Source: Planctomycetota bacterium
Lineage (GTDB): Bacteria; Planctomycetota; UBA1135; GCA-002686595
Length of the DNA: 64,000 nt
Assembly: GCA_002683825.1 (NCBI GenBank)
Contig: NYUD01000091.1
Location: 62,001-126,000 of the forward strand
Direction: 5' to 3'
Shown here: piece by piece, positions 1 through 64,000 of the stretch
Position numbering within the stretch: the stretch's first letter is position 1
How the letters are laid out: every line of letters begins with the position of its first letter
Notes under the pieces: generated by a model
What the model saw: only the letters and a program-made list of their open reading frames with translations
What the model was told of the DNA's origin: nothing
Database searches by the model: none
Program-made: the position numbers and the translations under genes

Positions 1-170
1 ACGATGCGGCCGACCAGGGTGGCGGTCTTGCCCGTGCCCGCGCCGGCTTCGAAAAGGAGTGGGCGCGAGAAATCGCTGACGGCGATACGGCGGGCCTGAT
101 CATCGCCCTCGGCCTCTTGCCGGGAAAGGGGTGCGGGTGTGGCCCCGGGGAACAGCTGTTCCTGTTTCAC
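1..170 (-). CDS. AddA/RecB-type UvrD-family helicase, N-terminal fragment
   Basis: This is the first 56 or so codons of a superfamily 1 helicase running off the left edge. The GTG start at 170 shares the four bases GTGA (170-167) with the stop of the upstream addB-like gene, so the two are translationally coupled. A Walker A motif, GAGTGKT, lies at residues 43-49, preceded by a polar segment and the pattern FSRPLLFEAGAGTGKT typical of AddA/RecB proteins. In this family the subunit is the 3'-5' helicase and nuclease partner of AddB in double-strand break end resection. The AddB-type neighbour supports that assignment. Only the N terminus is visible, so a stand-alone UvrD-like helicase is not excluded. 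Confidence 0.75.
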   Translation of the reverse strand, partial: MKQEQLFPGATPAPLSRQEAEGDDQARRIAVSDFSRPLLFEAGAGTGKTATLVGRI

Positions 171-3100
171 CGGCGAGCCTCGCCCTTTTTCTTGGCGCGT
201 GCGACTTCCCAGAGCCCGCGCATGGCCGTGAGCTCGACTGTCGCATCGTCACCGTGAGCCATCTCGACCAGCTTGGCCCGCGCCGAACTATCGCCGTGCA
301 GGCAAGCGGCGGAAACGTCGCACATGCGACAGCTATCGTGCACGCGCTCGCCGGTCGGGTCCGTGAGTCGGGGAAAGAAGACGCCCGCGTGCCAGGCGTC
401 GCGTACGGGCTTGAGCGCGTGGATCCAGGTCTCTGCGGCCGGGCTCTCCTTCTCGATGAGGACCGACCGGCGGTCCTCATCCACTTCGGGGTTGAGGTAC
501 AAGAGGCGCGCGCGCACCTTTTTCTCGGCGCTTGTCGTGCCGTGGACGTAGGCGGACGGCTGCAGGATCTTGCCCTGGCTGAGCTTCTTCAGGAACTCGC
601 TCTCGCTCACGGCCTGCTTACCGGTCTTGAAGTCGCTGAGAATCAGCAGGTCGCCCAACCGGTCGACGCGGTCGGCAATGAAGCGCACGCGCATCCTCTG
701 GCCGTCCGAGAGCTGGGCTTCCGCAACACCCGACAATTCCACACCGAGGCAGCCACTGGTCTTCTCCTCGCTTGTATGGTGCGAAGCTTCCTCGGAAAAA
801 AGGGATCGGGCGCGTTCGATGAAGGGCAAGGCGACATGGCAGATCAATCGGCGTAGCCCGGGCTCGTGTGATCCCTTTTGGTCGAGGAGCTCCCGGGCGA
901 CCTCGTCCGTCAAGTGTTCCAGGGCCTTGAGGCTCGGCCACCTCGTGGGCCGCGGCTCTCCGGCGAGGGCCAGTTCGAGGTCTTGGGGCCGCGTTTCTTC
1001 ATCCCAGCTTGCGGCGGCGATTCGTTCCAGAACCTCGTGCACGAGCGAACCCAGGGTTCGGGGTTCGATGCTCGGTAGACGTTCCAGCGGATCGGGCGCT
1101 TCTTCGAGGCGTAGGATCTTCGAGAGGGCCAGGCGCCAGGTGCAGTCCACCGCGTGTTCGATGTGCGTGATGAACAGCGGTTCCCGCAGTGGATCGGGGC
1201 GCGTGGGAGCGGTGTCCTGCGGCCCCAGCCAGCCCAGCCAGGGGAGCAGGCTCTTCGGATCCTTGTCCTCGTAGGCACGCAGTGCCCGGACCCGTGCATC
1301 CGCGGTCCGCGCGGCCTGCGACAGGCCCGCTTCCTCGAGCGCGAGCTGCAGGCGCGGCAGCAAAGTCCGCGGTCCGCCGATCAGGCCGGCGAGCACAGCG
1401 TGTTCCTGCGCCGTGTGAACGCGGTCTTCGAAGACAACCCTGGACGGGATCAACGGCTGCGCTTCCTCGACCGCTCGATTCTCGATCCCCAGGCGTTCGA
1501 TGAGAGGTGAGATGACCCGCGCCTTGCCTTCCGCGTCGTTGGTCTGCCAGCTGAGGGTGACGTTCGGACTGGAGGAAACGAGCTGGGCGAAGAGATAGCG
1601 CTCCTCCTCCCGGCCGCGAGCCTTGATGGGGATATCGGGCAAGAGCTCGCTCCACGCTGCCCGCAACGCGTCCGGCAACAGCGGATCTTCAGCGACGACG
1701 CGGGGAAACGAGTCGCGGTTGAGTCCGATGAGAAACAGGTGCTCGAAGGTGCGTGCGCGTGCGGCCATGGCATCGAGGATCTGGACGCCGCTCTCGGTGG
1801 CACGCTCGCCCTCACGCTGCAGCGCGGGCCGTACGATGGGGATCAGAGTGCGCTCCAGGAGCCACAGGAACTCCACGCGCTCCAAGGTCTCGGCCGCGAA
1901 GGCAAGGCCGAGCTCTTCCAGCGCTCCTTGGATCCGCTCCTCCGCCGGATCGTTGGAGCGCCAGCCCAGACACCTGCGCAGGTCTTCGAAGCGCTTGAGG
2001 TGATCGCGGATCCCTGCTCTTTCCGGCCACGCATGGAGCTTTCCGAGCATGCGGCCCGCACCCGCGACGACCACCTTGAGATCGTCACCGTGGACGCGCC
2101 GATAGGGTGCGTACGTCCCGCTGATCCTTCGGGCCTGCTCTTCCTTTGGCCCATCGGTGCGCGGGTCCGATCCGGAATGCAGTCCCGTACGTGTCGGAAG
2201 TCGATAGGTTCCGTGGAAATCGACGAGCGCCGGGACATTCAGCCGGGCGACGTCCTGCAGTCGACCGCCGCCGGCCGCGCGCAGGGCGAGTCTGAGGTCC
2301 GGCGAAGGACGGCGCGGGACACGCTTTCTTTCACCGTCGAGGGTTCGCTCGAAGACGAATCGCGCACAGGCGTCGAGCCAGCGCTGGGCGTTCACGCGGC
2401 CCCCGTTGTGCATCGATTCCAGGAGCGCGAGAATCGCCCGCGCGGGTCCATCGACAAGCCCCGCGGTTCCCGGAGCGGAAAAGGGGATGCCGAGAGCCCC
2501 GAACTGCGAGCGCAGCTCACTCTTGTGCGACGTCAACTCGCGCGCGCAGACCGCGATGCTCTCGGGCTGGACACCTTCGTTCAGTAGCGTGCGAATGCGT
2601 TCGGCGACCGCACGGGCTTCCGCCTCGGGGCCGGATGTTCGTACAAACGTGAGCTGCGCCGCGGGCTCCGGCGCGATCGTCGAGACCTCCTTGGCCTGTC
2701 CCTCGAAGCGTTGCCGCAGGCGTTCCGAGAAGATGCTGCCAGCATCCGGGCGCGAGGGATCGCATGGGTCGAGCGATTCGTCGAGAATCACGGTGGAGGG
2801 GAAGCGACGAAAAAGGGCCTCGAGGAAATCACCCGCGCGGCCCGTCACGTCGGCGAAGCCGTGGATGAAGAGTGCGCTGAAGGCCTGTCCGTGGGAGCCC
2901 CGTTCGGTAAGCCGCTTCGCTTCGGCAAAAAAACGTGCGGGCAATTCCGCCCTTCGTTCCTCGAGCTGGTCTCCAACGCATGCGGCCACGGCGAGAAGAG
3001 CCCGTGCGCGTTCGATCACCGCTCCGCCCCCGTCCAACCGTTCGCTGAGGGCCTCGGCGTGCGCCGGTTCGAACCCGGCATCGAACAGGTCTCGAATCGT

Positions 3101-3493
3101 TTCGACCGCGGCCCGATAGCCGGCTTCGAGTCCATCGAGCGCTTCCCGCAGGCTGGGTTCGTTCCGCGCTTCGCGTCGGGCGAAGATCTCAAACAGGACT
3201 TGCCCGTTCGGCGCGGCTTCGTTGGCGTCCGGATCCTCGCCACGTGCGAAGGCGAGGACCTCGAGGGCCGTGGCGAAAAGGGTTCGCACCTCGATGCCCG
3301 CGCAGGCTCCGAAGTGGGCGACGACACGTGCGTTCAGGTGTTTCCGCAGCGCTCCGGAGGGGACGATGATGCGCACCGGCCGCCCCAGCTTCCGCGGGTC
3401 GTCTTGCATCGCGTTTCGATGTCCCTCGAGGGAAGCGAGCAGGCGTGCCTCCCCCGCTCGTGCTCCGCGGACGATCTCTAGCGTGCGTTTCAT
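167..3493 (-). CDS. addB: AddB-like ATP-dependent nuclease subunit
   Basis: The 1108-residue protein starts at ATG 3493 (MKRTLEIVRG); longer in-frame extensions upstream look unlike the family. AddB pairs with AddA to unwind and trim broken DNA ends before RecA loading. The C-terminal nuclease motif is visible as LSDFKTGKQ near residue 954. The AddB iron-sulfur cluster signature is present as one Cys in VDCTWRL near residue 783 and a C-x2-C-x5-C group near residue 1055. At the N terminus the place of the usual Walker A motif reads RGARAGEARLL, which lacks the GKS/T core, so the subunit probably does not hydrolyse ATP there. The gene is coupled to the addA-like gene by a GTGA overlap. Overall similarity to AddB is by motifs and order only. 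Confidence 0.8.
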   Translation of the reverse strand: MKRTLEIVRGARAGEARLLASLEGHRNAMQDDPRKLGRPVRIIVPSGALRKHLNARVVAHFGACAGIEVRTLFATALEVLAFARGEDPDANEAAPNGQVLFEIFARREARNEPSLREALDGLEAGYRAAVETIRDLFDAGFEPAHAEALSERLDGGGAVIERARALLAVAACVGDQLEERRAELPARFFAEAKRLTERGSHGQAFSALFIHGFADVTGRAGDFLEALFRRFPSTVILDESLDPCDPSRPDAGSIFSERLRQRFEGQAKEVSTIAPEPAAQLTFVRTSGPEAEARAVAERIRTLLNEGVQPESIAVCARELTSHKSELRSQFGALGIPFSAPGTAGLVDGPARAILALLESMHNGGRVNAQRWLDACARFVFERTLDGERKRVPRRPSPDLRLALRAAGGGRLQDVARLNVPALVDFHGTYRLPTRTGLHSGSDPRTDGPKEEQARRISGTYAPYRRVHGDDLKVVVAGAGRMLGKLHAWPERAGIRDHLKRFEDLRRCLGWRSNDPAEERIQGALEELGLAFAAETLERVEFLWLLERTLIPIVRPALQREGERATESGVQILDAMAARARTFEHLFLIGLNRDSFPRVVAEDPLLPDALRAAWSELLPDIPIKARGREEERYLFAQLVSSSPNVTLSWQTNDAEGKARVISPLIERLGIENRAVEEAQPLIPSRVVFEDRVHTAQEHAVLAGLIGGPRTLLPRLQLALEEAGLSQAARTADARVRALRAYEDKDPKSLLPWLGWLGPQDTAPTRPDPLREPLFITHIEHAVDCTWRLALSKILRLEEAPDPLERLPSIEPRTLGSLVHEVLERIAAASWDEETRPQDLELALAGEPRPTRWPSLKALEHLTDEVARELLDQKGSHEPGLRRLICHVALPFIERARSLFSEEASHHTSEEKTSGCLGVELSGVAEAQLSDGQRMRVRFIADRVDRLGDLLILSDFKTGKQAVSESEFLKKLSQGKILQPSAYVHGTTSAEKKVRARLLYLNPEVDEDRRSVLIEKESPAAETWIHALKPVRDAWHAGVFFPRLTDPTGERVHDSCRMCDVSAACLHGDSSARAKLVEMAHGDDATVELTAMRGLWEVARAKKKGEARR

Positions 3494-3791
3494 GGTGTGG
3501 TCTCCCGGGGGGCGGCCCCCGGGAGAGTGGATTGTAGGAAGGCCGTGGCGGGGTCCGAACGATGTTGTAGGGCCTTCCGGACTCGGGGTCGAGGTGAACC
3601 GGGAACCCGGTGAGCGGTGTTTCTTCAGGACGTCGGCGGTATTCGGCCGCGGGTTGTGGATCGGGGCCGGGAGGCACTCGGGAGAGGCCCACACACGGGC
3701 GGAACACGACCCCCACGGGGGCGGAGGGGGGGGTCTCCTTCCCCGATCTGTAATAAGATGGGGGGCATCCGGACCCGCCCAGTTTTGTGAA
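3494..3791. other. Divergent intergenic region addB / kinase
   Basis: These 298 bases separate the divergent starts of the addB-like gene and the WD40 kinase and should hold both promoters. Open frames from both neighbours extend into it, but their translation is Pro/Arg/Gly-rich and unlike either family, so I treat it as non-coding. I see no convincing -35/-10 pair, operator or small RNA. Confidence 0.4.
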
Positions 3792-6700
3792 ATGACCCCG
3801 AGCGATCGTGATCCCCACGCCGAAGGCGGCACGGACGAAAAGAGCCAGAACCAGCTGTCCTTCGTCCAGCGCCTCAAGCGACATTTCGGCGATGAGGTCG
3901 ACCCGGAGATCAACCTCCAGGCGCCGGAGGATTCGGGGCTTCACGGGGGTCGCGATGCGGGCTCGGGCTCCTCCTCGAGAAAAACCGGATCCTCGCGCGA
4001 ACTGGTGGATCGCTTGACCGACCAGCTCCAGCTGGGATCGCGCTACCAGATCAAGGGCGAGATCGCCCGCGGCGGGATGGGGACGGTGCTTTGCATCTGG
4101 GACGATGACCTGCGGCGCAAGCTGGCGATGAAGGTCATGCACGGCCGGGAGGGTGCCGGCGAAACCGATGAGAGCGAGGTCGATCAGGAGCGGCTCGGCC
4201 GCTTTCTCGAGGAAGCCCAGATCACGAGCCAGCTGGACCACCCGGGCATCGTTCCGGTGCACGACCTGGGCATCGATGACGATGGGCGTTGCTACTTCAC
4301 GATGCGGCTGGTGCGGGGGATCGAACTGAAGGAGGCGCTCGACCAGGCTCGCGATGGAACGGAGGAGATGACGCGGACCAAGATCCTGGGTTGGATCCTC
4401 AAGGTGTGCGAAGCGATGGCCTACGCCCATTCGAAGGGTGTCGTCCACCGTGACCTGAAGCCGTCCAACATCATGGTGGGACGGTTCGGTGAGACGTATG
4501 TGATGGACTGGGGCCTGGCGCGCGTCCTGGGGCGTAACGACTCGCACGACCTGCGACTCAAGTCATCGCCCCAGGAGGTTACGGCGATTTCTCTGGTGAA
4601 GACCGTGCGGCGTGACGAATCGGAGGCGAATCCAGATTCTCCGCTCGTCACGATGGATGGCGACGTTGTCGGGACACCCTGCTACATGGCTCCCGAACAG
4701 GCGCAAGGCAGGTTGGAGGAGGTTGGCCCCCAGGCGGATGTCTATTCGTTGGGCGCGATCCTCTACTACATGCTTTCAGGAAAGGCCCCTTACGTCGCAG
4801 AGGGCGAACGCATCTCGCCGCACACGGTTCTGACCCGCGTATTGCATGGCCCGCCGGCGCCTGTCGCGAAGCTGGCGAAGGACCAACCGGATGAGCTGAT
4901 CGCCATCTGTGAGAAAGCCATGCAGCGTGATCAGACGAAGCGCTATGCCGGCATGCTCGAGGTGGCGGACGATGTCGAGGCCTTCCTCGAGAACCGCGTT
5001 GTCGGAGCGTATGAGGTCGGTTCGATCGCCGAGATTCGCAAGTGGATGCATCGCAATCGTGGGATGGCGGCGGCCTTCGCGGGAATGTTCCTTCTGACCG
5101 CCGTAGCTGCGGTGTTCTACCTCGTCTTGAAGGAAAGGCAGGTCGAAAAGCTCGAGTTCGAAAAGGGGCAGACGGCGGCCGCCAAGGTGCAGGCGGAAAC
5201 GAACGAACGGCGCGCGCTTGAGAGTGAGCGGCACGCGATCGAAAAAGAAAAGGAAGCCCTCGCGCAACGGGAGGAAGCGAATCGAAACGCTGAACTCGCC
5301 CTGAAGAAAAGCGAGGAGGCGCAGCGTTCCGAGTACGTGGCCAACGTGCTCTCGGCCGATTTCTCGCTGATGTTGCACGATCTCGATGAGGCCGACGAAC
5401 GCCTGAATGCATGCGATGCGAACTTGCGCGGATGGGAGTGGGAGCACCTGAAGATCAAGGCTGACGCTCCCATCGCAAAGTTCGAACACCTGATTGGTGG
5501 GGTCCATCAGCTGGCATTCGACCGCAAGCTTGGCCGTGTTGTTGCGCTGCTGGGCAACGGCCAGGTGCGATTCCTCGACGCTGAGGGTCACGACCTCGCG
5601 GAGGGGCCGAAGATCAGTCTGGGGATCGCGGTGGCGGTGACAAGTCTCCTCAAGAACCTGGACATGTCCCTTGCGGATGGGGCCCGACTCCTGGCTCTCG
5701 TGGGGCGGGATGAGAACGTCAGGGTATTCGATGTTGACGATGGCGATCCGCGTTTCGTGTTTCCCCGGGATGGGGAACCGATCTTTCATGGCCGACGCGC
5801 GAGTTCCGTAGCGTTTTCGCCGGACGAACGGCTGCTCGCATCGGGGGCAGGGGACGGCGGCGTCATCGTCTGGAACCTGGAGGAAGGCAAGGCCGAAGTA
5901 CGGCTTTCGGGCCATCATTCGCGTATCACGGATCTTGCCTGGAGCCCCGACGGCGAGATGCTCGCTTCCTCATCGGTGGACGGTACGGTCTATCTGTGGA
6001 ATGCCGCGATCGGAATGGGCCAGCACGCGCTCAGCGGCCACTCGGGGATGGCGGTGAACGAGATCGCCTGGGGAGCGGATGGAAACACGCTCTACACCGC
6101 CGGTGAGGACCAGACCATCGGCGTGTGGGCCGCCATTCTCGGCAAACGCCAGCGCACGCTGACCGGTCACGTGCAGGCGGTGCGCACACTCGCCTACGAT
6201 GATCGCCACCAGCGCCTCGTCAGCGGTTCGGCTCTCGGTACCCTGCGCGTGTGGAACGCGGATGGCACTTCCGCGACGCTACGCGGTCACACCGATCCCG
6301 TGAGGACCGTCATCTTCTACCCCGACGGTGATCGGATCCTTTCGGGATCGAATGCCGGGGACCTCTACGTAACGGACCCTACCGGGGACCTGTCGTGTAC
6401 CGAGTTGCCGCGGCTGCACGGCGAACACGACATCGAATCCGTCGCTTTTTCGCCGTCGGGAAGGCGTTTCGTGACGGCCTCGAAGGACAAGGACATCATT
6501 CTTTGGGACGCCCTTTCCGGCGAGCCCCTACGACGCTTGCGCGGGCATACAAGTCAGGTAAACACCGCCGTTTTTTCGCCCGATGGGAATTTCGTTGTTT
6601 CGGGTGCGCACGACAAGACCGCGCGGCTGTGGGATGCGAAAACGGGGCGCGCGCTGCGAGTCTATCCGGTAGGCGATAAGTGGTGCGAAGCAGTTGGTGT

Positions 6701-7949
6701 CACCCGGGACGGTACGCGCATCATTGCCGGTGCGGGGGATCGCAAGGTTCGTGTCTACGATCTCGAAACGAGCGAGTTGCTGGTCGAGCTAACCGGTCAT
6801 CGCACCCAGATCAACAGCATCGCGGTCAGTTCCGATGGCAGACATTTTGCTTCGGCCGGGGCCAACGTCCTGATCTGGGATCTGCAAAACCTGGAGTCGG
6901 GCGAGCCGCGGATGACTCTCACTTCATCCAGGAGCTATGTACGTTCGATCGCCTTCCACCCCGACGGTACCCATCTGATCGCCGGGCGAACCGGGCGCAG
7001 CAGAGGGGTTCTTGAGTTGTGGGACATCCGCGAGCTCTCCGATTCCGAGGAATCGGTGGTGGAGGGAAGGTTGCTCCAAAGCACCGATGATCAATCCAGC
7101 TGGATTTCTGCGGTTGCCTACAGCCCGGACGGCAGGCGCATCATCAGCGGCTCCGGCGACGGGACGCTGGGTGTTCGTGACGGTGAGTCGGGGGAAACTC
7201 TTCTACTGCTAGGGCAACCTTTGGGTCGCGTCGAGGCCCTAGCTGTCAGTCCCGATTCAAGGCGCATCCTTGCCGCGGGGGCTAATGGCACGATGCGGAT
7301 CTGGGAGGCTGGCGGGAACGAGGGGCGACTTGCGCGTCGCGAGGCGCGGCTCGATTACTTGGCCCGTACCAAAGCTGCGCAGCCTCTGGTCGACGAACTC
7401 TTCTTGAAGCATTTCCTGGTGGACGAGGTGATGGTGCGTATACAGAGCGATTTGACCGTCGCGCCCGAGATTCGAGCGACAGCGCTGCGCCTCGCATTGA
7501 TGCGCGGTGACGATCCGCAGCTCCTTTACAGCGCCAGCCTCGAGGAAGCGCTCATGCCGCTGGACGAGAAGCTCCTTCCCCGCGCCCTCAGTCGTTCCGA
7601 AGCCGCCCTCGGCTTGACAATCGAGGAACCCGATAGTCGCGTGTCGTTGGTCGCGGGGATTTCCCGCTATCGAAATGGGCTGTTCCCCCAGGCAGCGGAA
7701 GCCCTCCAGCAAGCAGGGAAGCTCAACCGGGCGGCGCGTAGAAAGTTTGCGGCGCGCGAGGAAGCGTGGCGCTACCTGTTCCTGGCGATGTCACTGCACC
7801 GGCAGGGCAGGGGCGCCGATGCCAAGAGCACTCTCCAGAGCTTCCGGCGCTGGATGGATGGCCAAAGCGATTACGGATTGGCTTCCGAGCTACAGCCGCT
7901 GATCGACGAGGTGGAGAGCCTCCTGGGGGGGGCCGCTACCGGAGTGTGA
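3792..7949 (+). CDS. Ser/Thr protein kinase with transmembrane segment and WD40 propeller repeats
   Basis: This 1385-residue protein starts at ATG 3792. Residues 1-80 are polar and probably disordered. A PknB-type kinase domain spans about 83-400, with the glycine loop GEIARGGMG, the VAIK-type lysine in KLAMKVM, the catalytic loop HRDLKPSN near residue 217, DWGLA replacing DFG, and GTPCYMAPEQ in the activation segment. A single hydrophobic segment lies near 424-445, followed by a Lys/Glu-rich coiled coil (about 450-530). Many WD40 repeats with GH...WD/WN pairs fill about 560-1180. The last 200 residues are alpha-helical and TPR-like. Kinases of this architecture are common in Planctomycetota. 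Substrate and ligand are unknown; the propeller is probably an interaction platform. No obvious regulator is adjacent. Confidence 0.93.
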   Translation: MTPSDRDPHAEGGTDEKSQNQLSFVQRLKRHFGDEVDPEINLQAPEDSGLHGGRDAGSGSSSRKTGSSRELVDRLTDQLQLGSRYQIKGEIARGGMGTVLCIWDDDLRRKLAMKVMHGREGAGETDESEVDQERLGRFLEEAQITSQLDHPGIVPVHDLGIDDDGRCYFTMRLVRGIELKEALDQARDGTEEMTRTKILGWILKVCEAMAYAHSKGVVHRDLKPSNIMVGRFGETYVMDWGLARVLGRNDSHDLRLKSSPQEVTAISLVKTVRRDESEANPDSPLVTMDGDVVGTPCYMAPEQAQGRLEEVGPQADVYSLGAILYYMLSGKAPYVAEGERISPHTVLTRVLHGPPAPVAKLAKDQPDELIAICEKAMQRDQTKRYAGMLEVADDVEAFLENRVVGAYEVGSIAEIRKWMHRNRGMAAAFAGMFLLTAVAAVFYLVLKERQVEKLEFEKGQTAAAKVQAETNERRALESERHAIEKEKEALAQREEANRNAELALKKSEEAQRSEYVANVLSADFSLMLHDLDEADERLNACDANLRGWEWEHLKIKADAPIAKFEHLIGGVHQLAFDRKLGRVVALLGNGQVRFLDAEGHDLAEGPKISLGIAVAVTSLLKNLDMSLADGARLLALVGRDENVRVFDVDDGDPRFVFPRDGEPIFHGRRASSVAFSPDERLLASGAGDGGVIVWNLEEGKAEVRLSGHHSRITDLAWSPDGEMLASSSVDGTVYLWNAAIGMGQHALSGHSGMAVNEIAWGADGNTLYTAGEDQTIGVWAAILGKRQRTLTGHVQAVRTLAYDDRHQRLVSGSALGTLRVWNADGTSATLRGHTDPVRTVIFYPDGDRILSGSNAGDLYVTDPTGDLSCTELPRLHGEHDIESVAFSPSGRRFVTASKDKDIILWDALSGEPLRRLRGHTSQVNTAVFSPDGNFVVSGAHDKTARLWDAKTGRALRVYPVGDKWCEAVGVTRDGTRIIAGAGDRKVRVYDLETSELLVELTGHRTQINSIAVSSDGRHFASAGANVLIWDLQNLESGEPRMTLTSSRSYVRSIAFHPDGTHLIAGRTGRSRGVLELWDIRELSDSEESVVEGRLLQSTDDQSSWISAVAYSPDGRRIISGSGDGTLGVRDGESGETLLLLGQPLGRVEALAVSPDSRRILAAGANGTMRIWEAGGNEGRLARREARLDYLARTKAAQPLVDELFLKHFLVDEVMVRIQSDLTVAPEIRATALRLALMRGDDPQLLYSASLEEALMPLDEKLLPRALSRSEAALGLTIEEPDSRVSLVAGISRYRNGLFPQAAEALQQAGKLNRAARRKFAAREEAWRYLFLAMSLHRQGRGADAKSTLQSFRRWMDGQSDYGLASELQPLIDEVESLLGGAATGV

Positions 7950-8010
7950 GAGGGGGCTTTCGTCCTTTCCCCGGTAAAGACGACCCGTGCGCATCTTCCG
8001 CCGCCGGAGG

Positions 8011-8763
8011 CTATGCCGCCGAATTTTCTTCCAAGGGCCACTCCAACAACTCGAAGGTTCCGTCCGCGTGTTCCACCAGAGCGGTGCAACTCTGCACCCA
8101 GTCCCCGTTGTTACCGTAGAACACACCATCGACCACGCGACAGGCCGGGTCATGGATGTGACCACAGATGATGCCATCCAATTTGCGCATGCGGGCGGAT
8201 CGAACGGCCGAACGCTCAAACCTTCCGGTGTAGCCCAGGGCACGTTTGCAGATCTGTTTGATCCGCGTTCCCAGGCCACCGGGCTCTTGTCTGGGCAGGA
8301 TGCGTTCGAAAAAGGCCGAAGCGATGTCGATCAGGTTTCCGAACGAGTCGCCCAGTTTCGACAACCAGACCACGCGGCTGAATACCGTGTCGAAATGATC
8401 TCCATGCAAGACGAGCAGTTTGCGGCCATCCGCCGACGTATGTTCGTGCTCGCTCGAGACGTGCACCAGGGCTTCCCGAGTCATCCATCGATGCAGTTCT
8501 CGATCGTGGTTGCCCGGTAGGTAGTGCACACGGGTCCCGTACCTGGCTTTTTGCTGCACTAACGCAAGGACTTCAGCGTGTGCATCGGGCCAATCTGATG
8601 AACCCCTGGGGCCCCAACGGTCCGCGATGTCTCCGACCAGGTAAAGATAGTCGGAGTCGCAGCGTTCGAGGAAGTGAAGCAGGCGATCTGCGTGTGCTCT
8701 GTGCGAGCCGAGGTGCGTGTCCGAAAGGAAGATGGAGCGAAAGCGAATCGTGGTGCGTACCAT
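8011..8763 (-). CDS. LpxH-like metallophosphoesterase (UDP-2,3-diacylglucosamine diphosphatase family)
   Basis: The 250-residue calcineurin-type phosphoesterase has all the metal-binding motifs in order: SDTHLG (residues 14-19), GDIADRW, PGNHD, HGDHFD and GHIHDP. This is the pattern of the LpxH/YbbF branch, in which LpxH hydrolyses UDP-2,3-diacylglucosamine to lipid X during lipid A synthesis on the inner membrane. A DxH-GDxxD-GNHD-GHxH layout is also shared by other phosphoesterases, and no lpx gene is nearby, so the lipid A role is inferred. It is the last gene of a minus-strand run behind a methyltransferase gene, after a short gap. Confidence 0.78.
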   Translation of the reverse strand: MVRTTIRFRSIFLSDTHLGSHRAHADRLLHFLERCDSDYLYLVGDIADRWGPRGSSDWPDAHAEVLALVQQKARYGTRVHYLPGNHDRELHRWMTREALVHVSSEHEHTSADGRKLLVLHGDHFDTVFSRVVWLSKLGDSFGNLIDIASAFFERILPRQEPGGLGTRIKQICKRALGYTGRFERSAVRSARMRKLDGIICGHIHDPACRVVDGVFYGNNGDWVQSCTALVEHADGTFELLEWPLEENSAA

Positions 8764-8780
8764 GGTGTCAGTCGCCGCAC

Positions 8781-9437
8781 TTACCCGGCGCCGCGCTGCA
8801 GGGATATATGTCGGTCGCTGTCGACCGTGATCTCCGCATCTTTCCAGCCGGCCTTTTCAGCGGTTTGGCTGAGTTCGCTAAGCGTGAGGGCCGCGTGGAG
8901 GCTGTCACCGAACAATTTCCGCTGGTAGGGGGTGGCCCCTGCGGCATGCAGGGAAACCAATTCCTGTAGCCGCTCCAGGGAATCAGGCCTCGTGAGGTCC
9001 CGAATCAAGAGGGCTCCCCGGGGGCGAAGGACCCGCCGCGCTTCCCGGAGGAACGGCAATGGGTCGGGAATATGGTGCAGGATCGTGTTTGAGAAAACGG
9101 CATCGAAGGCCTCGTCGGGGAAGGCGAGGTTCTTCGCGTCCGCATGCTTGTATGAAATGCGTTCGGACCAGGGGGACCCCGTGCGGTGCTTTTCCGCGTT
9201 CTCCAACATGCGTTGGGAGAGGTCGATGCCCAAAACCGTTGCTCCTTCGATGCGCTCGCAAACCAAGAGCGGGATGTGACCGGGGCCGGTGCCGATATCC
9301 AGCATCGATCCGCGGGCCCCGAGAGCGACCAGGCGATCGACGAAGGCACCGTTGGCTTCGGTGTGATCCATGCGGTCGTACTCGGTCGCCTCTTGCTCCG
9401 TATCCATCACCTCCGGCTCGAGTACGCGTTCCAGCAT
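8781..9437 (-). CDS. Class I SAM-dependent methyltransferase
   Basis: With the ATG at 9437 this is a 218-residue methyltransferase; an open frame continues upstream past the metH stop (9494-9496), but starts before that would overlap metH. The SAM-binding motif I is LDIGTGPGHIPLLV near residue 43, followed by the acidic GIDLS, motif II around DEAFDAVFSNTILHHIPDPLPFL, and a ubiE-like RVLRPRGALLIRDL. The family is the Methyltransf_11/25 type, and the substrate cannot be read from sequence. It sits directly behind metH, so it may share a transcript with the enzyme that regenerates methionine for SAM. The start choice is uncertain; a second ATG 27 bases downstream follows GGAGG too closely. Confidence 0.8.
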   Translation of the reverse strand: MLERVLEPEVMDTEQEATEYDRMDHTEANGAFVDRLVALGARGSMLDIGTGPGHIPLLVCERIEGATVLGIDLSQRMLENAEKHRTGSPWSERISYKHADAKNLAFPDEAFDAVFSNTILHHIPDPLPFLREARRVLRPRGALLIRDLTRPDSLERLQELVSLHAAGATPYQRKLFGDSLHAALTLSELSQTAEKAGWKDAEITVDSDRHISLQRGAG

Positions 9438-9493
9438 GTTTTCTTGGATTCCGTCAACGGGATCCTTGAACCCGCCCGGCCGGGCAGGAGTGA

Positions 9494-12400
9494 CTAGATC
9501 GTAAAGTACTTCGCGCTGGGGTGGTGGCAAACCAGGGCTGAAGTGCTCTGCTCCGGATGTAGCTGCTCCTCATCGCTCATTGCTATGCCGATTCGGTCCG
9601 CCCCCAGGAGATCCAGAAGCGTCTCCTGGTCGGCCATGTTCGGGCAGGCGGGGTAGCCGAACGAGAAGCGGCTGCCGCGATAGCCCTGCTTGAAGAGGCT
9701 GCGCATGTCGCGTGCGTCCTCGTCGGCGATACCGAGTTCCGCTCGTACTTGCTTGTGGGTGTACTCGGCCAGAGCTTCCGCAGCTTCCACAGAAAGACCG
9801 TGCAGGTGCAGGTAGTCCTGGTAGCGGTCTTCCGCAAACCACTCGCGTGCAACCCGGGAGGCCTCCAGGCCGATCGTGACGACTTGCAGGCCCACGACAT
9901 CGAGCGTGCCGTTTTGCGAATGGAAAAAGTCGGTGATGCACAGGTTCTTTTTGCCCTGCTGGCGCGGAAAGATGAAACGTGCAACCTCTTTGGAATCGTC
10001 TTTTGGATCCAGGAGAACCAGGGTGTCGCCTTCCGGTATGCAATGCCAAAAACCGTAGGCGGACTTGGGACTGAGGATTCGTTCCGCCTCACACTGCCTG
10101 ACCATGTCGTGAAAGATCGGTCGCACGTGCGAATCGATGAAAGCCTGGTGTTCGGTCAGCGTCTTGCCACGCCGGCGGTAGCCCCACTGGAAGTGGAACA
10201 GAGCCGTTTCGTTGATGTAGGGGAGGATCTGTTGCAGTGAGATTCCCTCGACGATCCGGGGACCGAGGAAGGGGGGGCGTGGATAGGAAATTTCCCGCGG
10301 GATGTCGCCGTGGGTGACGTCGGGCTCGGCGACATCGGGGGTCGGGCGCGATGCCGGCAGGTCCCTACCTACCGCCTCAACCGCACTTGCGAGGGCCTTT
10401 TCCGTGGCTGAGCGCGCGCGTTCGCCGGCGGTTTTTTTCGAGCCCTGCGTGCGTGCTGCGGGAGCGGCTTCGCCCCGCATCACGCGCTTCATGACTTCGA
10501 GTCCTTCGAAGGCGTCCCGGGCATAGTAGAGTGCGCCGTCATAGGTCGCGCGGCAGCCTTCTTCGACGTAGGTACGGGTCAGCGCAGCGCCACCCAGGAC
10601 GACGGGCGTTGTGATCCCGCGCCGATTCATCTCTTCAAGGTTTTCGCGCATGATCACCGTGCTCTTCACCAGGAGCCCGCTCATGCCTATCACGTCGGGC
10701 CTGTGTTCACGCTCGACCTCGAGGATGTGTTCGATGGGCTGCTTGATACCGAGGTTGTAAACCGTGTAGCCGTTGTTGGTGAGGATGATGTCGACGAGGT
10801 TCTTGCCGATGTCGTGGACGTCTCCTCGCACCGTCGCAAGAAGAATCTTGCCGCGTGAATGGTCCTCGACACGATTCAGGGATGGTTCGAGGTGTGCGAC
10901 CGCGCCTTTCATCGTTTCCGCCGACCGCAGAACGAAGGGCAGTTGCATCTCCCCGCGCCCGAAGAGATCGCCGACGACCACCATCCCGGCGAGGAGATCG
11001 ACGTTGATGATCTCCAGGGCCGGTTTGGACTGCAGCGCAAGGTCGAGGTCCTTCTCGAGGCCGGGTTTTTCGCCCTCGACGATGCGCCACTTCAGGCGTT
11101 CGAACACGTCCTCGGGAATGCTGCGCGCCTTCTTTGCCCCGACGTCGACACCATCGAACAGTTCCATCAACTTGTGGAGCGGGTCATAGTCAGCGCTTCT
11201 GCGATCGAAGATCAGGTCTTCGCAGGTCTTGCGTACCTCGGGGGCGATCGAGTGGAGCGGCTCGATTCGGCCCGAATGGAGGATCGCCGCGGTCAGGCCG
11301 GCTTGCTGGGCGTGGTGCAGGAAGACCGAGTTCAGCGCGTGACGCGCCGCGGGGCGTAGGCCGAAGGATATGTTCGAAAGGCCCAGCAAGGTGCCCACCC
11401 CGGGCAGCTCTTCCCGGACGCGCTTCAAGCCCTCGAGGGTGTTGATGCCGTGGCGTCGATCGTCCTCATTGCCGGTACAGACGGTGAAGGTCAGGACGTC
11501 GAAGAGCAGGTCTTCCGGCCGCAGGCCGTACTCGTCGACGCAAATGTCGTGGAGACGGCGCGCGATGCGCACCTTTTCTTCAACCTCCTTCGCCATGCCC
11601 TGTTCGTCGATCGTCAATGCGATGACCGCGGAGCCGAATTCCCTGGCCAAGGGCAGCACCTTGGCGCACTTCTCCTTGCCGTCCTCGAGGTTGATCGAAT
11701 TGATGATGGAACGCCCGCCGATCAGTTGCAGCGCAGCCTCCAGCACCGGCGGCTCGGTCGTGTCGAGGACCAGCGGTACCGAGATCTCCGTGCGGTAGCG
11801 TCGAATCAGCTGCGTCATGTCCGCGACTTCGTCGCGACCGACGTAGGCGGTGCACACGTCCAGGCAGTGGCTCCCCCCGCGGATTTGCGAGCGTCCCAGC
11901 TGGACCATGCCGTCGAGGTCGCCCTCCAGAAGTTGTGTGCGAAACTGCTTGGATCCGTTCGCGTTGGACCGCTCCCCGACGTACAGGATCGAGTTCTCCT
12001 GCCGGAGATCCACCGCGTGGTAGATGCTGGTGATCTGTGGCAAGAGCGCAGGCTTACGCGCCATCGGCGTGCGCGTTCCGATGCGCTTGACGACGGCCGC
12101 TAGGTGTTCGGGGGTCGTGCCGCAGCAGCCACCCACGAGATTCAAGCCATCCTCCTCGACGAAACGCTCCAGCCAATCCGCGAGTTCCTGGGGAGTGAGC
12201 GGGTAGCTGGGCTGGCCGTCGACCAGCTGAGGAAGGCCTGCGTTCGGGAAACACCCGGCAAAGCGGCCCCACGATTGCCCGAGTAAGCGCACGTGCTCGC
12301 CCATCTCGCGCGGTCCGGTCGCGCAGTTGATCGACAAGAGATCGATGGGGTAGGGGGCCAGGAGCGCCATGGCGGCGGCCATCTCCGTCCCGACCAGCAT

Positions 12401-12994
12401 CGTGCCCGTGACCTCCATGGTGACGCTGCAGAAGATCGGAATCTCCTTCCCGACGGCTTCGCGTGCGAGCAGGGCGGCGTTGACGACGGCCTTGGCGTGC
12501 AGCGGGTCCTGTAGCGTTTCGATGAGGAAGGCATCGACGCCTGCTCTTGCGAGCGCAGTGGCCTGGCGGGTGTAGGACGCCTTCAAATCGGCGTACTGGA
12601 TCTGATCCAGTGTGGTGAGCTTGGTTCCCGGGCCCATGGAACCGATGACAAAGCGCGGCTTGTCCGGTGTCAGATAGCGATCCGCCGCCTCGCGTGCACA
12701 GCGCACGGCTGCTTCGTTGATCTCTTCGGTTCTATCCTCGAGCCCGAAGTCGGCCAAGACGTGGGGCATCCCCCCGAACGTATTCGTCTCGACCGCATCG
12801 CAACCGACCTCAAGGAAGGAGGCGTGAATGTCGCGGATCACGTCCGGTCGGTTGACGTTGATGATCTCGCAGCAGTTCTCCAGCCCGGAATAGTCTCTCT
12901 CCAGATCGAGATCTCTTGCGTGGATCGATGTCCCCATCGCGCCGTCGATGAAGAGGATCCGCTCCTTCAGAACCTCGAGGATTTTACGTGTCAT
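9494..12994 (-). CDS. metH: Cobalamin-dependent methionine synthase
   Basis: MetH transfers a methyl group from 5-methyltetrahydrofolate through cobalamin to homocysteine. At 1166 residues it is close to the usual 1200-1230. Domains in order: homocysteine/zinc domain (about 1-310; SINCATG and VGGCCGTTPEH supply the zinc cysteines), pterin-binding domain (about 330-590; SNISFGL), cobalamin cap and Rossmann domain with the cofactor histidine in GDVHDIGKN near residue 721, and a C-terminal reactivation domain (about 930-1166) with the SAM-binding region around SFGYPACPN and the terminal YFTI. A short Ala/Arg-rich linker (about 830-870) joins the last two. The gene begins 16 bases after an ArsR-methyltransferase gene, suggesting an operon. 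Confidence 0.97.
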   Translation of the reverse strand: MTRKILEVLKERILFIDGAMGTSIHARDLDLERDYSGLENCCEIINVNRPDVIRDIHASFLEVGCDAVETNTFGGMPHVLADFGLEDRTEEINEAAVRCAREAADRYLTPDKPRFVIGSMGPGTKLTTLDQIQYADLKASYTRQATALARAGVDAFLIETLQDPLHAKAVVNAALLAREAVGKEIPIFCSVTMEVTGTMLVGTEMAAAMALLAPYPIDLLSINCATGPREMGEHVRLLGQSWGRFAGCFPNAGLPQLVDGQPSYPLTPQELADWLERFVEEDGLNLVGGCCGTTPEHLAAVVKRIGTRTPMARKPALLPQITSIYHAVDLRQENSILYVGERSNANGSKQFRTQLLEGDLDGMVQLGRSQIRGGSHCLDVCTAYVGRDEVADMTQLIRRYRTEISVPLVLDTTEPPVLEAALQLIGGRSIINSINLEDGKEKCAKVLPLAREFGSAVIALTIDEQGMAKEVEEKVRIARRLHDICVDEYGLRPEDLLFDVLTFTVCTGNEDDRRHGINTLEGLKRVREELPGVGTLLGLSNISFGLRPAARHALNSVFLHHAQQAGLTAAILHSGRIEPLHSIAPEVRKTCEDLIFDRRSADYDPLHKLMELFDGVDVGAKKARSIPEDVFERLKWRIVEGEKPGLEKDLDLALQSKPALEIINVDLLAGMVVVGDLFGRGEMQLPFVLRSAETMKGAVAHLEPSLNRVEDHSRGKILLATVRGDVHDIGKNLVDIILTNNGYTVYNLGIKQPIEHILEVEREHRPDVIGMSGLLVKSTVIMRENLEEMNRRGITTPVVLGGAALTRTYVEEGCRATYDGALYYARDAFEGLEVMKRVMRGEAAPAARTQGSKKTAGERARSATEKALASAVEAVGRDLPASRPTPDVAEPDVTHGDIPREISYPRPPFLGPRIVEGISLQQILPYINETALFHFQWGYRRRGKTLTEHQAFIDSHVRPIFHDMVRQCEAERILSPKSAYGFWHCIPEGDTLVLLDPKDDSKEVARFIFPRQQGKKNLCITDFFHSQNGTLDVVGLQVVTIGLEASRVAREWFAEDRYQDYLHLHGLSVEAAEALAEYTHKQVRAELGIADEDARDMRSLFKQGYRGSRFSFGYPACPNMADQETLLDLLGADRIGIAMSDEEQLHPEQSTSALVCHHPSAKYFTI

Positions 12995-13010
12995 GATGTT
13001 CGTGTCGTTC

Positions 13011-13943
13011 TCAGGCGTTGCGCGCGATTGCGACCAGCGTCATGAGGTGCGGCGGTTCCGGATCGCGAGCGGCACGAAAGACTTGAACGTTCTGGAAACC
13101 GGCCTGCTTGATCTCGCGTTCCAGCCCGTTCTCGGTGAAGCCGAGGTGGATGTGTTGAAGCTTCTCGCGGACCCACTCCTCGTTGTGGGCCAGAAGATCG
13201 ATGACCAGGAGTTGCCCGTCCGGTACCAGGATCCGCCGGGCCTCCTGCAGGCAGCGGGCAGGGTCGTTGATGTGGTGCAGCGCTTGCGATGCTACGACCA
13301 CGTCGTGGGAAGCATCGGGCAGCGGCAGATCCTCGATGTCGCCCTGAAGGAACTTGATGTTGTTGATGCCCGCTTGCTTCGCGCGGCTGGCCAGCTGGCT
13401 CAACATCACGGGTGAAAGATCGACTGCCGTCACGTGCGCTGCGACCTGCGCCAGCATCATGGTCAGCATGCCGTCGCCGATGCCCAGATCCGCAAAGCGC
13501 GCCCGCGGGGCGAGATGGATCAGGGCCCGTGCCAGGCCTTCCCACGTGCGCCCGGGGAGGTCTTCGTCGCCGAAACGTGCGGCGACCCGATCGAAGTATG
13601 CGCGCGTGCTTTCCTTGCGGCGTTTGCGCAGGGCCTCGAGCCCTTCGGTGTCGGCTTGAAACTCCGGGGAGGTCTGGTTGGCGCCCCGGACCTCTTTCCA
13701 GAAGGAGGCCGCCGATCCGCTGGCTTCGGAATAGAAGCTGCGACGTCCGGCACGGCGATCCACCACCAGGCCGACCTCCCGAAGCAAGGTCAGATGGGTC
13801 GAGATCCGGCTCTGGCCCATGTTGAGGATCTCCATCAGATCCGTCCCCGAGAGTTCCTCCTGGGAGAGCAGGTTCAGGATCCGGAGCCTCGTTTCGTCTC
13901 CCAGCGCCTTGAGAAGGCGGGTGGTGCCGGTCAGTCCAATCAT
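13011..13943 (-). CDS. ArsR-type winged helix fused to SAM methyltransferase
   Basis: The 310-residue protein combines an N-terminal ArsR/HTH_20 winged helix (about 8-90; ALGDETRLRILNLLSQEELSG, then the recognition helix MGQSRISTHLTLLREVGLV) with a class I methyltransferase (about 120-290; FADLGIGDGMLTMMLAQV, AVDLSPVML, GDIEDLPLPDASHDVVVASQALHHI). Fusions of this kind are known next to methionine-cycle genes. I infer that it senses SAM or S-adenosylhomocysteine and controls metH, whose start lies 16 bases downstream. No cysteine metal-binding motif of arsenic-type ArsR is seen. An 8-base palindrome, ATTCGAAT, at 13947-13954 abuts the start and could be part of an operator, but this is weak. 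Confidence 0.85.
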   Translation of the reverse strand: MIGLTGTTRLLKALGDETRLRILNLLSQEELSGTDLMEILNMGQSRISTHLTLLREVGLVVDRRAGRRSFYSEASGSAASFWKEVRGANQTSPEFQADTEGLEALRKRRKESTRAYFDRVAARFGDEDLPGRTWEGLARALIHLAPRARFADLGIGDGMLTMMLAQVAAHVTAVDLSPVMLSQLASRAKQAGINNIKFLQGDIEDLPLPDASHDVVVASQALHHINDPARCLQEARRILVPDGQLLVIDLLAHNEEWVREKLQHIHLGFTENGLEREIKQAGFQNVQVFRAARDPEPPHLMTLVAIARNA

Positions 13944-14030
13944 TACATTCGAATCTTAGGATGCCTCGGTGCCCCGGGGCCAGCGGGGTAAGGCTGTTTG
14001 GAGAAAATGGAAGGCAAGGTCGGCAAGGGC

Positions 14031-14318
14031 TCAGCCAGGGGTCTTCAGCTGGATTCCCAGTGCGCCACCCTTGTGCTCGAGGGTCACGTGGCCCACCCCG
14101 AGGGCCTTTCCCCGAGGGCCCCGGAGCCAGGCCTCCACCTTTCGACGCAGGATGGGCTCCTGCTCGAGGTTGCCCCAGCCGCGACCGGTGATGGCCAGAA
14201 GCCCGGGTTCGCCGCGGACCCGGCAGGCGTGGAGTTCCTGCTCCAGCCGGCGTAGGGCCTGGTGGGGGGGTAGGCCGTGAAGATCGACCCGGCGGGCTGG
14301 GGACGGTGAGTTGGCCAA
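14031..14318 (-). CDS. Small Smr-domain protein
   Basis: This 95-residue protein is essentially one Smr domain: the DLHGLPPHQALRRLE motif at residues 12-26, then LLAITGRGWGN and a C-terminal strand with KGGALGIQL. Smr domains are found in MutS2 C-termini and in stand-alone proteins acting as nicking endonucleases or RNA endonucleases. The usual HGxGxG loop is changed to GRGWGN here. The gene lies 33 bases downstream of the FKBP lipoprotein gene, on the same strand. Which nucleic acid it acts on cannot be seen. Confidence 0.75.
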   Translation of the reverse strand: MANSPSPARRVDLHGLPPHQALRRLEQELHACRVRGEPGLLAITGRGWGNLEQEPILRRKVEAWLRGPRGKALGVGHVTLEHKGGALGIQLKTPG

Positions 14319-14351
14319 GGCAACGTTGCCCCCATCTTAGGCCGCTCGCCC

Positions 14352-14831
14352 TCAGTCCAACCCGTCGACTTCGGCATTCGCCGCTTCGAGCTTCATCACC
14401 TCGACCTCCAGGGTGAGCGTTGCATCCGGGGGAATGCGCGGCGGTCGCCCGAGCTCTCCATACCCGAGCTCCGGTGGAAGGATCATTCGTCGGCTGCCGA
14501 AGAGCTTCATGCCGAGGATACCCATATCCAGACCGGCGGGAACCTGCCCACCGGCCACCTCGAAACGGATGGGCCGACCGTTCTTCAGGGTCGAGTCGAC
14601 GCGGGTCCCGTCCTCGAGGTCCATGACGTAGTCGATCGTGACCAGATCTCCGTTCCGGATAGGCGCTCCGATTTCGGGAACGACGAGATCCTGGAGGACG
14701 AGGCCGTTGGCGAGTGTTACCGGTTCGTAGACCGGGGGGCGAACCGAGAAGAGACAGCAGCTCTGCAGGAGAAAAGCACAGCTGAGAATGGAGAGGGCTC
14801 GGAGAATTCGTAGAAGGGCTCGTTTACTCAT
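14352..14831 (-). CDS. FKBP-type peptidyl-prolyl isomerase lipoprotein
   Basis: The 159-residue protein has an N-terminal signal with a lipobox-like end (AFLLQSC), giving a predicted lipidated Cys near residue 25. An FKBP domain follows (about 45-148) with the typical GDLVTIDY, GxxVPAGLDMGILGMKLFGSRRMILPPELGYG and IPPDATLTLEVEVMKL segments. It should catalyse cis-trans proline isomerisation in the cell envelope and help fold exported proteins. It lies 17 bases downstream of pta on the same strand. Confidence 0.9.
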   Translation of the reverse strand: MSKRALLRILRALSILSCAFLLQSCCLFSVRPPVYEPVTLANGLVLQDLVVPEIGAPIRNGDLVTIDYVMDLEDGTRVDSTLKNGRPIRFEVAGGQVPAGLDMGILGMKLFGSRRMILPPELGYGELGRPPRIPPDATLTLEVEVMKLEAANAEVDGLD

Positions 14832-14848
14832 CCTGTGTCTCGAACGGA

Positions 14849-15799
14849 TCAGTCGGCGCGGATCGATGCGACGCAGCAGACGTTTGCGATGTCTTCAGGC
14901 TCAGCGCCCCTGGAAAGGTCCATGTAGGGCTTCTCCAGACCCTGGACCAGGGGGCCCAGGGCGGTGGCGCCTCCGAAACGTTCGACCAGCTTGTAGCCGA
15001 TGTTGGCGCTGTCGAGATCGGGAAAGACAAGTACGTTGGCACGGCCACCCAGGACGGAGCGGTGAGCTTTTCTCTGGGCGACTTCGGGCACGATGGCGGC
15101 GTCGAGTTGGAGCTCACCGTCCGAGGAGAGAGAAGGTGCTCGACGGGCGAGCTCTTCCGCGGCGATTCGAACCTTGTCGACTCGTTCGTGCGTGGCTGAA
15201 CCCTTGGTCGAAAAACTCAAGAGGGCCACCCGAGGGGCCTGACCGACGAGGCGGCGGTGACTCTCGGCGGATGCCAGTGCGATGTCCACGAGCTCTTGAG
15301 AGCTGGGGTCGGGAACCACGCCGCAGTCGGCGAATGTGTACGCAGCGTCGTCCTTTAGCATCAGGAAGCAGGAGGAGACCGTGCGGATTCCCGGCGCCGT
15401 TCCGACGGTCCACAGACCGGCCCGAAGGACGTCCGCCGTCGTGGCTGAACTCCCCGCTACCACGCCGTCCACCTCGCCTGCGGCGAGGAGAAGGCCCGCA
15501 TAGATCAAGGGTTCCTGCGCGCGCTTGCGGGCCTCCTCGGGGGTCATTCCACGGTGCTTGCGTCGCTCGAAGAGGGTTTCGGCGAGAGCGTCGAGCCGTG
15601 GGTCGCTGGAGGGGCGTACGAGCTCGACGCCGTTCGGGAGGCTCTGCATGCCCGGCGTCTCGACCAGTACCGGTTGGCAAAGGCCTTCCGCCACGATTGC
15701 CGCGGCCGCCTGGGTGATGCGACCGTCTTGCGTTTCCGGCAAACAGATGCGCTTCCTCAGCCGCCGCGAGCGCTCGCGCAATTCGAAAAGAACGTCCAT
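14849..15799 (-). CDS. pta: Phosphate acetyltransferase (PTA/PTB family)
   Basis: Starting at ATG 15799 (MDVLFELRERSRRLRKRICLPE) the protein has 316 residues, the length of short phosphotransacetylases that lack the N-terminal regulatory domain. It interconverts acetyl-CoA and acetyl phosphate. Typical segments are RICLPETQDGR, GEVDGVVAGSSATTADVLRAGL, FADCGVVPDPSSQELVDIA, and near the end PDLDSANIGYKLVERFGGATALGPLVQGL. No acetate kinase gene is next to it. Upstream is the AtuA-like pair, which may be co-transcribed (16-base gap), hinting at a shared role in acyl-CoA metabolism. A phosphate butyryltransferase activity is possible. Confidence 0.88.
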   Translation of the reverse strand: MDVLFELRERSRRLRKRICLPETQDGRITQAAAAIVAEGLCQPVLVETPGMQSLPNGVELVRPSSDPRLDALAETLFERRKHRGMTPEEARKRAQEPLIYAGLLLAAGEVDGVVAGSSATTADVLRAGLWTVGTAPGIRTVSSCFLMLKDDAAYTFADCGVVPDPSSQELVDIALASAESHRRLVGQAPRVALLSFSTKGSATHERVDKVRIAAEELARRAPSLSSDGELQLDAAIVPEVAQRKAHRSVLGGRANVLVFPDLDSANIGYKLVERFGGATALGPLVQGLEKPYMDLSRGAEPEDIANVCCVASIRAD

Positions 15800-15815
15800 G
15801 AAAATGCTCTGAACT

Positions 15816-16163
15816 TCAGTCCTCCGGCGTTGCGTCGAGGACGGTCGAGGGAACCTCCAGTTCCATGCGCAAGAGTCCCAGGCCGTGGGTCTTTCCCTGG
15901 GCATCGGTGCGGATCGATGCGGAGCCACCGCCGCCGAGGCTGTCGCTCAAGAGAAAGTTCAGGACGTGCATGTTGTCGGCTTCGTAGCGGGTGACGTTGC
16001 CGGCGCCATTGATCGCGTGGAAGTGCTTGCGCACGACCTCGGTCGTCAGGTGTTCCTTCAGGAATGCGTACGCCGTTTCCGAGCGTGCCATGACGCCCAC
16101 GTTCGATCCCTCGCCCTTGTCTCCCGAACGGGCCTGGGCGATACGTGAGAGGGGAACTTTCAT
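15816..16163 (-). CDS. AtuA-associated ferredoxin-fold-like small protein
   Basis: This 115-residue protein starts at ATG 16163, whose A is the last base of the upstream atuA-like stop (TGATG), so translation is coupled. It matches the small partner domain often found at the C terminus of, or next to, AtuA proteins: ARSGDKGEGSNVGVMARS near the start, then HAINGAGNVTRYEADNMHVLNFLLSDSLGGGGSASIRTDAQGKTHG. In some organisms this domain is fused to AtuA. The biochemical role is not established; I infer that it forms a complex with the AtuA-like protein. Confidence 0.8.
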   Translation of the reverse strand: MKVPLSRIAQARSGDKGEGSNVGVMARSETAYAFLKEHLTTEVVRKHFHAINGAGNVTRYEADNMHVLNFLLSDSLGGGGSASIRTDAQGKTHGLGLLRMELEVPSTVLDATPED

Positions 16164-17530
16164 CAGGAAAACACGTGTACCCGGGTGGGGATACGCTCCT
16201 TCTTTACCAGCGCCGGCCAGAAACCGATGATCTCGGTGGCCTTTGGCCGTCCGGCGGCAAAGCCGGTGACGCCCGGCGGACCGCTGGTGACCAGCGGGAC
16301 GAGCTCCGAGCCGAAACGGTCGACCTTCTTCCTGTCGGGGCCCTTGACGCCCATCCTCAGGACCACTTCCGGCGGGTCCGTCGTTTCGCCGCCGTCGATG
16401 CCGGCGTGACACACGCCGGAGCCGACATATTCCTCCATGCGCTCGTCGGGTCCGTATTCGAAGCCGTCGTAGGCCAGGCGTTTCCACACGATGTCGGCAC
16501 ACAGTCTGGCTTTCTCGAGTGCGTCGGGCCCGGAGATCGTGAGCTGTCCCGTCGCTTTCCAGCCATCGTGATAGCTCAGCGACACCTTGTAGGTGTCGGT
16601 GGCCGCACTGCCCTCGATGCCGTCGACACGCACGCGGTCGTTGCCCTCGTCGTGTAGGCGCACGCTCGCGAAGTTGGCGATACAGTCGGGTGTGAGATAA
16701 CGATCGGGATCGCCCATCTCGTAGACCAGCTGGTGACGCACGGTGTCGCGCGTAACCAGACCGCCGGTACCCTCGTGCTTGGTCACATGGAACGTACCGT
16801 CCTCGTTCGCTTCGATGATCGGGTAGCCGACCATCGCGAGGTTCGGGATCTTGCGCCAGTCGGTGTAGTTTCCACCCGAACATTGAGCGCCGCACTCCAC
16901 GATGTGTCCGGCCACGGTGCCGGCGGCGAGGAGTGCTTCGTCCTTGACGCCCCAGCCGAACTCGTGGATCAGCGGTCCGAGCACCAAGCCCGGGTCCGTG
17001 CCGCGGCCGGTGAGGACGATCCGGGCTCCCTCTCCGAGTGCTTCTGCGATGGGGAAGGCGCCCAGGTAGACGTTGGCGCTGGTCACACGGTCGCGCACGT
17101 TGGAGAGCGGCTCGCCCGTGTCCATGTTGCGGAACTCTTCACCCTCCGCCATCAGCTCGTCCAGTCGATCGAGGATGTCGTCGCCTTCCACGACGGCGAT
17201 CTTCATGTCGTTCAAGCCGTGCCTGGCGAGGACCTCGAGCAGGGCGTCCTTGCAGGCGTGTGGGTTTACACCCCCGGCGTTGGCGATGACCTTCACGTCC
17301 TTCTTCACGAGGTCGGCCGCCACGCGGTCGATCATACGCACGAAGTCCACGGCAAAGCCCTTCGACGGGTCGCGCTCCCGCAGCTTTTGCATGATCGAGA
17401 GCGTCACCTCGGCCAGATAGTCGAGTGTCAGGTAGTCGAGCGGGCCCTCCCGCATGAGACGCACGGGTCCGAGGATCGAATCTCCCCAGAATCCCTGCCC
17501 GTTGGCGATCCGCACTGTTTTTTTGGTCAT
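16163..17530 (-). CDS. AtuA family protein (acyclic terpene utilization, DUF1446)
   Basis: The 455-residue protein spans the full AtuA/DUF1446 domain: VRIANGQGFWGDS at the N terminus, DYLTLDYLAEVTLSIM, KVIANAGGVNPHACKDAL, VLTGRGTDPGLVLGPLIHEFGW and VECGAQCSGGNYTDW. AtuA was named from the citronellol/geranyl-CoA catabolic cluster of Pseudomonas, where its exact reaction is not settled. Here none of the usual partners (geranyl-CoA carboxylase subunits, enoyl-CoA hydratase) is adjacent. The start at ATG 17530 lies back to back with the divergent pcp gene. A role in breakdown of an unusual acyl-CoA is plausible but inferred. Confidence 0.85.
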   Translation of the reverse strand: MTKKTVRIANGQGFWGDSILGPVRLMREGPLDYLTLDYLAEVTLSIMQKLRERDPSKGFAVDFVRMIDRVAADLVKKDVKVIANAGGVNPHACKDALLEVLARHGLNDMKIAVVEGDDILDRLDELMAEGEEFRNMDTGEPLSNVRDRVTSANVYLGAFPIAEALGEGARIVLTGRGTDPGLVLGPLIHEFGWGVKDEALLAAGTVAGHIVECGAQCSGGNYTDWRKIPNLAMVGYPIIEANEDGTFHVTKHEGTGGLVTRDTVRHQLVYEMGDPDRYLTPDCIANFASVRLHDEGNDRVRVDGIEGSAATDTYKVSLSYHDGWKATGQLTISGPDALEKARLCADIVWKRLAYDGFEYGPDERMEEYVGSGVCHAGIDGGETTDPPEVVLRMGVKGPDRKKVDRFGSELVPLVTSGPPGVTGFAAGRPKATEIIGFWPALVKKERIPTRVHVFS

Positions 17531-17565
17531 TGCAGTCGGGCGGGATTCTAACGCACACTAGCGCG

Positions 17566-18168
17566 TTGGCTCACCCCCTGGTTCTGACCACCGGCTTCGG
17601 CCCCTTCGAGGACTGCGAGAGGAATCCCTCGCGCGAGGTTGCCGAGCGGCTGGAGGCAGAACCGGCCCCCGGGCTGCGCTTCGTCTCGAGGGTTCTGCCG
17701 GTCAGTTTTGAGCGCGCGCCCGCCGAGATCGATCGGTTCCTGGAGGAATGGAGGGGGAAGGAGGAGGAGCCTGCGCTTTTCATGGCCCTGGGGGTCCAGA
17801 GAGATCCGGGTTACCGCCTCGAGGTCCGCGCCCGGGCCCGGCTTCTCCGGCACGATCGCCCCGATACGGACGGCGTCCATGCGGTGGAGGCAGGGCTCCG
17901 GGACGGACCCCGCGACGGCCCCGATCGCTTCACGACGCTCGACCTCGAGGAGTTGGTGAGAGCTTTGAGGCATCGAGGAGTCAACGATGCCGTCGTCTCC
18001 CACGATGCCGGTGGCTACGTCTGTGAGTGCGCCTACTTTCGGGTGCTCGAAAGAGTCAGCGACAGAGGATTCTCCGCCCTGTTCGTGCATGTTCCTCCGG
18101 AACGGTTCGCGCCCGTGGAGCGCCAGGTGGAGGTCTGTCGCTGGATCGCGATGGAAGCGCTCAGCTGA
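17566..18168 (+). CDS. pcp: Pyroglutamyl peptidase I family protein (C15)
   Basis: The TTG at 17566 gives a 200-residue protein beginning MAHPLVLTTGFGPFEDCERNPS, the expected family N terminus; another TTG at 17530 would add 12 residues without family match. Family C15 peptidases remove N-terminal pyroglutamate with a Cys-His-Glu triad. The nucleophile motif is SHDAGGYVCECAYF, with Cys near residue 158, and a later His in LFVHVP. The position after the nucleophile is Glu where most members have Asn. The 3' end overlaps the convergent DUF309 gene by 8 bases (18161-18168). Confidence 0.82.
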   Translation: MAHPLVLTTGFGPFEDCERNPSREVAERLEAEPAPGLRFVSRVLPVSFERAPAEIDRFLEEWRGKEEEPALFMALGVQRDPGYRLEVRARARLLRHDRPDTDGVHAVEAGLRDGPRDGPDRFTTLDLEELVRALRHRGVNDAVVSHDAGGYVCECAYFRVLERVSDRGFSALFVHVPPERFAPVERQVEVCRWIAMEALS

Positions 18169-18676
18169 GTTCGAGCCGCGGGCGGCCTCCGTGGGTCTTC
18201 GGATTGGAAGCGGCGAAGGCGCGCATCCGCTTCACGAATTCCAGAGCGTCCAGCCCCATGTAGATCGGTCCGTCCGAGAGCGCTGTCCGTTCGATCTTCT
18301 CCGTGCCGAGAACCGTCAAACGGGCCAGCCCGCTGGGCTGTCCCATGGCTATCTTCAGGCACGCCGCGGCGCACTGGATCAAACCCTGCAGGTGTTGCGC
18401 CTGGGGTTTGTCGAGTTTGGAAACGTGCCAGAGCCCCTCCCAGGCCTCGTGCGCCTCCCACAGATAGCCCCCGTTGTAGAGGTCGACTCCGAAGAGATAC
18501 CTCTCGTTTTCGGCCCATTGGTGGGGGGGTAGATAAACCGGGGGCGGATCGCAGGGCGGCTCTCTTTGCCCGCCCTCTCGTTCAAACGAATGGCCGTCGG
18601 GATGGCGCGTGGGGTGGGGATCCCGGCCGGGCAGGTAAGCGTAGGGCGGGAGATTCCGCCCCGGCGCATACCTCAA
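18161..18676 (-). CDS. DUF309 domain protein
   Basis: A 171-residue protein with the DUF309 core around residues 58-140: LFNxGxxWEAHExWE seen as LYNGGYLWEAHEAWEGLWH, then AQHLQGLIQCAAACLKIAMG. Its N terminus contains AYLPGRDPHPTRHPDGHSF, a segment I recall from similar proteins. The inferred start is a TTG sharing TTGA (18676-18673) with the stop of the upstream secreted-protein gene, so it depends on coupled translation. The function of the family is not known; it is helical and cytoplasmic, with conserved His/Glu residues. Confidence 0.8.
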   Translation of the reverse strand: MRYAPGRNLPPYAYLPGRDPHPTRHPDGHSFEREGGQREPPCDPPPVYLPPHQWAENERYLFGVDLYNGGYLWEAHEAWEGLWHVSKLDKPQAQHLQGLIQCAAACLKIAMGQPSGLARLTVLGTEKIERTALSDGPIYMGLDALEFVKRMRAFAASNPKTHGGRPRLELS

Positions 18677-19752
18677 TCGCTCATCTCGACCTTCTGCTCG
18701 TAGCTGCCCGACATTTCGATCGAGGCCTCGATGGTCTGGGATCCGTCCGGAGCCTCGACAGCAACGGCCAGATCGAGGCCCAGGATCGCTTCGCCGGAGA
18801 TCTCGAAACTTGCGGCACGGCCGGCTTCCAGATCCCAGAAGAGTGTGCCCTCACCCTCGAAGTCGAGGTTGATGTCCGCGCTTTCGATGTCCACTTCCGG
18901 CGTCTCACCGAACTGCTCGCCCATGGTCGAGATGAAATTCATGAGCATGTCGGCCACGTTGGCTGCGGATGCGATTTCGAGCTCGATGGAGATCTCGGCG
19001 AGCTTCGCGTCGTCCACTTCACGGATCTCCTTGAACGTGCACACGCACTCGCCTTCGAAGAGCTCGGCGACCTGCTCGCTGAACTCTTCCTTCATTCCGT
19101 CGAAGAAGCCCATGTCCATGTCTCCGGCGCCCTCGAGTTCGTCCGGGACCAGCCGAAGGTTGCCTCCGGGCATGGCCAGGGGTGCGAGCTCGCTGAGTTC
19201 GATGGTCCACGAGTCGCCCTTCGAGACTTCATCTTCAGGTAGGAATGCGCGCAGGTCCATGTCCTCCGTCAAGCCGCCCAGCATTTCCTCGTCCTCTTCG
19301 CCGTTGTCCCAGGTGACCTTGTACGACTCGTCGTCCTCGTCCCAATCGAAGAGAACCGTCTTGCCTTCGAGCTCGCTGGAGGCGGAGAGGTCCTGGTCCT
19401 CCGAGCCCATCATCGTCGTCGTACTCACGATGGTCGAGCCCTCCAGAGAGTCGAAGGTCCTCTCCAGCTTGGTCGGGCGCTCGTCGTTGAGGCCGGCGTA
19501 GGTGTCGGAGACGCTGATCTCCAGCTCCGTACGTACGTTGAACTCGAACTCGCCGAGCATTGCGGTCATGTCCTCGCCGTTGGCCTGAAGGCTGAAGGAG
19601 TCGAGCTGCAGGTCAAGCTCGGTGCCAAAGGTCCGGCCGACCTCGGACCCTTCGGAGGGAGCGAAGGACAGGCCATCGGTCGAGAGGGGTGCGGAAACGG
19701 CGAACAGGGCACCCGCTAATAGGGCGACGGCGGGGAAGCGCTGGCTATTCAT
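18673..19752 (-). CDS. Acidic secreted protein, paralogue of 19917-20984
   Basis: This 359-residue protein starts at ATG 19752 with a Sec signal (MNSQRFPAVALLAGALFAVSA). The mature part is strongly acidic, with runs of Asp/Glu around DWDEDDESYKVTWDNGEEDEE. It has no family I can name. It shares organisation and a local pattern with the adjacent paralogue: FLPEDEVSKGDSWTIE...PGGNLRLVPD here and FLPPTPIEKGDRWKVD...PGGDLQFRPD there, and both contain SDTYxG/TDTYRA early on. I infer an exported beta-rich protein duplicated in tandem. The downstream DUF309 gene is coupled through TTGA. Confidence 0.75.
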   Translation of the reverse strand: MNSQRFPAVALLAGALFAVSAPLSTDGLSFAPSEGSEVGRTFGTELDLQLDSFSLQANGEDMTAMLGEFEFNVRTELEISVSDTYAGLNDERPTKLERTFDSLEGSTIVSTTTMMGSEDQDLSASSELEGKTVLFDWDEDDESYKVTWDNGEEDEEMLGGLTEDMDLRAFLPEDEVSKGDSWTIELSELAPLAMPGGNLRLVPDELEGAGDMDMGFFDGMKEEFSEQVAELFEGECVCTFKEIREVDDAKLAEISIELEIASAANVADMLMNFISTMGEQFGETPEVDIESADINLDFEGEGTLFWDLEAGRAASFEISGEAILGLDLAVAVEAPDGSQTIEASIEMSGSYEQKVEMSD

Positions 19753-19916
19753 TCGGCAGTGTTTGGCGAGGGGTAGAAGCGAAACGCGCATGGCACAGAC
19801 CACATCGTACGCGTCCACGGGGGAGAATCTCCATCGGGGATCCGAATTGGGATCCCCGTGGGCGGGGTCGTCTACGTTCCGGGGGGCCGATTATTTCGGG
19901 CTCCCCACCGGCGGGC

Positions 19917-20984
19917 TCAGTCCCGGCCACAGACGACGGAAAGCGTCTGGGGGCCCGACAGGCTCAGGTCCTGCTTCAGCTCCTGTTCGAGGCCCCCGGT
20001 CGTGATGAGCCCCGTCTGGGCGATGGACACGGTGCCCTCGCCCTTGATCTCGAGCCGTTCGAGCACCCTGAGATCGAGGTTCCATTCCAGGAGACCGCTG
20101 CCTTCGAAGCGATAGCGAGCAGTGAGGGTCGCGGGCTCGAATCCGACGGAATCCGGGAACACCGGCCTAAAAACATCGCCCCGCCCGGAAAGGTCACGAC
20201 CGGATTCGATTCGGAGCTCGAGCTGGAAGCGAGCGACCCGCTCTCCCGACCGTTCCACCACACTCTCGAAGAGGGCGTCCACCGTTCCCTCGAAGGCCTC
20301 CAGGATGTTCTCGAGGGAGGCGGCGTCGAGTGAAACCGCTCCGCCGGAGGTCGTCACGGAGTCGGGATCGGGCCGGAATTGCAGGTCGCCGCCGGGCACA
20401 AAGACCGAGGTCAGGCCGGCCGGGTCCACCTTCCACCGATCGCCCTTTTCGATCGGGGTCGGCGGCAGAAACGCGGTGAAGTCGAGATCCGCCTGCAGGC
20501 CGTGGGCCCATTCTTCCCTCTCCAGAGAACCGGAGGCCTGCGTCCCCTCTTCGAGATGGACGTCGAGCGACCCGTTCGCGAGACGATCGAAAACGACCGT
20601 GCGGCCCTGCAGCGGACTGGATCCCCGGATCTCCGTTTCCAGCGGCACGGAAAGCGAGCGCGCGGAAAGCGACTGTTGGGTGGTCAAACGCAGTTCGTCG
20701 AAACGACGCGCCACGGTGCTCACCCGATCCTTGGAGACCGCTCGATAGGTGTCGGTGACCGCGAGCTCGAGCTTGTTGTCCAGAAGGAAATCCAGCTGAG
20801 CAAATCGGGCTCCCAGGTCCACTCCGTCGATCGAGACCTCGAGCTCGTCCAGGAAGAATCGCTCGTGCCGCTCGATCAACTTCGTCCGCTTCGTGCCCGG
20901 CTGCGGCCCGAGGGCCGGGGTGATCTGGCCTGCCGGCGCCGCCAAGAGGGCGATCGAAACGATTGCGAAAAGGGGTTGCAGCAT
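19917..20984 (-). CDS. Secreted protein, paralogue of 18673-19752
   Basis: The 355-residue protein starts at ATG 20984 with a signal peptide (MLQPLFAIVSIALLAAPAGQ). It shows the same layout as the following gene: an ELEVSIDGVDL-type N-terminal segment, VTDTYRAVSKD, GRTVVFDRLANGS, FLPPTPIEKGDRW and a C-terminal GSGLLEWNLDLRVLERLEIKGEGTVSIAQ. It is less acidic than its partner. No enzymatic motif is visible. The gap to the next paralogue (164 bases) is larger than within coupled genes. It starts divergently from the SelW-like gene. Confidence 0.72.
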   Translation of the reverse strand: MLQPLFAIVSIALLAAPAGQITPALGPQPGTKRTKLIERHERFFLDELEVSIDGVDLGARFAQLDFLLDNKLELAVTDTYRAVSKDRVSTVARRFDELRLTTQQSLSARSLSVPLETEIRGSSPLQGRTVVFDRLANGSLDVHLEEGTQASGSLEREEWAHGLQADLDFTAFLPPTPIEKGDRWKVDPAGLTSVFVPGGDLQFRPDPDSVTTSGGAVSLDAASLENILEAFEGTVDALFESVVERSGERVARFQLELRIESGRDLSGRGDVFRPVFPDSVGFEPATLTARYRFEGSGLLEWNLDLRVLERLEIKGEGTVSIAQTGLITTGGLEQELKQDLSLSGPQTLSVVCGRD

Positions 20985-21038
20985 GGGTTGATTGCGAGCG
21001 CCGGAGCTTCTCCTTTGGAGCGCAGCAGTATATGGTCC

Positions 21039-21063
21039 GAATCCGGGGTTTCTCGCCGGATTC
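21039..21063 (+). other. Hairpin in the divergent region upstream of the selenoprotein gene
   Basis: GAATCCGG (21039-21046) is the exact complement of CCGGATTC (21056-21063), with a 9-base loop. It lies between the start of the secreted-protein gene (20984, minus) and the SelW-like start (21104, plus). It could be a leader hairpin or operator; the sequence alone does not decide. Confidence 0.35.
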
Positions 21064-21103
21064 CGGCCGGGCGGCTCCCACGCCCCCCCCCGCATCGACA
21101 GCC

Positions 21104-21328
21104 ATGAAGCTCGAGATCGAATACTGTTTTCAGTGAAACTACGAGCCCCAGGCGGCCGGTCTGGTCGCCGAGCTCCGGAAGGCTTTCCCCGACCGCGGGC
21201 TCGAGGTCGAGCTGACGAAGTCCTCCGGAGGTGCCTTCGAAGTGTTCGTCGAGGGACGCAAGATCTTCAGCAAGCTGGAACTCAAGCGCTTCCCCGCGTA
21301 TCAGGAGATTCCGTTGATGATGATCTAG
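21104..21328 (+). CDS. SelW/Rdx-family selenoprotein with in-frame TGA (Sec11)
   Basis: Reading through the TGA at 21134-21136 as selenocysteine gives a 74-residue protein: MKLEIEYCFQU, then NYEPQAAGLVAELRKAFP and so on, ending PLMMI with TAG at 21326. This is the SelW/SelT/SelH (Rdx) thioredoxin-like fold: YCxxU redox motif at residues 7-11, a helix rich in Ala/Leu, the GGAFEVFVEGRKIFSK segment and a closing RFP. In Cys homologues residue 11 is Cys. A predicted SECIS hairpin begins 14 nt after the TGA. The family has a redox role of uncertain substrate. Treating TGA as stop leaves only ten residues, so ordinary gene calling misses the gene. It stands alone between minus-strand genes. Confidence 0.9.
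21151..21169 (+). promoter_or_regulatory. Predicted bacterial SECIS element of the SelW-like gene
   Basis: GGCGGCC (21151-21157) pairs with GGTCGCC (21163-21169) in seven base pairs including one G-U, closing a 5-base loop GGTCT. It starts 14 nt after the TGA (loop at 21 nt), within the range known for bacterial SECIS elements. The loop matches the GGUCU of the E. coli fdhF SECIS, whose G and U contact SelB. It lies inside the coding sequence, as in other bacterial selenoprotein genes. Confidence 0.82.
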
Positions 21329-21391
21329 GCCGGGGCGGCTCGGTCGTGCGGAGCACGCAGCCCCCTGCCCTGGATGCGCTTCCCCTCGCCC

Positions 21392-22063
21392 CTACAACAG
21401 TCCTTCCGCCAGTTCGTCGAGGCGTGACTTCAGTTCCGCGAACGAATTTTCGAGCGTGTTGACGCGGTCTTCGAGGGAAGACGATCTCACCTCACCCCCG
21501 AGTGCAGCCGCTGTACCCGGAGATTGCGTCGGCGCAGGCGCCGGCCGGTCCGTGACCTGCGTTCCTTGCGACTCTGACGACGGGCTGAGAAGTTGCATGT
21601 AGCGCATCACCCGCGAGCCCGACAGTTCGCGAACAAAACCCTTTTGCACCAGCCGGTCGATGTCGCTCCGCAGCGCATCGAGCGAATCGAACGGATGCAT
21701 GCGGCTAGCGCGCGTGCGTAACTCGGCCAGGGATTGGGGACCGCGTAGCAGGAGCTCGGTCACGACGGCCAGGCCTGCCGGTTGGAGGTTCCAGATCTCG
21801 CGCGTCGAGTGATGAAAGCGTTCGACTCGACCGCTACTGGGATAGCTGGCGCCGACGATGCCTTTGGTACGTAGGCCCTCCACGACGAGAAGCACTTCGG
21901 CCTCAGAGAGCGACAGCACCGGATTGCGATTGGATTTCTGGTTGCACCCTGCGGTCAGCGCGTTGAGCGACAGCGGATAGTTGTCGGGTGTCGTCAGCTC
22001 CTTTTCCACGAGGACCCCGACGACGCGAGCCTCGAGCGAGTCGATTTCCCGATGGGCGGGCAT
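21392..22063 (-). CDS. YceH-like protein (DUF480/UPF0502)
   Basis: Starting at ATG 22063 (MPAHREIDSLEARVVGVLVEKELTTPDNYPLSLNAL) this 223-residue protein matches the DUF480 family over residues 5-170: two winged-helix-like units with CNQKSNRNPVLSLSEAEV and LLLRGPQSLAELRTRASRMHPFDSL. A variable Ser/Pro/Thr-rich linker follows, then a C-terminal coiled segment (EDRVNTLENSFAELKSRLDELAEGLL). The family function is not established; winged helices suggest nucleic acid binding. It is convergent with the SelW-like gene and divergent from the EAL-HDOD gene. Confidence 0.88.
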   Translation of the reverse strand: MPAHREIDSLEARVVGVLVEKELTTPDNYPLSLNALTAGCNQKSNRNPVLSLSEAEVLLVVEGLRTKGIVGASYPSSGRVERFHHSTREIWNLQPAGLAVVTELLLRGPQSLAELRTRASRMHPFDSLDALRSDIDRLVQKGFVRELSGSRVMRYMQLLSPSSESQGTQVTDRPAPAPTQSPGTAAALGGEVRSSSLEDRVNTLENSFAELKSRLDELAEGLL

Positions 22064-22195
22064 GCCATTTCTCCAGGGGCACAGAGTAGGGAATTCGGGG
22101 ACGCCGGCAATTGTTTCCGACATCGTCCTTCGAGGCCAGTCCCTTCAAGGTTTGGGCGGGATCCAGCCGACCCAAGAAAGGACACCTTTTTCCGG

Positions 22196-23443
22196 ATGGA
22201 CCCCCAGGCCTCCAACCTTCTTCAAGTATCCCGAGACGTCTTCGTGGGTCGGCAGCCGATCTACGGCCGGCGCCTGGAACTCTACGCATACGAACTGTTG
22301 TATCGCGGAGCGGACGTCGACTACGCCGATTTCACCGACGGGGACCGGGCGACCTCCCAGGTCATCTTGAACACCTTCACCGAGTTCGGACTCGAGCGCG
22401 TGGTCGGTGGGCACCTTGCCTTCATCAACCTGACTCGGGGCTTCATCGTGGGGGAGTATCCGCTCCCGATTCCACGGAGCCAGGTCGTCCTCGAGGTGCT
22501 TGAGGACATCGAGCCGGATGCCGAGGTGGTCGCCGGTCTGCGGGACCTGCGCCGCCGTGGCTTCAAGATCGCCCTGGACGACTTCGTCTACCGGCCTGAA
22601 CTCGAGCCGATGATCGAGATGGCGCACATCATCAAGGTGGATGTGCTCGGCCTATCGAATGACGAGATCCAGGGGCGCTTCGAGGACTTCGCTCCGTTCA
22701 AGGTCAAGCTGCTGGCCGAGAAGATCGAAACCCGCGAGCAGTATGAGTTCTGCCACGACCAGGGTTTCGACTACTTCCAGGGTTATTTCCTCGCCAAACC
22801 GAACGTCGTCTCCGGGGCGAGTTTGCCGACCAGCGAATTGAGCATGCTGCGCCTGATGGCGGAATTTCAGGATCCTTCCTGCGACTTCGACAGCATTCAC
22901 GACATGGTGCGTCAGGACGTGACACTGAGCTACAAACTCCTGCGTCATATCGATTCCTTGGCCATCGGGATGCCCCGTAAGATCGATTCGATTCACGAAA
23001 CGCTCGACTATCTCGGGCTTTCGACCGTGCGCAGCCTGTCGTGTCTCTTCCTGCTCTCGAGCGGGATCCATCAACCCCACGAACTGCTCGTGACCTCGAT
23101 GATGCGCGCGAAGATGTGCGAACAGCTCGCGACCGCTGCCCACAGGAAGGATCCCGATTCTTTCTTTACCGTGGGGCTCTTCTCCACGCTGGACGCGTTG
23201 ATCGGGTCGTCCATGAGCTCGATCCTGGATCGCCTGCCCCTGACCGAAGAGTTGAGGGTGGCGCTCTTGAGCTTCGAGGGAGACCTGGGGGAGGCCTTGC
23301 AGGCCACGTTGGCCTACGAGCGGGGGGAGTGGTCGGACGTTCGGTGTTTCGGGTTGGAGCTGCAGGAGATCAAGAGGGCCTTTTACTCGGCTGTGGACTG
23401 GGTCGACTACGCGGATGACGAGCTGCGTTCCCTGGCGAGGTGA
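22196..23443 (+). CDS. EAL-HDOD signalling protein (YuxH type)
   Basis: The 415-residue protein (ATG 22196) joins an EAL domain (about 10-205) and an HDOD domain (about 210-400). The EAL part opens with VGRQPIYGRRLELYAYELLYRG and keeps the Asn of FINLT, Glu of LEVLED, DDF, KVD and AEKIET; the Gly of DDFG is replaced by Val. This is the YuxH arrangement, in which phosphodiesterase activity is often lost. HDOD domains take part in stress and chemosensory signalling without the metal-binding HD pair. A cyclic di-GMP-binding or protein-scaffold role is inferred. It precedes pyruvate kinase by 31 bases. Confidence 0.9.
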   Translation: MDPQASNLLQVSRDVFVGRQPIYGRRLELYAYELLYRGADVDYADFTDGDRATSQVILNTFTEFGLERVVGGHLAFINLTRGFIVGEYPLPIPRSQVVLEVLEDIEPDAEVVAGLRDLRRRGFKIALDDFVYRPELEPMIEMAHIIKVDVLGLSNDEIQGRFEDFAPFKVKLLAEKIETREQYEFCHDQGFDYFQGYFLAKPNVVSGASLPTSELSMLRLMAEFQDPSCDFDSIHDMVRQDVTLSYKLLRHIDSLAIGMPRKIDSIHETLDYLGLSTVRSLSCLFLLSSGIHQPHELLVTSMMRAKMCEQLATAAHRKDPDSFFTVGLFSTLDALIGSSMSSILDRLPLTEELRVALLSFEGDLGEALQATLAYERGEWSDVRCFGLELQEIKRAFYSAVDWVDYADDELRSLAR

Positions 23444-23474
23444 ATCGACCGGGCCAGGGGGTTAGTCTCTGTCC

Positions 23475-24959
23475 ATGCATGGGGACAAGCTCCGTACCTC
23501 CTGGGGACGATTCACCCGCAGGCAACCGCCTCCCCATCGCGAGGCCTACACCAAGATCGTCGCCACGATCGGTCCCGCCTCCGAAGGGCTGGTGGGCGAC
23601 CTGATGGACGTGGGAATGGACGTGGCGCGGATCAATTTCAGCCACGGCAGCCACGAGGATCATCGTCGGCGCATCGGGATCATCCGACGCGAAGCGGAGA
23701 AACGCGGGCTCGAAATCGGGATTCTGGCCGATATCGCCGGTCCCAAGCCGCGCCTCGGCGAAGTGGCGCAGGGTTCGTATCGGTTGAGGGAGGGCGAGGT
23801 GGTACAGCTCTTCGAGGGCGAGCGTTCCGACCTACCCGGCCGCGTGCCGGTGGCGACCTCCGGGCTGATCGAGCGACTCGAAAAAGGGCACCGGATCCTC
23901 CTGGCCGACGGTGCGGTGGAACTCGTTGCGGACAGGGCGGCGGAGGGCACGTGCGTGGAGGCCACGGTCAAGAGCTCCGGTCGCATCGCGAACCGAAAGG
24001 GCATCGCGCTGCCCAACTCCACCCTCGATCTCGAAGTTCCCACCGAGAAGGATCGGGCCGACCTCGAGCTGGTACGGGAACTCAGCATCGACTTCTGCGG
24101 CATCAGCTTCGTTTCCGGCCCCGAACAGGTCGAGGAGGTTCGCTCCCTCGTTCCCGAGGCCTGGATGGTTGCCAAGATCGAACGCGCCTGTGCCGTCGAA
24201 AACGTGGAACGGATCATCGAAGCCGCCGACGGCATCATGGTGGCTCGGGGCGATCTGGGCGTCGAGCTGGATTTCGAGCGCTTGCCGGCGATCCAGAAAG
24301 CGCTCCTGCATGCGGCCCTTTCCCGGGGCAAATTCACGATCACGGCGACCGAAATGCTCGAGTCGATGGTCGTCGCCTCCCGTCCGACCCGCGCCGAGGT
24401 CAGCGACGTCGCCCACGCCATTCTGGAGGGGACGGACGCGGTGATGCTCTCGGCGGAAACGGCCGTCGGCGCCGATCCCGTGGCTGCCGTTCGGGTGATG
24501 AACACGGTCGCCAACTCGGTCGAGTCCAGCCAGAGGGAAAACGAACTGCCGCGGCTGGGCTCTCACGGCCGGGAGCCGAGCTTTGCCAACGCGATCGCCA
24601 GGGCGGCCGCCGGTGCGGCGGAGATCCTGGGAGTCAAGTGCATCGTTTGCTTCACGGAGTCCGGAGCGACCCCCCGGATCCTCTCCCAGCATCGACCCCA
24701 GGCCGAGGTCCTGGCGCTCTCACCCCACTCCCCGACCTTGCGGCGCACCAGCGTCCTGGCCCACGTGCGCCCCATCGCTTTTCCCCGGTCGACCTCCCTC
24801 GAGGAAATGCTCGAAAGGGCCTGCGGGGTGCTCCTTGAGATGGGCAAGGTGGCGGTTGGGGACATCGTGGTCTTCGTGGCCGGCGTCCCTCCGGGGGTCG
24901 TTCGCTCCACCAACGTCTTGAAACTGCACCGCATCGGTGATCCCATCAAGCTTGCCTAG
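23475..24959 (+). CDS. pyk: Pyruvate kinase
   Basis: This 494-residue protein converts phosphoenolpyruvate and ADP to pyruvate and ATP, the last step of glycolysis. Family motifs are in order: TKIVATIGPAS, ARINFSHGSHEDH, GPKPRLGEV (usually GPKIR), the catalytic lysine region MVAKIERACAVENVERI, MVARGDLGVEL, and ITATEMLESMV...PTRAEVSDVAHAILEGTDAVMLSAETAVGADPVAAV, where the signature is slightly altered (TATEML for TQML). A C-terminal allosteric-type domain with AAAGAAEILGVKCIVCFTESGATPRILSQHRP follows. The first 22 residues are a non-conserved extension. It is followed 23 bases later by a MinD-like gene. Confidence 0.96.
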   Translation: MHGDKLRTSWGRFTRRQPPPHREAYTKIVATIGPASEGLVGDLMDVGMDVARINFSHGSHEDHRRRIGIIRREAEKRGLEIGILADIAGPKPRLGEVAQGSYRLREGEVVQLFEGERSDLPGRVPVATSGLIERLEKGHRILLADGAVELVADRAAEGTCVEATVKSSGRIANRKGIALPNSTLDLEVPTEKDRADLELVRELSIDFCGISFVSGPEQVEEVRSLVPEAWMVAKIERACAVENVERIIEAADGIMVARGDLGVELDFERLPAIQKALLHAALSRGKFTITATEMLESMVVASRPTRAEVSDVAHAILEGTDAVMLSAETAVGADPVAAVRVMNTVANSVESSQRENELPRLGSHGREPSFANAIARAAAGAAEILGVKCIVCFTESGATPRILSQHRPQAEVLALSPHSPTLRRTSVLAHVRPIAFPRSTSLEEMLERACGVLLEMGKVAVGDIVVFVAGVPPGVVRSTNVLKLHRIGDPIKLA

Positions 24960-24982
24960 CAGCTGCTGGGCACGACAAGTGG

Positions 24983-25915
24983 ATGAGTAGCTCGGCCCAC
25001 ACCGGGGACGCGTTCCTTTCGCGTCCCGAAGAAGATCGTTCCAATGGGAACGACGGAGGGTGGAGTCTGGGCGCCTATCGTCGGCTCCTGGGGCTACGCC
25101 GGCGTACGGAGGAGGGGCTCCAAGTACGTTCTCGGGTTCTTTGCGTCGCGAGCGGGAAGGGGGGGACGGGCAAGAGCGTCATCGCGACCAACCTCGCCGC
25201 CCTGCGCTCCCAGCGGGGCGAAAAGGTCCTTCTGGTCGATTTCGACGCCGGCCTGGCGAACGCCCATCTGCTCCTCGGGTTGGCGCCCACATACGACCTT
25301 TCCCACGTGATGCAGGGGCAGGTCGCCGCGGAGGACGCCCTGGTCGAGGGGCCCGAGGGGCTGATGCTTCTGTCGGGGGGCGTGGGGCGCCACGTCCTGG
25401 CCAATCCGACGCGCCGCGAGCTGGACCGGCTCTTCAAGGCTCTGCGTCCCCTGGAAAGCAGATTCGATCTCATCATCGTCGATCATGGGGCGGGGTTGGG
25501 GTACGCGACCGTGACCCACCTTGCCGCCACGAGCACGCTCTTGCTGGTCACCAACCACGAGGTGACCGCGCTCTCCGACAGCTACGCGCTCTACAAGCGA
25601 GCTCATCTCGTCAATCCCCACATCGAGGTCGGGCTCGTCATCAATCGCGTGTCCGATGAGCAGCGTGCACAATCGGCCTGGCAGCGTTTTCAGAGCGCAT
25701 CCGAGCGCTTTCTGGGCCATCAGCCGGAATACATCGGCTGGGTTCTCGCCGACCCCGCCGTGCACCGCAGCGTCGAGGCCCGCGTCCCGGTGACTCTGCT
25801 CGAGCCGCGGAGTCAGGCCTCCCGCGACATCGCAGCTGTTTCGCGCTGGGCTCCGATCGACCGAGCCCAGGGGGAAAAGCCCTTTTTCGAGTGTGCCCGC
25901 GGTGCCCTGCGCTGA
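24983..25915 (+). CDS. MinD/FlhG-like P-loop ATPase
   Basis: The 310-residue protein carries the deviant Walker A motif KGGTGKS (about residues 58-64) followed by VIATNLAALRSQRGEKVLLVDFDAGLANAHLLLGL and LIIVDHGAGLG. This is the SIMIBI MinD/ParA/FlhG family, dimerising ATPases that position proteins or organelles on membranes or nucleoids. A 45-residue N-terminal extension is polar. I see no C-terminal amphipathic membrane helix typical of MinD. It is followed 66 bases later by a second, different ATPase of the same superfamily, suggesting a functional pair. Confidence 0.88.
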   Translation: MSSSAHTGDAFLSRPEEDRSNGNDGGWSLGAYRRLLGLRRRTEEGLQVRSRVLCVASGKGGTGKSVIATNLAALRSQRGEKVLLVDFDAGLANAHLLLGLAPTYDLSHVMQGQVAAEDALVEGPEGLMLLSGGVGRHVLANPTRRELDRLFKALRPLESRFDLIIVDHGAGLGYATVTHLAATSTLLLVTNHEVTALSDSYALYKRAHLVNPHIEVGLVINRVSDEQRAQSAWQRFQSASERFLGHQPEYIGWVLADPAVHRSVEARVPVTLLEPRSQASRDIAAVSRWAPIDRAQGEKPFFECARGALR

Positions 25916-25981
25916 AACACGAGACTCTCCTTCGATGCTCCTTGCATCGGCGCTTTCCATCTCCAAAGTAGGACGCTACTC

Positions 25982-26923
25982 ATGCAGACGTGGGCGCTAG
26001 CTAACCAAAAAGGCGGAACTGGAAAGACCACGACCGCGATCAACCTTTCCGCGTCCCTCGCGGCGGCCGGCCAACGGGTTCTTCTCCTGGACATGGACCC
26101 CCAGGCCCACGCGACGCTCGGTCTGGGGTGCCACGTGGAGGAGGAGCACTCGATCGCACGCACTTTCCTCGATGACGTCCCGCTCGCCCAGCTCGTGCGG
26201 GCGGCCCCGGGGGGGTTTCACCTGGTTCCCTCGACCCTGGGACTGGCCGACTTCGAACAGGTGGCCGAGCGGACGATCGGCCCGGAGCGGTTGCTCGAGC
26301 GCGAGCTCGAGGGATTCTGCGACCGCTACGATTGGGTGCTCTTCGATTGTCCCCCTCGGGCGGACGGAGTCCTGACGCTCAACGCGATCCGTGCGGCGAC
26401 GACGACCTTGATGGTGGTCGAAACCGGTTCCTTCGCTCTTCAGGGTGCACTGCGCGCACGCGGGCTCTTCGAGGAGAAGATCAGGGATCTGGGGCGTTGC
26501 CCGTCGATACGCTTTCTTGCGACCCTGTTCGAGCGCTCGGATCCCTTTTCACGCGAGCTCCTGGTTGCCATGCAGGCTCGCTTTGGCCAGGCGATGACGG
26601 ATACGGTCATCCGAACCGACTCCTGCCTGCGCCGGGCCTGTGCTTATGGCGCACCCGTACGCATCTCGGATCCCGCATCGAAGGGAGCCCTGGACTACGA
26701 CGCGCTCGCACGCGAACTGTTCCAGCTGCAGCCACTGCCCTCGGCTGACGTCGAGGAGCCCGCATACGGGAGCGGAGTCGTGCGCCCCTTCGCCCCCCCC
26801 CGCGCAGACTCCGCTTCGCTCGATTTTTCGGAGACCGACCCGAAACCCGAGCGCGTCGAAGTCATCACCCGGGCGGAGGACCCCTTTTCCTCCCTGGAAG
26901 CGCAATCCCCGTTCTCCGTATAG
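25982..26923 (+). CDS. ParA/Soj-like ATPase
   Basis: A 313-residue protein beginning MQTWALANQKGGTGKTTTAINLSASLAAAGQRVLLLDMDPQAHATLGLG, the canonical Soj/ParA start with deviant Walker A at residues 10-16 and the DMDPQ motif. It then has VLFDCPPRADGVLTLNAIRAATTTLMVVETGSFALQG. Soj proteins bind DNA non-specifically and segregate chromosomes or cargo. No ParB gene follows; instead a Pro/Ser-rich tail of about 60 residues ends the protein and an acidic protein of unknown type comes next. A TAGGA sequence precedes the ATG. Cargo positioning with the neighbours is inferred. Confidence 0.9.
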   Translation: MQTWALANQKGGTGKTTTAINLSASLAAAGQRVLLLDMDPQAHATLGLGCHVEEEHSIARTFLDDVPLAQLVRAAPGGFHLVPSTLGLADFEQVAERTIGPERLLERELEGFCDRYDWVLFDCPPRADGVLTLNAIRAATTTLMVVETGSFALQGALRARGLFEEKIRDLGRCPSIRFLATLFERSDPFSRELLVAMQARFGQAMTDTVIRTDSCLRRACAYGAPVRISDPASKGALDYDALARELFQLQPLPSADVEEPAYGSGVVRPFAPPRADSASLDFSETDPKPERVEVITRAEDPFSSLEAQSPFSV

Positions 26924-26932
26924 CTCACGACC

Positions 26933-27769
26933 ATGGACACCCTCGCTCTTCTCTGCAATCTCCACGCCGATGGCCCGGCCACCCTGCAGCGCCTGCGTCA
27001 TGAAGCGTGTGAATCGCTCGGGACCTTGCTTCTGTGGGAAGCGCCGGAGCTCTCCGAGTGCCTGGACTGGGAGGAGCACATCTGCGAACGATTTCTGCGC
27101 GAGGCAGCCTCCCTGGCCGAGCGATTGGACGAGCCCGTCGTCCGGGAGGAGTTCGAGGAGGAAGAGGACTTTGAGGACGGCGAAGACTTCGTCGCCGGGG
27201 AGAGCGATGGGGATTCTGCGGTCGAAAAGGGAGAGTGGGTCGAGGTCGGAGCTTCGGATTCATCCCACTTCGAGGATGAGGCAGACGAAGATTTCGAGGA
27301 GGAAGACATGTACGCAGAAACAGAGAAGCCGGCCCTCGGCCTCGACGCGGGGAGTTCGGAGGCCGTCAAGGAGGTCCTCGGAGCCTGGCGCAAGCTCGAT
27401 CTGATCGATCCCCCGCCCGGTCCGGACGAGAGCTCTCTCGAGACCCCCGAGAAGGAAACGCAGCTGCGGGACTACGTGGTCGAACCGAGCCGTGGAACAC
27501 CCAACCGCCCCCTGGCCCGGGTCGAGCTGGCGGGGCTCGACGAGCGGATGATCCGCCGTCTGGCGGGAATGGGCATTCACTCCCTGGGAGGCCTGGTCGA
27601 GACCGCGACGACGCCCCTTTCAAGGCGTTTGGGGCTTCCCTTCACGCGTCTGAGGCGGCTGCAGTTTCTCGCACGCAAGGAGCTTGACACCGGCGCAGAC
27701 CTGCAGGGCCAGGAAGCCCCGTCGGAGGGCCGGGAACGGGCTTCCGGAAGCGCGGGCCCCTTCGCCTGA
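26933..27769 (+). CDS. Acidic protein with C-terminal helix-hairpin-helix-like region
   Basis: This 278-residue protein starts nine bases after the ParA-like stop and is probably co-translated with it. I do not recognise a family. Residues 70-125 are very acidic (repeated EEEDFEDGED-type segments). The last 80 residues contain VELAGLDERMIRRLAGMGIHSLGGLVETATTPLSRRLGLPFTRLRRLQFLARKEL, resembling a helix-hairpin-helix unit of the RNA polymerase alpha-CTD/DUF4332 kind. I infer a partner or cargo adaptor of the upstream ATPases; a ParB-like role is only a guess. Confidence 0.7.
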   Translation: MDTLALLCNLHADGPATLQRLRHEACESLGTLLLWEAPELSECLDWEEHICERFLREAASLAERLDEPVVREEFEEEEDFEDGEDFVAGESDGDSAVEKGEWVEVGASDSSHFEDEADEDFEEEDMYAETEKPALGLDAGSSEAVKEVLGAWRKLDLIDPPPGPDESSLETPEKETQLRDYVVEPSRGTPNRPLARVELAGLDERMIRRLAGMGIHSLGGLVETATTPLSRRLGLPFTRLRRLQFLARKELDTGADLQGQEAPSEGRERASGSAGPFA

Positions 27770-27871
27770 TTCCGCCGCGGCCTTCTCAGGAACGAAACCG
27801 GAACCGTACCGTAGCCGTGAACGAGCGCGCCGGGTGAACTAGGGGTAGGGGACGGACTTGGTTCTCCTCCC

Positions 27872-29086
27872 ATGCTTTCCACAATACGCTCGGGTTCCTG
27901 GGCCCTCATGATCGCTGTTGCGTTCGGCGGGTCGGCCCGTGGAGACGCCCTGGACGAAGACTACCCGCGCGCCCACGACGGTCGCCGGGGATTGGGCCAG
28001 CCCGAGGAGCTTTCCGAACTCCTGGCGCTTTTTCGCCAGCCCTCCGCCGAGGATCGTGCCTTCCTCTCCTCTTTGATCGAGCTCGAGGGCCGGCTCAACG
28101 TTCTGATCTCGATCACCGAGGGGCTCTATCGCGATCGCGAATTCTTCGACCTCCTACCCCGCCGCGAGGATCGAACTCTGGGGGCCTTGCACCGGTTGCA
28201 CGCCGATGTGGTTCGCGACCCGGGTGCAGTGCTGGACAAGGTCGGCCGCAAGGGGCCGTTGTGGGCGAGGATGATGCTCGATCCGCGCGTATGGATGCGC
28301 ATCGAAGTGCTTCAGGGCTGGGAGCGGGATGTGCGAGACGTGCGTCTGGGGTTGGCCGTGTTGCGCGGCGTCACCGACGGGTGGGTGCGTTTGGACGACG
28401 TGGTGGCGCGAACCATCGCGGAACGTATCGATCTTTCAGCGGCCCTCTTGCGGGCGCGGATCCTCGATCTCTCGGCCCTGCGTGAGGTGTCCCCAGGTGG
28501 TTCCGAAGTGGCGCCCGAGGATCTGGATCGTTTCCTTTCGTTCGTTGCCCTGCGCGACGAGAAGGAACGCAACCACATGCTCGCCGTGGAACTCGAGAGT
28601 GTCGGTCGACGGGTGGCCACGATGCGTAGTGTTCTCTTCACCCACCGTCTCGAGCTGCTTGCGGCCGAGGAACTCCACCGACGAGCGGAGGGTGAGAAGC
28701 ATGTGAAACGGCTGCGCGAGGAAGTACGGGTCTGGCAGCCCCAGACGCCCGAGGGCAAGAAGGCTCCACCCGAGATCCTGCGTATCAAGAAGACCGCTCG
28801 CCGCCGCGAGGCGTACCGCCGCGCGCTTCAGGGACTGCGCAACGACCCGCTGGATGCCGAGCTAGCCTACGCTGCCGGAACGATGGCCGAGTTCGTCGCG
28901 GGCACCTACGAGAGTCTGTCCTATTTCGACCGCTTTCTCGCCTTGAGCGGTATTCGCGTTCACGACGATCGCAACTGGCGTAAGCGCAAGCTGACGGATG
29001 AGGAAACCCATGCCGTCTTCCAGATCCAGCAGTTTGAGAACGACGAATTCTCCCCCCCCCGCTCCGGGGGGGGCGGCAACGGCTAG
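27872..29086 (+). CDS. Exported protein of unknown function
   Basis: The 404-residue protein has a short signal peptide (MLSTIRSGSWALMIAVAFGGSARG) and a helical, Arg/Glu/Leu-rich mature part. I do not recognise a family. Segments of note are LIELEGRLNVLISITEGLYRDREFFDLLPRRED and DAELAYAAGTMAEFVAGTYESLSYFDRFLALSGIRVHDDRNWRKRKLTDEE, the latter TPR-like. The last codons, encoding PPRSGGGG, lie in a C8/G8 inverted repeat. It is convergent with the thioredoxin-like selenoprotein gene. Confidence 0.7.
   Translation: MLSTIRSGSWALMIAVAFGGSARGDALDEDYPRAHDGRRGLGQPEELSELLALFRQPSAEDRAFLSSLIELEGRLNVLISITEGLYRDREFFDLLPRREDRTLGALHRLHADVVRDPGAVLDKVGRKGPLWARMMLDPRVWMRIEVLQGWERDVRDVRLGLAVLRGVTDGWVRLDDVVARTIAERIDLSAALLRARILDLSALREVSPGGSEVAPEDLDRFLSFVALRDEKERNHMLAVELESVGRRVATMRSVLFTHRLELLAAEELHRRAEGEKHVKRLREEVRVWQPQTPEGKKAPPEILRIKKTARRREAYRRALQGLRNDPLDAELAYAAGTMAEFVAGTYESLSYFDRFLALSGIRVHDDRNWRKRKLTDEETHAVFQIQQFENDEFSPPRSGGGGNG
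29053..29073 (+). repeat. C8/G8 inverted repeat in the last codons of 27872-29086
   Basis: Eight C (29053-29060) and eight G (29066-29073) can form a perfect eight-pair G:C stem with the five-base loop GCTCC. It ends 13 bases before the end of the gene, between two convergent genes. It lacks a T-tract, so an intrinsic terminator is not shown. Homopolymer runs of this kind are also prone to length change. Confidence 0.6.
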
Positions 29087-29189
29087 GGAGCCCGCTGCTA
29101 CGGCCCCGGCCTCGATTCCCCGGGATGGCGCTACCGGCGTTTCTGGAGGCGAAAGCCGGCGCGCCCCGTCGATCCGGTGCAGAGCCTCG

Positions 29190-30314
29190 CTACTTTTCTC
29201 TCTGGTATCTTGCAAGCTGGTCGCGCCAGCGTGCGTTCTTCGGGGCGAGCTCGACGCAGCGCTTGAGCTGTGCGATGGCCTCCTGCGTGCGCTCCGCCAG
29301 GAACAGGCTTGCACCGTACATCGCCAGGCTGTTGGCGTCCTTTGGCGCCCGTCGGGCGGCGGCTCCGGAGACCTCGATCAGGAACGCGACATCCCCTGCC
29401 TCGAGTTTGTCAGATGCGTTCAGCAAGGCTGCAGAGATTGCGTTGGCAACCCGCAGCGTGCGCTTTTCGGGGACGTGGCTCCAGAGCGCGCGAGCAGCGG
29501 AAATCTGCAGCTTTCGGTGGCTTTGGCGGGTGCCCTCCTCGCCCTTGTCAGCCAGGTAGCTCTCGACCTGAAACAGGAAGAACCAACCGTTCAGGAGCAG
29601 GTCGGCGTCCTTCTCCTTCTCCAGGAAGTCGTAGACGTCCTGGAAATCCATGTCGTCCACCGCCGTCTTCCTGAGCGCCGCGAACCGGAGGCTGCGTGAG
29701 CCTATGGACGTGCCGTCCGGGTCGTTCTTGTGGATGAACTCGATCTCTCGGTCATACGCCTTCTTGTCTCCGAGCTGCTCGAGTTTCTGCGCGAAGTTCC
29801 AGCGGATCGCCAGATCCATCGGGTTCGCTGCGACCTGCTTTCGCAGACCTCCGAGCGTGAATTCGTTCTTCTTGATTCTCTGTACTTCGGCGATGAAGTC
29901 CTCGGCCGGAAGAAACCCCACGATCTTGTCGCGCACCGATCCGTCCGGTTCGAGGAAGACCATGGCGGGTAGGCCCTGCGCCACATGATCTTTCGCGATG
30001 ACGCGACCGGCCTTGCTTTCGGCATCGATTGAGTAGCACAGGACGTCCTTCATTTCGGTGACCACCGAGGCGCTGGCGAAAGTCTCTTTGCTCAGCTTCT
30101 TGCAGAAACGTCACCAATCGGTCCAGAAGCTCAGGAAGACGAGCTTGTCCGAGCTTTTTGCCCGGGCCATCAGTTCCTTGAAGGTGCCATCGAACCAGGG
30201 GAGGTGTTCGCGGTCGTCGACCGTGAGTAGGGCCTGCTGGGTCGGGGGGGAGGGAGCGACGGGCGGCGGCGCGAGAGCGCCCATCCCTCCGAGTAGAATT
30301 AGGGTGGAGAGCAT
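29190..30314 (-). CDS. Exported thioredoxin-like selenoprotein with TPR region, in-frame TGA (Sec68)
   Basis: Read through the TGA at 30113-30111, one frame from ATG 30314 to the stop at 29190 encodes 374 residues. A signal-like N terminus (MLSTLILLGGMGALAPPP) precedes a thioredoxin fold: KLVFLSFWTDWURFCKKLSKETF, a WxxWUxxC motif where homologues have CxxC, then cis-Pro-like GLPAMVFLEPDGSVRDKIVG. From about residue 145 the chain is TPR-like, with AIAQLKRCVELAPKNARWRDQLARYQ at the end. A SECIS-like hairpin starts 14 nt after the TGA. The family would reduce or form disulfides outside the cytoplasm; Sec makes it more reactive. Without read-through it would appear as two separate genes (67 and 291 residues). 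Confidence 0.88.
30072..30096 (-). promoter_or_regulatory. Predicted bacterial SECIS element of the thioredoxin-like gene
   Basis: On the minus strand GCTG-A-GC-AAAG pairs with CTTT-C-GC-CAGC, giving ten base pairs with two single bulges and a three-base loop AGA. The hairpin begins 14 nt after the TGA and its loop lies 25 nt after it. The G in the loop's second position fits the published bacterial SECIS pattern as I recall it. The 14-nt spacing is identical to that of the SelW-like gene. Confidence 0.7.
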
Positions 30315-30533
30315 GGAATAAAGGGGCGATGATCGCCGGGCCAGGGAGCGGCCCGGGAGTATCGATCCTAGGTGTTGGCTCGGGGTTTGTCAGCGGGGGG
30401 CCCGAGCTCAGGCGGTTCGAATTGCGAGACCCGAACAGGCTTCGAAAACCGGCTGGACATTCCTTCCTTTGGGTAAGCGCTGGGTTACGGACAGGTTTCC
30501 AGGCGATTCCATCTGCCCCTGGCCTGCCGTAGG

Positions 30534-31796
30534 ATGGGCCGCACGATACGAAGCCCGGAAGCCAACTTGACATCCCACCTCATCCCTACCTGTGCCGATC
30601 GTCCTGGCGACGACCCCATTTTTTCACTCAATGCAGAAGCCATCCGGCGCGCGGCCCAGGGCGAGGGCATCCTGAACTCGACGCTCGGCGCCTTGATGAA
30701 GGACGATGGGACGATGGCGGTCATGCCGTCGGTCTTCGAGGCCTTTCAACGAGTTTCTTCGGAGGCAGCGGCCGCCTACGCACCCATCTCCGGGCCGCCC
30801 GCGTTTCTCGACGCGGTGATCGAGGATCTCTTCGGCTCGGGTCCCCTGGCGAGCGACGCCGTCGGGGCAGCCACGCCCGGTGGAACCGGCGCCTGCTATC
30901 AGGCGATCGTTAACTTCCTCGAACCCGGGCAGAAGCTCCTCACGACCTCCTTCTACTGGGGGCCTTATCGCATCCTGGCCGAGCACTCCTCCCGCGGAAT
31001 AGAAACCTTCGAGATGTTCTCTCCCGACGGTAGCTTTCATTGCGAAGCCCTGGGGAGCGCTCTCGACAAGATGTTCGACCAGCAGGGGCGCGTGTTGCTG
31101 GTGCTGAACACTCCCTGCCATAACCCGACCGGCTTTTCGCTCGACGACAAGGACTGGAACGATTTAGTGACCATCGTTCGGCGCGCGGCGAAAAAGGGAC
31201 CGCTGACGGTTTTATTTGATTTCGCCTATGCGAAGTTCGCTTCGCCGGGCTCGATCCGTTGGCCGCGGCACGTCGGGAGGTTGCAAGGGGAGGCGACCCT
31301 CGTCTTCGCCTGGTCGGCTTCGAAGGCCTTCGCCCAGTATGGGGCACGGGTCGGCGCTTGCATCGCCATCGGGACCGACGAGAAGGAGAACACGCGTTTA
31401 CGCAACGCCTTGGGCTTCTCGTGCAGAGGGACGTGGTCGAACTGCAACCACCTGGGCATGCTGGCCATCACCGAGCTCTTGTGCGACCCCGATTTGCGCC
31501 AGCGTTCCGATGCAGAGCGCGACATGCTGCGTAGCCTGTTGTCGGAACGTGTCGACGCTTTCAACGAACTGGCGAGAGCCAGGGAGCTCGCATACCCGCG
31601 CTATGAGGGTGGGTTTTTTGTGACGGTGTTCTCTTCCGATGCCAAGCGCGTTGCGGCCTCGATGCGCGAAGAGGGGGTCTATGTTGTGCCCGTGGGGGGC
31701 GGTGTTCGGGTGGCGATTTGCTCGACGCCCACGCAACATATGGAGCAACTGGTCGACGCCCTTGTCCATGGAGTTGAAGCTGCGGGAGCGATCTAG
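30534..31796 (+). CDS. Aspartate/aromatic aminotransferase-like enzyme (class I, PLP)
   Basis: The 420-residue protein belongs to the AspC/TyrB branch: NTPCHNPTGFSLDDKDW (NPTG), VLFDFAYAKFASPG (PLP Asp/Tyr region), the Schiff-base lysine in FAWSASKAFAQYGARVGA, GFSCRGTWSNCNHLG and the C-terminal Arg of GGVRVAICS. It should transfer amino groups between an amino acid and a 2-oxo acid. Substrate cannot be told; the N-terminal FSLNAEAIRRA...LNSTLGALMKDDG replaces the usual LGVGVY pattern. One base separates its stop from the following cytochrome gene, so the two are probably co-translated. Confidence 0.88.
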   Translation: MGRTIRSPEANLTSHLIPTCADRPGDDPIFSLNAEAIRRAAQGEGILNSTLGALMKDDGTMAVMPSVFEAFQRVSSEAAAAYAPISGPPAFLDAVIEDLFGSGPLASDAVGAATPGGTGACYQAIVNFLEPGQKLLTTSFYWGPYRILAEHSSRGIETFEMFSPDGSFHCEALGSALDKMFDQQGRVLLVLNTPCHNPTGFSLDDKDWNDLVTIVRRAAKKGPLTVLFDFAYAKFASPGSIRWPRHVGRLQGEATLVFAWSASKAFAQYGARVGACIAIGTDEKENTRLRNALGFSCRGTWSNCNHLGMLAITELLCDPDLRQRSDAERDMLRSLLSERVDAFNELARARELAYPRYEGGFFVTVFSSDAKRVAASMREEGVYVVPVGGGVRVAICSTPTQHMEQLVDALVHGVEAAGAI

Positions 31797-31797
31797 C

Positions 31798-32154
31798 ATG
31801 ACCGACGCTCGTTCTTGGGGTCTGGCCCTCGTCCTGTGCCTCAGCGCTGCGTGTTCGACGCGTATTCCACCTCCGCCGGGAGCCGGGGGAGCGGAGATCT
31901 ACCGCCTGCAGAACTGCGCGAATTGCCACGGCGGTTCGGGGGAGGGGAATACCCTGGGACCTGCCCTGAAGAACCTGAACAAGGACTGGAACCTCCCGGA
32001 TCTGGTCTCGTTCCTGGCGGACCCCGGGCCGTTTCTCGCGAAGAACGGCCGTCTCGCGACCTTGCGCAAGGCCTATCCCGCAGCGATGAGTCGCTATGAC
32101 AACCTCGATGCGGATCAGCTCGGCGAGCTGGCCCGCTGGCTCCTGGAACTCTAG
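31798..32154 (+). CDS. Small c-type cytochrome lipoprotein
   Basis: The 118-residue protein (ATG 31798) has a lipoprotein signal ending LCLSAACST and one heme c motif, CANCH, near residue 38, followed by GGSGEGNTLGPALKNL and a distal Met candidate (PAAMSRYDNL). This is the class I mono-heme cytochrome c pattern of an envelope electron carrier. The gene follows the aminotransferase gene after one base, an odd pairing with no evident shared pathway. It is convergent with the SGNH hydrolase gene. Confidence 0.9.
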   Translation: MTDARSWGLALVLCLSAACSTRIPPPPGAGGAEIYRLQNCANCHGGSGEGNTLGPALKNLNKDWNLPDLVSFLADPGPFLAKNGRLATLRKAYPAAMSRYDNLDADQLGELARWLLEL

Positions 32155-32180
32155 CCCGAAGCGGTCGTGAATCGTTGCGG

Positions 32181-33191
32181 CTAGCGCGTGCGGACCAGGT
32201 CGGTCTCCAGGAGGCCCCTGGCGATCCCCGCCGCGATCGCTCTGTTGCCTTCCCCGTCATAGTGGCCGTCGAAGGCGAGCACGGGAAGGCGACCGCGCTC
32301 TTCGATCAGCGTTCGCACCTCGTCCTCGACGAGAAGCACGTCGAGGTCATGGGCGCGCGCGATGTCGGCCGCGCGCGCGTCGATCGGAGCCGTCGGGTTG
32401 GGAATGACGAGTCCCTTGGCGTCCGGGAGAACGACGAAGGCGGCGCGTGCGCCCAGCCGTTCGATCTCCTCGCGAAAACGCAAGAGGTGCGGGCCGACCC
32501 GATCCAGTGCGCGTTCGATCCTGTCCGGGCCCGGAAAACCCGTGTCGAACCTCAGATCGTTCAGCCAGAGAAGCAGGGCGCTTTTGCGAAGCACCTGGCG
32601 CAGCGTCCAGGTCAGCGGCGCGCTCTGCGGTTCTTCGATCGCTGGAGGAGGTGCGAATCCAGCTGCTGGTGGGGGGGCCGGCTTCTCCTGGACGTCGTTC
32701 CAGAGCCACAGAAGGAGCACGAGATCCGGTTGAAGGATCTCGCCCAGTTCGTGCAGCATGTCCACCTCTTGGCGGGTGGCGAAGCCCTGGTGGCCGCCGT
32801 TGATGACCCGATAGCTTCCACCGACGAGCGGAGCGCGCTCCCCGAGTTCCCTTTCCAGGTGTGCGCCTATCGTGTCTTCTTCCGCGACGCCGTGACCGAA
32901 GGTCAGTGAATCACCCAGGAGGAAGACGCGGAATTCGTGCGGATCCTTGGCAGCTATCTCCGGCCCTCGTAGCCCGTGGGAGTTGACGCGCACGGGGTGG
33001 TGGTAGGTGTAGCTGCGGTCGCCCGGCACCAGGCTGAACCCACGCCGCGCCTGGGGGACGTAGCGCGCCTGGGGGTACCGCTCCGGGATCGGGGCTCCGA
33101 GGCACATGCGCACCAGGACCTCGCTACCCAGAAGGCCAACGAGGAGGCCTGTTGCAAGGGCGAAGAGTTTTTTCCGGAGCTTGCTCTTCAC
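32181..33191 (-). CDS. SGNH/GDSL hydrolase-like protein, membrane-anchored
   Basis: The GTG start at 33191 overlaps the radical SAM stop as GTGA (33191-33188). The 336-residue protein begins KSKLRKKLFALATGLLVGLLGSEVLVRM, a membrane anchor or uncleaved signal. The catalytic Ser lies in FLLGDSLTFGHG near residue 90, an Asn/Gly block appears in VINGGHQGFATRQE, and the Asp-His pair in FDGHYDGEGNRAIA near residue 307. Similar proteins hydrolyse or transfer acyl esters on envelope polysaccharides. Coupling with a B12-binding radical SAM gene suggests a shared envelope or natural-product modification role. Confidence 0.85.
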   Translation of the reverse strand: MKSKLRKKLFALATGLLVGLLGSEVLVRMCLGAPIPERYPQARYVPQARRGFSLVPGDRSYTYHHPVRVNSHGLRGPEIAAKDPHEFRVFLLGDSLTFGHGVAEEDTIGAHLERELGERAPLVGGSYRVINGGHQGFATRQEVDMLHELGEILQPDLVLLLWLWNDVQEKPAPPPAAGFAPPPAIEEPQSAPLTWTLRQVLRKSALLLWLNDLRFDTGFPGPDRIERALDRVGPHLLRFREEIERLGARAAFVVLPDAKGLVIPNPTAPIDARAADIARAHDLDVLLVEDEVRTLIEERGRLPVLAFDGHYDGEGNRAIAAGIARGLLETDLVRTR

Positions 33192-34582
33192 CGTGCGTAG
33201 GCTCGGCGCGCAAAGAGCAACGCCAGGAACGGCAGCATGTTGGCCTTGTTCGGGATCAACTTGAAGATCCGCCACAGGCGCTTGGGATTCAGATAGAAGC
33301 GGCGGTAGGCGGACTTGCGCAGCGTGAAGATGGTGTTTTCAGGAACCGCCGAGAGGTTGATTTCGGATCTGTAGGGCTCGTAGGAGGACCAATCCGAAGG
33401 CAATTCGAAGCCCGCATGTTCGACTTGCTGGAAGAGCTCGGTGCCCTTGAACGGGATGACTCGAAAAAATGCGGCCGTGTGGAACGAACTCCTTGCAGCC
33501 CAGTCGATGGTCGTCCGCATTTCGTTTTCCGTTTCCGTGGGGAAGCCCAGCATGAAGGCGCCGTGCACCATGACGCCGCTCCTGGCGATGTAGTCCACGA
33601 TCTTGCCGGTGCGCTCGATCTTCAGGTTCTTCTTCATCACCTTTTGAATGCGCGGCACGGCCGATTCGATGGCCACCATGCAGCGATACATCCCGGCCTG
33701 CTTGAGCAGGTCGACGAGCTCTTCATCGAGTATATCTCCACGAAAACCGTTCGGGAAAGTCAGCTTGATCTTCCAGCCGCGGTCGATGATTCCACGGGCG
33801 ACCTGCTTGGCCCGTTCCGGCCGAAAGTTGAAGATGTCGTCCATGAAGACGAACTCCTTGACGCCGTAGTCGGTGACCAGGAGTTCCATCTCGGCGAGGA
33901 CGTTTTCCGCGGACCGTTCGCGGAACGTCTTGCCGTAGGAATTGTGGCAGTAGGTGCAGCGCCATGGGCAGGCGCGCGATGAGAACATCGTGGCGAATTC
34001 CTTCGCTGCGTAAATCACACCGCCGCGGGGCACCTTGCGGTATAGCTCGTGGGGGATCAGATCCCAGGCCGGGAAGGGCATCGCATCGAGTTCCGCCGGG
34101 GGCGGACGATCCGCTTCGTGGACGATCTCACCCCCGTTGCGCCACGAGAGTCCCCGACAGCCGGTCCAGTCCTGGCGCCCGTCCCGGAGGCTCGTCAATA
34201 CCTCCACGAAAGTGAATTCGCCCTCGCCACGAACGACGAACTGGACGGACTCGTCCGCGAGCACGTCGTCGGCCGCCACGCTGGGGTGGGGCCCACCACA
34301 GACGATGTGTGTGTCCGGCAGGTGTTCGTGTACGAGCCGGGCAAGCTCGTGCATGCATCCCGCCTCATAGGTCATCGCGGAAAGGCCCAGGACATCCGGC
34401 TGCAGCCGCTCAAGCTCCTTCAGCGTCTCTTCAGGGGTCCAACCCAGAACCTTCATGTCCAGAATATGAACGTCCGGGAACCCGCTCTCACGCGCCTGGG
34501 CGGCGATCATCATCACCCCGAGCGGGTGTACGTGCGTGAATTGCGTGTAGGGATGATAGGTCTGGACGAGAACGACTCGCAT
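33188..34582 (-). CDS. B12-binding radical SAM protein A
   Basis: Starting at ATG 34582 the protein has 464 residues. Residues 1-135 form a B12-binding-like domain (VLVQTYHPYTQFTHVHPLGVMMIA, DVLGLSAMTYEAG, VCGGPHPSVAADDVL); the DxHxxG histidine loop of true corrinoid enzymes is not seen, as in many BchE-type proteins. The radical SAM core (about 190-400) has the cluster motif CPWRCTYC and GAFMLGFPTETENEM. About 60 C-terminal residues are basic. Such enzymes perform methylation, ring formation or C-H chemistry. Substrate unknown. It is coupled to an SGNH hydrolase and divergent (36 bases) from radical SAM protein B. Confidence 0.88.
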   Translation of the reverse strand: MRVVLVQTYHPYTQFTHVHPLGVMMIAAQARESGFPDVHILDMKVLGWTPEETLKELERLQPDVLGLSAMTYEAGCMHELARLVHEHLPDTHIVCGGPHPSVAADDVLADESVQFVVRGEGEFTFVEVLTSLRDGRQDWTGCRGLSWRNGGEIVHEADRPPPAELDAMPFPAWDLIPHELYRKVPRGGVIYAAKEFATMFSSRACPWRCTYCHNSYGKTFRERSAENVLAEMELLVTDYGVKEFVFMDDIFNFRPERAKQVARGIIDRGWKIKLTFPNGFRGDILDEELVDLLKQAGMYRCMVAIESAVPRIQKVMKKNLKIERTGKIVDYIARSGVMVHGAFMLGFPTETENEMRTTIDWAARSSFHTAAFFRVIPFKGTELFQQVEHAGFELPSDWSSYEPYRSEINLSAVPENTIFTLRKSAYRRFYLNPKRLWRIFKLIPNKANMLPFLALLFARRAYAR

Positions 34583-34618
34583 GGACCCCTGAGGATATCT
34601 CTTTGGTATCGTTCCACC

Positions 34619-36130
34619 ATGGCTCGCATCGCGTTCCCCGTCACAACCTGTCATGAATTCGAGGGTGTGAAGGTCCTTTCGGCCGCGCTGAAGCAAGCGG
34701 GTCACCAGACCGACTGCTTCGTCACTTCCGAGGAGCGTGACTTCGCCGGTGCCGTGCGGGACTACGAGCCCGACGTCATCGGACTCTACGCCACCACAGG
34801 GCAGGAAAAATGGGCCTATCCCCATATCGACTCGTGGAGGCGCGAGTTCAGCCACTTGAAGGTCGTGATGGGGGGGCCGCACCCCTCCTTCGATACGGAC
34901 GTGCTACTGGACGAGGAGTACGTCGACGCGACGATCAAGGGTGAGGCCGAGCAGGCGCTGGTGGATCTCGTGGCCGCGTGGGAGGCGAATCTGTCGATCA
35001 CGGACATCCCGAATGTCGGATACCTGCGGCAGGAAAAACCCTGCCAGAACCCGATCCGGCCCATCGTTCAGGACCTTGACACCCTGCCCTTTCCGGACGT
35101 CGACATCTTCTACAAGTATCCCTTTCTGCGGAACAAGCGTGTGCTTCAGGTGCACGCCAGCCGCGGCTGCCAGAATAACTGCACCTACTGCACCGTGCCG
35201 TTGATGAAAAAGGAGTGGGTGTCGGACAGGAAGCGCGAGAAGTTCAATCGCACCAAGTCGGTGGATTATCTGTGCGAAGAAATACTGGACATCCTTGCCC
35301 GTTACCCGAACTTTCGGATGGTGAATTTCGGCGATGCGGCGCTGAACATGTATCGGGGCTGGGTCGATGAGTTTGCCGAGAAGTGGCCGAAGCTCGTGGG
35401 CTTGCCGTTTGCCTGCAACGTCAATATCAACTACCTGAACGAGAATGACATCGTTTGCTTGAAGAGGGCCGGCTGTGCTTCCGTTCAGTTCGGGCTGGAA
35501 TCGGGGAGCGAGGACGTGCGCCTGCACGTATACAAGAAGGGATACACCGACGACCACGTCGAGCGGATCCCACGGCTCTTCAAGAAGCACAAGATCGCCT
35601 TCCGTACGAACAACATGATGGGCTCCCCCGTGGAGACCCTCGACGACATGTTCGCCACGGCGCGGGTCAACCGCCGGATTCGCCCCGACGGATGCACCGT
35701 ATTGATCTATCGGCCCTTCAAGTCGACCGTACTGGGCCGCGAGGACTTCGAGCTGGAGCGCGTGGACGTCGGCAAGGACATCGGGCCCTCGCTGCACCAC
35801 GATTCACAGCTCTTACGGGACGACGTACGCGAGATCGTCAATCTGCAAAAATTGTTTAATTTGGCCGTCTACTTGCCCGGCGGCGAAGCGCTCGTGCGCC
35901 GTTTGATTCGCCTTCCACGCAACCCGATATTCGAGTGGATCGGGTTGGCTTTCCTCTGGTATCAGCACGCCGTCGTTTCCGGCTACGGTATGAGCGACGA
36001 CTTCAAACTCGGGTTGAAGAACCTCGGACAGGTTTTCGGGCGGCGCGTGGGCGGAACGCACCGCTATGGTGGCGAGTCCACCAATCAGTTTCTCGACACG
36101 CTGGACACGGGGCTCGACGCGAGGGTATAG
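34619..36130 (+). CDS. B12-binding radical SAM protein B
   Basis: The 503-residue protein (ATG 34619) has an N-terminal B12-binding-like domain (about 1-130; DVIGLYATTGQEKWAYPHIDSW, VVMGGPHPSFDTDVLLDEEYVD) and a radical SAM core with the CxxxCxxC motif in SRGCQNNCTYC near residue 183, then FGLESGSEDVR and NNMMGSPVETLDDM. It is a different branch from its divergent neighbour. The C-terminal 120 residues have a hydrophobic helix (IFEWIGLAFLWYQHAVV). With only 36 bases between the starts, the two genes probably share a control region. A hopanoid, carotenoid or sugar methyl/dehydration role is possible but not readable. Confidence 0.88.
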   Translation: MARIAFPVTTCHEFEGVKVLSAALKQAGHQTDCFVTSEERDFAGAVRDYEPDVIGLYATTGQEKWAYPHIDSWRREFSHLKVVMGGPHPSFDTDVLLDEEYVDATIKGEAEQALVDLVAAWEANLSITDIPNVGYLRQEKPCQNPIRPIVQDLDTLPFPDVDIFYKYPFLRNKRVLQVHASRGCQNNCTYCTVPLMKKEWVSDRKREKFNRTKSVDYLCEEILDILARYPNFRMVNFGDAALNMYRGWVDEFAEKWPKLVGLPFACNVNINYLNENDIVCLKRAGCASVQFGLESGSEDVRLHVYKKGYTDDHVERIPRLFKKHKIAFRTNNMMGSPVETLDDMFATARVNRRIRPDGCTVLIYRPFKSTVLGREDFELERVDVGKDIGPSLHHDSQLLRDDVREIVNLQKLFNLAVYLPGGEALVRRLIRLPRNPIFEWIGLAFLWYQHAVVSGYGMSDDFKLGLKNLGQVFGRRVGGTHRYGGESTNQFLDTLDTGLDARV

Positions 36131-36145
36131 CGTGGCTTCGCCACG
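36131..36145 (+). terminator. Perfect 6-bp hairpin between convergent genes
   Basis: CGTGGC and GCCACG form a perfect six-pair stem with the loop TTC directly after the radical SAM B stop. It has no T-tract, so a terminator is only suggested by position between convergent genes. Confidence 0.35.
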
Positions 36146-36183
36146 AGCCCGGTTTCGAGGCTGGACTACGGCGAGCGTCCGGC

Positions 36184-37206
36184 CTAGGCCGCACCCGTCC
36201 GGGCGATATTCACGCGCAGTGCTGCGCGGGCGGAACGTAGGCGGTGCTCGACCTCCACCTTCGAACGCCCTCCGGCCCACAGGTAGCCGCAAACGGCGCG
36301 CTCGTCGAAGAGATCCGTGATCTCGAAGGGGTGGCGTCCGCACACCAGTCCCGCGATGCCCGGGAGCCGGCGCGCCTGGTCCATGCCTTCGATCCCGCAG
36401 AAGGTGCCTTCGTGTTCCGGCAGGATCGCCAGCCAGCCGGCGCAACGTTGCGGGGCCAGCGGCATCTCATCGAAGGGGCCGCCGGCATCGAGCAGATGGG
36501 CAAACCAGGCCTGCAGCGGGCTCTTGCCGTATACGAGAGGCGAGACGTACGCGGTTCGTACGTCCTCGTGAAAGCGTGGCCGCAGCGCGAGCAGGTGCGG
36601 TTCCCCAAGGGTCACGGTCCCCATGACGGGACCGACCTCGATTCCCAGGGCCCGGGCACCGCTCTCGAGCAGCTCGTACACGGGACGAACCTCGTTCTCC
36701 TTCAGCGATGAGGGCTGCCACCCCCAGGCGACTCCTCCGCCGTTGCCCTCGAAGCTGCCCCTCTCGAAGATGCCAGCCGGTTGGAAGGAGCCGTCCCGGA
36801 AGAAGCCGTTGACCTCGAGGCAATTCTCCACCATGCGCTCGTCACAGGGAATGGCGTTCTTGCGCCATGTCGCGTGCGCAGTCGGGCCATCGAGCGCGCG
36901 CTCGACCCCGACCAGCGAAACGGTGGAATGCCCCGTCGCTTCGCCGATCGCTGCCATCGAGCGCAGGCCGCGGTCGCTGGAGGAGTATGCAGCGACGAAC
37001 GAGCTGGTTCGGCTCAAGGTGTTTGCGAGATCGACGTGACCGTCGACATCCTCCGCAGCCAAGGCGTGAAACAGGTCCACCCCGGGCCGTGCCGGTGCCC
37101 TTGCATCCTCGTCCGTGCAAACGACCTTCATTCCAGCCGCGCGGGCCCAGTGCGGGGCGTGATGGTGCAGTGCACCACCGCCAATGAGAATCAAAGTGCC
37201 GTGCAT
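36184..37206 (-). CDS. ATP-grasp-like ligase, divergent
   Basis: The 340-residue protein starts MHGTLILIGGGALHHHAPHWARAAGMKVVCTDEDARAP, like the pre-ATP-grasp Rossmann unit of PurK/CarB-type ligases. SSSDRGLRSMAAIGEATGH and TAHATWRKNAIPCDERMV resemble the LAHDKWAMR-type segment that precedes the ATP site. A Gly-rich loop GIFERGSFEGNGGGVAWG then holds the place of the ATP-binding lid. I cannot identify all ATP and Mg ligands, so the fold is a judgement. The C-terminal half has a Cys/His-containing segment (CGRHPFEITDLFDERAVCGYLW). Its genome neighbours are two radical SAM genes. Confidence 0.55.
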   Translation of the reverse strand: MHGTLILIGGGALHHHAPHWARAAGMKVVCTDEDARAPARPGVDLFHALAAEDVDGHVDLANTLSRTSSFVAAYSSSDRGLRSMAAIGEATGHSTVSLVGVERALDGPTAHATWRKNAIPCDERMVENCLEVNGFFRDGSFQPAGIFERGSFEGNGGGVAWGWQPSSLKENEVRPVYELLESGARALGIEVGPVMGTVTLGEPHLLALRPRFHEDVRTAYVSPLVYGKSPLQAWFAHLLDAGGPFDEMPLAPQRCAGWLAILPEHEGTFCGIEGMDQARRLPGIAGLVCGRHPFEITDLFDERAVCGYLWAGGRSKVEVEHRLRSARAALRVNIARTGAA

Positions 37207-37321
37207 CGGGAACGATCTTCTGGGTCCTGGTCTTTCGGTCGCACACGGCCGGGGCTTGAGCGTGGGGGGCGTGAGGGCGTATCTTCCCGGGTCTTTTCCC
37301 CGAAATTCCGGATCGCTTCAC

Positions 37322-37798
37322 ATGCTTCTCGTTTGGCTTTTCCTGGCTGGCGGGCTACTCGCCAGCTTCTACGTCCGGGACCGGGGCCGGCGCGTCGTCG
37401 GGGAACCGCTGCACGAAGTCGTGACGAGCCTTCGCGCACGTATCGGCTGGATGCTTGTTCTGGCGGTCCTCGGAGTGGTGGTCTCCTCAGGCTATCCAGC
37501 GGAACCGGCTCCGGGGTTGCCGTCCGTCTCCGGCCTGTGGGTCACCTTGGTCCTGACCGGCCTTCTCGTGTGGAAGCTGCCCCATGCAACGGAGGCGGTT
37601 TGCGGTCGGCATGGGGTCCGCTTCGGTTGGAGCGTGAGCGCCTACGAGGACGTCGAGGCGTGGCGGCTCACCGGCGATCACCTACGGTGTCTGTTGAAGG
37701 GGAGGTGGCTTGCGATGCCCGTGCCTCCGGCCCGGCACGGCGAGCTGCGTGAACACCTGCAGCGCGAGGCGAAGCGAGCGCAGAGCGAGTTCTCCTAG
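37322..37798 (+). CDS. Small membrane protein of unknown function
   Basis: The 158-residue protein (ATG 37322) has two or three hydrophobic segments (LLVWLFLAGGLLASFYV, GWMLVLAVLGVVVS and VSGLWVTLVLTGLLVW) and a cytoplasmic-type C-terminal domain with GVRFGWSVSAYEDVEAWRLTGDHLRCLLKGRWLAMPVP, reminiscent of a PH/bPH-like domain. No family is certain. It starts divergently from the ATP-grasp-like gene, 115 bases apart, and converges with the beta-helix lipoprotein gene. Confidence 0.65.
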   Translation: MLLVWLFLAGGLLASFYVRDRGRRVVGEPLHEVVTSLRARIGWMLVLAVLGVVVSSGYPAEPAPGLPSVSGLWVTLVLTGLLVWKLPHATEAVCGRHGVRFGWSVSAYEDVEAWRLTGDHLRCLLKGRWLAMPVPPARHGELREHLQREAKRAQSEFS

Positions 37799-37874
37799 TC
37801 CTACGGCTCACACGGGCGCGGCGCGAGGCCCCGGGACATGGCCAGACCGCACAGGTGACGTCGTTTCATTCAGG

Positions 37875-40598
37875 TCACGGTATCTGGAAGCCCCGAACGC
37901 CCATCGAGAACATGCGCCCGGGTTGGGTCGCGTCGAGCTGCGTGGCGAGTGGAGCGCCGCCGTTTCCGATGCTCCAAACATTGTCTTCATAGGTCAGCGC
38001 GTGCAGGCTCCCCGCTTCGTCCAGGAGCAGGAGTGTGATGCCGTCCGAGGAATTCATCTGAACGATCTGCGCCTGGACGATCTTGCCGACGCCGGGCAGG
38101 TTGACCTTGACCTGACCGTGCCAACCGTTTCGGAAGATCGCGAAGTTGAAGTCGCCCTGGGGATTGTTGTCGCGATAGATGGCGATGGCCTCACCCGAAT
38201 CGCCCAGCCACGCAGCCTCGAGACCACGTGCGTCTCGAGCGCCTGTCAAGGTGAACTCGATCGTGTCCGTCCAGAGCGAACCGTTCCAGATCGATGCGGT
38301 GACGTCATCGTCGTCCCACCCTTCGCCGAAGATGCCGACGATCCGGTCGGATTGCGGGTCTGAGTGCAAGCGCAGATGGGCAGCGATGGCATCGGTGCTG
38401 GTGAACTGGCCGTTGGTCCACAGTCCGGTCTGTCCGCTACGGGTAGCGTAGCGCGTCTGTTCGGCGAATACGTTGAAGCCCCAGGCTACGAGCAGATCGC
38501 CCGACAGCCCTTCCCAGGCGGCGTCGAAGGATCGGAAGCCACGCGTCTCCACGATCTCGGTGGCGAGCAACATGCCCGAATCCCACGCGCTACCGTCCCA
38601 GACGCTGGCGATCACATTCTGCTGGTCGTCGAGTGAAACCAGTGCCATCTCGTCCGTTCCGGGCCGAGCGACGAGTTGAACCCAGAGAACCGTCGCCGGG
38701 GCGAGCCCCAGGTCGAACACAGGTGCGTCCGCGCTCCACTGTCCATCGATGAGCGTGCGGAAAAGCGGGGCGGTCTCGGGGCCGGCGTGGACCAGCATCA
38801 GGTGCCCGGAGTTATCCTCGTATTCTAGATCGAAGCCGCGTTCGCCGGTATTTGAGCTTTGAATGTGGGTCGTGATCGGCTGCGGGAAATCCTCGCTGAA
38901 GCGTCGGCCATCCCAAGAACGGACCATGAGCTCGACACGCGTGCCGGTGTCGGTGAGAACCGCCTGAGCCTCGTCCGGTTGTTCTCCTGAGCGCGCGCGC
39001 TGGACGACCCACTTCACGCCTTGGTTGGCGTTGCGTGTAAGCAGGACTTCCCCCCAAGCTGCGCCAGAGGTCAGCTCGAACGAGCGCGAATGAACGAAGG
39101 AGGCGCCCATCGGCACGAAAGCGAGCCGTCCCAGTCCGGGAGCCAAGTTCTCGATCGCATCGAGGGCGATCGGATAGTGGAAGCCCAGGTTTGCCATGTC
39201 GCCGTCGTTCCCCATGCCGTCCGCGAGCCCGTTCGACTGGGAGGTGCGGGTCGATGCCGGTCCGGCGAAGGCAAAGAGCGTGTCCTGTGCCCTTCGCTCC
39301 CCCGCATCGAGAGCGGGGCTGGAGGAGAGTACGCGGTAGTTGTCATCCGCTGCTCCGCATCCGCCGAGAATGCCGTCCGGTCCAAAGGGGTCGACGAACT
39401 GAGGATCGGCTTCCAGGTCCCCGGTCGAGCCCGTGTCCGCCCCATTGGCGAAGATCAGGTTGTTCGTCCGTTCGAAGCTCGAGCCGCCGATGAGGCGGAC
39501 CGAAAGCGATCCTCCTTCGACGAAGATATTGTCGGTTACACGGCCCGTTCCGCCGGGCTGCTCCTCACGGAAGTGGTCGCTGCCATTGCGGTAAAAGGTG
39601 TTCCCCTGGATCTCGAAATTCGTCGAGGGAGAGGCGAGCACGACACCCGATAGCGCGTTGTTGTAGATCAGGTTGTGCCGGACGGCTGAGGCGTCGGTCG
39701 AGCCCAGGATGATCGCGTTGCCGGTGTTGTTCGAGATACGGTTGCTCTCTATCAGAAGCGACTCCGAATTTTCCGTGGCGATACCGTTTTCGTTTTCATA
39801 CAGATCGCAGTCGACGATGGCGATCCCGCGTGTCGTGCCGCGCAGGGCCAGCCCCACTCCCGGTGCGCTGCCGTGCAGCACCAGGCTTCGCAGCAAGACG
39901 TTGGAGGAATCGGCGACTTCCAGACCGTGTGGCATGCCGGCGCCGAGGACGACCACGTCCCCCGCGTCTCCGGTGAAAATCCCGTCCCGGTCGCCATAGA
40001 GCGTGAGCGGTGATGTGTCGTCCGCCTGGACCACGAGTGTCACGCCGCCGGTGTATTCACCTGCGCCGATGTACAGGGTATCCGAGGGTCCGACCTGGCT
40101 CAGCGCGAAGTCGAGGGTTCTCCAGGCCTCCAGGGGCGTCTCTCCTGCGTTTGCGTCGGAGCCGCTGGTGCGTAGAAAGAAGGCGTTCTGCTCGGCCCGT
40201 ACGAATTCGATCGTCAGGGTTCCCAGGGCGATATCCCCTTCACCTGCGTCGACCAGGCAGGTGAGCGTCTTTTTTTCTCCCACCCGTGATGCCAGCGTGC
40301 CCGTGGCCTGCCCGTTTTCGTCCGTGACGAGGTCGTGATCCAAGAGGTTTGCGAACCCCGTCATCCGGAAAGAAATGTCCGCTTCGACGACCGCTTCGCC
40401 CCTGTCGTCGGCGACCGTGATCGCGATGGCGACCGTCGAAATCCCGTCGGCGAGCGTGCCGAAGGTGTGATCGACGGTAAAATCCGACAGGAGCGTGTCG
40501 ATGGCCGGCGGCGGCGGGCCGGAGGACCCCCCTCCGCAGCCGGCGTAAAGAAGGCAAGATGCGAGGAGCGAGAGGCTGCGAGCTGAGAATGCTCTCAT
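37875..40598 (-). CDS. Large lipoprotein with Ig-like and right-handed beta-helix domains
   Basis: The 907-residue protein has a lipoprotein signal (MRAFSARSLSLLASCLLYAGC). An Ig-like/invasin-type domain follows (about 35-125; ISTVAIAITVADDRGEAVVEADISFRM and GQATGTLASRVGEKKTLTC). Residues about 130-420 form a parallel beta-helix region with DUF1565/NosD-like turns (AWRTLDFALSQVGPSDTLYIGAGEYTGGVTL, NTGNAIILG, NNALSGVVLAS). The remaining half has WDGSAWD/WNGSLWT repeats, suggesting beta-propeller-like units. It is probably a surface protein binding or cleaving polysaccharide. No catalytic residues are assigned. It lies divergently from proC with a 152-base gap. Confidence 0.8.
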   Translation of the reverse strand: MRAFSARSLSLLASCLLYAGCGGGSSGPPPPAIDTLLSDFTVDHTFGTLADGISTVAIAITVADDRGEAVVEADISFRMTGFANLLDHDLVTDENGQATGTLASRVGEKKTLTCLVDAGEGDIALGTLTIEFVRAEQNAFFLRTSGSDANAGETPLEAWRTLDFALSQVGPSDTLYIGAGEYTGGVTLVVQADDTSPLTLYGDRDGIFTGDAGDVVVLGAGMPHGLEVADSSNVLLRSLVLHGSAPGVGLALRGTTRGIAIVDCDLYENENGIATENSESLLIESNRISNNTGNAIILGSTDASAVRHNLIYNNALSGVVLASPSTNFEIQGNTFYRNGSDHFREEQPGGTGRVTDNIFVEGGSLSVRLIGGSSFERTNNLIFANGADTGSTGDLEADPQFVDPFGPDGILGGCGAADDNYRVLSSSPALDAGERRAQDTLFAFAGPASTRTSQSNGLADGMGNDGDMANLGFHYPIALDAIENLAPGLGRLAFVPMGASFVHSRSFELTSGAAWGEVLLTRNANQGVKWVVQRARSGEQPDEAQAVLTDTGTRVELMVRSWDGRRFSEDFPQPITTHIQSSNTGERGFDLEYEDNSGHLMLVHAGPETAPLFRTLIDGQWSADAPVFDLGLAPATVLWVQLVARPGTDEMALVSLDDQQNVIASVWDGSAWDSGMLLATEIVETRGFRSFDAAWEGLSGDLLVAWGFNVFAEQTRYATRSGQTGLWTNGQFTSTDAIAAHLRLHSDPQSDRIVGIFGEGWDDDDVTASIWNGSLWTDTIEFTLTGARDARGLEAAWLGDSGEAIAIYRDNNPQGDFNFAIFRNGWHGQVKVNLPGVGKIVQAQIVQMNSSDGITLLLLDEAGSLHALTYEDNVWSIGNGGAPLATQLDATQPGRMFSMGVRGFQIP

Positions 40599-40750
40599 TC
40601 AGAAACATCCGGGTTGGGCTGCTGGAGGCTGGCGTTTGGACGGCGGAGGGTGGACATCTCCGTGCCCAGCGGTGGCAAGAGTGGAACTACGTAAGAAACC
40701 TATCCCGCCCACGGCGACCACGGGCGGTCGATTTTGTACCGTAGCGCGCA

Positions 40751-41584
40751 ATGACTGACACGGAATGTATTGCCATCCTCGGGGCCGGGACGATGGGACG
40801 CGCCTTGGCGCACGGGCTTCTGCGGTCCGGAGAAGCGAGCGCGGAGACCCTGAGCTGCACGGTGCGCCACGCCGATCGGGCGCGGGAAGCGACCGAGGAA
40901 CTGGGGATTGCGGTGGGCACGGACAACGCTCTGGTGGTTCGCGATGCCAGGGTGGTGATCCTTTGCGTCAAGCCCCACCTGGCCGTGCCGCTCGTGCGTG
41001 AACTCGCCCGGGCGGGAGCCCTCGAGCATGATCCGCTCATTGTTTCGATCGCCGCGGGCGTGCGCACGGGCAGCCTCGAGGAGGCTGGTGGGCGTGCGTT
41101 GCATGTCGTTCGCGCCATGCCGAACACGCCCTCGTTGATCGGTGCGGGTATGACCGTCGTCTCGGGCGGTGCTCATACAGGAGCTCACGACCTCGAACTG
41201 GCCGCCAGGCTCTTCGAACCGCTGGGGCGTGTTCTGACCCTCGATGAGGAATACATGGATGCCGTGACCGGCCTTTCGGCCTCGGGACCGGCCTTCGTCT
41301 ACGTCATCATCGAGGCCCTGGCCGAAGGAGGCGTGATGGTCGGCCTGTCTCGTAAGGTCGCCACCGAGCTCGCTGCCCAGGCGGTGAACGGGGCCGCTCG
41401 CATGGTGCTCGAGACCGGTCGCCATCCAGCCGAGCTGAAGGACGAGGTTACGACCCCGGCGGGCTGCACGATTTCGGCCCTTCTGGCCCTGGAGGACGGC
41501 AAGCTGCGATCGGTCCTGGCCCGCGGCGTTCAGAATGCCGCGCAGGCCGCTGCGGGCCTCGGCGACCGCTCCCATTCGGCATAG
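40751..41584 (+). CDS. proC: Pyrroline-5-carboxylate reductase
   Basis: The 277-residue enzyme makes proline from pyrroline-5-carboxylate with NAD(P)H. The Rossmann motif GAGTMGRALAHGLL is at residues 11-24, the family segments RAMPNTPSLIGAGMTVV and the signature AVTGLSASGPAFVYVIIEALAEGGVMVGL are present, and the C-terminal LKDEVTTPAGCTISALLALEDG matches the substrate-binding region. It is followed 13 bases later by the uvrD-like gene in a plus-strand run. Confidence 0.96.
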   Translation: MTDTECIAILGAGTMGRALAHGLLRSGEASAETLSCTVRHADRAREATEELGIAVGTDNALVVRDARVVILCVKPHLAVPLVRELARAGALEHDPLIVSIAAGVRTGSLEEAGGRALHVVRAMPNTPSLIGAGMTVVSGGAHTGAHDLELAARLFEPLGRVLTLDEEYMDAVTGLSASGPAFVYVIIEALAEGGVMVGLSRKVATELAAQAVNGAARMVLETGRHPAELKDEVTTPAGCTISALLALEDGKLRSVLARGVQNAAQAAAGLGDRSHSA

Positions 41585-41597
41585 AATTCAGGGTGCC

Positions 41598-43844
41598 ATG
41601 GTACCGCTGGATTGGGTGGATGCGCTTTCCGAGGGTGCGGCCGGTGAACCCGGCCCGGAGACCCCGGACGGAGTCGTGGCCGGGTTGCTGTCTGAACTGA
41701 ACGAACCACAACGCGAGGCGGTGGTTCACGAGGAGGGACCGCTACTTATTCTTGCAGGTGCCGGATCGGGCAAGACGCGCGTCATCACGCGGCGTATCGC
41801 CTGGCTGGTCGCTACGGGGCGGGCCCGACCGCATGAGATCCTGGCGATCACCTTTACGAACAAGGCGGCCAAGGAGATGCGTTCGCGGATCGAAGAACTC
41901 TTGCCCGTCGAGGGGATGTGGGTTTCGACCTTTCACGCGATGTGCGCGCGCATTTTGCGGCGCGATATCGAGGTTCTGGGTAGCTGGACGCGCGACTACA
42001 CGATCTACGACACGCAGGACAAAAACCGACTCATCAAGACGATCACCAAGGACCTGGGGTACGACACCAAGCACTATCGCCCGGCGATGCTGGGGGGATG
42101 GATCTCGGAGTGGAAGACCGAGCGCTTCGATCGAACCGAGGATGTCGGGGACTCCACGGACGCGGGCCTGGGTGAAAAGGTCTTCGTCCAGGTGCGTGAT
42201 CGCTACGAGAAGGCGATGCGCGAAAACAACGCGCTGGACTTCGATGACCTGCTCGTGCGCGTGCTGGAGATCTTCGAAGCTGAGCCCGGTGTGCGCGACT
42301 CGTACGCCCATCGTTTTCGCTACGTGCTCGTCGATGAGTATCAGGACACCAATCGCATTCAGTACCTTCTGACGCGGCACTTGTCGGACGCCCACAAGAA
42401 TCTCGCGGTTTGCGGCGATCCCGATCAATCCATCTACGCCTGGCGAGGAGCGGATGTCCGCAATATCCTCGATTTCGAACGGGATTTCGGGCAAAGGGCA
42501 GGCTGTGAGGTACGTGTCGTCAAGCTCGAGCGCAACTACCGTTCGACCAAGGCCATTCTCGATGCGGCCCAGAGCCTGATTCGGTGCAATACCGAGCGCA
42601 AGGAAAAGGAGCTCTGGACGGACAAGACCGAGTGCGAGCCGGTGCGCGTGTTGGCCTGTGCCGACGAGAACGATGAGGCCGGCGAAATCGCGCGTCGCAT
42701 TCACGATCTCGTTCTCGGTGGCACGCGCACGGATCAAATCGCCATCTTCTATCGGGCGAACTTCATGCAGCGGGCCCTCGAGCGGGCCCTGCGCCTGGCC
42801 GGCATTCCGTATCAGGTCCTCGGAGGGCCCGAGTTCTATCAGAGGCGCGAAGTGCGCGACCTGATCGCCTATCTGCAGCTGATCGCGAATCCCCGTGACG
42901 ACATGGCCACACGTCGCGTCATCAACGTCCCCGCGCGCGGGGTGGGGGACAAGAGCGTGGCTCAGTTGCACACCTGGGCTACCGAACGCGGTTGCCCCAT
43001 GATCGAGGCCGTGCTCAGCGAAGAGGGGCGCTCGCAAATCCGTGGCCGAGCTCGCAAGGGCGTGCAAGCTTTCGCCGAGCTGTACGGGCGCCTTTGCGAC
43101 CTGAACGAAAAGTCCGCGGCGCAGGCACTCGAGAGTGTGCTCGAGGAGACCGAATACAGCACATGGCTTTCGCAGTCGGCCGACGATCAGGCTGAAATGC
43201 GCGTGGAGAATGTCGAGGAACTCTTCGCCCACGCGCAGTCCTACGATCGCGATCAGCCAGAGGGTGGTTTGCGCGGTTTTCTGCAGGACGTCGCCCTGGT
43301 GAGCGACATCGACGTTTGGGAGGAGCAGAGTCTCAAGGTCACTCTGATGACGCTGCACGCATCGAAGGGGCTGGAGTTTCCGGCGGTATTCGTCTGCGGT
43401 CTCGAGGAGGAGTTACTGCCCCACGTCCTGGCCCTACAAGATGGCGGTCTCGAGGAGGAGCGGCGGCTCTTCTACGTAGGCATGACGCGCGCGATGCAGG
43501 AGCTATTTATCACCCATGCGCGCATGCGCCTTCACTTTGGAGAAACGAGCCATCGCATCGCTTCGCGCTTTCTGGCCGAGCTGCCTGAGGAAACGCGTGA
43601 GGAGAAAGTGGGCGGCAAGGGCGCCGCGGTGGATCGAGATTCGGGCCTGGGTTCGTACGAGGCGCCCCAGAACGTTGTCGAACTACGGGTCGGGGACCGG
43701 GTCGAACACGACCACTTTGGTTACGGGGTCGTCGAGATGCTTCAGGGAAGCGGCATCAATGCGCGGGTGACGGTCGATTTTCAAGGACCCGGGCGTAAGG
43801 TGTTGCTCGTGCAGTACGCCAAACTCGAGGTCGTGACGCTGTGA
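41598..43844 (+). CDS. UvrD/PcrA-type DNA helicase
   Basis: The 748-residue SF1 helicase starts at ATG 41598; the N-terminal 40 residues are an extension before LNEPQREAVVHEEGPLLILAGAGSGKT, with Walker A near residue 53. Motifs Ia to VI are present: AITFTNKAAKEM, VDEYQDTNRIQY (motif II), GDPDQSIYAWRGA (III), ERNYRST (IV), TLMTLHASKGLEFPAVFV (V) and EERRLFYVGMTRAM (VI). A C-terminal PcrA/UvrD-type Tudor-like segment, GDRVEHDHFGYGVVEMLQGSG, follows. It unwinds DNA in excision and mismatch repair and clears RNA polymerase. Its TGA is fused in GTGA with the next gene. Confidence 0.95.
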   Translation: MVPLDWVDALSEGAAGEPGPETPDGVVAGLLSELNEPQREAVVHEEGPLLILAGAGSGKTRVITRRIAWLVATGRARPHEILAITFTNKAAKEMRSRIEELLPVEGMWVSTFHAMCARILRRDIEVLGSWTRDYTIYDTQDKNRLIKTITKDLGYDTKHYRPAMLGGWISEWKTERFDRTEDVGDSTDAGLGEKVFVQVRDRYEKAMRENNALDFDDLLVRVLEIFEAEPGVRDSYAHRFRYVLVDEYQDTNRIQYLLTRHLSDAHKNLAVCGDPDQSIYAWRGADVRNILDFERDFGQRAGCEVRVVKLERNYRSTKAILDAAQSLIRCNTERKEKELWTDKTECEPVRVLACADENDEAGEIARRIHDLVLGGTRTDQIAIFYRANFMQRALERALRLAGIPYQVLGGPEFYQRREVRDLIAYLQLIANPRDDMATRRVINVPARGVGDKSVAQLHTWATERGCPMIEAVLSEEGRSQIRGRARKGVQAFAELYGRLCDLNEKSAAQALESVLEETEYSTWLSQSADDQAEMRVENVEELFAHAQSYDRDQPEGGLRGFLQDVALVSDIDVWEEQSLKVTLMTLHASKGLEFPAVFVCGLEEELLPHVLALQDGGLEEERRLFYVGMTRAMQELFITHARMRLHFGETSHRIASRFLAELPEETREEKVGGKGAAVDRDSGLGSYEAPQNVVELRVGDRVEHDHFGYGVVEMLQGSGINARVTVDFQGPGRKVLLVQYAKLEVVTL

Positions 43845-44740
43845 GTGGTTTGCGCGAGCGTCTGGAGCGGCTCTTGGCCGAGGCGAACGAGTGCGGCGAG
43901 CTCGGTCAGCTGGCCGAGATTCTGGAGAGCACTTTGGCGGACATTCGAAGCGCGGAGAGGCGCCAGCGCGAAGACGAGGAGATCCCCCGTCGTTTCGGCA
44001 TGATCGGTGAGAGCGCGCCGATGGCCGCAGTCTTTGACCTGATCGAACGAGTGGCTCCCAGCAACGTCGCGGTTCTCGTGTACGGGGAAACCGGGACCGG
44101 CAAGGAACTCGTTGCGCGGGCCCTTCACAACGCCTCTTCGAGGAAGGGGCAGACGTTTCTCGCCGAGAACTGCGCCGCGGTTCCCGCGAACCTCCTGGAG
44201 AGCGAACTCTTCGGTCACATGAAAGGCTCCTTTACCCACGCGATCGCAGATCGCAAAGGGCATTTCGTGGCCGCCGACGGGGGAACGCTATTCTTGGATG
44301 AGATCGGCGACATGCCGATGGAGATGCAGACCAAGCTCCTGCGCGTGCTGGAGACCGGCGAAATACGACCGGTTGGATCGAACGTCACGTGCAAGGTCGA
44401 TGTGCGAATCGTAGCCGCCACGCACCGTGATCTCTCGCAGATGGTGAAGGAGCGGAATTTTCGTGAAGACCTCTTCTACCGCTTGAACGTGGTCCAGATC
44501 GCACTTCCCCCGCTGCATGAACGGATTGGCGACATAGCCCACCTCGTGTGCTTCTTTTTGCAGGAATGTGCTGAAAAAGGCCGCGCTCCACGTGTGCTGG
44601 CGCCGGACGCGCTTTCCGCTCTCGAGGCCTTTGCATGGCCCGGCAACGTCCGCCAACTGGAGAATGAAATACGTAGGGCGTGTGCGCTCTCCAGCGGACG
44701 AATCGAGAAAAAGGATCTCTCTGCGGGGCTGCAGAATTGA
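43841..44740 (+). CDS. Sigma54-activator-like AAA+ ATPase with altered GAFTGA loop
   Basis: The GTG start at 43841 overlaps the helicase stop. The 299-residue protein has a short N-terminal segment and an NtrC-type AAA+ domain: [10 protein letters not shown], Walker A GETGTGKE near residue 82, [25 protein letters not shown] (Walker B), [35 protein letters not shown] and [12 protein letters not shown]. The loop that contacts sigma54, GAFTGA in activators, reads GSFTHA here (residues 128-133). No receiver, GAF or C-terminal Fis-type HTH is present. It may not activate sigma54 promoters. The next gene, an FHA membrane protein, is coupled through TTGA. Confidence 0.88.
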
Positions 44741-46059
44741 GTAAGTTGATCGTCGAGGAAAATGGCGAGCGTCGAGTTTTCAAGCTGAGCGGAGGGGTTC
44801 TGACGGTCGGATCCGGGGCCGAGGCGCGGCTTCGGCTCACCTCGCCCGACGTGGCCGAGATCCATCTCGAACTGGAGCTTTCTGAAACCGGGATTCTCGT
44901 TCGCCCGCGCCCTGGCGTGACGCCGGCTCAGGTGTCCGGTGTTGCCATCTCACACGAGAAGTCCCTGGGGTTCGGAAAGGTGATTCAGATCGGCAGCGCT
45001 CGAGTCTGGGTCGAGGCCGAAGGGGTTCCGGCGGGTTCGGGAGCGGACGTCAGACGCTCCGGGAAGCGAGTGCTCAAGCCGAAAACCGCGCCGGTTTCGC
45101 GTTCTGTGGTCAAGCGAGGCCGTCCGCGCGTGGAGCAAGGCGCCCCCGTTTGGTTGATCACCGGTGGCATCATCACGGCGGTGGCGGTCGGGTTGATCGT
45201 CCTCAAGGTGATGTTTGACAAGAGTGTCAGGCACGAAGTCGCAGGCCTTGACGCTACGATCGCGGCGATCCGGAACCACATCCAGCTGAGCCAGCTCGAC
45301 GTCGCGGAAGAGAAGGTCGTCTGGGCGGTGGAGCGAGCCTCTCCGACCGAGCGCAGGGCCCTTGAGGCGCTGCGAGGGGAGATCGACGCAAGCAAGCGTC
45401 GCAATCAGCTGGTTGTGGCCCATCGCACCGGCTTCAAGTGGATGAAGACATACCTCGAGAATTACGGGGATCGCTATCTCGCAGGCGAGCCCGAGTCCTA
45501 CAAGGTCCGTCTGTTTGTGAAGCGCCTCTACGAGTTCAAACGTCGCTGGCCCGAACACCCACGCATCGAATGGGTCGAGCGTGAGTTACGACGCCTGGAG
45601 GGCGCGGTCGATCTCGTCTCTGCACCCACCTGGGATGACGTCGAATGGGAGGTCCGGTTCCTGGTTGCGGGCAAGCCGCGCAGCTATGCCTCGGCCTTCG
45701 CGTTGCTCGACGGAATACTCCCCAGGCTCGAGAGTGACGAGGAAATCGTCGCGCTCCGAATGCGCAAGGAAGAGCTTGTCCTGGAACGTGCGGAATACCA
45801 CAAGGATCGCCTCCGACAGGCGGAGTTCGAATACAAGGAGAACGAGGACCCGGCCATGGCCGTTTGGTGGCTCGTGAACAGCATCCTGGAATTGGGCGAT
45901 CCCGGGATGGCGGACGAGGCGGCGGAGATCCTTGTCAAGTTTCCCAACGCCGCCGGACTCCTGCTCGGATACCAAGAGAGCCATCCGGACATGTTCGAAG
46001 GTGTGCTGAAGAACGATGTGGTAAAGGCCTGGGCCGAGACGGCGGGTTTCAGTCCTTAG
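44737..46059 (+). CDS. FHA-domain membrane protein
   Basis: A TTG start at 44737 shares TTGA with the upstream stop; the resulting 440-residue protein opens [34 protein letters not shown], an FHA-type beta-sandwich (residues 1-95) with weakly kept phosphothreonine-binding residues. A Lys/Arg-rich linker precedes one transmembrane helix (PVWLITGGIITAVAVGLIVL, about 139-160). The extracytoplasmic part (about 165-440) is helical and TPR-like with no known family. FHA domains bind phosphothreonine peptides, pointing to a link with a Ser/Thr kinase. I infer signalling from the cytoplasm to the envelope. Confidence 0.8.
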   Translation: MSKLIVEENGERRVFKLSGGVLTVGSGAEARLRLTSPDVAEIHLELELSETGILVRPRPGVTPAQVSGVAISHEKSLGFGKVIQIGSARVWVEAEGVPAGSGADVRRSGKRVLKPKTAPVSRSVVKRGRPRVEQGAPVWLITGGIITAVAVGLIVLKVMFDKSVRHEVAGLDATIAAIRNHIQLSQLDVAEEKVVWAVERASPTERRALEALRGEIDASKRRNQLVVAHRTGFKWMKTYLENYGDRYLAGEPESYKVRLFVKRLYEFKRRWPEHPRIEWVERELRRLEGAVDLVSAPTWDDVEWEVRFLVAGKPRSYASAFALLDGILPRLESDEEIVALRMRKEELVLERAEYHKDRLRQAEFEYKENEDPAMAVWWLVNSILELGDPGMADEAAEILVKFPNAAGLLLGYQESHPDMFEGVLKNDVVKAWAETAGFSP

Positions 46060-46073
46060 TTGCCGAAGTGGCG

Positions 46074-47135
46074 ATGACGCTACAGCTATACGTGCTGCGC
46101 CAATTGCTTTTGGCGGTCTCGTTTTCCGCGTTGGGTATCATGCTGATCGTGTTGCCCTCGATTGCGGTGCAGGCGATTCACAAGCTGAAGGGTGCCAGCC
46201 TGTCGATGATTGTCGAGTACCTGCCGATGGTCGCCGTCATGTTGGTCCCCTACCTGCTACCCATGGCCTTCTTGCTGGGCGTCGTAGCGACCTTCGGACG
46301 TCTGGCGGCCGAGCGCGAGCTGGTTGCCATTCGCATGGCGGGGATTCACCCTGCGCGCCTGAGTTTGCCGGTGATTCTCGTTGCCCTTCTCTTGTCGGGC
46401 GGAACCGATCTGCTCCTGGCCGAGGTTTGCCCCAACTGGAAGTTCGCGCAGCGCACGTTCTTGAGGCAGTCGCAGGAGAAGATCCTGCGCGATTTCCAAC
46501 GCGGTGGCCGCTCCGAGATCGACACGGAAGGCTTCTACTTGAAGGCTGACAGGGTTGATGGAAGCAGCTACTACGGTGTGACCCTGGAGTTTGACCTCGA
46601 GGAAGAGCGTCACGTCGTCGATGCGGAAGAGGCCACCCTTGAGGTGCACGAGGACCTCCTTGTCGCCCGGCTCCAGGGGGCGCAGGTGCTCACTGAGAAC
46701 GCGAAGTTCGAAAGCGAGTCGCCAACCTTCTCCATCGCGCTCGATGACCTGTTTCCCGAAAGCCGGCTCGACCGCACGCCGGCGAAGTACCATCCCTCAT
46801 CGACCCTGCGCCGCGAGCTGGCCGAGACCGACCCCACACCCGAGCGTGCCCACGAACTGCGCTACCAGATCCACAGCCGCCACGCGCTTTCGATGACCTA
46901 CCTCCTGTTCCTGCTGCTCGGAATTCCGACGGGGATTCGGCTGCGTAGCAGCACTCAGCTGGGTGCATTCACCGGCGCGATCGGTTACGCCTTCGCCTAC
47001 TACATTCTGGCCATGCGTTTGGGTAAGGAGCTCGCCCTTGGCGGCTCGATTCCGGCTCTGGTCGCGGCCTGGTCGGCAGACGCCATCTTCCTCGTGGTCG
47101 GGATCTACATCTTCATCCGTACCCTGTGGAGATAG
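46074..47135 (+). CDS. lptF: LptF-like lipopolysaccharide export permease
   Basis: The 353-residue protein (ATG 46074) follows the YjgP/YjgQ pattern: an N-terminal QLYVLRQLLLAVSFSALGIMLIV helix, LVPYLLPMAFLLGVVATFGRLAAERELVAIRMAGI, three or so further helices, a large periplasmic beta-jellyroll section (about 130-250), and C-terminal MTYLLFLLLGIPTGIRLRSS...FAYYILAMRLGKELALGG. LptF forms a complex with LptG and the ABC ATPase LptB to extract lipopolysaccharide from the inner membrane. LptG-type gene follows 12 bases later. LptF and LptG cannot be told apart firmly by eye. Confidence 0.88.
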   Translation: MTLQLYVLRQLLLAVSFSALGIMLIVLPSIAVQAIHKLKGASLSMIVEYLPMVAVMLVPYLLPMAFLLGVVATFGRLAAERELVAIRMAGIHPARLSLPVILVALLLSGGTDLLLAEVCPNWKFAQRTFLRQSQEKILRDFQRGGRSEIDTEGFYLKADRVDGSSYYGVTLEFDLEEERHVVDAEEATLEVHEDLLVARLQGAQVLTENAKFESESPTFSIALDDLFPESRLDRTPAKYHPSSTLRRELAETDPTPERAHELRYQIHSRHALSMTYLLFLLLGIPTGIRLRSSTQLGAFTGAIGYAFAYYILAMRLGKELALGGSIPALVAAWSADAIFLVVGIYIFIRTLWR

Positions 47136-47147
47136 CGGGCTACTTCC

Positions 47148-48251
47148 ATGAATCGTCGAACGGCACTCTTCGGTCTTCTGGACCGCTACGTCGCACGGCT
47201 GTTCCTCTTGTCGTACCTGACGGCCTTCTTTCTCGTGGTGGGGCTCTTTCTCATCATCGACATGGCCACCAACCTGGATGACTACCTCTCTGCGGATGCG
47301 GAGGGGAATTCGCCCGCGGCGTCTCTCGTGATCGGTTTCTATGCCCTTCAACTGCCTTTCATCTATCTGCAGGTCTCGCCCTATGTGACGCTCATCGCCG
47401 GGATGTTTACGGCCACCAAGATGGTCCGCTATCGGGAGATCGTCGCCGCGATGAACGCCGGCTTTTCCTCCCGGCGTGCCTTTTTTTCCGTCTACTTGGG
47501 CGCCGGGATCCTGTGCGCGTGCATGTTCGGATTACGCGAGTTGGCGACCGAGTCCCTGGGTGAGTGGCGCGACAGTCTGCAGGAGCGCTTGAAGGAAAAG
47601 CGCGAACACCCGCTGTACGAGAAGTTCTCGATTTTGACGGATCGCGAGGACATCCACGTGCAGAGTTATCGCCCGGCTTCCGAGGATCGCCAGGCCGAGT
47701 GCTTGGGCCTGACCGTACGCTACCGCGAAGGCGACCGATCGGTGTCGATCTCCGCCGACCGAGCGGAATACCAAAGCGGGGGACGGTGGGCCCTCGATGG
47801 GGGACGCAAGCTCGTTTCCGATGACGAGGGCCAGCGACTTTCCCCCCACCCGGTGCTCGAGGAAATCCACTTGACTCCCGAGGACTGCTATCTCTCCTGG
47901 AAGGGCAAGGAACGGTGTTTGGACCTTTCTTTCTCGGAGACGCTGACGCTGCGCAGGCGAAGCCCCTCGACCGCCCAGTACCGGACCCTGCTTCACTATC
48001 ACCTGACACTGCCGCTGGCGGGCTTGGTCTTGCTTCTGGTGGGTCTGCCCTTTGCCCTGGGGAACCAGCGAGGGCGGGCGGGCGAGCGCGTCGCGAAGGG
48101 CTTTTTCCTGTGTGTGGCCTACTTCGCGGCGGATTTCGTGTGCCGCACCGTGGGGTTGGAGGGGCAGATCCCCCCCCTGTACGCCGGTTGGCTGCCCACC
48201 CTGTTTTTCGGCGCCCTGGGGGTCGTCCTGACCGCCTCGATGAGAACCTGA
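47148..48251 (+). CDS. lptG: LptG-like lipopolysaccharide export permease
   Basis: The 367-residue protein begins with RYVARLFLLSYLTAFFLVVGLFLIIDMATNLDDYL, then IYLQVSPYVTLIAGMFTATKMVRYREIVAAMNAGFSSRRAFFSV, the YjgP/YjgQ signature. A periplasmic section (about 130-265) is rich in beta-strands; the C-terminal helices include HLTLPLAGLVLLLVGLPFALGNQRGRAGERVAKGFFLCVAYFAADFVCR. It partners the preceding LptF-like protein. The EAA-like REIVAAMNAG loop would contact LptB, which is not in the window. Confidence 0.88.
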   Translation: MNRRTALFGLLDRYVARLFLLSYLTAFFLVVGLFLIIDMATNLDDYLSADAEGNSPAASLVIGFYALQLPFIYLQVSPYVTLIAGMFTATKMVRYREIVAAMNAGFSSRRAFFSVYLGAGILCACMFGLRELATESLGEWRDSLQERLKEKREHPLYEKFSILTDREDIHVQSYRPASEDRQAECLGLTVRYREGDRSVSISADRAEYQSGGRWALDGGRKLVSDDEGQRLSPHPVLEEIHLTPEDCYLSWKGKERCLDLSFSETLTLRRRSPSTAQYRTLLHYHLTLPLAGLVLLLVGLPFALGNQRGRAGERVAKGFFLCVAYFAADFVCRTVGLEGQIPPLYAGWLPTLFFGALGVVLTASMRT

Positions 48252-48353
48252 ATTGCCATGAAGGCGGGAAGAATCAAGAAGTGCCCGTCGTACACTCCTC
48301 AGCTTGGCCCGGATCGACCGATAAGGGTCGGGCCGCCCTGGATGGACCTTTTC

Positions 48354-49679
48354 ATGACAAGACCGAGTCGAACCGGAATCTTCTTCGCAGTGCTCTCTTG
48401 CGGCCTGGTCGCGGTGGCGCTGACTTCCTCCTGCGTCACCTCGGGTGCCACCGAGGCGGGCGAGATCAGCGATCTCGTGCGCCACGGCGACTACGAAGCC
48501 GCTCTCGACCGCGCTCAGCAGCTCGCCCGGGCCCGTCCCGACAACCGGGAGGCCCAGAACCTCTACCGCGACACGCAAATCCACGAGATGCTCTCACGTT
48601 GCCGCCAGCTCGTCTTCGACGGCCACTCCGAAGAAGGGCTTGCCATTCTCCATGAGGCCTTCGACCTGGATTCGCAGAACCCGGTGGTTGTCAGCTGGTA
48701 TCAGAAGATTCGCATGCAGCTGGCGGAAGACTGGCTGAACAAGGCCAACGAATTGCGTAATTCCGACCAACTCGATGAGGCGCGCCGGGCCTACGAAGTG
48801 TCCCTCGCCTACGTGCCGCCCCGGGGTGGTCGGGCACCCCTTCCCGGCCAACCCACGATCAAAGACGAAGCCAGGCTGGGGCTGGCCAAAGTGCTGCTCC
48901 TGCAGAGCTATCGCTCCGGTCTTTCGAAGAGCAAGTTCGATGCGGGGCTGCGGGGCTTTCGAAAGTATCTCCTCCACCAAGCGCAGCACGATTTTGCCGC
49001 CTCGGAGAACTACGACCCCACCAACGAGCGTGCGGTGGTCCGGGGCGAACAGGTCGACGTCCTTCTGGCGGAGGAACGTCTGGCCCTGGCCCAGATCTTC
49101 GAGGCCGACGGGCTTTATTTCGCTGCCCGCAACGAATACCGACTCGTCCTGCTCGTCGATCCGGATTCGGCCGAGGCGAAGGAGGGCTTGGACCGAATGG
49201 ACCGTGAGGTGCGGGTGACGGAGTCCCTGGGGGCTGCGGACATGCAGATTCGCCGCGGAAATCTGGATGTGGCAAGCGAGATCCTTGCGGAGAGCCAGGC
49301 CTTCACCAACCTCCAGGGCGATCGAGTTCAGCGGCTGGGAGGGCAGATCGAGGACAAGAACCTCGAGCTGATCTACCTGGTGGCACGCAACTTCGAGCGC
49401 GACTACCTCTACCACGAGGCCGTGGAGTCGTATGCGAGTCTGCTCGAGCTGCAGCCCTACTACGAGGATGCCACCGCTCGCAAGAAGACGATCGAAGAGT
49501 TCATCGCCCTGACCGAGGAGGCGTACGACAACGCTTCGAAGGCGACCGACGATGAGGAAGTCATCCGCTACCTGCGCCAGATTCAGGACATCTATTGGCC
49601 GGAATACCTCGATGTGCGGGAGCTTCTGGACGAGCTGGAAGCGCGCCGGCAGGATTCCGCCCAGGTGGGCAACAATTGA
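48354..49679 (+). CDS. TPR-rich lipoprotein
   Basis: From ATG 48354 the protein has 441 residues: a signal (MTRPSRTGIFFAVLSCGLVAVALTSSC) with a predicted lipidated Cys, then TPR repeats spread over the chain, for example LVRHGDYEAALDRAQQLARARPDNREAQNLY and ADGLYFAARNEYRLVLLVDPDSAEAKEGL. A coiled-coil region closes it (EEVIRYLRQIQDIYWPEYLDVRELLDELEARRQ). It is the last gene of the run and may scaffold the LptF/G complex or another envelope complex. An ATG at 48342 or 48258 would lengthen the N terminus. Confidence 0.78.
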   Translation: MTRPSRTGIFFAVLSCGLVAVALTSSCVTSGATEAGEISDLVRHGDYEAALDRAQQLARARPDNREAQNLYRDTQIHEMLSRCRQLVFDGHSEEGLAILHEAFDLDSQNPVVVSWYQKIRMQLAEDWLNKANELRNSDQLDEARRAYEVSLAYVPPRGGRAPLPGQPTIKDEARLGLAKVLLLQSYRSGLSKSKFDAGLRGFRKYLLHQAQHDFAASENYDPTNERAVVRGEQVDVLLAEERLALAQIFEADGLYFAARNEYRLVLLVDPDSAEAKEGLDRMDREVRVTESLGAADMQIRRGNLDVASEILAESQAFTNLQGDRVQRLGGQIEDKNLELIYLVARNFERDYLYHEAVESYASLLELQPYYEDATARKKTIEEFIALTEEAYDNASKATDDEEVIRYLRQIQDIYWPEYLDVRELLDELEARRQDSAQVGNN

Positions 49680-49755
49680 CCGATCGGTAGCCTCCGAGCA
49701 GCCACGAGGGGGCGGCGAATCCCGACGCGTTCCATCGGTCCGGGGCGAAGCTTCG

Positions 49756-50562
49756 CTAAGACTCGGATTCTTCCGGAGCTTCGGCCTGCGATGCCCAGGC
49801 AAGACAAAGCGCCAGGGCGGAAATGAAGGCCGTGCCACCCAGGAACAGGGGCGAGATCTTCGAGAAATTTCCCCGCCAGACGAGAGCTCCCCAGTACAGA
49901 TAGGGGAGCCAGGTGCAGGAACCGAAGATGATCCAGCGCATGCGCAGGCTGTGCGCCCACTCGTCCTGCGGTTCCCCTATCTCTTCGGGGGGCGATTTCT
50001 CATCCAGGTTGTCGAGCAGTGCCGCGGCCCGATCGAGCAACACCTGATGCAGGCGCAGCGTCCGTAGGCCAAAGGCGATCGCCCCGAGGTTGACCACGAC
50101 ACTCGCCAATCCAAGCAGCATGTGGATCCATGCGGGAATGCCGATGAAGGTGCCGTACCCCAGCACAGCGGCAGCCACGGCGCACGTGGCCGCGAGGAGC
50201 GCCGTGGGGTAGTCAAGTCGTCGCGCGAAGAACTCGTTCAATTTGTCCAGAAACGAGAGGGGCAAGGCGCGCGCGGCGATCGCTTGCTTCAGCACGCGCC
50301 CGGTTACGAGCGCGAACAGGATCAAGAGCGTGTTCTGGGCGACGCATCCGATGGCCGTGAAAAGCCCAAGCGTCAGATGGAGCTGGGTGCCTGAATGGAA
50401 GGCCCCGGTGACAAGTGTTGCCAGGAGAGCGGGCACCAGTAGGAGAGCCAGCCCCGCGTAATAGTGGGTCATCCTCATGGGTGTGCGGAAGATACCTGCA
50501 AGCCCCCGCCAGGTGCCCTCCTGGTAGGACGAATTTGGCTTGCGGGATGCGGAATCCGCCAC
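49756..50562 (-). CDS. Polytopic membrane protein of unknown function
   Basis: The 268-residue protein (GTG 50562) has about six hydrophobic helices: MTHYYAGLALLLVPALLATLVTGAF, LGLFTAIGCVAQNTLLILFALV, YPTALLAATCAVAAAVLGYGTF, IHMLLGLASVVVNLGAIAFGL, and two near the C terminus. No family is recognised; a His/Tyr-rich start of helix 1 could bind heme as in diheme cytochrome b-like proteins, but this is speculative. It is divergent from the NtrY-like kinase gene. Confidence 0.65.
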   Translation of the reverse strand: MADSASRKPNSSYQEGTWRGLAGIFRTPMRMTHYYAGLALLLVPALLATLVTGAFHSGTQLHLTLGLFTAIGCVAQNTLLILFALVTGRVLKQAIAARALPLSFLDKLNEFFARRLDYPTALLAATCAVAAAVLGYGTFIGIPAWIHMLLGLASVVVNLGAIAFGLRTLRLHQVLLDRAAALLDNLDEKSPPEEIGEPQDEWAHSLRMRWIIFGSCTWLPYLYWGALVWRGNFSKISPLFLGGTAFISALALCLAWASQAEAPEESES

Positions 50563-50728
50563 CGAGGTCCCTTGGAGCGATGGAATGGGATGTGCGTGGA
50601 TTCGGGCTACGATCTGGCCGAACGTGATTCCACCCTCCGAGCTCGGCAGTCAAAGCGGACTGCCCGCGAGAACTCCCCGTGATGCCGAGGTCTTCGACGG
50701 TATGCTCGACCCTCCGCGCCGCGGGAGT

Positions 50729-52780
50729 ATGTTTCACCGCATCTCGACCAAGCTCGTGGTGGCCGTCCTGGCCGCCGTCGTACTGCCCTTCGTGGCCTTC
50801 GCGTTCTACATGAACGAGAAGATCGCGGATCGGCTGACGCGCCATGTCGTTCAGCAGGCCCTGATGGGCCTGGTCAAGGACCTGGCCGGGCAGATCGATC
50901 GTTTCGTCGAAGAGCGCACCCGCGACCTTGAGCAGTGGGCGGAATCGCCGGTCACCCGAGGTGCGATCGAGGATCATCTTTGGGAGGTTGCGCGTGTCCG
51001 GTCCTCGGACGGCGACGAGGGAACGCCGGAGGGGATGCTGCCGCCCTGGAACGCGCGAACGATCGCTCGCTGGCGTCGAGGTGAGTTCCAGAACATCGAT
51101 TTCGACGACTTCCACCCTCACCGCGCTCGCACGACCCTGGAGTTCGATCGCTACATCAGACTGAAGGAGGTCTACGACCTCGTTCTACTGGTCGCGTCCG
51201 ACGGCAGCCTTGTGACTTGCAGTAGCGGCCGCCCCGGCGGTGCCTTGAGCGAGGAGTTTCTGGAGTTCCTCTTCGCACAGGATTTTTCGCGGGAGGAGTG
51301 GTTCCTGCGTGCCCTGCAGGGCGAGCGCATGCGTATCGATCATCACCGCTCCGCCTATTACTTCGAGGTTCCAGACGCCGACCCTGCGCGCGAATACCAG
51401 CTGGGGTTTGCCGCCCCGGTGGTGAATCCCAGGCGCGGTGGAGAGGTGCAGGGCGTGTTGTTCGCTCTGGTCAACTGGAAGTTCGTCCAGGACCTGGTGG
51501 ACGGCGAAGTTATCACTGACGCCTTCCGTGGCCTGGTCAGCGAGGACAAGAAGCCCTCACCCTACGCCTGGATTTGGGATTCCGATGCGGACACGATTCT
51601 GGGGCATCCCCAGCGTGAGCTCTACTATCAAAGTGTCAGCCGCGATGTGAAGCTGCCGCAAATGACCGAGGCAGTGCTGGCCAGCGACACCGGCTGGGGA
51701 CTCTTTCCCGAGTACACCTTCAAAGGCGAGGACAAGAACGCTGCATTCAAGCGTTGTATCGCTCTCGAGGGCGATGCCCCCGGCTGGGTGATCGGTGTCG
51801 GTATCAACAACGACGATATCTATGCCACCGCCGAGGAGCTTCGCGCTTTGCTTTTTCAAGGAACGAGCGGCGTGGTCTTGCTCTCCGTGCTCCTGACGCT
51901 CTTTATCGCCAAACGGACCACCAAGCCGATTCGCGAGTTGCAAAGAACCTCGCGGCGCGTTGCCGAAGGAGACCTCGACGCTCGTACAAAGATCAAATCG
52001 CGCGACGAGTTGGGTTCCTTGGCCGACGACTTCGACCGCATGACACGGAAGCTGAAGGAGCAACAGGAACGTATCATCAAGGCGGAAAAGGCTGCTGCGT
52101 GGCGAGAGATGGCGCGCCAGATCGCCCACGACATCAAGAACCCCTTGACGCCGATGAGCTTGTCCCTGGACCTCCTGGAACGGGCTCGTCGCGAGCGCTC
52201 CGAAGGGGTTGAGGAGATCCTCGAGCGCACGATCGAACTCATTCGTCGTCAGATCGACAACCTGCGCGAAATCGCGGGCGACTTCTACGAATTCACCGGC
52301 GGTCGCAAGCCACAGATCGAGACGATCGACCTCACGAAACTGGTAGAAGAAGTGTTGCACCTGCACGATGCCTGGGCTGTAGAGCAGGGCGTCGAGGTCC
52401 ACTTGACTTGTGTGCCGATCAATGTGACCGCCGATCTCGGCAAGCTACGACGCGTCCTGGTCAACCTTGTCACCAACGCCCTGCAGGCCATGTCGGAAGG
52501 CGGACAACTCTTTGTCGAAACGGCCCTGTCGGAGGGGGTCGCGAACCGAGCCAATCTGTCGATTCGAGACACGGGCACGGGCGTCTCCGAGGAAGTGGCT
52601 GAGCACCTGTTCGAGCCCTTTTTCACGACAAGGACCGAGGGGACCGGTTTGGGGTTGGCCATCTCGAAGCGAGTTCTCGAAGAGATGGATGGCACGATCG
52701 AGCTCGTTCCCGCAGACGGCAGGGGTACGATTGCGCGGGTGTCTCTGAAGCTGGACCGCGGGTCGACGGAGGCTCCTTGA
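50729..52780 (+). CDS. NtrY-like sensor histidine kinase
   Basis: From ATG 50729 the protein has 683 residues: a first membrane helix (about 7-28), an extracytoplasmic Cache-like sensor (about 30-365), a second helix (TSGVVLLSVLLTLFIAK), HAMP (about 395-450), then HisKA with REMARQIAHDIKNPLTPMSLSLDLLERA (phosphoacceptor His near 466) and HATPase with RVLVNLVTNALQAM (N-box), IRDTGTGVSEE (G1), FFTTRTEGTGLGLAISKR (F/G2). No response regulator is adjacent. NtrY types sense nitrogen or envelope state with NtrX; here the partner is unknown. The stop overlaps the epimerase start as TTGA. Confidence 0.93.
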   Translation: MFHRISTKLVVAVLAAVVLPFVAFAFYMNEKIADRLTRHVVQQALMGLVKDLAGQIDRFVEERTRDLEQWAESPVTRGAIEDHLWEVARVRSSDGDEGTPEGMLPPWNARTIARWRRGEFQNIDFDDFHPHRARTTLEFDRYIRLKEVYDLVLLVASDGSLVTCSSGRPGGALSEEFLEFLFAQDFSREEWFLRALQGERMRIDHHRSAYYFEVPDADPAREYQLGFAAPVVNPRRGGEVQGVLFALVNWKFVQDLVDGEVITDAFRGLVSEDKKPSPYAWIWDSDADTILGHPQRELYYQSVSRDVKLPQMTEAVLASDTGWGLFPEYTFKGEDKNAAFKRCIALEGDAPGWVIGVGINNDDIYATAEELRALLFQGTSGVVLLSVLLTLFIAKRTTKPIRELQRTSRRVAEGDLDARTKIKSRDELGSLADDFDRMTRKLKEQQERIIKAEKAAAWREMARQIAHDIKNPLTPMSLSLDLLERARRERSEGVEEILERTIELIRRQIDNLREIAGDFYEFTGGRKPQIETIDLTKLVEEVLHLHDAWAVEQGVEVHLTCVPINVTADLGKLRRVLVNLVTNALQAMSEGGQLFVETALSEGVANRANLSIRDTGTGVSEEVAEHLFEPFFTTRTEGTGLGLAISKRVLEEMDGTIELVPADGRGTIARVSLKLDRGSTEAP

Positions 52781-53808
52781 CGCCGCTATCACGGCGCACG
52801 GTGCTGGTCACCGGGGCGACCGGGTTTGTCGGGACGGCCCTGGTTGAGGAGCTCCTGCGCGAGGGGGCCAGGGTTCACGCCGTAGCACGGGAAAGCTCGA
52901 ACCGGGCCCATCTCGATCGGTTTTCCATCCATTGGCACACCGCCGATCTCGAGGATGTGCCCGCACTGCATCGCGCCTTTGCCAAGGCGGCCGAGGAAGC
53001 GAAGAGTGCGGGTCGCCGCTTCGATTGCGTGCACGCAGGCGCGTTGATCAGCTATCGGCGCGAGGATGCGGAGCGCTCGCGGCGGGTGAACGTCGGTGGA
53101 ACCCACAACATCCTCGAAGCATCCATCGCCTCCGGCGTGCAGCGTATCTGCCACGTGAGCTCGGTGGTCGCGGTCGGTTTTGCGCGGAGTGCTGAGGAGG
53201 TGCTGGATGAAGAGACCCCTTTCAACGGCGCGGGCCTGCGTTCGGCCTACGTGACCACCAAGCGTGCGGCCGAAGATCTCGTTCTGGCCGTACAGGTGCC
53301 GCCGGAGACCGTGGTTTGCTGTCCCGGCGCAATCTTCGGTCCCTCTCCCGGCGGTTCGAACACGACGCGATTTCTCGAGCGTCTGCGGCGGGGGGGGTTG
53401 GGGCCCTTCGCTCCGCCGGGATCGCTGTCGGTCGTGGGCGTGGACGACGTTGCGAAGGGCCTGTGCCTCGCGCTTCAGCACGGTCGCCCGGGGCGGCGTT
53501 ACCTCCTGACCGAATCGAACTGGAGCCATACCGAGCTCCTGGCCAGGGCGGCGGTGGAACTCGGTGTCCGTTCGCCGCGGGTGAGATTTCCCCCGCCCCT
53601 CTGGCGTGGGGTCGTCGGGGCAGCCGGCCTCCTGGATCCGGTGATTCGCTCGGCGGAGGCCACGCCGGAGGCCTTGCGTCTCTTGGGGACGCATTTTCGC
53701 TTCGATGGGACGCGGGCCCGGAGCGAACTCGGGTGGCTCCCCAGGCCCTTCGTAGAGGTTTTGCGGGAAACGGTTCTATGGATGGGTTCACGGAAAGATC
53801 GGAACTAA
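52777..53808 (+). CDS. NAD-dependent epimerase/dehydratase family protein
   Basis: The TTG start overlaps the kinase stop. The 343-residue extended short-chain dehydrogenase has the Rossmann motif TGATGFVGTALVEELL (residues 12-27), DCVHAGALISY, RVNVGGTHNILEAS, a Ser near 125 in HVSSVVAVG and the catalytic pair in AYVTTKRAAED (YxxxK). Members act on nucleotide sugars, flavonols or cholesterol-type substrates. Substrate is not visible; the product may serve the glycosyltransferase two genes later. Confidence 0.9.
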   Translation: MTPLSRRTVLVTGATGFVGTALVEELLREGARVHAVARESSNRAHLDRFSIHWHTADLEDVPALHRAFAKAAEEAKSAGRRFDCVHAGALISYRREDAERSRRVNVGGTHNILEASIASGVQRICHVSSVVAVGFARSAEEVLDEETPFNGAGLRSAYVTTKRAAEDLVLAVQVPPETVVCCPGAIFGPSPGGSNTTRFLERLRRGGLGPFAPPGSLSVVGVDDVAKGLCLALQHGRPGRRYLLTESNWSHTELLARAAVELGVRSPRVRFPPPLWRGVVGAAGLLDPVIRSAEATPEALRLLGTHFRFDGTRARSELGWLPRPFVEVLRETVLWMGSRKDRN

Positions 53809-53824
53809 GCTGGTTCCAAGACCG

Positions 53825-54895
53825 ATGCTGATCGTTCTTCTAGCCGCTGCGTTCGCCCTTCAGGTGGATGAAGAGCCGGCCCAATCCATCTTGACCGCTC
53901 CGCTCTATCTCGAGGAAGAGCCGCCGGAGTGTCGTAGTTTGCGGCTGATTCGCCTGGCCTATGATGGCGGCGACGAAAGGGGCCGTGAGCGTCCCGGCAT
54001 GGGGCGGACCCGGGAACAGGCCGCGGTGATGGCGCGCAATCTCCTGGGCCTCATCGAGGCGGGTGCCGATTTCGCTCAGCTCGCCACCGCCCACTCGCAG
54101 GCGCCCAGCGCGCAAGAAGGCGGGGTGCTGGGAACCTATCCGCCGGGGGTTCTGGTGCCCGCGTTCGATCACTTTCTCTTCTCGGCCGAGCTGGGGAAGG
54201 TCTCGCAGCCGATCGATCTCGATGGAGCCTTGCACCTGCTGCAGCGCATCGACCGCTGGGCGGCTTGTCGCCAGATCGTTCTGAAGGGGCGTAGCGACGA
54301 GGTGTGTGCTTTGGCACAGGAACTCTTTGAGCGCCTGCAGGCGGGAGCTGACTTCGAGGAGTTGGCCCGCGGGTACTCCGATGACCCGGCGAGTGCGGAG
54401 CGGGGTGGTGCGTGGCGTATGTTCGAGCGCGGGGCGAAAGACGCTCTCTTGAAAGAGGCCGTCTTCAGGGCGGACGTGGGCGAGGTGTTCGGGCCGCTCG
54501 AATCCCCTCTGGGTTTTCACATCGGTCGACGGGACGCGATCGAGGGCTTCGATCCTGACCTGCGCGAAAACAACTGGGTGCGCGGCCGCGCCGTACTGAT
54601 CGCACACCGCGAGGGGAAGGCGATCCGGGAGAATCGCAGTCTGAGAGTTGCTTCCCGCCTCGCCCGCGAGATCCACGCTGCGGCACAACACGAGATCGCG
54701 GACCTGGCCGAACTCGCCCGGCGTCACACGGATGACCCGGGCGGAAAAGAGCGCCGCGGTGACCTCGGTTGGATTTATCGCGACAATCCCAATCGCGTGC
54801 GATCCCTGGACAGGCTGTTCCTCGCCAAGCCCGGCGCGTTGCTCGAACCCATGGGTACCGAGGAGGGCTGGATCGTGCTCCAGCGTACCCGGTGA
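53825..54895 (+). CDS. Parvulin-type peptidyl-prolyl isomerase with three domains
   Basis: The 356-residue protein has a very short signal-like N terminus (MLIVLLAAAFALQ). Three parvulin-like units follow: about 38-145 (LIRLAYDG..., AHSQAPSAQEGGVLGTYPPGVLVPAFD), 150-245 (IVLKG..., YSDDPASAERGGAWRMFERGAKDALLKEAVF) and 280-356 (RHTDDPGGKERRGDLGWIYRDN). The second and third keep the S/TDDPxxxExGGxLG pattern best. It is probably a periplasmic folding factor, like SurA or PpiD but without their chaperone N domain. The stop overlaps the GT2 start as GTGA. Confidence 0.88.
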   Translation: MLIVLLAAAFALQVDEEPAQSILTAPLYLEEEPPECRSLRLIRLAYDGGDERGRERPGMGRTREQAAVMARNLLGLIEAGADFAQLATAHSQAPSAQEGGVLGTYPPGVLVPAFDHFLFSAELGKVSQPIDLDGALHLLQRIDRWAACRQIVLKGRSDEVCALAQELFERLQAGADFEELARGYSDDPASAERGGAWRMFERGAKDALLKEAVFRADVGEVFGPLESPLGFHIGRRDAIEGFDPDLRENNWVRGRAVLIAHREGKAIRENRSLRVASRLAREIHAAAQHEIADLAELARRHTDDPGGKERRGDLGWIYRDNPNRVRSLDRLFLAKPGALLEPMGTEEGWIVLQRTR

Positions 54896-55656
54896 CGCAC
54901 GCCGCACGGCGGGTGGGGTTGATCTTGCCCGCGCTGAACGAGGAGGATGCGCTGCCCCTGGTGCTCGCGGAATTGCCGCTGGACGTTCTACATGCGATCT
55001 GCGTTGTCGACAACGGTTCGACCGATCGTACGGCGGACGTCGCCCGCGCAGCGGGTGCCCACGTGCTGAGCGAAGACCGGCGCGGCTACGGCCAGGCCTG
55101 TCTGGCGGGAATCGCCTGGATGACTTCCGGCGCCGGTCTTGCGCCCCCACTGGGTGAGGCGGACGTGATCGTGTTTCTCGACGCCGACCATTCGGATTAC
55201 CCCGAAGACATGCGGGAACTTCTGCGGCCCATCTTCGAGAAGCGCGCGCAGTTCGTCATCGGTTCCCGGCTTCTCGGGGGCGCCACCATGGGGGCCCTGT
55301 TGCCCCAGGCATGGTTTGGGAACCGCCTGGCCTGTTTTCTCATGCAGCTTCTTTTCGGTGCACGCTACAGCGACCTGGGGCCCTTTCGGGCGATCGAAGT
55401 GGGGGCCCTCCAGGGCCTGAAAATGGCGGACACGAACTTCGGCTGGACGGTCGAGATGCAGTTGAAGGCCGTGAGCCTCGGCCTGACCGTCGAGGAGGTG
55501 CCCGTTCGCTACCGTCAGCGCATCGGCCGGAGCAAGATCACGGGGACCCTGTGGGGAACCCTCCGGGCGGGCTGGAAGATCCTCGGATGGATCGCCGTTT
55601 GGCGCCTCAAGACGTGGCTCCGGCCACTCGAAGAGTCTCCGACGGACGAGAGCTAG
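54892..55656 (+). CDS. Family 2 glycosyltransferase (DPM1-like)
   Basis: The GTG start at 54892 gives 254 residues. GT-A fold motifs are VGLILPALNEEDALPLVL, VVDNGSTDRTADVARAAGA, the acidic FLDADHSDYPEDM (metal-binding DxD), IGSRLLGG and FGWTVEMQLKAV. Such enzymes transfer sugars from NDP-sugars to lipid carriers or glycans; no lipid-binding membrane helices are seen. GTGA couples it to the parvulin gene. Its TAG overlaps the convergent lipoprotein gene in the palindrome CTAG (55653-55656). Confidence 0.92.
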   Translation: MTHAARRVGLILPALNEEDALPLVLAELPLDVLHAICVVDNGSTDRTADVARAAGAHVLSEDRRGYGQACLAGIAWMTSGAGLAPPLGEADVIVFLDADHSDYPEDMRELLRPIFEKRAQFVIGSRLLGGATMGALLPQAWFGNRLACFLMQLLFGARYSDLGPFRAIEVGALQGLKMADTNFGWTVEMQLKAVSLGLTVEEVPVRYRQRIGRSKITGTLWGTLRAGWKILGWIAVWRLKTWLRPLEESPTDES

Positions 55657-56018
55657 TTCGTTTTCCCGTGCCCCTGCTCTTGGCTCGGGAAGCCCCAGGT
55701 GCCCTCGATCCGGGCATAGCGGATGGAGAAGATGCTGAGGATCCAGTTGAAGCGCCCGAGGTAGGGGCGCTGCGTTTCCGCCGTGACCTCCATGTTGACC
55801 ATGCCCGAGTCGGACGCGTTCGCCCGCGCGACCATCAGGGCCTTGGAGGGGAGATCTATGCCGAGCACCGTGACGGCCCAGGCGCTGGATCGGAACGTGC
55901 CGGCATCGGTATCGGTTCGTTTGAAGTCGACACTGGCGCAGCCTGTCACGAGGAGCACCGCAGTGAAGAGCGTCGCGATGGCGCGCCCAGGGCGGCGTTT
56001 GGAACGGATGAGGAACAT
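55653..56018 (-). CDS. Small lipoprotein of unknown function
   Basis: The 121-residue protein (ATG 56018) has a basic N terminus and a lipobox (RAIATLFTAVLLVTGC). The mature part contains SAWAVTVLGIDLPSKALMVARANASDSGMVNMEVTAETQRPYLGRFNWILSIFSIRYARIEG, resembling TRL-like or other small envelope lipoproteins. No family is assigned. It is convergent with the GT2 gene, with stops sharing CTAG. Confidence 0.7.
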   Translation of the reverse strand: MFLIRSKRRPGRAIATLFTAVLLVTGCASVDFKRTDTDAGTFRSSAWAVTVLGIDLPSKALMVARANASDSGMVNMEVTAETQRPYLGRFNWILSIFSIRYARIEGTWGFPSQEQGHGKTN

Positions 56019-56165
56019 CGAGGAGACGATACGTTCGGGCCGGTCCAATCACCAAAAATCTCTTGTGGCTTCCTGTCTACCCCTTCGCGCCGAGCTCCAG
56101 GAGACCTAGGATGGAGGGCTGAGTTTCCCCGGCAGGCGGGTCCGGGGCCCGGCGAAAGACCCTCT

Positions 56166-57371
56166 GTGAAGGCCACACACATCTCGGGCGCAGCTACTAC
56201 CCAAGAGCTTCTCGAAGGCCACCGACGCCTCTTTGTCGAGCGCTTCGGCGCCGGCGGCGTCCCCAGGCTCTTCTATGCACCGGGGAGGGTGAGCCTCCTG
56301 GGGGCTCACCTCGACTACAACGGTGGCCCGGTGATGCCGATGGCCGTCGATCGCGGTACCTTCGTCGCGCTGCGACCGCGCTCGGATTCCTACCTGCGCT
56401 TCGCCTCGACCCTGGAGGGGGGGGAGGCCCAGGTCGATCTGGACGGCCTGCCGCGGACGAGTTCGGGGCACTGGAGCGACTATCCCATCGGCGTCGCGTG
56501 TCATCTCGTCGGGCGCGGGGCGCAGGCCCATGGGATGGACGTCCTCTTCGGCGGCAACCTGCCGATCGGCGCGGGGCTTTCCTCCTCGGCTTCGATCTCC
56601 GTCGCGTCGGCCTACGCCCTCGGCACGGTGTGGGGCGCCACGACCGACCCCATCGCGTGCATCGAAGCCGCGCTCTTTGCCGAACGGACCTTCGTCGGGG
56701 TGCACTGTGGGATCATGGATCCCTACGCCGTTGGCTTGGCCCGGCGGGATGCGCTTCTGTGGCTCGACTGCAAGGACGCTTCCTTCGAGCATCTGCCCCT
56801 GCCCAGCGAGAAACTGACGATCGCCGTGGCGGACAGCGGCGTGCGGCGCACGCTGGCCAAGGGCGAGTTCAACCGTCGCGTGGCCGAGTGCAGCGCGGCC
56901 TTCGACGCCCTGCGCGCTCACCATCCGGGAGCCGAATGTTTGCGCGATGTGCCCCTCGAGGTGCTCGAAGAGCACGGCCCCTCCCTGTCCCCGTCCGTGG
57001 AACGACGGGCGCGCCACGTGCTTTCGGAGGTGGCCCGGACCTTCGCGGCACGCGAAGCGCTGATCGTCGGTGACCTCGATCGGTTCGGCGGCTGCCTGAC
57101 CGAAGCCCACCGATCGCTGCGCGATTTGTTCGAAGTCTCCATCCCCGAGCTGGATCACCTGGTTGCGAGTGCCCTGGAGTGGGAGGGAGCGCTAGGCGCC
57201 CGACTCACCGGAGCAGGCTTCGGGGGATGTGTCGTGTGTGTGCTGCGGACCGAAGCCCGCGACGGTTTCGTGGAACATCTCGCCCGTCGCTTCGAGGAAC
57301 GCTTCGGCAGCCGGCCCCCCGTTGAGTTCTTTCGGGGAGGCTCCGGACCGTACGAGTTCGTGGGCTCCTAG
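56166..57371 (+). CDS. Galactokinase-like GHMP kinase
   Basis: The 401-residue protein (GTG 56166) has the GHMP motifs: GRVSLLGAHLDYNGGPVMPMAVDRG (residues 39-62), GAGLSSSASISVASAYALG (ATP-binding motif 2 near 136), GIMDPYAV (catalytic Asp near 182) and GARLTGAGFGGCVV (motif 3 near 347). Galactokinases phosphorylate galactose C1. The sugar-binding signature, usually GEHTDYN, reads GAHLDYN, so the substrate may differ; a galacturonokinase-, mannosyl- or heptose-type sugar is possible. No galT or galE is next to it. Confidence 0.85.
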   Translation: MKATHISGAATTQELLEGHRRLFVERFGAGGVPRLFYAPGRVSLLGAHLDYNGGPVMPMAVDRGTFVALRPRSDSYLRFASTLEGGEAQVDLDGLPRTSSGHWSDYPIGVACHLVGRGAQAHGMDVLFGGNLPIGAGLSSSASISVASAYALGTVWGATTDPIACIEAALFAERTFVGVHCGIMDPYAVGLARRDALLWLDCKDASFEHLPLPSEKLTIAVADSGVRRTLAKGEFNRRVAECSAAFDALRAHHPGAECLRDVPLEVLEEHGPSLSPSVERRARHVLSEVARTFAAREALIVGDLDRFGGCLTEAHRSLRDLFEVSIPELDHLVASALEWEGALGARLTGAGFGGCVVCVLRTEARDGFVEHLARRFEERFGSRPPVEFFRGGSGPYEFVGS

Positions 57372-57525
57372 GGTTCCGGGGTTGCCGGGAAGTTGGCGAG
57401 TGCGTCGGGTTTCGTGCACCACGGCGCTCGCAGCAGGCAAGCCCCGAACTCGAAGGGGTCGTCCTGTGGCGTTCGAGGCGAACCCCCACACGCCTCTTCG
57501 GTCCGAGGCGAGGTCTCGTTCGTCC
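57372..57525. other. Convergent intergenic region
   Basis: The 154 bases between the galactokinase stop and the end of the Ser/Arg-rich gene are convergent. I see no gene and no clear terminator hairpin. Confidence 0.4.
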
Positions 57526-59385
57526 CTACTTCAAGCTTCCAAGGATCGCGAGGGCCGCCGTGTCGGTGTCGAGTCCGACGCCGGCGCCCAGGAGCTTCTT
57601 CGCGTCCTCTGAGCGAGTACTGAAGTGGTAGTTCAGCGCGAGCACCACGCGCGCGTCCCGGTCGGTGGGGTGCTGGGCCAGGTAGCTCTCCAGGGCCTCC
57701 AGCTGTGCCTGGAAGTCCGCCGGATCGGAGTAGAAGTTGCGCTTGTCGACCGTCGCCTCGGCGAGGGCAGGCTCGAGTTCGAACGCGCGGCGTAGGGCAT
57801 AGGCGGCGTAGTGGTAGTCGCCCGCGGCAAAGAGTGCGTCTCCAAGGACCAGGAACAAGCCCCCCTGATCGGGTGCGTACTCGACGGCCTTGGCATAGAA
57901 CTGCACCGCGTCGGTGTAGCGGCCTTCGCGGAAGGCGCGATCGCCGAGGGTGAGATAGCGCTCGGCCGCGATCGGCAGTCGGTCGGTGAGGGGTTCGGGA
58001 ACGACCGCCTCGCCTGTGGGCTCGTTGCTCGTTCCGTTGACGTAGATGACGGTGGTCCGGTCTTCGACGGCCGGTTCCGACACGTATACCGTCTGGAAGT
58101 ACGGGCGGTAGTAGGAGTAGAGGTAGGGGAAGTAGCAGGCGAAGTAGTACGGCCAAGCGCCCCAGTAGCACGGGTTGTAGAAACCGCCGTACCAGAACGA
58201 GCTCCAGTAGTAGCACGAGCTGAAGACGTTGTAGGTGCCATGATAGACGCCGCCATTACCGCGATAGCCGCTGGCCACGATGCCGGAGCCAAGCACGCCC
58301 GTGTCGGGCGGTCGGACGTTCGGACGCGGCGAGACGCGGGCCGATCCGGGGTCGATGCCACCGAGAACCTGACGGCCCCCGGGGTCTTCGGCCGTCGGGC
58401 GAGGGGCGTCCCCGCCCGCCGAATTCGGGGAGATCTCGCGCGTCACCGTACGGGTCGGTTTCTCGAGGCGTCGGAGGGGGCCGTTGCCGTAGCGCACCCG
58501 ACGTGCCGACCCCTGTCCTCGATCGACTGTTCTCTCCGGGGCGTTGCGAATCCCGCCCGAGCTCTTCGGTGTACGAGCCGAGCTCGTGCGCGAACCCCTG
58601 CCGGAGGAATCGCGGGAGCCCGGGGTTGCACGCGTCGTGGATGTCGCGCCCGGGCGTAGGACGTTGCGGCTGCGACTCGAGCTGGCGTAGGGAACGGGGA
58701 AACGGACCCGAGGCGAAGAGGAGGGCGTGATAAGCCCGATTCCGGAGGCGGGGCCTCGAGTCGTTCCCGCACGCGTCGAACCGGGAGCCGAGCTGGATCC
58801 TGCCGAGGAAGTCTGCGCGGAGTCTGGAGTGGACGGGGAGGGGCTAGCGGTGGTGCCGGGGTTGCTCGTCACGCTGCGGCCGTCCGATCCGGCGGAGCGC
58901 TGCGTGTAGATGCTCGAGCTGGAGCGTCCCGGGCTGTAGCGCGAACCGGGTGAGAGCGAGCGCGTGGATGAAGTACTCGAGCGTGAAGGGGTGGCCGAGC
59001 GGCTGGTCGTGCCCGAGAAACGCGAGCTGGAGGAGCTGCGGGGGACGTATCGCGAACCGCTGGAAGAGCGCGAAGGCGACAAGGAACGCGAAGAGGAGCG
59101 CGAGGGCGAGACGGTCCGGGAACGCGAGCTTTGCGAGCGCCCGAGGCTGCGAGAAGAGCTGCTCGAACGGGTGCTGGGTCGAACCGAACGCGAGCTCGAG
59201 CTGCGTTGGGGGGCCGCGCTGCGGGAGCGCGAGCCTGTCGAACGCGAGGCCGAGCGGCTGGACGAGCGCTGTGGGCTGGAGCTGCGGTAGGAGCTCGAGG
59301 AGCGCTGGTGGGTCCAGGCGTCCAGGCGCGGGGCTGTGGCGACGAATGCGAGGGCCAGAAGGACGAGGGCACAGATTTTTTTCAT
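57526..59385 (-). CDS. Exported Ser/Arg-rich protein with aromatic patch and C-terminal TPR
   Basis: The 619-residue protein starts with a clear signal peptide (MKKICALVLLALAFVATAPRLDA). Residues about 27-190 are almost only Ser and Arg (RS, SRS, SSSRS repeats). Residues about 190-375 are Pro/Thr/Ser/Gly-rich with TR, SR and SPRV motifs. A patch at about 378-432 is extraordinarily rich in Tyr, Trp, Phe and Cys. TPR-like repeats fill about 465-615 (AAERYLTLGDRAFREGRYTDAVQFYAKAVEYAPDQGGLFLVLGDALFAAGDYHYAAYALRRAF). I know no family for the whole. It could be an envelope structural or adhesive protein. Shadow open frames here reflect the repeat bias. Confidence 0.82.
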   Translation of the reverse strand: MKKICALVLLALAFVATAPRLDAWTHQRSSSSYRSSSPQRSSSRSASRSTGSRSRSAAPQRSSSSRSVRPSTRSSSSSRSLGRSQSSRSRTVSPSRSSSRSLSPSRSSSGSRYVPRSSSSSRFSGTTSRSATPSRSSTSSTRSLSPGSRYSPGRSSSSIYTQRSAGSDGRSVTSNPGTTASPSPSTPDSAQTSSAGSSSAPGSTRAGTTRGPASGIGLITPSSSPRVRFPVPYASSSRSRNVLRPGATSTTRATPGSRDSSGRGSRTSSARTPKSSGGIRNAPERTVDRGQGSARRVRYGNGPLRRLEKPTRTVTREISPNSAGGDAPRPTAEDPGGRQVLGGIDPGSARVSPRPNVRPPDTGVLGSGIVASGYRGNGGVYHGTYNVFSSCYYWSSFWYGGFYNPCYWGAWPYYFACYFPYLYSYYRPYFQTVYVSEPAVEDRTTVIYVNGTSNEPTGEAVVPEPLTDRLPIAAERYLTLGDRAFREGRYTDAVQFYAKAVEYAPDQGGLFLVLGDALFAAGDYHYAAYALRRAFELEPALAEATVDKRNFYSDPADFQAQLEALESYLAQHPTDRDARVVLALNYHFSTRSEDAKKLLGAGVGLDTDTAALAILGSLK

Positions 59386-59505
59386 GGGGTGGCGACCATC
59401 CTAGGCCCTCCCCGGCAAACGAAGTGCCAAGACCCCAGGCCCCTCTCCGCGGGCTTGTGGGGCCGGCTGTCCCCTCGATAGGACACCCCCTGCAACCCTG
59501 GAGTG

Positions 59506-60714
59506 TCAGCCGCCCGTGTCGGTCGCAACCATCAGGGCGTAACGCGCCGTCGAGCTTTCCGGGAGGATCCTGAGCATGGGGGCCCCGGGGTGGCGGTCGC
59601 GGGGCACGGCCCTGGTGAGGAGTCCGATCTGGAAGGCCCCGACGCTCTCCAGGTCCGATAGGAGCAGGAAGTACCCCGGCCGCACGCCCACCGTCGTCCA
59701 TCCTCGGGGCGGGTCGTCCACGGCCTTCTTGAGCCGCAGTAGCAGTGCCACCGGTGCCCCGGTTGAGTCGAGTTCGAAGGTCGGGAGGGGATCGAGTTCG
59801 AGCCCCTTGGAGGCCAGCTTCTCGACGTAGCGCTCACGGATTTTAGGGACGCTTTCAAGGGCCTTTTTCCACGTGCTCTTCTTCTTCAACTTCTCCCGAC
59901 GGTAGGTCATCTCGAGCATGGGTTGTTCGATGACGCGCAGCGGCCGGCCGGCTGCCGCCCCGGTCTCATCGAGTCGAAAGAACTTGTCGAGAAAACGCTG
60001 GTTGACGCGAAACTCCGTGACGGCTTCCTCCATGATTTTCTTGCCGGCTGCGCTCACCACGATCCTCTCGGGATAGGGGCGACCACGCCGCTCGCCCCAG
60101 CCTTCGACCCCTAACTTCTCCAGGGCTCGCGAACCGCGATGTCCCTGGATCGAGAGCGGGCGTCCCTCGTCGTCAAGAACCACCACCAGCCGGCCGATCG
60201 GTTCGCCCTTGCAACAGTCCAGCTCGTGCACGAGGGCCTCGCGCTCGTTGTCCTTGGTCGCACGCCATTCGAAGCCCAGAGGCCATGCGAAGAGGGCACG
60301 CTTGGCTTCGAAGGTCATGCGAGCGAGAGGGCGGTTGGCTCCTTCGACGCTCGATACCTTGCTCCGGCGTTGAAGGATGCGGTCGCCGTAGAGGGCGAGC
60401 GTGCGGTGGATCTCGATCCCGGTCGGAGTCTTCATCTTGAAGTCCAGCCGGGCTCGATCGGGAAAGACGAAGCTCGCGAGTACCTCTTCGGTTTGGCCGG
60501 TCGAAGCGTAGGTGATCATCGACTTGTACGAGACGCTGCCGACCCCCTTGGTGGGCTTCTGGGGAGCGGGATGGGCGTGGTCATCGGCCTGCGCCGCGAG
60601 ACCGTAGGGTGGGCTCGCGAGCAGGGAGAGAGCGAATAGTGCGGCCCCTAGGCGAGCCGTTCGCGCAGGACGGCGGCCGCCTTGCGCAGCGTTTCGAGTT
60701 TCTTGGCGAAGCAA
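59506..60714 (-). CDS. Exported protein of unknown function, LolA/LppX-like
   Basis: The in-frame start is a TTG at 60714, 67 bases inside the upstream aminotransferase gene; no better start exists in frame. The 402-residue protein has a signal (RTARLGAALFALSLLASPPYGLAAQA). The mature part opens with KSMITYASTGQTEEVLASFVFPDRARLDFKMKTPTGIEIHRTLALYGDRILQRRSKVS, like the convex beta-sheet proteins LolA/LppX that carry lipids in the periplasm. A later segment, RVNQRFLDKFF and so on, is alpha-helical. The LolA-like fold is my inference from pattern. Confidence 0.65.
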   Translation of the reverse strand: MLRQETRNAAQGGRRPARTARLGAALFALSLLASPPYGLAAQADDHAHPAPQKPTKGVGSVSYKSMITYASTGQTEEVLASFVFPDRARLDFKMKTPTGIEIHRTLALYGDRILQRRSKVSSVEGANRPLARMTFEAKRALFAWPLGFEWRATKDNEREALVHELDCCKGEPIGRLVVVLDDEGRPLSIQGHRGSRALEKLGVEGWGERRGRPYPERIVVSAAGKKIMEEAVTEFRVNQRFLDKFFRLDETGAAAGRPLRVIEQPMLEMTYRREKLKKKSTWKKALESVPKIRERYVEKLASKGLELDPLPTFELDSTGAPVALLLRLKKAVDDPPRGWTTVGVRPGYFLLLSDLESVGAFQIGLLTRAVPRDRHPGAPMLRILPESSTARYALMVATDTGG

Positions 60715-61814
60715 AAACGTATCTCCCTGTTACCGGTGGTGGGGTCGGCATAGAAGCTCGATCCCGGAACCGTGGCCACGCCACCGTCGCGCAAGAGCCG
60801 CATGGCAAACTCCGTGTCGGTCTCGGCCGGTCGCGCCAGGTCACCGAGGTCACACATGATGTAGTACGCACCCTGAGGGCGCGAAACCCCGAAACCGGTC
60901 TCTTCAAGGACCTCCAGGAGGACGTTGCGACGTTCCGTGTACTCCCTCTGCAGCGACGCGAAGTAGCTCTCGCCGAATCCCAGGGCCGCGGCGGCCGCTT
61001 CCTGGAGGGGAGCGGGAGCGCCGACGGTCAGGAAATCGTGCATCTTGCGAATGGCGAGCGAGATTTCCTCCGCCGCGATGCACCACCCGATGCGCCACCC
61101 GGTGGCGCTCCACGTCTTCGATAGCCCGCTGATGGTCACCGTGCGATCGGCCATGCCCGCGAGCGACCCTATCGATATGTGTTCGGCCCCGTCATAGAGG
61201 ATGTACTCGTAGATCTCATCGGTGATCGCCAGGACGTCGTGCTCGATGCAAAGTCGGGCGATGTGCTCCAGTTCGCTGCGCGAAAACACCTTGCCGGTGG
61301 GGTTGTGTGGTGTGTTGATGACGATGGCGCGCGTCTTCTCGCCGAAGGCGCGCTCGAGCTCATCGAAGTCGATCGCCCAGTCCGGAGCCGCCAGCCGACA
61401 GAATTTCGGCACGGCACCGGAGATCCAGCAGTCAGGTCCGTAGTTCTCGTAGAACGGTTCGAACAGAATGACCTCGTCGCCCGGATCGAGCACGGCAAGC
61501 ATCGTCGCGATCATCGCCTCGGTCGCTCCGCAGCATATCGTGACGTTCGACCCGCCCGACGCTGGAATGCGATTGTACTCGCTGGTGCGCTTGGCCACCG
61601 CTTCTCGCAGGAGCTCGGACCCCCAGGTGATCGCGTACTGATTGATGTCGGCATCGATCGCACGCTTGGCCGCCTCTTTCATGGGCAGGGGCGCTTCGAA
61701 GTCCGGGAATCCCTGGGCGAGATTGATTCCGTTCTCCAGGGTGGAGATCCGGGTCATCTCGCGGATGACCGATTCCTCGAATCGCTCCGCCTTCTTTGAA
61801 GCCCATCGTCGCAT
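60648..61814 (-). CDS. Class I/II aminotransferase (PLP)
   Basis: The 388-residue enzyme belongs to the KAT/YbdL-like group of fold-type I aminotransferases: INLAQGFPDFEAPLPMKEA at the N terminus, VTICCGATEAMIATMLAVLDPGDEVILFEPFYENY, INTPHNPTGKVFSRSELEHIA (NPTG), DEIYEYILYDGA, the Schiff-base lysine in TISGLSKTWSATGWRIGW, and the C-terminal Arg in NREIRFCFAKK. It probably transaminates methionine, kynurenine, glutamine or a related amino acid. It overlaps the downstream exported-protein gene. Confidence 0.92.
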   Translation of the reverse strand: MRRWASKKAERFEESVIREMTRISTLENGINLAQGFPDFEAPLPMKEAAKRAIDADINQYAITWGSELLREAVAKRTSEYNRIPASGGSNVTICCGATEAMIATMLAVLDPGDEVILFEPFYENYGPDCWISGAVPKFCRLAAPDWAIDFDELERAFGEKTRAIVINTPHNPTGKVFSRSELEHIARLCIEHDVLAITDEIYEYILYDGAEHISIGSLAGMADRTVTISGLSKTWSATGWRIGWCIAAEEISLAIRKMHDFLTVGAPAPLQEAAAAALGFGESYFASLQREYTERRNVLLEVLEETGFGVSRPQGAYYIMCDLGDLARPAETDTEFAMRLLRDGGVATVPGSSFYADPTTGNREIRFCFAKKLETLRKAAAVLRERLA

Positions 61815-61860
61815 GCCCCCACGTTAGCAGTTTGGAAGCGCCGCCCGTTCCCAAAGCTCC

Positions 61861-62799
61861 CTAAGGGAGCTTGTTCGCCCATTCGCGCCAGTCTTCGGTG
61901 CGGTCCCCGTAGTTGCGCTCGCTCATGAGGGCGAGTACGCGCACGATCTTCTCCTGTCGGTCGGGCTCGAGTTTTTCGAGTGCTTGAACCAGTTCACGCG
62001 CGGCCGGGCCCTTGCTCTCGAGTTCGAAGCGGCCGATGTAGGAGAGGGACGTGGCCGCCGCTGCGGATACGAGGTTGACCTCGTCGTAGAGCAGATCCCC
62101 GAGGGGGCGAACGGCCTGCTTGTCGCGCAGGATGCCGAGGATGCTGGCGCACTGGACCCGCACGCCCGGTTCCTCGTCGATCAAGGCGTCGCGGCAGTTT
62201 TCAGCGATCTCGTCGTCGTTCGGCATGCCGGCTTCGCCGGATCTGCCGGTCACGATGCACTGCAGGCAGAAGGCGGCGTTGTTGCGCGTCCACGGGTCGG
62301 GGTGGTTGACGAGTATGTAGGCGATGCGCTCGGTGGGTGTTTCCGGATCGCCGAGCAATCCGAGGCCGGTCAGGGCGTTTTGAACCACGATGGCGTCCCG
62401 ATCCGAGAGGGCGGCGAGGAGCGGGCCAAGGGCGCGGTCGTTGGCGGAGAAACCCAGGCCCAGGGCCGCGGTCTGCCGGTTGATGGGGGAGCCCTGGACG
62501 AGCACATCGAGCAGCTCTTCAAAACGTTCGTTGGTGCGTTTCTGCAGGCTGCGCTCGACGGCGTGAAGCTGGCGCAACTCGCGCTCCTTTGACGCCGTCA
62601 GCTTCAGCTCGTTCCACTGTCCCAGGTTCTTGGCGTACTGCGCCATGAAGAAACCGATGGACTCGGGTTTGGAATCCGGCAGGGGGACATAGGGCCGCTG
62701 GCCAAGACCCGGATCCGTGGGGACATTCGCTGACTGACAGCCGGTCAGGGATGCGATGGAGAGCACGAGAGCGAGGCGGTGGGGAGTTGCGGAAAACAT
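61861..62799 (-). CDS. HEAT-repeat lipoprotein
   Basis: The 312-residue protein starts at ATG 62799 with a lipoprotein signal ending SIASLTGCQ. HEAT/ARM-like repeats follow, for example QTAALGLGFSANDRALGPLLAALSDRDAIVVQNALTGLGLLGD and GVRVQCASILGILRDKQAVRPLGDLLYDEVNLVSAAAATSLSYIG. Such scaffolds bind proteins; the partner is not known. It lies 46 bases after the aminotransferase gene in the minus direction, but in divergent orientation to the last gene. Confidence 0.82.
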   Translation of the reverse strand: MFSATPHRLALVLSIASLTGCQSANVPTDPGLGQRPYVPLPDSKPESIGFFMAQYAKNLGQWNELKLTASKERELRQLHAVERSLQKRTNERFEELLDVLVQGSPINRQTAALGLGFSANDRALGPLLAALSDRDAIVVQNALTGLGLLGDPETPTERIAYILVNHPDPWTRNNAAFCLQCIVTGRSGEAGMPNDDEIAENCRDALIDEEPGVRVQCASILGILRDKQAVRPLGDLLYDEVNLVSAAAATSLSYIGRFELESKGPAARELVQALEKLEPDRQEKIVRVLALMSERNYGDRTEDWREWANKLP

Positions 62800-63169
62800 G
62801 GAGGGCTTGCCAGCTCGAAGAGGAGGGCGGATCGGACGACCCCCCGGCGCGTCGTATGCGCCGGGCGCTCGCAAGGGACGACCGAGAACTCGGAGTCTTC
62901 CTGGCCCAGCGGCTTTCCCTCTCCGGTTCGCCGGGAAGGCGATTTTTGTTTCCAGTCTAGGTACGATTATTGCAACGGAGAGTCCAGGGTCCCCGTCCAG
63001 GTTATGCTGGGGGGTTGTCCTAAGTCCACGATTCCCCGGGCCGCCGGGAAAAGCTCGCCGAAACCCCTGCGAGCGGTCGATAGGAACCCCCCAGAAGGAC
63101 CCCCCCCCCGACAGTGACCTCGCCCCGCTACGGGAGTATGGGCGGGATTCAGGGAGATCTCACAACGCG
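62800..63169. other. Divergent intergenic region with a leader hairpin
   Basis: The 370 bases separate the HEAT lipoprotein gene and the DUF3108-like gene. CCGGCGC (62844-62850) and GCGCCGG (62858-62864) form a perfect seven-pair stem with a seven-base loop in the leader of the HEAT gene. An AGGGAG sequence at 63151-63156 precedes the plus-strand start. Open frames in the region have biased composition and no family match, so I take it as promoter and leader DNA without a gene. Confidence 0.45.
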
Positions 63170-64000
63170 ATGCGCATACTTTCCTTACTTCTACTCGGTC
63201 TCGCAACGCAGGGAATGCGTACCGACGACGCCGGCAGGGGCACTCTCGAGGCGGCTTCTGCACGGGGCTTCATCGTTCCCCGACCGGGGCCGGTCCTGGT
63301 CCTGCCGCGGGACGAGACGCTGGTCTACGACGCTCGGATCGAGCTGGGGCCTTTTTCGGCCAACGTGGGCACCGTGACCCAGCGTTCCAAGGTGGAGCCC
63401 TACCAGAGTTCGCTCTTGCTCAACTCCCCGGACGCGGGCGGTGAGGCCGGCGGCGAGACCGCCCATGTCAGTATCCGTGCCAAGGGCCGCTACACCTTCT
63501 ACAAGATGGATTCGCTGATCGAAACGCGCATCCTTCCCCAGGAGTGGCCCCAGGTGACCTACCGGATGGTCAGTCGCGGTACCGAGAAACGCCGTCGCGA
63601 GATCAAGCTGGGGCAACAGGAAGGCTCACCCCGGGCGAGTTATCGCAAGGACACCAGCGACGGTGCTCCGCGCGGTACCCGTATCTGGCGCGAACCGGCC
63701 TACCGCGAGATTCCCGCGGACACGGTCGACATACTCTCCTCGGTCTTCCTGGCGCGGACCTTGATCGAGGACGGTGTCGATCAGCTGAGCTTCCCCATGA
63801 TCGACAAGCTTCAAATCTGGCAGGTCACGCTGCGGCGCGGCCGAGAGCAGAAGATGAAGCTGCCCGCAGGCACCTTCGACGTCGTCGAGGTCATCATCCA
63901 ACCCACCCCGCGCCCCGGGGAGGAGATCGACGAGAAGAACAAGAAGAAATTCGAAGGACTGTTCGGCATGCGCGGAGAGGTTCACCTGTGGGTGGACGAG
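63170..64000 (+). CDS. DUF3108-like exported protein, C-terminally incomplete
   Basis: This gene begins at ATG 63170, after AGGGAG, and runs past the right edge; 277 codons are seen. The N-terminal signal-like segment is MRILSLLLLGLATQG. The mature part holds DETLVYDARIELGPFSANVGTVTQ, then AHVSIRAKGRYTFYKMDSLIETRILPQEWPQVTYRMVSRG, with a later DIYSSVFLARTL-like segment (DILSSVFLARTLIEDG) and LPAGTFDVVEVIIQPTPRPGEE. This is the DUF3108 pattern of periplasmic beta-barrel-like proteins of unknown function. The frame is open to base 64000. Confidence 0.8.
   Translation, partial: MRILSLLLLGLATQGMRTDDAGRGTLEAASARGFIVPRPGPVLVLPRDETLVYDARIELGPFSANVGTVTQRSKVEPYQSSLLLNSPDAGGEAGGETAHVSIRAKGRYTFYKMDSLIETRILPQEWPQVTYRMVSRGTEKRRREIKLGQQEGSPRASYRKDTSDGAPRGTRIWREPAYREIPADTVDILSSVFLARTLIEDGVDQLSFPMIDKLQIWQVTLRRGREQKMKLPAGTFDVVEVIIQPTPRPGEEIDEKNKKKFEGLFGMRGEVHLWVDE

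Follow-up and report, generated by a model that had tools for sequence, protein, structure and literature searches.

A thioredoxin–TPR gene of Planctomycetota with selenocysteine predicted at its catalytic site

Among the known UxxC selenoproteins, a 2026 review of prokaryotic selenoprotein families lists the thiol:disulfide interchange protein (PF13098) and thioredoxin (PF00085) (PMC13188914). The same review characterises the bacterial SECIS element (bSECIS) by a loop of 3–9 nt, an upper stem of 4–16 bp, a G as one of the two leading bases of the loop, a loop located 16–37 nt past the UGA and an MFE <= -7.5. Concerning thioredoxins joined to TPR repeats, CnoX of E. coli has SxxC (PMC8129009). 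Here we describe a thioredoxin–TPR gene found in a 64,000-nucleotide stretch of DNA from a Planctomycetota bacterium (the window), which almost certainly encodes one protein whose internal stop codon is read as selenocysteine (Sec) at the catalytic site. The features of the locus are presented in Table 1.

Table 1. Features of the thioredoxin–TPR locus, with positions in the window and the basis of each assignment.
Feature	Position	Strand	Basis
Thioredoxin–TPR gene, predicted selenoprotein	29190..30314	-	translation and full-length relatives across the bacterial family; 374 aa with TGA = Sec
TGA at residue 68, predicted Sec codon opening the UxxC motif	30111..30113	-	TGA in 5 genomes, TGC/TGT in 21 other loci at the aligned codon
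Cys71 codon, putative resolving residue of UxxC	30102..30104	-	sequence; column nearly invariant
Thioredoxin domain, about residues 40-150, DsbD-gamma-like	29865..30197	-	PF13098 E=1.3e-9; DsbD C-terminal domain among best PDB sequence and fold matches
TPR-like helical repeats of the C-terminal part, residues 154-373	29196..29855	-	weak Pfam TPR matches; all-helical, pLDDT >90; fold-search matches to TPR structures
Hydrophobic signal-like N terminus, residues 1-24, without basic n-region	30243..30314	-	sequence; similar N termini in relatives; low pLDDT
SECIS-like hairpin of ten pairs, its AGA apical loop lying 25 nt past TGA	30072..30096	-	folding, five-gene comparison, four bSECIS constraints
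Class I/II aminotransferase gene, divergent conserved neighbour	30534..31796	+	Pfam; tblastn, like arrangement in many related loci
Convergent neighbour, 404 aa, partly conserved beside the thioredoxin–TPR gene	27872..29086	+	tblastn to related loci

The reading frame lies on the minus strand, a point that the sequence-only reading had left out, and runs from an ATG (30314-30312) through the TGA (30113-30111) to a TAG (29192-29190), and the read-through product of 374 residues is MLSTLILLGGMGALAPPP...FLSFWTDW-U-RFCKKLSKETF..., its last 306 residues lying past the TGA. The sequence-only reading of this DNA had placed the TGA at the first Cys of a thioredoxin CxxC (WTDW-TGA-RFC), which is borne out by the translation and by the aligned Cys column of the relatives, and had counted 306 in-frame codons past it, which the translation up to the TAG confirms; its description was accurate in each detail that could be checked. 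Under translation table 11, the TGA would be a true stop, and the locus would be either a pseudogene or a source of two products, one of 67 aa and one from a GTG-started ORF of 291 aa that begins at 30065. TGA is indeed a normal terminator here, ending 17 of the 29 long ORFs in the window; however, a protein begun at that GTG would lack strand one of the thioredoxin fold as well as its catalytic motif, and the part downstream of the TGA is conserved over its full length. Standard annotation would truncate or overlook genes of this kind.

We searched 154 genomes of the same bacterial order for relatives, and full-length ones were found. At the aligned codon of the residue-68 column, five genomes belonging to five genera have TGA (G000, which is the genome of the window, G003, G015, G030 and G063) and 21 loci have TGC or TGT, whereas Ser or Asn is encoded in a small number of distant relatives. 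The search for Cys homologues with WxxWCxxC, proposed by the earlier reading as a check, has therefore returned 21 Cys loci, together with TGA homologues in four genomes other than that of the window. None of the five Sec genes contains any further internal stop or frameshift, and their TGA stands only at the catalytic Cys column. Chance or sequencing error would not produce such a placement in five genomes, there and nowhere else in the genes. An error in a Cys codon would need a single base change, as TGA is one base from TGC or TGT, and the window comes from a draft assembly; against this, the same TGA is found in five genera and is accompanied by a shared hairpin, so that the probability of such an error is negligible. 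The recurrence of this TGA at the catalytic Cys, in frames that hold neither a further stop nor a frameshift, also argues against a true stop.

Concerning the machinery for Sec, the genome encodes a tRNA-Sec (73 bits; anticodon TCA; also found by ARAGORN) as well as SelA, SelB and SelD, and the set is thus complete. The SelD frame itself holds a TGA at its active site, GAG-U-AAK (L093:6522-7649 (+), G000:C109), which makes it very probable that the genome decodes Sec elsewhere too. The tRNA-Sec lies about 1.6 kb downstream of SelD on the same contig. Of the 154 genomes of the order, 143 have SelA, 139 of them above the cut-off, and so do all five genomes with the Sec form of the thioredoxin–TPR gene. 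The complete machinery in the genome also speaks against a true stop at residue 68, which we regard as very improbable. A genome-wide reassignment of TGA to an ordinary amino acid would also account for an in-frame TGA in a conserved gene, but the many long ORFs of the window that end in TGA already contradict it; moreover, the G003 copy has both an internal TGA and a TGA terminator, and tRNA-Sec with anticodon TCA, SelA and SelB are present. We regard this reassignment as extremely improbable.

The hairpin after the TGA, GCTGAGCAAAGAGACTTTCGCCAGC (30096-30072), starts 14 nt past it and folds as GCTG-A-GC-AAAG-AGA-CTTT-C-GC-CAGC, with ten pairs, one bulged base per side and a 3-nt AGA loop; sequence and folding agree with the ten-pair bulged hairpin noticed in the sequence-only reading. 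In all four respects (lengths of stem and loop, a loop G, spacing and energy) it lies within the bSECIS constraints of PMC13188914, with the AGA loop at 25 nt and -8.7 kcal/mol. Folded alone, a 63-nt stretch is not unusual against dinucleotide shuffles (z=0.56). As the shuffle test is uninformative for a single hairpin, a synonymous-codon test was used, in which the same peptides are recoded according to the codon usage of the gene concerned. The hairpins of the five Sec genes are stronger than this null (p = 0.08, 0.0015, 0.010, 0.022, 0.0085), with a combined Fisher value of 2.8e-6 vs 0.07 for the 17 Cys genes tested; the window gene alone gives the marginal value of 0.08. Taken singly, then, the hairpin of the window gene is weak evidence for a SECIS element, and only the comparison across the five Sec genes makes it strong.

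The Sec genes fold a small hairpin of like kind in the corresponding position, its stem moved by one base in G030. When the five Sec genes are aligned with the Cys gene of G043, 90.7% of the pair cells are standard vs 31-65% when the partners are slid, and compensatory changes are seen at two pairs. In G063, G003 and G015 the minimal loop of 3 nt reads ACA and has no G; a G closes the loop, and the hairpin obeys the strict G rule of bSECIS there only when the closing G-C opens. Rfam gives no match in the window at the gathering threshold, and hence no SECIS. A SECIS search had also been suggested at the outset, and what it gives is this hairpin, common to the Sec genes and above the synonymous null. 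Altogether, the selenoprotein reading of the gene is strongly supported, as far as sequence evidence goes, by the Sec/Cys pairing, the machinery and the shared hairpin.

Looking at the tree of the relatives, the Sec genes are scattered and form no single clade. The Sec gene of G063 is sister to the Cys gene of G043 (L023, G043:C326) with support 100/100, and the latter retains a SECIS-like hairpin (p=0.01, synonymous recoding). Both are expected if Sec was recently exchanged for Cys, and such an exchange in G043 relative to G063 is likely; the tree thereby agrees with the pairing, the machinery and the hairpin in pointing to Sec. The genome of G043 keeps SelA despite the Cys form of its thioredoxin–TPR gene. 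Tandem thioredoxin–TPR paralogues adjoin in L026, L027 and L028 (G034, G035, G036) and in L025 (G037), and one copy among them carries an unusual site, for example QVVLVFQRKGCKRC. One orthologous protein that carries Sec in certain genera but Cys in others, a close sister pair included, constitutes a natural series, and the old question of what selenium brings to a thioredoxin becomes directly testable with it.

Based on the Pfam profiles, the protein matches Thioredoxin_2 (PF13098) with 38.7 bits vs a cut-off of 27, and the TPR matches are weak, including PF14561 (TPR_20). Among solved structures, the closest in sequence are a putative disulfide isomerase and C-terminal domains of DsbD. An AlphaFold model built from 23 relatives (mean pLDDT 91.5) shows residues 40 to about 150 as a thioredoxin fold, followed by helices only; a fold search places DsbD gamma first, YbbN/CnoX next, and TPR superhelices for the C-terminal part. 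Pro116 is invariant among the relatives, and the profile, the position of UxxC after the first strand and the fold are those of the thioredoxin superfamily. Pfam, the confident model and the fold search all point to a thioredoxin domain followed by a predicted TPR-like helical solenoid of 220 residues, and they uphold the thioredoxin–TPR fusion recognised earlier from the sequence.

Concerning the N-terminal region, the N termini of the relatives are short and hydrophobic and have small residues ahead of the mature domain, and in G063 the ATG directly follows a stop, so that no longer N terminus is possible there. The sequence-only reading had raised the export of the window protein on account of a signal-like N terminus. 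The signal-like character is retained, with a hydrophobic core and small residues in the relatives, whereas by eye the window protein lacks the basic n-region that a classical signal peptide has; we infer from the sequence that the protein is likely exported.

The thioredoxin–TPR gene stands alone, divergent from the aminotransferase gene, and no dsb or sel gene adjoins it. Among the loci compared, such an aminotransferase gene is its neighbour in 18 genomes, Sec and Cys members alike; the conservation of this neighbour supports orthology and says little on function. The product of the convergent gene has no match in Pfam or NCBIfam.

The only DsbD_TM protein found in the genome is a full DsbD, with DsbD_N, DsbD_TM and a C-terminal thioredoxin domain, and it has a TGA at residue 670, the first Cys of the C-terminal thioredoxin site, GYT-U-VNC (L141:838-3144 (-), G000:C9:1396-3702). 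Most DsbD matches of the family that reach the C-terminal domain hold one TGA and a few have Cys; the TGA is at the first Cys of the thioredoxin site in 19 of the 22 family loci with a readable motif, G000 included. A TGA-bearing match in G153 was rejected as a Sec relative, its TGA being located far outside the thioredoxin motif and beside a normal FWCVWC site. A DsbD of the same genome with Sec in its output domain would naturally supply electrons to an exported thioredoxin domain. The presence of Sec in DsbD across nearly the entire family, together with the thioredoxin–TPR selenoprotein, points to a selenium-based redox chemistry of the envelope across the whole family.

We consider that the gene probably encodes an exported Sec disulfide reductase or isomerase that is fed by DsbD and whose TPR part binds clients or a partner. 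A single mRNA would give the 374-residue protein, with UGA codon 68 read as selenocysteine via tRNA-Sec and via SelB, which would bind the hairpin that starts 14 nt further on. With its signal-like N terminus, the protein would probably be exported; Sec68 would be the nucleophile of the U-R-F-C thioredoxin site and Cys71 would resolve. Most likely, it would reduce or isomerise disulfides outside the cytoplasm and be recharged by the Sec DsbD of the genome, and the C-terminal TPR-like solenoid may hold client proteins or a partner. What we infer in this picture is the export, the reductive direction, the DsbD donor and the client binding. The N terminus without basic residues, and the position of the gene beside a conserved aminotransferase and away from any dsb gene, count against it.

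The chief functional rival, by analogy with CnoX/YbbN, would be a selenoprotein acting as a chaperedoxin, that is, a holdase and redox protector in which mixed selenosulfides shield client thiols and no DsbD-fed reductase is involved. A thioredoxin domain followed by TPR is the architecture of CnoX, E. coli YbbN (3qou) is a fold match over most of the length, PF14561 (TPR_20) is among the weak matches, and the Ser or Asn for the first Cys in distant family members compares with the SxxC of E. coli CnoX (PMC8129009). The relatives with this replacement are L019, L038, L040 and L041. However, the thioredoxin domain is nearer to DsbD gamma, the superposition on YbbN is poor (rmsd 22), and CnoX acts with GroEL in the cytoplasm whereas the N terminus here looks exported; we regard the chaperedoxin role as unlikely beside the DsbD-fed reductase or isomerase. 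The most interesting aspect of the latter is the chain from DsbD(Sec) to the thioredoxin–TPR(Sec) protein. Tentatively, and with some doubt, this chain may be an envelope reducing pathway of this lineage with selenium at successive steps, a selenol-to-selenol relay ending in the first exported, client-binding, chaperedoxin-like selenoprotein.

Compared with the known systems, the window protein shares with the PF13098 and PF00085 selenoproteins the thioredoxin fold, the Pfam family, Sec as the first residue of UxxC, Cys homologues and a SECIS past the TGA; those are listed by the thioredoxin-type domain alone, whereas here the TPR-like solenoid and the signal-like N terminus are added. DsbD gamma and TsoB (NF045694) count among the closest relatives of its thioredoxin domain in sequence and fold, and the DsbD of the genome is also a UxxC selenoprotein; unlike them, the window protein has neither a membrane part nor DsbD_N, and has a TPR region instead. 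Its score with the TsoB profile is far under the cut-off (48 vs 805 bits), and it is no DsbD, which it resembles in a gamma-like domain only (PRK00293, 53 vs 330 bits); no NCBIfam model reaches its cut-off on the protein. With CnoX/YbbN it shares the N-terminal thioredoxin domain and the TPR that follows; CnoX/YbbN, however, is described with GroEL and the cytoplasm and has SxxC in its E. coli form, whereas the thioredoxin domain of the window protein is DsbD-gamma-like. No Sec form of CnoX/YbbN was found in the literature searched, and the literature search found no thioredoxin–TPR selenoprotein. The UGC-containing TlpA family, Trx7/PDZ and SaoT selenoproteins are also thioredoxin-like and some are fused to other domains, but they have different motifs or fused domains, with TPR unmentioned (PMC13188914); the words TPR and tetratricopeptide are absent from that review. 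UxxC thioredoxin-like selenoproteins and thioredoxin–TPR proteins are thus each known, the Sec thioredoxin–TPR design is not in the catalogue of PMC13188914, and the thioredoxin–TPR architecture can be added to the list of selenoproteins.
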